In this document: positions 1-22,395 of the stretch, in pieces
Layout: each line of letters opens with the position of its first letter
How positions within the stretch are numbered: position 1 is the first letter of the stretch
DNA from: a virus
Direction: 5' to 3' (one strand)
DNA: 22,395 nucleotides
IMG/VR virus record: IMGVR_UViG_3300045999_011926
Location: 1 to 22,395 of that record
Notes under the pieces: model-generated
Seen by the model: the letters and a program-made list of their open reading frames with translations, nothing else
Databases searched by the model: none
Told to the model about the DNA's origin: nothing
Made by a program: the position numbers and the translations under genes

Positions 1-2317
1 CTATAGAATTTGAACCAAAAGATGGTGAAGCTGTTTGATAATTGCCAGTTGATGTAGAAAAATTTAAAACAGTTCCATCTGATTTATAGAAAGTCCATGC
101 ATTGCTTGATGGTATTTCTACAGATTGTGATATAGAACTATTTGTCCAATTTGACCAATAATATCTTCTACCATCAAATCTAGAATAAAAAGATCCACTC
201 AATGCAAAAGTTCCTGCAAAATTATTTATACCTTGAATATAAGTCGATTCTGGAATGCGGGTATAAGTTATAGCTGTGTTTGATTTAGAAATAGAAAATA
301 TGTTCTGAACATTTATAGTGTTGTTTCTTTCGGGGTTGAACCAGAAACTAACACTACCCTTTTTACCATTTTGCAAATTATTTAAGGATTGATCTCTATA
401 CATAGTTGACGTAGAATTTGAAAAATAGTAAGCATTTGCTGTATAATGTTGATAACTACTAACATTTGAATATGCTATCGATATGCTATCATTAACAACT
501 GGCTCCGATTCATACATATACTCACCCCACAGCTTCATTCCTGCAGGATGTACAAGATCATCAATATACTTTCTATACGAATCCAAAGACTTCTTCAATT
601 TTATAACGTAGCTAAAGTTTTGATAATAATCACGATCTTCCAAATAATTTGAACTACTCAACAATCCAGTATCATCTTTAAATCGACCTGGATACGTATA
701 TACACCAGAAACTATGTTGGCATACGCATTTGCAGTTCCATCACCTAAACTTGTTAGATTTACTTTAGGTTCTGTTGTATAACCTGATCCTCTATTCGTA
801 ACAACTATATTGTTAATAACACCAAGCGTTCCTGTTCTTGGATATAATACATCACCATATCCCAATAGTGCAGAAACTTGAATATTAGCACCAGTACCAG
901 CACCACTAACAGATACAGTTGGCAAATAATTCATGTCATAACCAGAACCACCTGGCAATTGACCTGAATTTAAAGGTAATATATTAGTGCGAATTATTGA
1001 TCCTGTTGCATTAACTACTACATTTCCATTTGCACCAAAACCATAACCACCAACAACATTGGTGAATATTAATGTTGAACCATTAGAATATCCAGTTCCA
1101 CCATTGTTAATTGTCAATTTACCAACAATACCTAGATTTTTGATTCTCGTATTTCCTATTGCGGATACCGTAGGTAGTGTCGTATAATTCGTACCGCCTT
1201 GCAAAACTTGCACCGAAACAATTGGTCCCGTATTTGCATATTTGAAAAAAGTCAATGTATTAGCAAGTGCGGTATTTGCATTTCCAGATGAACCATTGCT
1301 ATATGCTCCAATTATAGTTGCATTATAAGTGTCAATAACATCTGAATTGATATTATAAGTATTTGAATGAACACTATTGTCTATTAGTACATCTGAGACA
1401 TTTGCATTTGCTCCAGATCCACCACCGCCTGTAAATAGAACAAGATCACTTACCCTAAAACCAGCACCTCCAGATGTAACTGTTATAGATTCTACATTTC
1501 CTTGACTTACAGTTCCTATTACAGCAGTTGCACCCGTTCCACCACCACCTTCAAGTGGAACAGATACCCCGCTCGTATAGCCAGTTCCGCCATCAACAAC
1601 TGATATGTTTGTTACGAATCCTGATAGAAGATTGCCTCTAAGAGTTTCACTATCAATATTTACTGCAAATAGTGTTTCACCCGAAATGAATGTTCCTTTT
1701 TGTTTAGACAAGAAGAACTCATTGAATTTTATTCCATTTTCAAATGAAGAAGTTACTCTTTCGACTTGTGCTTCTGCTAAAGATGTGTTTCCTACTATCT
1801 TTGTATTTTTGAATTTAGCCAAACTTGCTGAAGTTTCGTCGGGAACATTATTGACATATATGTCAAATAATCTAATTGATTTTTCAACTAACCATTTGCC
1901 AGATGAAGCTATGAGAATATCATTTTTGGGATAATATATCTCAGGTTGTTCACCATACAATAGCTGAAACAAAAATTGATAAGATTTTTCGGTACCTTTT
2001 GCACGATAGAAATCTTTAATATTTTTTAGTAGTTTTGATTTGTCAGAAGGTGTTTCTTTTGGTATTAGAGACAAAAATTCATTGTATAGTTTAGTGTTAA
2101 ATTCAGTTAAACCTGTATCTGTTATTTTATCTGTGTCTAGATAATTTCTAATATTTTTTGCACGTTCTACCGTTTTACCTAATGATAATGTTGTATTTGA
2201 TTGTTCAAGATATTCATAGTATGCTTGAAGAAAAGCTACGAAAGTAGGATGATCTGATCTAACAAATTCTGGCAATTGACCACTTACAACAGTGGAAATC
2301 TTGTTATTTGTAGCCAT
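1..2317 (-). CDS. Large baseplate/tail structural protein at the gp7 position (C-terminus outside window)
   Basis: I translated this minus-strand frame by eye. It is open without a stop from the ATG at 2317 to the left edge, giving 772 codons of a longer protein. The start overlaps the gp6 stop (TAATG). The N-terminus carries VRSDHPTFVAF and EYLEQ, followed near residue 130 by YPKNDIL and KWLVEKSIRLFD, a pattern I associate with large virion proteins of marine T4-like phages. Residues about 238-525 hold six Gly-rich units built on a GGxGY core. HPAGMKLWGEY follows near residue 590. The last ~120 visible residues (VSFWFNP and following) look like a LamG/concanavalin-type beta-sandwich. T4 has gp7 directly after gp6, so position suggests a baseplate wedge role, but I cannot show homology to gp7. 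Virion structural protein is secure; the exact identity is not. Confidence 0.8.
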   Translation of the reverse strand, partial: MATNNKISTVVSGQLPEFVRSDHPTFVAFLQAYYEYLEQSNTTLSLGKTVERAKNIRNYLDTDKITDTGLTEFNTKLYNEFLSLIPKETPSDKSKLLKNIKDFYRAKGTEKSYQFLFQLLYGEQPEIYYPKNDILIASSGKWLVEKSIRLFDIYVNNVPDETSASLAKFKNTKIVGNTSLAEAQVERVTSSFENGIKFNEFFLSKQKGTFISGETLFAVNIDSETLRGNLLSGFVTNISVVDGGTGYTSGVSVPLEGGGGTGATAVIGTVSQGNVESITVTSGGAGFRVSDLVLFTGGGGSGANANVSDVLIDNSVHSNTYNINSDVIDTYNATIIGAYSNGSSGNANTALANTLTFFKYANTGPIVSVQVLQGGTNYTTLPTVSAIGNTRIKNLGIVGKLTINNGGTGYSNGSTLIFTNVVGGYGFGANGNVVVNATGSIIRTNILPLNSGQLPGGSGYDMNYLPTVSVSGAGTGANIQVSALLGYGDVLYPRTGTLGVINNIVVTNRGSGYTTEPKVNLTSLGDGTANAYANIVSGVYTYPGRFKDDTGLLSSSNYLEDRDYYQNFSYVIKLKKSLDSYRKYIDDLVHPAGMKLWGEYMYESEPVVNDSISIAYSNVSSYQHYTANAYYFSNSTSTMYRDQSLNNLQNGKKGSVSFWFNPERNNTINVQNIFSISKSNTAITYTRIPESTYIQGINNFAGTFALSGSFYSRFDGRRYYWSNWTNSSISQSVEIPSSNAWTFYKSDGTVLNFSTSTGNYQTASPSFGSNSI

Positions 2318-4395
2318 TAGAACTCATTCTCCAAAGTTACCTGTATTGCTATAGGATCCTGTGAATCTATTGATAACAATCTATTGCGAAGAGGATGAAT
2401 AGTTTTTTCAGCAGGTTCTACATTTATCGTTAGCACATTAGAAGCATAATTTTCGTTTTCTGATATAGAAATAGGATTGAAATTGTATAAATTGATTCTA
2501 CCTGTTTTATAATTAATTGTGCCTGCATTACTATTGATAATAATTTTTTCTCCTGTCGAAGATTGTATGTAATATGTTCTTAGTACACCTTCTTCGGCAG
2601 ACAATTTAGCTGTAGCTGTTGCACCAGATCCCGTTGAATCTGTTATTGACACTATGGCTATCGTATAGTCTGATCCCTTATTAACAACAGAAATAGATAC
2701 TATTTTACCATTTACAACTTTTGCTGTAGCTGTTGCGCCTGAACCATCTCCAGTAATAGTAACTGTAGGATTATCGCTATAACCAGAACCAGAAGCTAAT
2801 ACTTCAACACCACTAACGCCTGTAAATGAGAGAGGTGTCTCTTCTATTAATGCGGTGCGAGTTATACCTGAATTATCTAAAACTTGAAATGTTGGATAAG
2901 AGTAAAGTTTATCTTTGTATCCACCTTGATGTAAAGGTATATTGAAATCTATAGTGTAATTTTTTGAAGTATTCAGTGTAGGTTCAAATCTTTTTTGTGC
3001 AATTATCGATAAATCGCTACCAAGAAATGATTGATCAGCCGAATCTATTAGAGATTGTAGCTTTGATGTTCTAAAAGTTGAATTGAATTGTTCTAGTTCA
3101 GTATCATTATAAGACGCAATTGTATTTTTAACTATTTGCTTTAGAGTAACTTGGTCATTAGTTGTTTGTGTTGAATCATAATTTACAGTAACATCTAGTT
3201 TGAGATACAAATAATTTGGATCGACTATTTCTGGTGTTATTGTTAAAACATTTCTATTTGCAATAATTTCACTAACAATTCTATCTTTTTCAATATCAGT
3301 AATTACATATCCAGATTTAGGTTTCATCGAAATGAATATTTTTCCATAAACTATTGGATCATTTTCTTCACCACCCCATACTGAAATGGTTTCAATGTTA
3401 GGATAATCTTTTAGTAGCAATGTTCCGTAATCTTCTTTTGTTACTGCTCTATTTTGTGCTGTATAAAACTTAGGTGCAAGAAATTTAATTCTATCAATAG
3501 TATCGCGAGAAGATCCACCACTAGATGCGGAAACGGAATTAACAACTACGTTTGAATATGATCCAAGTGAACTAACCAAAGTGAAAGAGTTTGCTTTGTT
3601 TGAACTTTCACCATCTGTTGATAGATATTTTAGAGAAATTATATTATCATTATCTAGATTTTTTCCAAGATATCCATCGCCAAAATATATTGTGTACTCA
3701 AAATTATCACCCTCTTCTAAGAAATATACTTTTGAGTTTGAATTTAGTTCTGTTGCATCATCAGCTAATACATATGTGTTTCTTGTAGTGTCTAATGACG
3801 AATTATAAACAGTAACTATAAGAGTTGATGTATCGATATTTGCGCTAGGTATTCTAAATCTTCTTCTAGTATTTGTTGCATCGACAGTAGCATTGTATGT
3901 GAATACTTCACCCTGTTTAATCTCAACATTGGCAAAGGTATATGTTCCTGATGAAATGTTTAGTGATGCTTGATAAGAATCCGTATTGACAAAAGTGTAG
4001 TTTACTCCATCGATCTGTTCTGATTGAAAAGTTGAATATGCAGGAAGAGTTATTGATGATGCACCGCTTGTTGGTGTGGTATCTTGAACTACTATATTTA
4101 CTGTCGCAGTAGCTGCTTTTGTTGATGATGGAACATAGTTTAAGTGTTTCGCATGTGATACGACAGAGCCTCTAATCGAAGCACTATCCAAAAATGCTTC
4201 ATTACCAACCATATTGAGATAATATGCCATATAATGAGTATTATATGCCAAAACATCCAGCAGAATGTTTAACCCAGATCCTTCAAAATCATAATCCGTA
4301 AATTGATTTTGATTCCTTAAATAATCTCTAAGATTGCTTTTAATAGTATCAAAATCCAGTTCAGCTATTCTTAGAACTGCGTTAGAAGAAGCCAT
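2317..4395 (-). CDS. 6: Baseplate wedge protein gp6
   Basis: The product is 692 aa; T4 gp6 is 660 aa. It dimerises into the inner ring of the wedge and helps drive sheath contraction. The N-terminus (FDTIKSNLRDYLRNQ, then DYDFEGSGLNILLDVLAYN) is the conserved start of the gp6/gpJ-like wedge family. The central part contains NRAVTKEDYGTLLLKDYP, also typical of the family. Residues 526-598 are two Gly-rich units (SGSGYSDNPTV and NKGSDYTIAIV, each followed by GSGATATAK). They match the repeats of the next gene and look like an insertion relative to T4. The start lies 1 bp downstream of the gp25 stop. Assignment is firm from sequence and context. Confidence 0.93.
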   Translation of the reverse strand: MASSNAVLRIAELDFDTIKSNLRDYLRNQNQFTDYDFEGSGLNILLDVLAYNTHYMAYYLNMVGNEAFLDSASIRGSVVSHAKHLNYVPSSTKAATATVNIVVQDTTPTSGASSITLPAYSTFQSEQIDGVNYTFVNTDSYQASLNISSGTYTFANVEIKQGEVFTYNATVDATNTRRRFRIPSANIDTSTLIVTVYNSSLDTTRNTYVLADDATELNSNSKVYFLEEGDNFEYTIYFGDGYLGKNLDNDNIISLKYLSTDGESSNKANSFTLVSSLGSYSNVVVNSVSASSGGSSRDTIDRIKFLAPKFYTAQNRAVTKEDYGTLLLKDYPNIETISVWGGEENDPIVYGKIFISMKPKSGYVITDIEKDRIVSEIIANRNVLTITPEIVDPNYLYLKLDVTVNYDSTQTTNDQVTLKQIVKNTIASYNDTELEQFNSTFRTSKLQSLIDSADQSFLGSDLSIIAQKRFEPTLNTSKNYTIDFNIPLHQGGYKDKLYSYPTFQVLDNSGITRTALIEETPLSFTGVSGVEVLASGSGYSDNPTVTITGDGSGATATAKVVNGKIVSISVVNKGSDYTIAIVSITDSTGSGATATAKLSAEEGVLRTYYIQSSTGEKIIINSNAGTINYKTGRINLYNFNPISISENENYASNVLTINVEPAEKTIHPLRNRLLSIDSQDPIAIQVTLENEF

Positions 4396-4396
4396 T

Positions 4397-4789
4397 TTAT
4401 TTTACTCTTTCTAGAAATAAATTTACGGAAGTGGGTGCTGAATTATTGACTATGTAGAATTCTATGTATACATCAAATCTATTATAATCTTCTTGAGACT
4501 GTACTATGACTTTATTTAAATTCACTCTTGGTTCAAAATTGTTTATTACGTCTTCTATTGCTTTTTTGATATGCTGAGCTGTTAATGGTGTTATATTTTC
4601 AAATAATAAATTTCTAATCGAAGACCCTATTTCAGGATGAAAAGGTTTTTCATAGTGTGATAGATAAATCAAATTTCGAACAGAACGAATTACTGACTGT
4701 TCATTCAAACGAACAGCGACATCCTTTGTTGAAGGATTTTTTGTAAAATTTAAATCTAAATCTCTAAAAGTTCTTTGTATTACTGGCAT
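4397..4789 (-). CDS. 25: Baseplate wedge protein gp25
   Basis: This 130-aa protein is close to T4 gp25 (132 aa), the lysozyme-like-fold wedge protein that connects gp6 to the sheath; related proteins occur in type VI secretion (TssE) and phage P2 (gpW). The family signature is visible: RDLDLNF near the N-terminus, the conserved EKPFHPEIGSSIRNLLFE block at about residues 48-65, and the amphipathic helix around ITPLTAQHIKKAI. The order gp25-gp6 is conserved in T4-like phages. The name gp25 lysozyme is historical and I see no reason to expect enzymatic activity. Confidence 0.94.
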   Translation of the reverse strand: MPVIQRTFRDLDLNFTKNPSTKDVAVRLNEQSVIRSVRNLIYLSHYEKPFHPEIGSSIRNLLFENITPLTAQHIKKAIEDVINNFEPRVNLNKVIVQSQEDYNRFDVYIEFYIVNNSAPTSVNLFLERVK

Positions 4790-4797
4790 GTTTTTAT

Positions 4798-5559
4798 TTA
4801 TGTAAGATATCCAAGAAGTTTAGTTTGACCTATTTTACTTTCCATTATAAATTTACCACATGGATTATTGTACATATTTTCCAACAAAGATGCAAGAGCA
4901 GCTTGTCTTAGCCTCTCTAATGCATCAGAAAAGAAATTATTGTCTGCATTTATGATATTTTGTAAAGTTGTCACCATTTCATTTATTCTCAAGATAATAT
5001 TTGCAACATCTGCAATACAATTATTGATATCTGATATCATGGATGCGATTTGACTACTATATCCGTTTATTAGATCATTTGAAAACAATCCAGTCATATT
5101 ATTTAAAAGACTAAAACAATCGGAAGCACCGTCAATAGCATATGCAAGATTACCCAAAGATTTACCCACACTAAGAACTCGTTCAAGTCCAGGAGTAGAA
5201 TTTGTTCCTTGTGCAATAACACCTGAAAGTATATCTGTATGTGTTCTAAAGTTGACAAGCTGTTCTGACAAACCGCCAACACCACCAGTCCCTAAAGCAG
5301 TTTGTAAAGATGTCTTCTCAGCACCCGATAAACAAGGACTATTAGTTATAGTGTCATACATGCTTGATAAATTATAATCAAATCCATCAATTACAGAAGC
5401 TACAGGATTCTGTAATACTGATCCTAAGCCATCATTGAGCATGGATTGATATATGTTTTTTTGTTTTTCCGAAGATAAATTGCCTGTATAAATGCCAGGT
5501 TGATCAGCCTCTTCATTTGTAATTATGATTGGTGATGTTGGTGTTGGTATAACAGACAT
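4798..5559 (-). CDS. Virion-associated protein of unknown function, 253 aa
   Basis: I place the start at the ATG at 5559 (MSVIPTPTSP), not at the upstream start at 5631. AGAGGA sits 9 nt upstream of 5559, and the 24-residue extension from 5631 would overlap the PAAR gene. I do not recognise the family. The protein has a proline-rich N-terminus and a Gly-rich segment near residues 90-100 (ALGTGGVGGL). A helical C-terminal half rich in Ile, Leu and Asn (MISDINNCIADVANIILRI, then EMVTTLQNIINADNNFF) could be a coiled-coil bundle. It lies between PAAR and gp25 in a late tail operon, so a baseplate, hub or effector-like cargo role is plausible but unproven. Confidence 0.75.
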   Translation of the reverse strand: MSVIPTPTSPIIITNEEADQPGIYTGNLSSEKQKNIYQSMLNDGLGSVLQNPVASVIDGFDYNLSSMYDTITNSPCLSGAEKTSLQTALGTGGVGGLSEQLVNFRTHTDILSGVIAQGTNSTPGLERVLSVGKSLGNLAYAIDGASDCFSLLNNMTGLFSNDLINGYSSQIASMISDINNCIADVANIILRINEMVTTLQNIINADNNFFSDALERLRQAALASLLENMYNNPCGKFIMESKIGQTKLLGYLT

Positions 5560-5579
5560 ACTTAAAAATCCTCTATAAT

Positions 5580-5870
5580 TTAGCCGCCCGCATAAACCGA
5601 TGAAGAACCAGTTACTACTGTTGAACCACAAGCTATAGGATCTCCTATTCTACCACATTGCAATCCATTGATATAAACTGAAGAAGAACCTGTTGCAAGA
5701 ATACTATCATGACAACCATTATCAGGACAACAATGTGTCGTCCAATGATCACTTTGTCTATGCACACCACGACCTTCTACAAAAACATTTGTACTTGCTG
5801 TGTCATTTGTTCTTGATGGAAAACAGTCGTGGCCTGAACAAATATCATTTAATAGTGTTACTGCTGCCAT
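5580..5870 (-). CDS. 5.4: PAAR-repeat spike tip protein (T4 gp5.4-like)
   Basis: The product is 96 aa; T4 gp5.4 is 97 aa. PAAR proteins cap the beta-helical needle of the spike with a zinc-stabilised cone that first pierces the cell surface. The sequence shows the typical layout: a Cys/His-rich N-terminal half (ICSGHDC, HWTTHCC, NGCHD), a central NVFVEGRGVHRQSDHW, and two similar beta units near residues 58-66 and 86-94 (ATGSSSVYINGLQ and VTGSSSVYAGG). GGGAG lies upstream of the ATG. It is transcribed directly after the gp5-like spike gene, as expected for partners that bind each other. Confidence 0.92.
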   Translation of the reverse strand: MAAVTLLNDICSGHDCFPSRTNDTASTNVFVEGRGVHRQSDHWTTHCCPDNGCHDSILATGSSSVYINGLQCGRIGDPIACGSTVVTGSSSVYAGG

Positions 5871-5894
5871 TTCATTTCTCCCATATTTATTATG

Positions 5895-7580
5895 TTATGC
5901 AACAAGACCCGTTTCATATGCACCACCCCTCCATGTAAGAAGTTTTGGTCTATTGGGTGGTAGCATACTTTTAGGTCTATTTCCATTACGATTGAAACTA
6001 ATGTGAAGCCAACCTGTTTGTGAACTTGGAGGTATTTCATATATGATTTGATCATATGTTAAATTTTCCGAAGCCCATTTGCAAATCTCTAAAAGCTGTG
6101 ACTTATTCTTATTCGGCCAGGATACGTCAGCGGCTTGACCGACTCCATGCTGACTTTGTGATTCCCCTACACGAAATGCACTATTGATTCTCATTCCAGG
6201 ATATTGACTTCTTAATGGTTCTAAACAATTTATGGCAAGTGCTTGTAGATTACATGCTATATCAGATTCTTTCAATCCTCTTTGAGAATTAATTCTGTAT
6301 GGAAATAGACATCCTATAGTCAAATCTCTTAGTCTATAATTCGCACTTATATTTTTATTGTAGTCGCTTTCTGTTAATGTTTCAGAAAAATCACCGCATG
6401 TTACTGGTGGTGCTGGATCTGTATTAGCACTTTGAGTTTCTACTGTTTGCGGTGGTGCATCTTTTGCGACATAATCGGGTGATGTGCTAGCATAATTTGG
6501 ACTTACATTAAGTGTTACACCAGCAAAAACAAAAGATCCTGTTCCCCCAGGAACTTGTCTCTTTTCAATAACTGCAGTTGACGGATCATATATTTGATCA
6601 ACATAAGTTGCAGTTTGTCCATCTGGATTAAGATCAATTCGCGGTGCAAGAAACTTCATGTTTCCTGTAGAAGTTACATTATAATCACCTTTGACAGTAG
6701 TTGTCATATTACCGCCAACTTTAAGATCAAGATCTCCTCTAACGAAGACAGAACCGCTACCATTAATTGTAATAGAACAATCGCCCATAACATATAAGTG
6801 ATTGTCCGACATTACAACTTCATAGTTTTTGTTTACAACTTTAGTTATTTTAGAACCATCTGGATGTATTTCTTCAAATGTTCCAGATCTATGTGCAATA
6901 TGAACTCGTTCTGCATTTGGCGTATCATCAAATTCCATGACATGTCCAGATTCAGATTCATAGACATGATTATACGGATATACTGCTGCATACTTTGTTT
7001 GAGGTTCGCTCCAGTAATCGTCTTTTGCTCCAACGACATTTTCTACAGTTGTTTGTTTTTTAACACCAACAATCGTGTCATCAATATTTTCATTTCTAGC
7101 CAATCGACTAATAGTAGCTTCATTTGAGATACTAGGAAATCTTTTTGATATTTCATTAATGAATGAAGCACCTCCGCCATCAGTATTATAAGTTCTTGTC
7201 CCAACAGTTTGCGGTGACTGTCTAAGAGCAAGATCATCTCTAGGATCTGAAAACCCCTTGTCTATTCTAGGCGTTCCTTCTGGTATTCCTGGAACTATAC
7301 CCAACATTGCAGGAAATTGACCATCATCTCCGTCTAAGAAGAACCCAAAAACCATTTCACCCTCTTTAGGTGCAACCATGCTTGATGCATTAGCTCCAAG
7401 AGGTACAATAGGATGCGCCCAAGGCAAATCTCTTGTTGGTATTTGTGTCTTATTTTCTGTATGCCAACCAAAAATGCGAACTTGACAACGACCTAACGTT
7501 AATGGATCTTTTCGATTTTCAACAACACCAAACCACCAAACAAATCCATCTAATCCCATTACATTGTTTTGTGCTATCAT
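5895..7580 (-). CDS. 5: gp5-like baseplate spike with C-terminal M15 peptidase domain
   Basis: The product is 561 aa. Residues about 10-105 are the gp5/VgrG OB-fold (FGVVENRKDPLTLGRCQVRI, then EGEMVFGFFLDGD). Residues about 205-310 are the beta-helical needle, with short VxG-type repeats (SVFVRGDLDLKVGG, then TTTVKGDY). Residues about 440-535 form a zinc D,D-peptidase-like M15 domain: SAFR, then SQHGVGQAAD with predicted zinc ligands H478 and D485, E515 as likely catalytic acid, and WLHIS with H526 as third ligand. T4 gp5 instead carries a glycoside-hydrolase lysozyme between OB-fold and helix. Here the murein-degrading activity would be peptidase-type and C-terminal. The start overlaps the preceding stop (ATGA). 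An alternative start is M8. Confidence 0.9.
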   Translation of the reverse strand: MIAQNNVMGLDGFVWWFGVVENRKDPLTLGRCQVRIFGWHTENKTQIPTRDLPWAHPIVPLGANASSMVAPKEGEMVFGFFLDGDDGQFPAMLGIVPGIPEGTPRIDKGFSDPRDDLALRQSPQTVGTRTYNTDGGGASFINEISKRFPSISNEATISRLARNENIDDTIVGVKKQTTVENVVGAKDDYWSEPQTKYAAVYPYNHVYESESGHVMEFDDTPNAERVHIAHRSGTFEEIHPDGSKITKVVNKNYEVVMSDNHLYVMGDCSITINGSGSVFVRGDLDLKVGGNMTTTVKGDYNVTSTGNMKFLAPRIDLNPDGQTATYVDQIYDPSTAVIEKRQVPGGTGSFVFAGVTLNVSPNYASTSPDYVAKDAPPQTVETQSANTDPAPPVTCGDFSETLTESDYNKNISANYRLRDLTIGCLFPYRINSQRGLKESDIACNLQALAINCLEPLRSQYPGMRINSAFRVGESQSQHGVGQAADVSWPNKNKSQLLEICKWASENLTYDQIIYEIPPSSQTGWLHISFNRNGNRPKSMLPPNRPKLLTWRGGAYETGLVA

Positions 7581-8977
7581 AATTTTTTCAACTCTCTTAA
7601 ATATGGATCATTGTTATTTGATTCAGGTAATTTTGAAGATAAACAATCTCTGGTTGCCTCAACAATCATTTCATAATTCTGGTAATCTAGTTTATGTCTA
7701 ATAGCAGTAATTAGATATCTTCCGCTATGATATGGATTATCATTAGTCTCTCCGGGCAAATGTCTTCTAATCAAAGGCATTTTAAATTCAATTATATCAC
7801 CAACTGTTAGATATGTGTCTCCAGGTAAAACTAGCTTTATTTTGAAATAATTTAGTTGACTTATTTGAGACATTCTTTGTAGCATCCATCTTTCGACAAG
7901 ATTTGGTTTTATGCCAGATTGCTTTGATGAAATTGATTTGATTATATCGTGATCTTTATTTGTTGGATACATTCTTCTTGTTGCGAAATAGTTTTTATAA
8001 ACTTTGTTTTGCAATCTGTCTTCATATTCATTATGAAATGGATATGCTTGCTTAAATTCTTCTTGTTTGTCGTTATGCAAATGTACAGATTTGTTGAAAA
8101 AATCATTATAATCTAATACAATATCGTCTGCTCTCAATCTCACTAAATCAACACCTTTAAAAGTGCTAGAAAACATTCCTTGCGACATTGCTTTTACAAC
8201 ATCATATGTATTCATTATTTCATATTTGATAACATCTCTATATTCATCGATTATACTTTCATCTTTAATCTCTACATTCTTCTGTTTGAATGTATATTTT
8301 GCTCTTGTTGGTTGTAGAAATAATTTTTCTAAGGACTTGAAATTATATCCCTCGCGATTTTCATAAAACATAAAATTCGCAGTTGAATTTTTTGACGAAA
8401 GTGAAATTGATCTAGTCGTAATCCAATTAGCCGCTTGAAGAGGATGCAAATACGGTATTATTATGTTTTGACGACCCGATGATTCTTCTATATTTTTTGG
8501 TTCGTTTGGATCAAACTTTTTTCTCGATACTCCCAATTCATTTTTCAAAATATCTTTAATGATAAAGGAAGAAGAAACACCATTATAAGATTTGGAAATA
8601 AGTCGAGACAATGAAACAAGGTTTTCTTCTGAGCAGAAATGTAATGTATATGTTTGATTTGATCGGGAACTTTGATCTATTTCGTTATGCACCATCTTAT
8701 AGACACGAAAAGTCTTTTCAAAAATTGTTTCTTTTGAATAACCGGGTTTTACTATTGAAATGTTTAAAAATTCAAAGCCTGTTAAAGGAATCATAGAAAA
8801 AAGTTCAACAGAATCTGATAATAATACACTACCAGATATCGTTGAATTGTAGATATCCTCAAACATTGATAATTCTATCAGTTGTGGATATATGTCGTAT
8901 GAATTTCCATCAGAACTGGTTATTGTAAGTTCTTTATATTCAAAACTTTTTTCTGTAATATATGTATTTTCAGTCAT
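7577..8977 (-). CDS. Baseplate hub protein, gp27-position
   Basis: The product is 466 aa; T4 gp27 is 391 aa. It is encoded just upstream of the gp5-like spike and overlaps its start by 4 bp. The N-terminal part (EDIYNSTISGSVLLSDSVEL, then GFEFLNISI) looks like the beta-barrel (tube-like) domains of gp27/gpD hub proteins. The C-terminal part has a further tube-domain-like stretch (LVLPGDTYLTVGDIIEFKMP, then HSGRYLITAIRHKL) typical of hub proteins, where the loaded-lattice residues end in RYLIT. I infer the trimeric hub that supports the spike and starts the tube. No enzymatic motif is visible. Assignment rests on architecture and neighbours more than on residue identity to T4. Confidence 0.72.
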   Translation of the reverse strand: MTENTYITEKSFEYKELTITSSDGNSYDIYPQLIELSMFEDIYNSTISGSVLLSDSVELFSMIPLTGFEFLNISIVKPGYSKETIFEKTFRVYKMVHNEIDQSSRSNQTYTLHFCSEENLVSLSRLISKSYNGVSSSFIIKDILKNELGVSRKKFDPNEPKNIEESSGRQNIIIPYLHPLQAANWITTRSISLSSKNSTANFMFYENREGYNFKSLEKLFLQPTRAKYTFKQKNVEIKDESIIDEYRDVIKYEIMNTYDVVKAMSQGMFSSTFKGVDLVRLRADDIVLDYNDFFNKSVHLHNDKQEEFKQAYPFHNEYEDRLQNKVYKNYFATRRMYPTNKDHDIIKSISSKQSGIKPNLVERWMLQRMSQISQLNYFKIKLVLPGDTYLTVGDIIEFKMPLIRRHLPGETNDNPYHSGRYLITAIRHKLDYQNYEMIVEATRDCLSSKLPESNNNDPYLRELKKL

Positions 8978-9590
8978 TTGGTGTTAGTAACGCAATTAGT
9001 TCATTTTCTATTTGTTGCGAATATATCTTATCAATTATCTTTATTTTTCTTTTTGACTCATTCAATTCTAATTCGTAGTCATATGCATAAACGATTTTCT
9101 TTGTCGTTTCAATCTTTACAGTATTTCCTGACTTTAGATTTATTGTTTCTATATTGCTTGCTGGTAAACTATTATATGTATCTAGATCAATTTCATATTT
9201 GTTTGTTGTCACTTGTTGAGTAACAGAATCTGTTTTTGTTATTATTTTTTCATAATGATGTATGAGAGTTGAAGCTGTCGCAAAAGAACCATATTTGTTA
9301 ACAATGAATTTCTCAAAATTTGCATAAGATAGAGGCCAATCATATATTGGGTCAACAATATCATTCGCAAATAAAATTAACCAATGCTTATTTGGATTGT
9401 CATAATACTTTGAAGCAAGAATTTCTGGCGTATCACCATCCCTTATATCATAAAGATAATAAATGTATGTGGCGTTTTTGATTGAATCTAATATTTTTGT
9501 GCGAGCTGTTATGTTCGCTACAATTTTTCTTTGATTTTTGCTATCGCTTAAATCGTAAAAATTTAACGGGTAATATTCGAAATATGCCAT
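8970..9590 (-). CDS. 53: Baseplate wedge protein gp53
   Basis: The 206-aa product compares with 196 aa for T4 gp53, the LysM-containing wedge protein that clamps neighbouring wedges around the hub. The characteristic core is present: IYYLYDIRDGDTPEILASKY at about residues 42-61 is the LysM-like segment, followed by NKHWLILFANDIVDPIYDW and LSYANFEKFI. The N-terminus MAYFEYYPLNFYDL is also typical of the family. The gene overlaps the downstream hub gene by 8 bp, and its start overlaps the gp48 stop (TAATG), so all are co-translated. Confidence 0.93.
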   Translation of the reverse strand: MAYFEYYPLNFYDLSDSKNQRKIVANITARTKILDSIKNATYIYYLYDIRDGDTPEILASKYYDNPNKHWLILFANDIVDPIYDWPLSYANFEKFIVNKYGSFATASTLIHHYEKIITKTDSVTQQVTTNKYEIDLDTYNSLPASNIETINLKSGNTVKIETTKKIVYAYDYELELNESKRKIKIIDKIYSQQIENELIALLTPND

Positions 9591-10615
9591 TAGTAACCCT
9601 TGTCTACAGCTTCTCTGGTTATAATATTCAATTCTTTTAGAGACAATCTCATTCGAATTTGAACAGGCATACCATCGGTGAAAGTTGCAAACTGACCTGA
9701 TGATGCATAATCAACCTGAACACTAGTTAATACACATGTCGCCATTCTTGGTATATTTGTGTTTTCTTTAAATCCAGAAGGTGTTTTTCTGAGAAATGTA
9801 ATTTCAAATTCAGATGGCGGAACAAACAAAGTTCCGGCAGCTATGAGTTCGGGTGAAGAATGTCTTCTAAATTGATAAATTATGTTCCAAACAGCATCAG
9901 ATTCTTCGGTGCTTCTTGGAGCAAAAACAAAATCAAAATTAAACGTTCTTAAGTTCGGACTAGAATACAAAACCTCAATTACAGGATTTACAGCAAATCC
10001 TACTATTTGTGCGCCAGTTTTTAGATTCGATACTGATAAAGCTGAACCAGCAATTCTAGCAGCAGGGGCTATACTTGTTCCTCCAGTAGTAGGATCAGTT
10101 CTTCTAAAAGCACCACCAAGAGCGCCAGTAGCCATTGAAGATGCTCCAACAAGACCAGTTGCAGCAAGAGTGGCACCAATTGCACCCGCAGATGAAGTTG
10201 CATTAGTTGCTTTACTAGCTAATGTAGCAGCAGCTGTGCCTGCTATACCCAATGTATCAAGCAAATTTGGAGTCTGATAGTTTTGACTACTATCAAAGAC
10301 TACAGTTTCAGGTACATATAATGCTATTGCAGTTGATGTTCTTTGTGTCTTTCTTGTTAGTCCAAGAGAATTATTTTTTATTTGATCACTTGTTCTAGAG
10401 CCAACAGGGCTACCAGTTGCACCATCTTTTACAATATCGACTTTTCTAGATGTAATGTCTTTACTTGCTGACTGAACAAGCACATTAAAAAGTATAGCAT
10501 GAGACAACGTTTCGATGTCGGTGGGATAGCTATAAGAAGAGAAAGAAAACCCACTTTCTGTTAGTCCTGTTAACGGAGCTACGTCTGCTCTGGCATTCTG
10601 TCTTGTTAGGGTCAT
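9590..10615 (-). CDS. 48: Baseplate tail-tube cap protein gp48
   Basis: The product is 341 aa; T4 gp48 is 364 aa. It binds the hub and forms the first tube-like ring above it. Two landmarks match T4 gp48: FNFDFVFAPRSTEESDAVWNI (T4 has a WDLTPRSTEDL block at the same place) and the C-terminal VQIRMRLSLKELNIITREA (T4 has LEITMREIITLNRA). The middle, about residues 115-175, is an Ala/Gly-rich low-complexity stretch. This is the first gene of the leftward late operon and starts 39 bp from the divergent gp4 gene, behind a CATAAATA motif on the minus strand. Confidence 0.86.
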   Translation of the reverse strand: MTLTRQNARADVAPLTGLTESGFSFSSYSYPTDIETLSHAILFNVLVQSASKDITSRKVDIVKDGATGSPVGSRTSDQIKNNSLGLTRKTQRTSTAIALYVPETVVFDSSQNYQTPNLLDTLGIAGTAAATLASKATNATSSAGAIGATLAATGLVGASSMATGALGGAFRRTDPTTGGTSIAPAARIAGSALSVSNLKTGAQIVGFAVNPVIEVLYSSPNLRTFNFDFVFAPRSTEESDAVWNIIYQFRRHSSPELIAAGTLFVPPSEFEITFLRKTPSGFKENTNIPRMATCVLTSVQVDYASSGQFATFTDGMPVQIRMRLSLKELNIITREAVDKGY

Positions 10616-10622
10616 CTAAATA
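10615..10622 (+). promoter_or_regulatory. Late-promoter-like motif for the gp4-gp29 operon
   Basis: The plus strand reads TCTAAATA, 7 of 8 with TATAAATA, 32 nt upstream of the gp4 ATG at 10655. It overlaps the gp48 start codon. With the opposite motif at 10650-10657 it would form a compact divergent late promoter pair. Confidence 0.55.
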
Positions 10623-10649
10623 ACTCTTGAATGTTTTAACTTTTGCTAG

Positions 10650-10657
10650 TATTTATG
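10650..10657 (-). promoter_or_regulatory. Late-promoter-like motif for the gp48 operon
   Basis: The minus strand reads CATAAATA, 7 of 8 with the T4 late consensus TATAAATA, ending 34 nt upstream of the gp48 ATG at 10615. That leaves room for a start site near 10640 and a leader. The motif overlaps the gp4 start codon on the other strand. Function is inferred from match and position. Confidence 0.6.
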
Positions 10658-11089
10658 TCATATAAAGGTAGATTCATCCCGACAAACGCACACAAATATC
10701 AAGGAGATCCTACACTGATAATTTATCGTAGTTTGTGGGAGAAGAGGGTTATGTTTTTTTTAGACACAAACCCCTCTATAATAAAATGGTCGTCTGAAGA
10801 AATAGTTATACCTTATTTTTCACCAATCGATAGAAAAGTTCATAGATATTTTCCAGACTTTTATGTCAAATCAAGAGATAGGAATGGAAATATTAGAGAA
10901 ATGATATGGGAAATAAAACCCAAGAAACAATCAATTCAACCACAAAAAAGATCTAGAATAACGCAAAAATACATATCTGAAGTTGTAACATGGGGTGTCA
11001 ATGAGGCTAAATGGAAAGCTGCAACAGAATACTGTCTCGATAGAAATTGGGAATTCAAAGTCCTTACAGAAGAAGATTTGTTTAGTTAG
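10655..11089 (+). CDS. 4: Head completion protein gp4
   Basis: I choose the ATG at 10655 (MSYKGRFIP); the in-frame TTG at 10643 would add only four residues. The 144-aa product is near T4 gp4 (150 aa), which finishes filled heads before tail joining and has an endonuclease-like fold. Visible motifs are YQGDPTLIIYRSLWEKR, then IKWSSEEIVIPY, RKVHRYFPDFYVK and IWEIKPKKQ. The E...PDF...EIKPK arrangement is that of a TnsA-like/PD-(D/E)XK nuclease core: E51/E52 region, D76 and E95-x-K97 by my count. It opens the rightward operon and is divergent from gp48. Confidence 0.9.
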   Translation: MSYKGRFIPTNAHKYQGDPTLIIYRSLWEKRVMFFLDTNPSIIKWSSEEIVIPYFSPIDRKVHRYFPDFYVKSRDRNGNIREMIWEIKPKKQSIQPQKRSRITQKYISEVVTWGVNEAKWKAATEYCLDRNWEFKVLTEEDLFS

Positions 11090-11107
11090 ACTGAAATAAA
11101 TATATAC

Positions 11108-11698
11108 ATGCCTATTATAGATAAATTACAAAAAGAATTAGAAAGACAGAATCTAGCGAGTAGAAATAAAGCTAGACAATGGATTAAAGATAAAGTTAAG
11201 GACCTTCAAGGCCTTAATAGACAAACTTTGCTACAAGATAGAGGCCGTAAACAAACAACGTTTGATTTAGGTGGAATGTATTTTTTTGTATATAATCCAA
11301 AGCTTAGAAATGATTTACCATTCTATGATATATTTCCTCTAGTAATACCAATAGAGACATATTCAGACGGATTTTTAGGACTAAACTTACATTATTTGGC
11401 ACCCGTTCCAAGAGCTAAGTTGCTTGATCAATTAAGTGAATTCTCTACGAATAACAAATATGATGAAAAGACAAGAATTGCAGTATCATATCAAATGCTA
11501 AATGGATTGACAAAACTAGAAGCTTTTAGACCTTGTTTAAAAAGATACTTGACACAAAACATAAGATCTAAATTTTTGCGTATAGATGCTAGTGAATGGG
11601 ATATAGCTATATTTTTGCCTGTTGAAAGTTTTATTGGAGAAACAAAACAAAAAGTATTTGCAAATTCCAGAAAGAAGTTAAATGAGCAGCGTAAATGA
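11108..11698 (+). CDS. Conserved T4-like phage protein of unknown function, 196 aa
   Basis: The protein is basic at both ends (N-terminal coiled-coil-like QKELERQNLASRNKARQWIK, C-terminal KVFANSRKKLNEQRK). Its compact core reads GMYFFVYNPKLRNDLPFYD, FPLVIPIETYSDGFLGLNLH and YLAPVPRAKLLDQL. I recognise this as a family common in marine T4-like phages beside gp4, but cannot attach a tested function. In T4 gene 2 (DNA-end protector) neighbours gene 4, so a gp2-type role is one possibility that I could not verify. The stop overlaps the gp54 start by 17 bp, indicating translational coupling. Confidence 0.75.
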   Translation: MPIIDKLQKELERQNLASRNKARQWIKDKVKDLQGLNRQTLLQDRGRKQTTFDLGGMYFFVYNPKLRNDLPFYDIFPLVIPIETYSDGFLGLNLHYLAPVPRAKLLDQLSEFSTNNKYDEKTRIAVSYQMLNGLTKLEAFRPCLKRYLTQNIRSKFLRIDASEWDIAIFLPVESFIGETKQKVFANSRKKLNEQRK

Positions 11699-12392
11699 TT
11701 TTCTAACTAGTATTAGTAAATATACCGATTTTGCTAGATCTAGTAGATTTTTAGTAAAATTTTCAAGTCCTCCTCCAGGTAATGGAGATCTGTCTTTATT
11801 GCAATATCGTTGTACTGATGCTGAACTTCCTGGAAGAAGTTTAGCAACTTTTGATCATAGAACTTATGGTCTATTTCAGAAATATCCAACACAAACAACA
11901 TTCAATGAACTTAACTTGACTTTTCTATCTTCGGGTAATAAAAAAGGTCAGTCTGAGACAGGATTTGCTGAAAAAAGAATTTTTGAAGATTGGTTGGACT
12001 ATATTAATCCAACAGAAAATAACGCAACAAACAATGCATCAAATGTTCTCTACAATTTCAGATATAAAAAACAATATGTCAGAGACATAGAAATAACACA
12101 CTTTGATGTTGATGATAAAGAAAGTTATGTGGTTAAATTTATAGAATGTTTTCCTATATCAATAAATCAAGTGTCATTAAGTTGGCAAAATGAAGACGTT
12201 GCTAGATTTATGGTTGTTTTCTCTTATACTAGATGGCAAAGAGAATCTAATCCACTAAACTTGAGTTCATCAGATAGAGATTCGGGTCAAATACGACCTC
12301 CAGTAACGGAAACAGTTTCTAACAACGACGAATCTTCATTGTTTGATAAAGTAGTTAGTTTATTTTCTAGAAATCCAAATAGAGAAAATTAA
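11682..12392 (+). CDS. 54: Baseplate-tail tube initiator gp54
   Basis: The product is 236 aa; T4 gp54 is 320 aa. gp54 sits on gp48 and templates gp19 tube polymerisation. The tube-protein fold is visible: SRFLVKFSSPP, then CTDAELPGRSLATFDHRTYG, FNELNLTFLSSG, a helix (KRIFEDWLDYIN), and the closing strands (VVKFIECFPISINQVSLSW, ARFMVVFSYTRW). The FIECFPISINQ segment matches T4 gp54's GCIPISVS region in kind and position. The C-terminal ~40 residues are Ser/Asn-rich and probably flexible. A gp19-like tube protein is the main alternative, but gp19 is shorter and lies elsewhere in T4-like genomes. Confidence 0.82.
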   Translation: MSSVNDFLTSISKYTDFARSSRFLVKFSSPPPGNGDLSLLQYRCTDAELPGRSLATFDHRTYGLFQKYPTQTTFNELNLTFLSSGNKKGQSETGFAEKRIFEDWLDYINPTENNATNNASNVLYNFRYKKQYVRDIEITHFDVDDKESYVVKFIECFPISINQVSLSWQNEDVARFMVVFSYTRWQRESNPLNLSSSDRDSGQIRPPVTETVSNNDESSLFDKVVSLFSRNPNREN

Positions 12393-12404
12393 AGGAATAT
12401 TATC

Positions 12405-13151
12405 ATGAATTTACCTAAAATTGAATTACCAACATATGAAGTCGAACTACCATGTTCTGGTAAAAAGATTAATTTTAGACCATTTTTGGTAAAAGAACAA
12501 AAGATACTATTAATGGCACTAGAATCAAAGAATGAAGAAGATGTTATTCGTGCAATAAAACAAATAATCAAAAATTGTGTTGTTGATGCAAATTATAATG
12601 TAGATGAAATATCTTCAATTGATCTAGAATACTTTTTCATGCATTTGCGTGCGAGATCTATTGGAGAAAAACTTCAACTATCATTTACATGCAAAAATAC
12701 CGTAAATGATGAGGAATGTAATCATCTAATGAAGTTCGAACACGATATTTTGTCTGTTTCTGTACAAAGAAATCCAGAACATGACAAAACAATATTTTTT
12801 AGCAAAAATGTTGGTGTCGTTATGAAGTATCCATCAATCAAAATGGCTGAAGATTTGATTTTGAAGACCAAGGCAAAATCAAAATCATCATCAGATGTAG
12901 ATGTAGCATTAGACATCATAATCGAGTGCATAGACTACATTTTTGATGGAGAAACAATCTACTACACCAAAGAAATGAATAAAGATGAAGTGAGAGAATA
13001 TATTGACAATATTCCAAAAGTTAGTTTAGACAAGATTGAAAAATTCTTTGACACTATGCCCACTCTAAACTCTTTTGCAGAACATAAATGTGGAAAATGC
13101 GGATTTGAACATAAAATTAAAATGGACGGTATCTCAAATTTTTTCGTATAA
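12405..13151 (+). CDS. 26: gp26-like baseplate hub assembly protein / tail assembly chaperone
   Basis: The product is 248 aa; T4 gp26 is 208 aa. AAGGA lies 8-9 nt before the ATG. The N-terminus (MNLPKIELPTYEVELPCSGK, then INFRPFLVKEQKILLMALE) is the T4 baseplate gp26-family signature. Two Cys pairs, C96/C105 and C229/C232 (CGKC), look like a split zinc ribbon closing near the C-terminus. The last codons run through AAATTTT (13136-13142), a canonical X-XXY-YYZ slippery heptamer read as A AAT TTT in this frame. A -1 slip would skip the stop at 13149 and add 66 residues of gp51-like sequence. The gene precedes the tape measure, the usual place of frameshifted tail assembly chaperones. Confidence 0.9.
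   Translation: MNLPKIELPTYEVELPCSGKKINFRPFLVKEQKILLMALESKNEEDVIRAIKQIIKNCVVDANYNVDEISSIDLEYFFMHLRARSIGEKLQLSFTCKNTVNDEECNHLMKFEHDILSVSVQRNPEHDKTIFFSKNVGVVMKYPSIKMAEDLILKTKAKSKSSSDVDVALDIIIECIDYIFDGETIYYTKEMNKDEVREYIDNIPKVSLDKIEKFFDTMPTLNSFAEHKCGKCGFEHKIKMDGISNFFV
13136..13142 (+). promoter_or_regulatory. Putative -1 ribosomal frameshift site (AAATTTT)
   Basis: The heptamer A AAT TTT is in register with the gp26 frame, so both P- and A-site tRNAs can re-pair as AAA TTT after a one-base slip back. The -1 frame is then open to 13342. A weak TTGGT/ACCAA pairing (13155-13159 with 13187-13191) lies 12 nt downstream; I see no strong stimulatory stem. A slip gives a 312-aa fusion. Confidence 0.68.
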
Positions 13152-13342
13152 GCCTTGGTCATGAAAGTTTAGCGAATTATTATAGTACCAATTTTTCAAT
13201 GATGCAACATCACAAATATAGTTTAAGTGATCTAGAAAATATGATACCGTGGGAAAGAGATGTGTACATCGTCATGCTAATTCAATACATTGAAAGAGAA
13301 AACGAACGAATAAAGCAACAAATGATAACAAAGAGAAGATAA
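13142..13342 (+). CDS. 51: gp51-like domain in the -1 frame after gp26
   Basis: This is the -1 frame after the slippery site, 66 codons plus TAA: FRISLGHESLANYYSTNF, then HHKYSLSDLENMIPWERDVY, then VMLIQYIERENERIK. The block HHKYSL...PWERDxY...IEEEN resembles gp51/C-terminal tail-assembly-chaperone proteins of T4-like phages. The protein-like sequence LGHESLANYY begins before the first ATG of the frame (13199), so a stand-alone start there would yield only 47 aa and lose conserved-looking sequence. That argues for expression as a gp26-gp51 fusion. Both routes could operate. The stop is 1 bp before the tape-measure ATG. Confidence 0.78.
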   Translation, partial: FRISLGHESLANYYSTNFSMMQHHKYSLSDLENMIPWERDVYIVMLIQYIERENERIKQQMITKRR

Positions 13343-13343
13343 A

Positions 13344-15563
13344 ATGAATAAAACTATCAAAAAGCTTGGAAATAAAAGTTTCGGTTTTGATCCTTCAGCT
13401 TTTGGTAAGGGATTATGGAAAGAAGTTACTTCATCGGGTAAACTAGGTAAAGTAGCAAAAAAAGAAATCCAAAAGATACTAAATGATCCCAACACTCAAG
13501 AAATTGATGGTGTAGTTTATGCATTTGATTCTTCGGCTTTTGGTAAAGGTGTGTGGAAAGAAGTTACCTCATCGGGTAAACTTGGTAAAGTAGCAAAAAA
13601 AGAAATTCAAGAAAAACTTGGCGGATCAACTGCTGAAGTTGCACAAGTCGAAAGTCCAACAATACCCGAACCTATAACAAATACTAAAAAAATATCGGAA
13701 AAAATTAGTGAAACTACACCTAAACCAGAAAGATTAAAGTCGTATAGATCTCTATTGTCTGATCCTAATGAAACAGTAAAATCGGCAACATTTAAATCAA
13801 TACGTCAAAATCTACGCCCAGAAATGATTGTAAAAAATCTTTTTGGCGACACATTAGGAATGATGACAGCAAAAGCGTTAAAAGTTTCTCCAGAGCGCAT
13901 GGGTGCGATTACAGGTGGATTTGATGATATCTATACACGCAAAAGAAAGATAAAAAAGAAATATCAAAATGCAAATCAACCTCAAGCATTGATTGATTCA
14001 TCAATCGATACTGAAAACTCACAAGCAATACTTGAATCAGTAAACGATAAACCTACAAAATCTAACAAAAAAAGAGATAATATCACATTAGTAAGATTTG
14101 CTGACTCATCTAAGTCAGCTAAAGATCTTGAAAAAGTTGCAAAATATGCAGAGAGCGAACAAAAAAGAAGAGATCTAGAAGAAAACTTCAAAAATCTTCC
14201 TCAAAAACAAGAATTGCCCTCATCACCACAATCTACCACAACAGCTACAAGTACGAATGATGAAGGTAAAGGTGGTCTTTCAGATATTATCTCATCAATG
14301 TTTAGCGGTCTCTTAGGTGGGCCTGGTGCAGGTGGTCTTGCAGGATTTGGTAAAAAACTATTACGCATAATAGGTAAAGCTTTTATAGGTTTAGCAAAAA
14401 AGCTTCCTATTATAGGTCCAGTTATTATTGCTGCCATGGGACTAAAAGATGCTTATGATGAATTTATGGGCGGAGGTGATTTTAGCGACGCTGTTGGTGC
14501 ATTCTTTGAATCTGTTGCTGATAGCTTGACGTTCGGTCTAGCATCAACTCTTGCAGGCGAAGGTGGAATAAAAAAATACGTCTCAGGTATGGTTGATGGT
14601 GCTAAAGATTTCTTTCAAGATGCAATTGACACCATAAAAGATAAAATACAAGACCTGATAAACATACCAAAAATGATGTTGAATAAAGTGAAAGATGTGA
14701 TTGGAGATATTCTTGAGAGTATTGGAGGTATATCTTTTACAATTCCAGAATATACAATCTTACCTGGAGTGAAAGTTGGTCCATTTAAAATTGCACCATT
14801 CTCTAGTCTTGCGGAATCTGGAAAATCATTAAAAGAATCTGCTGCGGCAAGTGTAGCCGAAATAGCAGCTAAAGAACAAAAAGAACAACAAGATAGATCT
14901 GAAAGAGATGCGAAAAAACAAGAAGATAGATCTGAAAGAGATGCCGCAAAAGGAAGAATACCTTCAGCTATTCAACAACCTGAGCCTGGAACGACAGCTA
15001 TACCTCAAACGCCTGCTGATAGAAACATGCCAAGACAAACACCAGCAGGTGAACCAATACCACTATATTCTGAAAGAACTAAAATAAAAGAATCAGACAA
15101 TCCATTAGAAAAGAATGCTGAATCTACACAAGACCTTGCAAAAAGAACTGGTCCTGCAGTGGGATATTCTAAAGAAGACATAGAGAAACAAAATATACAA
15201 GAACTTAATAGACAACAGTTATACAATAGTTCTGGTGATCCTATTGATGAACAAGGTAACATCATTGATATGAATGATGTAGAAGCAATGAAAAAACATC
15301 AACTAAGATCACAATCATCTAAAGTGCAACCAATACCAGAGAAAAGAAATACTGGAGAAATAATAAATCAAAGTGCGTCTCAACTAGCAGCAACAAAACA
15401 AGAAACTTCAGCACCAGCTGCTGTATCTCCAGTTATTAACAACATAACCAACAATAACACTACGGCAATTCAAAAATCAAATGATAGAGTCGCTTCAGTA
15501 AGAAATGAAGATGATACTTTCCAACGTCTACTAAACATGCAAAATTCTATTGCGATTGCATAA
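13344..15563 (+). CDS. 29: Tape measure protein, gp29-type
   Basis: The product is 739 aa; T4 gp29, which sets tube length and links to the hub, is 590 aa. No strict T4 identity is visible, but length, composition and position fit: directly after the chaperone pair and last in the tail operon. Residues 15-43 and 61-89 are a near-perfect tandem duplication (AFGKGxWKEVTSSGKLGKVA). Residues about 311-366 form a Gly-rich, hydrophobic segment (SGLLGGPGAGGLAGFG, then LPIIGPVIIAAMGL) like the membrane-inserting part of tape measures. A charged repeat, QDRSERDAKKQEDRSERDA, follows near residue 520, and the C-terminal third is Gln/Pro/Ser-rich. Ends at the convergent terminator. Confidence 0.78.
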   Translation: MNKTIKKLGNKSFGFDPSAFGKGLWKEVTSSGKLGKVAKKEIQKILNDPNTQEIDGVVYAFDSSAFGKGVWKEVTSSGKLGKVAKKEIQEKLGGSTAEVAQVESPTIPEPITNTKKISEKISETTPKPERLKSYRSLLSDPNETVKSATFKSIRQNLRPEMIVKNLFGDTLGMMTAKALKVSPERMGAITGGFDDIYTRKRKIKKKYQNANQPQALIDSSIDTENSQAILESVNDKPTKSNKKRDNITLVRFADSSKSAKDLEKVAKYAESEQKRRDLEENFKNLPQKQELPSSPQSTTTATSTNDEGKGGLSDIISSMFSGLLGGPGAGGLAGFGKKLLRIIGKAFIGLAKKLPIIGPVIIAAMGLKDAYDEFMGGGDFSDAVGAFFESVADSLTFGLASTLAGEGGIKKYVSGMVDGAKDFFQDAIDTIKDKIQDLINIPKMMLNKVKDVIGDILESIGGISFTIPEYTILPGVKVGPFKIAPFSSLAESGKSLKESAAASVAEIAAKEQKEQQDRSERDAKKQEDRSERDAAKGRIPSAIQQPEPGTTAIPQTPADRNMPRQTPAGEPIPLYSERTKIKESDNPLEKNAESTQDLAKRTGPAVGYSKEDIEKQNIQELNRQQLYNSSGDPIDEQGNIIDMNDVEAMKKHQLRSQSSKVQPIPEKRNTGEIINQSASQLAATKQETSAPAAVSPVINNITNNNTTAIQKSNDRVASVRNEDDTFQRLLNMQNSIAIA

Positions 15564-15565
15564 AA

Positions 15566-15592
15566 AAAGAGGGGAGTGAAGCTCCCCTCTTT
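15566..15592 (-). terminator. Intrinsic terminator between gp29 and gp32
   Basis: A perfect 11-bp stem (AAAGAGGGGAG / CTCCCCTCTTT) encloses a 5-nt loop. On the minus strand the stem runs straight into seven T residues, so it is a strong terminator for gp32. On the plus strand only three T residues follow, so it is weaker for gp29, but it may serve both convergent transcripts. Confidence 0.9.
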
Positions 15593-15602
15593 CAATATTA
15601 GC

Positions 15603-16481
15603 TCAGTCGTCGCGAGCCAACTTCTCAAACAACTTCATGTCATCATCGTCTTCATCGTCAGACCAAGGAGCAGTTTCCTTTGATGCTGGCTTTTCATCAG
15701 ATGCCTTGCTCTTCGAAGCAGCTGGTGCTCCATCAAGACCAAGAACACGATTTAGTTTGGTCTTTAGCTCATCATAGCTCTTGAAGTGTTTTGGATCGAG
15801 GAAATCCTTAAGTGAATACTCAGACTTCCAAAGCTTCTCCAACTTAGCATCATCACCATCATAAAGTGCAGAAGGCTTGTCGAACTCAGACTTATCATAG
15901 TTCGGATAACCCTCAAACTTACGAATCTTTAGCTTGAAGTTAGCGCCAGCCCAAAAATCAAATGGATTGACAGCCTTCTCGTCTTCGAACTGTGGATTCA
16001 TTGCTTCAGTGATCTTATCAAAGATCTTCTTGCCATACTTGAACAAAAAGACCTTACCCTCATTGTCAGGATTCTTTGGATCGCTAACAACAAGAATGTT
16101 GGAAATGTACTTCATGCGACGCTTCTGCTTGCGAGCAATTTCCTTGTTAGCTTCGATTCCTGAGTTCCAAAGAATTGAATTGTACTCAGAAGCAGGATCT
16201 TTCTGACCAATAGTAGTCAGAGAGTTCTCAATATACCAGCCACCAGGTCCTTGAAATCCATGATCAAAGATACGAACCCAAGGAAGAGCTTCATCACCAT
16301 CTACAGCAGGAGCTGCAAGGAAACGAATTGTGGCAAAGCCGTTACCAGCCTTATCAAGTTCAGGCTTCCAGAACCGTGTATCTTCCGATGAATTAGTTGC
16401 GGGTGTATTGAGCTTTTCTAGCTCGCGTGCCAGCTTATCGATAGAGCCGCTGGACTTCTTTAGTGATGCAAATGTAGACAT
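15603..16481 (-). CDS. 32: Single-stranded DNA-binding protein gp32
   Basis: The product is 292 aa; T4 gp32 is 301 aa. It coats ssDNA during replication, recombination and repair. The N-terminal basic segment (FASLKKSSGSIDKLARELEK), the core (KQKRRMKYISNILVVSDP, then GKVFLFKYGKKIFDK and FDFWAGANFKLKIRKFEGY) and the acidic tail (SDDEDDDDMKLFEKLARDD) match the family layout. There is no cysteine at all, so the T4 His-Cys3 zinc finger is lost; DPASEYNSILWNSG occupies its place. AAAGGA precedes the ATG. Codon choice is visibly richer in G/C than in the tail genes, as expected for an abundant protein. Confidence 0.96.
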   Translation of the reverse strand: MSTFASLKKSSGSIDKLARELEKLNTPATNSSEDTRFWKPELDKAGNGFATIRFLAAPAVDGDEALPWVRIFDHGFQGPGGWYIENSLTTIGQKDPASEYNSILWNSGIEANKEIARKQKRRMKYISNILVVSDPKNPDNEGKVFLFKYGKKIFDKITEAMNPQFEDEKAVNPFDFWAGANFKLKIRKFEGYPNYDKSEFDKPSALYDGDDAKLEKLWKSEYSLKDFLDPKHFKSYDELKTKLNRVLGLDGAPAASKSKASDEKPASKETAPWSDDEDDDDMKLFEKLARDD

Positions 16482-16549
16482 TGTATTTCCTTTCGTATGC
16501 GTTGTATATTTCGTATTACATCTTGTTCACATGATGCATAATAACCAAC

Positions 16550-16579
16550 ATTATATATCATGCGTTGATTTGAAGTCAA
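16550..16579 (-). promoter_or_regulatory. Sigma70-type promoter of gp32
   Basis: The minus strand has TTGACT (16574-16579), an 18-bp spacer, and TATAAT (16550-16555). The -35 box overlaps the gp59 stop codon, so gp32 can be expressed independently of the upstream operon. The leader to the ATG is about 60 nt. Confidence 0.8.
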
Positions 16580-17184
16580 GGAAAAAATTCACTTTTTACA
16601 ATCTTTTTCATGTTCTTCAAATCAACTCGTTGCAAAACAAATGGAGCATATTTTTCACACTTGATTGCAAACTTGGGCCAAATGATTTCATCTTTTATTT
16701 TTCTTTTCCACATGGGAAGAAAATCGATGATACCATTTAGAATGACAAAGGTCTCCATGGATATTTCATTTCTCATCACCATTGTCAATAATGGTGGATA
16801 TGAATCGCCAGGAATAAAAACTCGATCTAAAAAGACATCATTATCATGTGACCAATCCAAAAGCTTTTTTAAGTCTTGCTTGAAATTATAGGTAATAGAT
16901 TCCAGTCTTTTCTGATATTCAACTAGATTATCAGAAGCTTCTGGTTCAAGCAAATTCATTGACCACAACGAATCGTTCTTGAGAATATTAGCTAGGGTCA
17001 ATGCAATGAATTGGTCACGATCATATTCTTTAGCCAGTCGATAAAATGCAAATTTATCGCGACGAGAAAGAAAAGTCTTCTCCGAAATCTTCACTCTACT
17101 CTTAAAGAAGTCAAATGACTGTCGAGTAAAATGAAGTTTGATCGAATGAAATAACTTGTATGCTTCCAGAGCAACAATTTTCAT
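16576..17184 (-). CDS. 59: gp41 helicase loader gp59
   Basis: The product is 202 aa; T4 gp59 is 217 aa. It loads the gp41 replicative helicase on gp32-coated forks and recombination intermediates. An N-terminal basic region (KLFHSIKLHFTRQSFDFFKS) is followed by the family's RRDKFAFYRLAKEY block; T4 has RRDKYFFQKLSEKY. SMETFVILNGIIDFL matches T4 SFETFILLDSFLNI, and the C-terminal KFAIKCEKYAPFVLQ fits the T4 helical domain. The start overlaps the gp33 stop (ATGA). It sits next to gp32, its binding partner, as in T4. Confidence 0.92.
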   Translation of the reverse strand: MKIVALEAYKLFHSIKLHFTRQSFDFFKSRVKISEKTFLSRRDKFAFYRLAKEYDRDQFIALTLANILKNDSLWSMNLLEPEASDNLVEYQKRLESITYNFKQDLKKLLDWSHDNDVFLDRVFIPGDSYPPLLTMVMRNEISMETFVILNGIIDFLPMWKRKIKDEIIWPKFAIKCEKYAPFVLQRVDLKNMKKIVKSEFFP

Positions 17185-17402
17185 ACTGGCAGTGTATTGC
17201 TTTTAGGTAAAAGATTCAGCTGTGATGCATCGTATGCAATCTTAGCCTTCAATGAATGATTGATCAGATTTGTAACTGATTCAATTTCCAATGAATTGAT
17301 TTCACAAAAATGCATCACAGCATCAATATAGTTTAAATCCTTTTCTTTGACTATTTGTTCAATACTTTTAGCAAAAGAAAGCATTTCATCTTTTGTTGGC
17401 AT
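17181..17402 (-). CDS. 33: Late transcription co-activator gp33
   Basis: The product is 73 aa; T4 gp33 is 112 aa, and short forms are usual in marine T4-like phages. gp33 bridges the sliding clamp and RNA polymerase so that gp55-containing polymerase fires at late promoters. The pattern MPTKDEMLSFAKSIEQIV, then NYIDAVMHFCE, then SLKAKIAYDASQLNLLPKSN is the marine-type gp33 as I know it. Starts and stops overlap both neighbours. Its presence agrees with the TAAATA-type late motifs elsewhere in the window. Confidence 0.88.
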   Translation of the reverse strand: MPTKDEMLSFAKSIEQIVKEKDLNYIDAVMHFCEINSLEIESVTNLINHSLKAKIAYDASQLNLLPKSNTLPV

Positions 17403-18013
17403 TACATGGACCTCAAACGATAGAATATGTGATCATCAATACGAACTGTGCGCTCAACCTTCTTCCATTTAGACCAATGTGGTCTAACATAGTGTGCATG
17501 AAAGAAAACCGCACCATTCGTAATGTCTTCAATATCATTATACTCCATAAGTAGCTCATTTGCAAGAGCAATCGCTTCAGCCCATGCTATCTTTTCAGCA
17601 TGATCCTTTAGATTGTACAGATTTCTTTTTGCTTTACCTTCACATACCCAAGAAAACTGACAACCCTGATAAATGACACCACAGATAGAGTTTTTCCATA
17701 GACCAGCATTAACACGATTGATAATAACTTGACCAACTGCAACTCTACCCTCAAGAGATTGATTGCGAGCCTCCCAATATATTGCTTTAGCCAAGCATTC
17801 TCTTTCCTTTAGATCAACCTGAATTACTATAGTCTCCTGTTCTTCGGATAATGATTCATCTAAATTTACAGACAGGAACGAATCTTCATATTCGTAAATT
17901 CTTTCCTGTTTGGAAATTTGTGCAAATGTGTTTTTTTCTTTATTATCCAAATACACTTTAGAACCAAAAAATCCAATGAATAGGATCGACCCCATCATTA
18001 GAAGTTTATTCAT
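17402..18013 (-). CDS. Cell wall hydrolase of the SleB/CwlJ (Hydrolase_2) family with N-terminal membrane segment
   Basis: The product is 203 aa. Residues about 4-22 (LLMMGSILFIGFFGSKVYL) are one membrane segment with a short basic start, so the enzyme may be a signal-anchor type endolysin; a classical signal peptide cleavage site is not obvious. After an acidic linker, the Hydrolase_2 domain runs from about residue 70 to 198: CLAKAIYWEARNQSLEGRVA with E81 as likely catalytic acid, then GQVIINRV, ICGVIYQGCQFSW and GAVFFHAHYVRP. The family cleaves peptidoglycan glycan strands. It lies in the gp33-gp59 operon, not with the tail genes, which favours host lysis or early wall remodelling over a virion role. 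Confidence 0.88.
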   Translation of the reverse strand: MNKLLMMGSILFIGFFGSKVYLDNKEKNTFAQISKQERIYEYEDSFLSVNLDESLSEEQETIVIQVDLKERECLAKAIYWEARNQSLEGRVAVGQVIINRVNAGLWKNSICGVIYQGCQFSWVCEGKAKRNLYNLKDHAEKIAWAEAIALANELLMEYNDIEDITNGAVFFHAHYVRPHWSKWKKVERTVRIDDHIFYRLRSM

Positions 18014-18201
18014 TAATCGAAATCTCGCGTTGCCACATAAGAAACATAATTATAACTTCCATACTGACCATACGAAAGCTTATATACATCACGTTGTTTC
18101 TTTGATCGTTTCAAATCAACCGAACGCAAATTTTTAAATGTGCGTTCTTTGTCCGTCGCATATGAAAGGGGTTTCATAACATAACAAGACACTTCACTCA
18201 T
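18013..18201 (-). CDS. Small basic Tyr-rich protein, unknown
   Basis: This 62-aa protein (MSEVSCYVMKPLSYATDKER...) opens the hydrolase-gp33-gp59 operon. Its stop overlaps the hydrolase start (TAATG), and it has the best ribosome binding site in the window (AGGAGGT, 5 nt before the ATG), behind a near-consensus promoter. These signals support a real, well-translated gene. It is Lys/Arg-rich in the middle and Tyr/Ser-rich at the end (YGQYGSYNYVSYVAT). I recognise no domain. Confidence 0.75.
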   Translation of the reverse strand: MSEVSCYVMKPLSYATDKERTFKNLRSVDLKRSKKQRDVYKLSYGQYGSYNYVSYVATRDFD

Positions 18202-18225
18202 CGATACCTCCTGTGATATTAATTT

Positions 18226-18254
18226 AATATATCAGAAAACTAAAATTGTGTCAA
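18226..18254 (-). promoter_or_regulatory. Sigma70-type promoter of the 62-aa/hydrolase/gp33/gp59 operon
   Basis: The minus strand has a perfect TTGACA (18249-18254), a 17-bp spacer, and TATATT (18226-18231). AGGAGGT and the ATG at 18201 follow about 25 nt downstream. This indicates early or middle expression by host-type RNA polymerase. Confidence 0.82.
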
Positions 18255-18256
18255 TG

Positions 18257-18264
18257 AATAAATA
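18257..18264 (+). promoter_or_regulatory. Possible late-promoter-like motif before the HNH gene
   Basis: AATAAATA is 7 of 8 with TATAAATA and lies 70 nt before the chosen HNH ATG. In such AT-rich DNA the match alone is weak evidence. Confidence 0.3.
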
Positions 18265-18334
18265 GTGCGTGGATCGCGAAGCATCAACTTCCATCCACTC
18301 TATGTCTAATAGAAAAACCACAGGAGACACAGCT

Positions 18335-18793
18335 ATGTCTATTTATCATAAGCATCATATTGTTCCAAAACACATGGGCGGATCAGACGAATCTAGCAAT
18401 ATTATTCGTTTAACGCTTGAAGAACATGCTGAGGAACATCTCAAATTGTATAAAAAATATGGTAAAATAGAAGATCAAATAGCTTGGCAAGCACTAACAA
18501 GCATGATCACAAAACAAGAAGCAATAATAAAATTACAGAAAAATGCACAAAGAAAAGGTGGAATTAAAAGCGCAGAATTATATCCAGAAAAAGCATCTTT
18601 GGGTGGAAAAGCACTTTGGGCAAAAGAAGGAATGAGAGAACATCTTAGAGCAAAAAGAATCGAGCAAAGTTTAATCGGTAAACATCCAATGCAAGGAAAA
18701 AAGCAAAATAGAGTGTGTTGTTTTTTCTGTAAAAAAGAATATGCTTACAATGTTTTTGTGAAACATTGTAAAAAGAGTCCGTTCTGTTTCTAG
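18335..18793 (+). CDS. HNH homing endonuclease
   Basis: I start at the ATG at 18335 (MSIYHKHHIVPKH), which has GGAG 8 nt upstream; upstream in-frame starts at 18269 (GTG) and 18302 have poorer context. The product is 152 aa. The HNH motif is KHHIVPKHMGGSDESSNII, followed by LTLEEHAEEHLKLYKKYG, a layout typical of free-standing phage HNH enzymes. The C-terminus has four Cys and a His (VCCFFCKKEY, KHCKKSPFC), possibly a small zinc-binding DNA module. It is the only plus-strand gene between two minus-strand operons and ends within a couple of bases of the tmRNA 3' end, suggesting a mobile insertion beside the tmRNA. Confidence 0.88.
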   Translation: MSIYHKHHIVPKHMGGSDESSNIIRLTLEEHAEEHLKLYKKYGKIEDQIAWQALTSMITKQEAIIKLQKNAQRKGGIKSAELYPEKASLGGKALWAKEGMREHLRAKRIEQSLIGKHPMQGKKQNRVCCFFCKKEYAYNVFVKHCKKSPFCF

Positions 18794-18794
18794 G

Positions 18795-18944
18795 TGGAAC
18801 TCATACCCAATGAGATTATGCCGCTAAGGCAATCTCAAACGGAGCATTATCATTTGCTGCGTTTATTGTTTTGGACTAATTGTCGGTCGTTCCTTACCGA
18901 TTACCTCCGCAACTTTTACACTTCTGTCGATCCTTGGCACCCCC
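18795..18944 (-). ncRNA. tmRNA coding piece (5' half, transcribed second) with tag ORF
   Basis: It starts GGGGGTGCCAAGGATCGACA at 18944, matching the tmRNA 5' consensus apart from GGATCGAC for the usual GGATTCGAC. A pseudoknot-like region with stem TCGGT/ACCGA follows, then an A-rich lead AATAAAC and the resume codon GCA (18858-18860). The tag runs from 18860 to the TAA at 18816-18818. The stop sits in helix P5, formed by GAGATT (18831-18836) and AATCTC (18812-18817). A further small hairpin CTCAT/ATGAG follows. The exact 3' end is not determinable by eye. Confidence 0.9.
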
Positions 18945-19026
18945 AGTATAGATATATCAGTTTGGATTCGAACCTTATTCTAGTCTTGTCGATCTGCGCT
19001 TCCCACAGTGCTGACCGACATATCCA
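18945..19026 (-). other. tmRNA intervening transcribed spacer
   Basis: These 82 nt lie between the CCA of the acceptor piece and the 5' G-run of the coding piece. In known permuted tmRNAs the spacer is removed (RNase P at the 5' side, 3' trimming after CCA). It contains GGTTCGAATCC, which mimics a tRNA T-loop, but the flanks do not form a T-stem or acceptor stem, so I do not call a tRNA. Confidence 0.75.
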
Positions 19027-19088
19027 TGGTGGAGGTGGCGGCATTGAAGCCGCGTCCAGACAGTTTATTATGTTGTTATCAACAGTAA
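19027..19088 (-). ncRNA. tmRNA acceptor piece (3' half, transcribed first)
   Basis: It runs from the inferred start site near 19088 to the encoded CCA at 19027-19029. Elements in order: a hairpin TGTTG-ATAA-CAACA, the P2 strand CTGTC (19059-19063), GGAC, a T-arm GCGGC-TTCAAT-GCCGC (19038-19053), acceptor strand CACCTCC (19031-19037), A, CCA. The T-loop is 6 nt where 7 is standard, closed by C-G instead of the usual G-C. Confidence 0.88.
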
Positions 19089-19094
19089 TATCGT

Positions 19095-19123
19095 ATTATA
19101 GTCTATTATTTATGACTTGTCAA
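19095..19123 (-). promoter_or_regulatory. Perfect-consensus sigma70 promoter of the tmRNA, with embedded late-like motif
   Basis: The minus strand has TTGACA (19118-19123), a 17-bp spacer and TATAAT (19095-19100): both hexamers and spacing are consensus. The spacer contains CATAAATA (19107-19114), 7 of 8 with the T4 late element. The promoter overlaps the 3' end of the exonuclease gene. Confidence 0.88.
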
Positions 19124-19762
19124 TAAAGAAATGAACAACTTCTTGTATTTCGTCAAATTGGCTAGAATACAACTGGACTCAGTCTCTGCCGAAGCAAATA
19201 ACAACACTCCCAAGTCAATCTTCACACCAATTCTTTCCTCATACGCCAAAGAATATGCTGACAGCTGCATAAAATACTTCTTAACCTTATCCATGCTAGA
19301 ATCAACTTCAGACTTAGTCGTCTTGAAATCAATGATTGCTGGATACCCATCAAATGTACCTATTGCATCGCATCTTCCTGCAAACTTATATTCATCTGAA
19401 TATAATGGTGCTTCAATAGCATATACCTCATCGATTTGATCAATATATTTCCTCAATTCAGAGAACATGCCTTGAACATCTGGCATGTGACCTCGCGTTG
19501 GTTTTTCTTCATTGAGCAAATACCGTTCACAGACTTGATGTAGATTTTTTCCGCGTCGGGTCGAAACACCAGACACTCGCTTGGCTTCATCTTCTCCAAC
19601 TCTATTTTGCCATTCCTTCAAACCCTCATTTGGTAGTCGTGACAAAATATTAGTGACGGAAGGATACACATTTCCTTCTGGAGTTCTATAGTATCTCCTT
19701 CCGTCAACATACTCTTCCTCAAGATTTGGAAGATTCACAAATGCATGATGAAACTTTTTCAT
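19106..19762 (-). CDS. PD-(D/E)XK exonuclease, Cas4/MGME1-like
   Basis: The product is 218 aa. Motifs in order: a helical H motif GKNLHQVCERYL (H75), a Glu strand YAIEAPL (E117), FAGRCDAIG (D132), PAIIDFKTTK (D145-x-K147), and the QxxxY motif QLSAYSLAY (Q166, Y170). This is the full RecB/Cas4/MGME1-type nuclease set, here without the Cas4 cysteine cluster. Marine T4-like phages commonly carry this exonuclease near replication genes; a role in recombination or host DNA breakdown is inferred. It is preceded by a 53-aa membrane ORF with TAATG overlap, and its 3' end carries the tmRNA promoter. Confidence 0.88.
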   Translation of the reverse strand: MKKFHHAFVNLPNLEEEYVDGRRYYRTPEGNVYPSVTNILSRLPNEGLKEWQNRVGEDEAKRVSGVSTRRGKNLHQVCERYLLNEEKPTRGHMPDVQGMFSELRKYIDQIDEVYAIEAPLYSDEYKFAGRCDAIGTFDGYPAIIDFKTTKSEVDSSMDKVKKYFMQLSAYSLAYEERIGVKIDLGVLLFASAETESSCILANLTKYKKLFISLLTSHK

Positions 19763-19923
19763 TAGATTATGAACTTGATTAAAAAATCAATAACGATTAT
19801 ACCCAAAGCGATTGTCGCAAATATACACATCCATGCATTAAATGGATTTGGCCATGTGAGCATAATTTTTTTCATTAGACGCATGATCATCCAAATGATC
19901 GCAGGTGCAGCATAAATCAACAT
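19762..19923 (-). CDS. Small membrane protein, 53 aa
   Basis: This short frame reads MLIYAAPAIIWMIMRLMKK, then TWPNPFNAWMCIFATIALG, then IIVIDFLIKFII. It has a hydrophobic start, a short basic turn, and a clear membrane segment at about residues 31-50. The stop overlaps the exonuclease start (TAATG), the same coupling seen in the rest of the operon, and AGGA lies 10 nt before the ATG. I recognise no family. A topology with one or two membrane helices is likely. Confidence 0.65.
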   Translation of the reverse strand: MLIYAAPAIIWMIMRLMKKIMLTWPNPFNAWMCIFATIALGIIVIDFLIKFII

Positions 19924-19924
19924 A

Positions 19925-20080
19925 TCAAATATATCCTAACTCCAGTTTAGAGATGATATAGGACTTCACCAATGCACTACGCACGATATCTTCCTTACCA
20001 AACTCGATCTTTTCAAAGCAAGACATTTTATCAAGAATATTCATGAATGTCAAGAGTCCTTTGTACAATTCATATGCCAT
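19925..20080 (-). CDS. Small hypothetical protein, 51 aa (or 39 aa from 20044)
   Basis: The open frame reads MAYELYKGLLTFMNILDKM, then SCFEKIEFGKEDIVRSALVK, ending SKLELGYI. From the ATG at 20080 it overlaps the end of the GIY-YIG gene out of frame. An internal ATG at 20044 has AAAGGA upstream and gives 39 aa. The C-terminal part looks like an ordinary mixed-charge helix. The stop is 1 bp before the next start (TGATATG), which supports translation. It could be the remnant of a gene cut by insertion of the GIY-YIG gene, but I see no matching N-terminal piece between GIY-YIG and phoH. Confidence 0.5.
   Translation of the reverse strand: MAYELYKGLLTFMNILDKMSCFEKIEFGKEDIVRSALVKSYIISKLELGYI
20025..20053 (-). 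promoter_or_regulatory. Sigma70-type promoter downstream of the GIY-YIG gene
   Basis: The minus strand has TTGACA (20048-20053), 17 bp, then TAAAAT (20025-20030). The -35 box overlaps the GIY-YIG stop codon. It would drive the 53-aa membrane ORF and the exonuclease independently of the mobile gene. Confidence 0.6.
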
Positions 20081-20778
20081 CTACTATAATTTGATTTATC
20101 TATAGTTTTATTGCAAACAACACAGTGTATTTTTTCTCTTTGTTTAGCTTTTTCTCTCATCTTAGATAAACTGTCGTCATTATGTTTTTTACCATACATA
20201 GGATTATTGTGTTCGCTAAAGAGTCTTTTTCCAATATCACTAATTTTTTTTCTTGTTTCTTCCGAAACAATTCTTCCCGTTAGTTTTTTTGATATAATAT
20301 TTCTAGTTTTTTCACTATGAGTTTTACCATACATAGGATTTTTTTCTTTTGTTCTATTTAATTTTTTATGTGCCTCGCTCATCTTTCTTTTTGTTTCCTC
20401 TGAATGTTTTTTATCATACATACCAACAATTTTATTTTTGTGCGATTCTTTTACTCTAGTTGAAATGTTTTTCTTTTGTGTCTTTGTAAATTTATGACCA
20501 AGCGTCCCATCACCACCATCTGTTAAATTGTATCCATATTCGCGAGTATTATATTCTTTTATCCAAAAAGATTCTCTTAAAACATTCTCTGTTTTTTCAA
20601 TTTCTTCTATACTAAAATTATTCACACCATACTTTATCATTGCTTCGTGTAATGCATATCTTTTTGATTTATTAACAGTTCTTATGTGTTCTATCCATCT
20701 ATGCTCTATGGATTTTTTAGTGATACCAACATACTTTTTGTTGTTTACATTATTTGTTATCAGATATATGATATACAT
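20050..20778 (-). CDS. GIY-YIG homing endonuclease with NUMOD3 repeats
   Basis: The product is 242 aa. The N-terminal GIY-YIG domain spans about residues 1-95: YIIYLITN, KKYVGIT, RWIEHI with the catalytic Arg, and ESFWIKEYNTREYGYNLTDG with the catalytic Glu. It is followed by four NUMOD3-type DNA-binding motifs (HSEETKRKMSEA, HSEKTRNIISKKL, VSEETRKKISDI, HNDDSLSKMREK) separated by NPMYGK, and a C-terminal CVVCNKT...HMNC zinc-binding-like tail. This is a free-standing SegF/I-TevI-like mobile endonuclease. The gene is markedly more AT-rich than its neighbours, which suits recent acquisition. Confidence 0.94.
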   Translation of the reverse strand: MYIIYLITNNVNNKKYVGITKKSIEHRWIEHIRTVNKSKRYALHEAMIKYGVNNFSIEEIEKTENVLRESFWIKEYNTREYGYNLTDGGDGTLGHKFTKTQKKNISTRVKESHKNKIVGMYDKKHSEETKRKMSEAHKKLNRTKEKNPMYGKTHSEKTRNIISKKLTGRIVSEETRKKISDIGKRLFSEHNNPMYGKKHNDDSLSKMREKAKQREKIHCVVCNKTIDKSNYSRWHMNCTKDS

Positions 20779-20818
20779 GATATTTTCTTATTTTCCCAAA
20801 ATATTGCGAAATATTGTA

Positions 20819-20826
20819 TATTTAGT
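20819..20826 (-). promoter_or_regulatory. Possible late-type motif before the GIY-YIG gene
   Basis: The minus strand reads ACTAAATA, sharing CTAAATA with the motifs before gp4 and the MPTYDF gene, 41 nt before the GIY-YIG ATG. The adjoining segment holds a direct repeat of CAATATTT. Weak in AT-rich DNA. Confidence 0.35.
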
Positions 20827-20862
20827 AAATTTGAACTTTCTTGAATTAGAAAATAATTATTT

Positions 20863-21567
20863 TCATGTCAGGTGTCCCTTTTCATCTAATTCCATTCGCG
20901 CAAATAGATATTCCTTCACAAATCCAGATCTGACAACATCGTTTTTTGTAAATTCAATAATTGAAAATGTGGAAATAATTTTAGCAATTTTAAGTAAATT
21001 ATAAATACCACTTTGTTCTTTCATATAATCTTTTTGTCTAAAATCTCCACAAAAAATTATTTTTGAATTTTCTCCAACTCGCGTCAATATAGTGTGTGTT
21101 TCCATATCTGTCATGTTTTGACACTCATCGACAATGATAATCGCATCATTGAAAGTGACACCACGCAAAAATGAAGTTGTGGTAAAGTCTAGCATATGTT
21201 TCATCTTAAGTATATCATATCCATCACCGCGACCAAACAAATCATCACAGATCATCTTATATGGCTCTTCATACACTCTGGCTTTTTCCTTGGCTGAGCC
21301 TGGAAGAAAGCCCATGTCACGCGAAGGAACTACGCTACGTATGACAACTATGTGTTTGTATTTGGATTTGTTTAACACTTCATTAAGTGCCAGATATAGA
21401 GAGATGTATGTTTTGCCTGTTCCTGCAACTCCGTGCAGAAGAAGATGTTTGCCTTGTTCAAAGGCCTTGAATGTAGATGATTGATTTAGGGTCAATGGTG
21501 TTATTGTTCTTAATGAAAAATGATTTTGTTGCTGTTGTTGATTTAACTTCTTCTTTTTCTTTGACAT
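20863..21567 (-). CDS. phoH: PhoH-like ATPase
   Basis: The product is 234 aa. Walker A is GVAGTGKT at residues 46-53, followed by IRSVVPSRDMGFLPG at about 76-90, a PhoH-family signature, and Walker B IIIVDECQN (D147, E148). FCGDFRQKD is the sensor-like motif. The first 15 residues are a Lys run and a Gln run (KKKKK, QQQQQ), probably disordered. PhoH-like genes are very common in marine phages; their biochemical role is unsettled (RNA helicase/ATPase activity is known for some bacterial relatives), and the phosphate-starvation link is by name only. A strong hairpin lies in its leader. Confidence 0.94.
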   Translation of the reverse strand: MSKKKKKLNQQQQQNHFSLRTITPLTLNQSSTFKAFEQGKHLLLHGVAGTGKTYISLYLALNEVLNKSKYKHIVVIRSVVPSRDMGFLPGSAKEKARVYEEPYKMICDDLFGRGDGYDILKMKHMLDFTTTSFLRGVTFNDAIIIVDECQNMTDMETHTILTRVGENSKIIFCGDFRQKDYMKEQSGIYNLLKIAKIISTFSIIEFTKNDVVRSGFVKEYLFARMELDEKGHLT

Positions 21568-21589
21568 GTACTACGCCTCTCTGAAATGA

Positions 21590-21625
21590 CAAAGAGGACC
21601 TTGCGTTTTCGCGAGATCCTCTTTG
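21590..21625 (-). other. Strong RNA hairpin in the phoH leader
   Basis: A 9-bp perfect outer stem (CAAAGAGGA / TCCTCTTTG), one mismatch, then a 6-bp inner stem with a 4-nt loop (AAAA on the minus strand). It lies between the MPTYDF gene and phoH. The T-tract after it is poor (TTTGTCATTT), so it may be a leaky terminator or a processing or attenuation structure. Confidence 0.7.
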
Positions 21626-21670
21626 CGTGTTGAATACTGTTTTATACACAGGAGAAATGGGTCTAATCAC

Positions 21671-21928
21671 TTACCACTCTCTCGGAATACCAAATTTAGA
21701 ATTGATCTTATTGCCATGAATCTTTTCTTTCATGCGTCCAATAACACCTTTTTGAAAATCAGCAGGAGGCTTAGTTATTCCCATACGCACCGAATCACCC
21801 AAAGTCATTCTAGTGACAGCCTGCTTGATATGTTTGTTCTCTTCAAGATACTTTTCCATGTCCGCAATAGACATCTGCATCTCAAATGTTTCACCAGTCA
21901 CTTCATTTACAAAATCATACGTCGGCAT
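21671..21928 (-). CDS. Conserved short phage protein with FmdB-like start, 85 aa
   Basis: The protein starts MPTYDFVNEVTGETFEMQMS. MPTYDF resembles the first strand of FmdB-type zinc ribbons, but there is no cysteine, so it cannot bind zinc that way. The C-terminal part (ITKPPADFQKGVIGRMKEK, then NSKFGIPREW) is a conserved-looking block I associate with short proteins of marine T4-like phages. Function is unknown. AGGA lies upstream of the ATG, and an ACTAAATA late-type motif lies about 35 nt before it. Confidence 0.78.
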   Translation of the reverse strand: MPTYDFVNEVTGETFEMQMSIADMEKYLEENKHIKQAVTRMTLGDSVRMGITKPPADFQKGVIGRMKEKIHGNKINSKFGIPREW

Positions 21929-21961
21929 AATATAATCCTGGTTTGGGGTTGAACTACACTA

Positions 21962-22395
21962 TTATTTAGTAAACCAATGAGGTGCATCGCGCTTTTTCCA
22001 CGATGCCATACGAGCCTTGGCACCACGGTAATAATTGTGATATGACGCAATGCTGTCGCCAGTAACCTTGTACTCATCTGGCATTGCAGGTGTCGGTTGC
22101 GTGAATCCCTTAAGAGGAAAATCCTTCACGGGAGGAGTCGCAAGATGACGAGCAACAATTTCGCACTTGTGATCCTTACCATATCGATGCTTGTATTCAT
22201 CGATAAGAGCAAATGTTAGATCCGACAACCAAACATAGTTCTCCAATGACTGACGAACCCACACGGCCGACGGATGATTTACATGCGTAGCTTGATAGAT
22301 GATCTTGTCAGCTTCGGGATGATCTTCCAGCACCCATCGCTTGATATTACGAAAACGTGCCGGATGCAATGATCCTGCAACATATCGTTTTTCCC
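21962..22395 (-). CDS. Conserved phage protein with HVNHPSAVWVRQS motif (N-terminus outside window)
   Basis: A start could be placed at the TTG at 22369, but the frame stays open to the right edge and the upstream residues (EKRYVAGSL) read as protein, so I treat the gene as 5'-truncated by the window. The visible 144 or so residues contain HVNHPSAVWVRQSLENYVWL, then EYKHRYGKDHKCE, TPPVKDFP, AMPDEYK and SYHNYYRGAKARMASWKKRD. I know this block from a family widespread in large phages, whose N-terminus normally holds a DxDP...DKHVVKM-type motif. Its function is not established to my knowledge. Base composition is less AT-rich than the tail genes. Confidence 0.8.
   Translation of the reverse strand, partial: EKRYVAGSLHPARFRNIKRWVLEDHPEADKIIYQATHVNHPSAVWVRQSLENYVWLSDLTFALIDEYKHRYGKDHKCEIVARHLATPPVKDFPLKGFTQPTPAMPDEYKVTGDSIASYHNYYRGAKARMASWKKRDAPHWFTK
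21963..21970 (-). promoter_or_regulatory. Possible late-type motif before the 85-aa gene
   Basis: The minus strand reads ACTAAATA, 6 of 8 with TATAAATA, overlapping the stop of the upstream gene and lying 35 nt before the ATG at 21928. Spacing suits a late promoter. Confidence 0.4.

Follow-up and report, generated by a model that had tools for sequence, protein, structure and literature searches.

The 22,395-nucleotide stretch of viral DNA analysed here (IMG/VR record IMGVR_UViG_3300045999_011926, referred to below as the window) carries genes of T4 type, specifying baseplate, tail and head-closure proteins, gp32, gp59 and PhoH. On its minus strand, at positions 18770-19123, lies a complete circularly permuted tmRNA gene of alphaproteobacterial type, identified by two covariance models and by ARAGORN, and within the spacer (IVS) of this gene lies a second, tRNA-like RNA that we call element X. 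The gene, its parts and its neighbours are arranged as follows.

15603-16481, minus strand: gp32-like single-strand binding protein, a synteny marker (phrog_269/phrog_224 search)
16576-17184, minus strand: gp59-like helicase loader, a synteny marker (phrog_269/phrog_224 search)
17402-18013, minus strand: cell wall hydrolase, downstream of the tmRNA (PF07486, E 1.9e-26)
18269-18793, plus strand: HNH-type homing endonuclease ORF, convergent (phrog_655, E 2.6e-12)
18770-18815, minus strand: 3' tail of the tmRNA coding piece, with the stem GAGTTC/GGACTC (18802-18797/18780-18775) and then five T (models, fold)
18816-18944, minus strand: tmRNA 5' half through the tag (RF04321, RF01849, ARAGORN)
18945-19026, minus strand: IVS of 82 nt with a 13-bp closing helix (fold and comparison of viral permuted tmRNAs)
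18955-19020, minus strand: element X, a tRNA-like RNA of about 66 nt inside the IVS (IMG/VR copies, covariation, model R1)
19027-19075, minus strand: tmRNA 3' half, the acceptor piece, with an approximate 5' boundary at 19075 (RF04321 and RF01849 alignments, ARAGORN)
19095-19123, minus strand: tmRNA promoter, sigma-70 TTGACA-17-TATAAT, matching 12 of 12 consensus positions
19106-19762, minus strand: PD-(D/E)XK exonuclease, directly upstream of the tmRNA (phrog_298, E 2.5e-60; PF12705; 24 viral relatives)
20050-20778, minus strand: GIY-YIG/NUMOD3 homing endonuclease, between PhoH and the exonuclease (PF01541, PF07460)
20863-21567, minus strand: PhoH-like gene, a synteny marker (PF02562, E 5e-46; phrog_170)

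Anatomy of the permuted tmRNA gene

Read along the minus strand, the gene passes from a sigma-70 promoter through the 3' half with its CCA, the IVS and the 5' half with its tag to a hairpin and five T residues (18774-18770). Two Rfam models matched it over their full lengths: RF04321 (tmRNA_permuted) at 19089-18816 with 105.1 bits (E 6.7e-20, model positions 1-213 of 213) and RF01849 (alpha_tmRNA) at 19139-18771 with 83.6 bits (E 1.3e-21, model positions 1-355 of 355). ARAGORN called a permuted tmRNA with the tag AANDNAPFEIALAA followed by a stop, and the precursor has a predicted fold of -105 kcal/mol, as against -82.2 (sd 4.7) for shuffled sequences (z -4.8). The acceptor stem is formed by CACCTCC (19037-19031) and GGGGGTG (18944-18938), with A73 at 19030 and the encoded CCA at 19029-19027, and in helix P2 CTGTC (19063-19059) stands opposite GACAG (18928-18924). 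The T-arm, GCGGC-TTCAAT-GCCGC (19038-19053), has a loop of 6 nt. The tag reading frame (18860-18816) specifies 14 residues and ends in TAA, and the type of tail that follows it occurs in 43 viral contigs. The -35 hexamer of the promoter overlaps the end of the exonuclease gene, and both hexamers are conserved among L122-L130, which are near relatives.

A preliminary description of this DNA had proposed a two-piece permuted tmRNA on the minus strand, with the 3' half preceding the 5' half, and its coordinates, its 82-nt spacer (19026-18945) and its two stems, the 7-bp acceptor stem and P2, are borne out. It had named the Rfam tmRNA models and ARAGORN as checks, and both return the gene; together with the T4-type neighbours they also uphold its view that a host-type (alphaproteobacterial) tmRNA resides in a T4-like phage. 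The extent it gave, 18795-19088, was correctly positioned but a little too narrow, as the gene reaches from the promoter to the T-run.

The tmRNA shares with RF01849 and RF04321 the gene order, the acceptor stem, P2 and T-arm, the tag frame and the ACCT-AACAGAA tail motif, but differs from them in its T-loop TTCAAT, of 6 rather than 7 nt, and in a long IVS that embeds an RNA. The 6-nt loop, where 7 is normal, is common to this phage clade and to one-piece tmRNAs of Omnitrophota, a sharing that is apparently convergent. A genome scan for the host by means of this motif returned four Omnitrophota one-piece tmRNAs and one misbinned Thermoleophilia contig, and did not find the host. The contig, from a Thermoleophilia MAG (L227, JAFMJQ010000169.1), is a misbinned piece of this phage group with its tmRNA.

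The tmRNA gene is maintained at one locus in related phages

The exonuclease was found in 24 IMG/VR contigs, and a tmRNA lies directly 3' of it in all 23 relatives of at least 70% identity, detected by ARAGORN in 12 and by covariance model in 11. That half of the relatives lack the gene was considered and rejected, since ARAGORN misses 11 loci and the Rfam models detect a tmRNA in every one. The isolated phages HTVC008M, which provides the best isolate match to the window's gp32 (66%), and Melnitz carry permuted tmRNAs of 90.6 and 113.4 bits, respectively, and in both the gene follows PhoH and the PD-(D/E)XK exonuclease and precedes gp59 and gp32, as in the window. This common locus argues that the gene has been maintained and not newly captured; of the two possibilities raised in the preliminary description, "captured or maintains", the second is the better supported, and the comparisons support a probable inheritance of the gene over a fresh capture. 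The HTVC008M gene (NC_020484, 145161-145370; tag ANFNEYALAA) is absent from the GenBank annotation.

Permuted tmRNAs of phages are already known (Melnitz, PMC9004378), and that of the window is one more. Two-piece phage tmRNAs numbered 53 among 18,146 phage genomes in 2022, mostly marine or aquatic (PMC9004378), and a database paper of 2025 counts 79 unique tmRNAs from phages, all forms taken together (PMC11915505); the preliminary description over-rated the novelty of the tmRNA because such genes had been reported in 2022. The tmRNAs of Melnitz and HTVC008M have in common with the window's the RNA family, the locus and an IVS helix immediately after the CCA, but they differ from it in tag, tail and IVS, and element X is missing in both. 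The Melnitz ssrA region is reported with a glutamine riboswitch (PMC9004378), and an Rfam search of the window found none. Permuted ssrA genes also occur on large alphaproteobacterial plasmids (L250, L252 and L251, the last being Bosea sp. RAC05 plasmid pBSY19_1).

From promoter to CCA the window's tmRNA is 92-95% identical to those of L122-L130, and its 5' half is 93-94% identical to theirs. The tag and tail instead match other phages (L373, 89%; L340, 86%), and the IVS matches L141 and yet another set of contigs. Judged by these alignments, the tmRNA gene of the window is a mosaic. The HNH and GIY-YIG genes, both with a phrog_655 match, flank the exonuclease-tmRNA pair, and the end of the HNH ORF overlaps the tmRNA tail in antisense by about 22 nt. 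Targeting of tmRNA genes by the HNH gene was considered and rejected, as none of 80 loci with HNH relatives has an ARAGORN-called tmRNA nearby. Two more near-perfect sigma-70 promoters lie on the minus strand (18254-18226 and 20053-20025; 11 of 12 consensus positions, TG before the -10), which suggests that the locus may hold a run of early transcription units.

Features consistent with a functional tmRNA

All the determinants of alanylation, G3-U70, A73 and CCA, are present in the window's tmRNA. The G3-U70 pair, which is the identity pair of alanine, occurs in every one of the 52 distinct permuted tmRNAs of viruses that were parsed, and 82 of 83 distinct tag frames end in LAA, MAA, VAA or IAA, both statistics leaning on genes selected by ARAGORN, which itself favours such features. 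Each of the last two tag positions uses all four alanine codons, and relatives have the same tag ends with different codons; this synonymous usage indicates that it is the peptide that is kept. A search for SmpB genes in 14 related phage records, Melnitz and HTVC008M included, found none, with the same search positive in 10 of 14 control genomes, which points to the use of host SmpB; reliance of the phage on the host protein is most likely. With these features the phage tmRNA gene looks functional.

The spacer and its closing helix

The 13-bp closing helix of the IVS starts directly after the CCA and ends 4 nt before G1. Nearly all viral IVSs form a helix in this position, from just behind the CCA to about 4 nt short of G1, and the helices differ in sequence. 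Of the 52 distinct permuted tmRNAs from viruses, 44 have a helix of at least 8 bp, and the mean length is 9.7 bp, versus 3.8 bp in shuffled sequences. Neither RF04321 nor RF01849 contains base pairs within the IVS. The helix was rejected as a phage speciality: a similar hairpin is visible by eye in the plasmid-borne tmRNAs of Bosea and Methylobacterium, and its occurrence in these two alphaproteobacterial tmRNAs implies that the helix is probably general. A long spacer is not required, as the IVS of a relative's permuted tmRNA (L244, 2294-2614) measures only 9 nt. Neither ARAGORN nor Rfam found an intact tRNA in the spacer of the window. The preliminary description had the length of this spacer right and missed its content, a conserved tRNA-like RNA that is the most unusual part of the locus.

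Element X recurs in tRNA and tmRNA settings

The interior of the IVS matched other contigs, in some cases outside any tmRNA. With a pattern built from this interior, element X was found in 98 virus stretches of IMG/VR, every copy being in an uncultured virus contig; blastn gave no match among isolated phages (50,697 records) or among plasmids (72,556). Its 67 distinct placings comprise 22 in tRNA arrays, 16 in tmRNA IVSs, 14 upstream of a tmRNA and 15 elsewhere (without a tRNA or tmRNA within 400 nt), so that 52 of the 67 are in tRNA or tmRNA settings, and the tRNAs that flank X are all on its strand. A covariance model of the element, R1, detected one strong copy per record in each of 33 X-bearing records, including records of 115-160 kb, and those weak "second copies" that were checked proved to be tRNAs. 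Over 796 kb of other loci the only match of R1 below E 0.01 was the known copy in L066.

Most IVSs are without X, and R1 did not detect it in HTVC008M, Melnitz or the close relatives L136 and L137, which shows that the tmRNA does not need it. Among IVS carriers the X core has a mean identity of 88% as against 63-65% for the tmRNA bodies, and between the window and L386 the values are 98% and 61%. No covariance model of the Rfam 15 families, GOLLD and ROOL included, matched element X, and a literature search limited to open-licence papers found no description of it. As far as our tools show, this nested RNA is new.

Element X resembles a tRNA without an anticodon arm

In the window, X consists of a 7-bp acceptor-like stem (19020-19014/18961-18955); after two linker bases, a D-arm-like hairpin of 4-5 bp with the loop GTGGGA (19011-18996); a 3-bp hairpin with a GACAA loop in place of the anticodon arm (18993-18983); and a T-loop, GGTTCGAATCC (18974-18964), of the form GG-TTCGAAT-CC. 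No CCA is encoded. Covariation was scored on an alignment of 57 ungapped copies, against a structure assigned by eye; 86% of the cells are paired in it, and 16 of its 22 pairs show double changes. The score of 0.529 compares with 0.160 for shuffled alignments, none of 500 shuffles reached the observed value, and sliding the partners gave at most 0.142. The search pattern placed no constraint on the columns of the 12 outer pairs or of pairs 22-29, 36-46, 37-45 and 38-44, and the covariation seen there therefore does not stem from the way in which copies were gathered; the invariance of the core columns in part does. Of the 57 sequences, 55-57 retain pairs 9-74 to 15-68, and the pairs further out hold in 50 and 42, a drop that delimits the 7-bp acceptor-like stem.

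An anticodon arm of normal size is missing, and all 57 aligned copies have the 3-bp stem and the GACAA loop, a loop that belonged to the search pattern. The weak point of the likeness to tRNA is the T-stem, where just two pairs are standard and RNAalifold favours a different pairing (GAAC 49-52 with GUUC 56-59); two core stems contain an A-C mismatch in most sequences. Models of tRNA do not see X: RF00005 gave no match in the window's spacer at E of 10 or less and ARAGORN gave none, and in L407, L419, L405, L448 and L455 RF00005 did not match X at E of 5 or less and did detect the neighbouring tRNAs. In the opposite direction, weak R1 hits in seven loci are true tRNAs, 10 of 12 being in register with tRNA base 1 at 6-8 nt into the hit, and a further weak hit (L448, 905) overlaps an Rfam tRNA at an offset of 8. 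That R1 picks up true tRNAs in register indicates a likeness to a tRNA lacking its anticodon arm.

Element X thus resembles an anticodon-arm-less tRNA, and the usual tests place it outside the tRNA family. With tRNA (RF00005) it shares the 7-bp acceptor stem, a D-arm with GG in the loop and the T-loop TTCGAAT, but it lacks both a normal-sized anticodon arm and an encoded CCA, and its T-stem has 2 bp. Like T4 rnaC and rnaD (NC_000866), GOLLD and ROOL (PMC12286853), it is a phage non-coding RNA in or near tRNA arrays; all of these are larger than X, and GOLLD and ROOL are Rfam families whereas X matches none. Identity with rnaC or rnaD was rejected, as R1 matches neither. One permuted tmRNA gene with an intact tRNA-Ala in its spacer is known from a nominally archaeal MAG (PMC11915505). 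This gene, GCA-2688965__sp002688965.2, is like that of the window in having a tRNA-shaped RNA in a permuted tmRNA spacer, but it is a single case of an ordinary tRNA, whereas the insert described here is anticodon-less and recurs in many phages.

Two further elements were found in the same kinds of site. Element Y, with the core CATGAGCAGGTT...CCGCTGGTTACGCCAATCGTAAGTG, occupies the tmRNA IVS in L003, L177 and L203 and lies between tRNAs in L444 and L466; element Z, TAAACTGGACGCAGG..., occupies the IVS in L007, L053, L055 and L087 and lies between tRNAs in L448, L452, L455 and L465. The presence of X, Y and Z in both kinds of site indicates that one set of small RNAs is common to the spacers of phage tmRNAs and the gaps between arrayed tRNAs.

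Discussion

We consider it probable that the phage owns a permuted ssrA gene that works, and that the spacer of this gene houses a second small RNA. Host RNA polymerase would start at the sigma-70 promoter, a strong one, and produce a single precursor. Excision of the IVS by RNase P and 3'-end enzymes is known for the permuted tmRNA family, and here the host enzymes would, to judge from the helices, leave two pieces joined by the acceptor stem and P2. AlaRS would charge the acceptor piece by way of G3-U70 and A73, host SmpB would deliver the charged tmRNA to stalled ribosomes, and the tag, ending in ALAA, would mark the stalled protein for proteolysis and free the ribosome. The benefits put forward in the preliminary description, support of translation during mRNA breakdown or redirection of tagged proteins, are hypothetical. 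The excised spacer would carry X, and since X is found within tmRNA spacers, ahead of tmRNAs and among arrayed tRNAs, it is probably freed by the same tRNA-processing enzymes.

X is single-copy and independent of any one neighbour, which argues for an action in trans and against a mere processing signal. Our guess is that X most likely acts as a tRNA mimic and may, for example, be bound by a host or phage protein that recognises the elbow or the acceptor. The chances seem to us about even that X is the first of a class of anticodon-less, trans-acting phage tRNA mimics housed in tRNA arrays and tmRNA spacers, with Y and Z making the spacer a general docking site, as the occurrence of at least these two unrelated elements in the same two kinds of site suggests.

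As an alternative, X could act in cis as a signal for processing: the tRNA-like fold would recruit RNase P and a 3' endonuclease to cut on both sides and release the adjoining tmRNA halves or tRNAs, and X would lie idle after excision. Acceptor stem and T-loop are the usual handles of RNase P, and X has both, in places where cuts are needed, whether in IVSs (16), upstream of tmRNAs (14) or between tRNAs (22). Such a signal would be required in each IVS and in each gap between tRNAs, yet there is one X per genome and most IVSs are without it. For 15 copies the nearest tRNA or tmRNA, if any, is more than 400 nt away, and conservation of the GACAA loop and of the D-arm-like core goes further than cleavage calls for; we regard this explanation as possible but rather unlikely. 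It is less probable still, in our estimate, that X is the remnant of a decayed tRNA which recombination has carried among insertion-tolerant regions such as the IVS, as a passenger either selfish or neutral. In favour of this are the far greater likeness of X between phages than of the surrounding tmRNA bodies, the mosaic make-up of the window's tmRNA and the homing endonucleases on either side of it. P1 of X has been rewritten pair by pair at all 12 positions around a fixed core, which speaks for purifying selection on structure and not for decay, and an element that spreads would hardly stay at one copy per genome.

Another explanation concerns the tmRNA itself, which might serve as a competitor or decoy that blocks host trans-translation. 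Phage DS6A, in a report cited in PMC11915505, has a tag-less tmRNA-like RNA that blocks this process, and a phage might gain by shielding its own proteins from proteolysis. The tag frame of the window is intact, with an ending conserved at the level of amino acids, and the alanylation determinants are complete, features that make a decoy very improbable. A bacterial or chimeric origin of the contig, with the tmRNA belonging to a host as its alphaproteobacterial fold might suggest, is scarcely credible given the T4-type genes around it (baseplate, gp32, gp59, PhoH, exonuclease), the gene order of isolated phages HTVC008M and Melnitz, and the same exonuclease adjoining a tmRNA in 23 other viral contigs.

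By itself the tmRNA lengthens a known list by one phage, and it indicates that genes of this kind have a long history and a stable position in T4-like phages of heterotrophs. Element X would turn the spacer of permuted tmRNA, so far treated as waste, into a gene slot, and would mean that phages make a tRNA-shaped RNA unable to decode. Such a molecule would point to an interaction so far unseen, be it with tRNA processing, tRNA modification, translation factors or tRNA-targeting defences. If the class of trans-acting mimics is real, maturation of the tmRNA would also deliver a second RNA, and X would be one more possible reason why phage tmRNA genes stay permuted.
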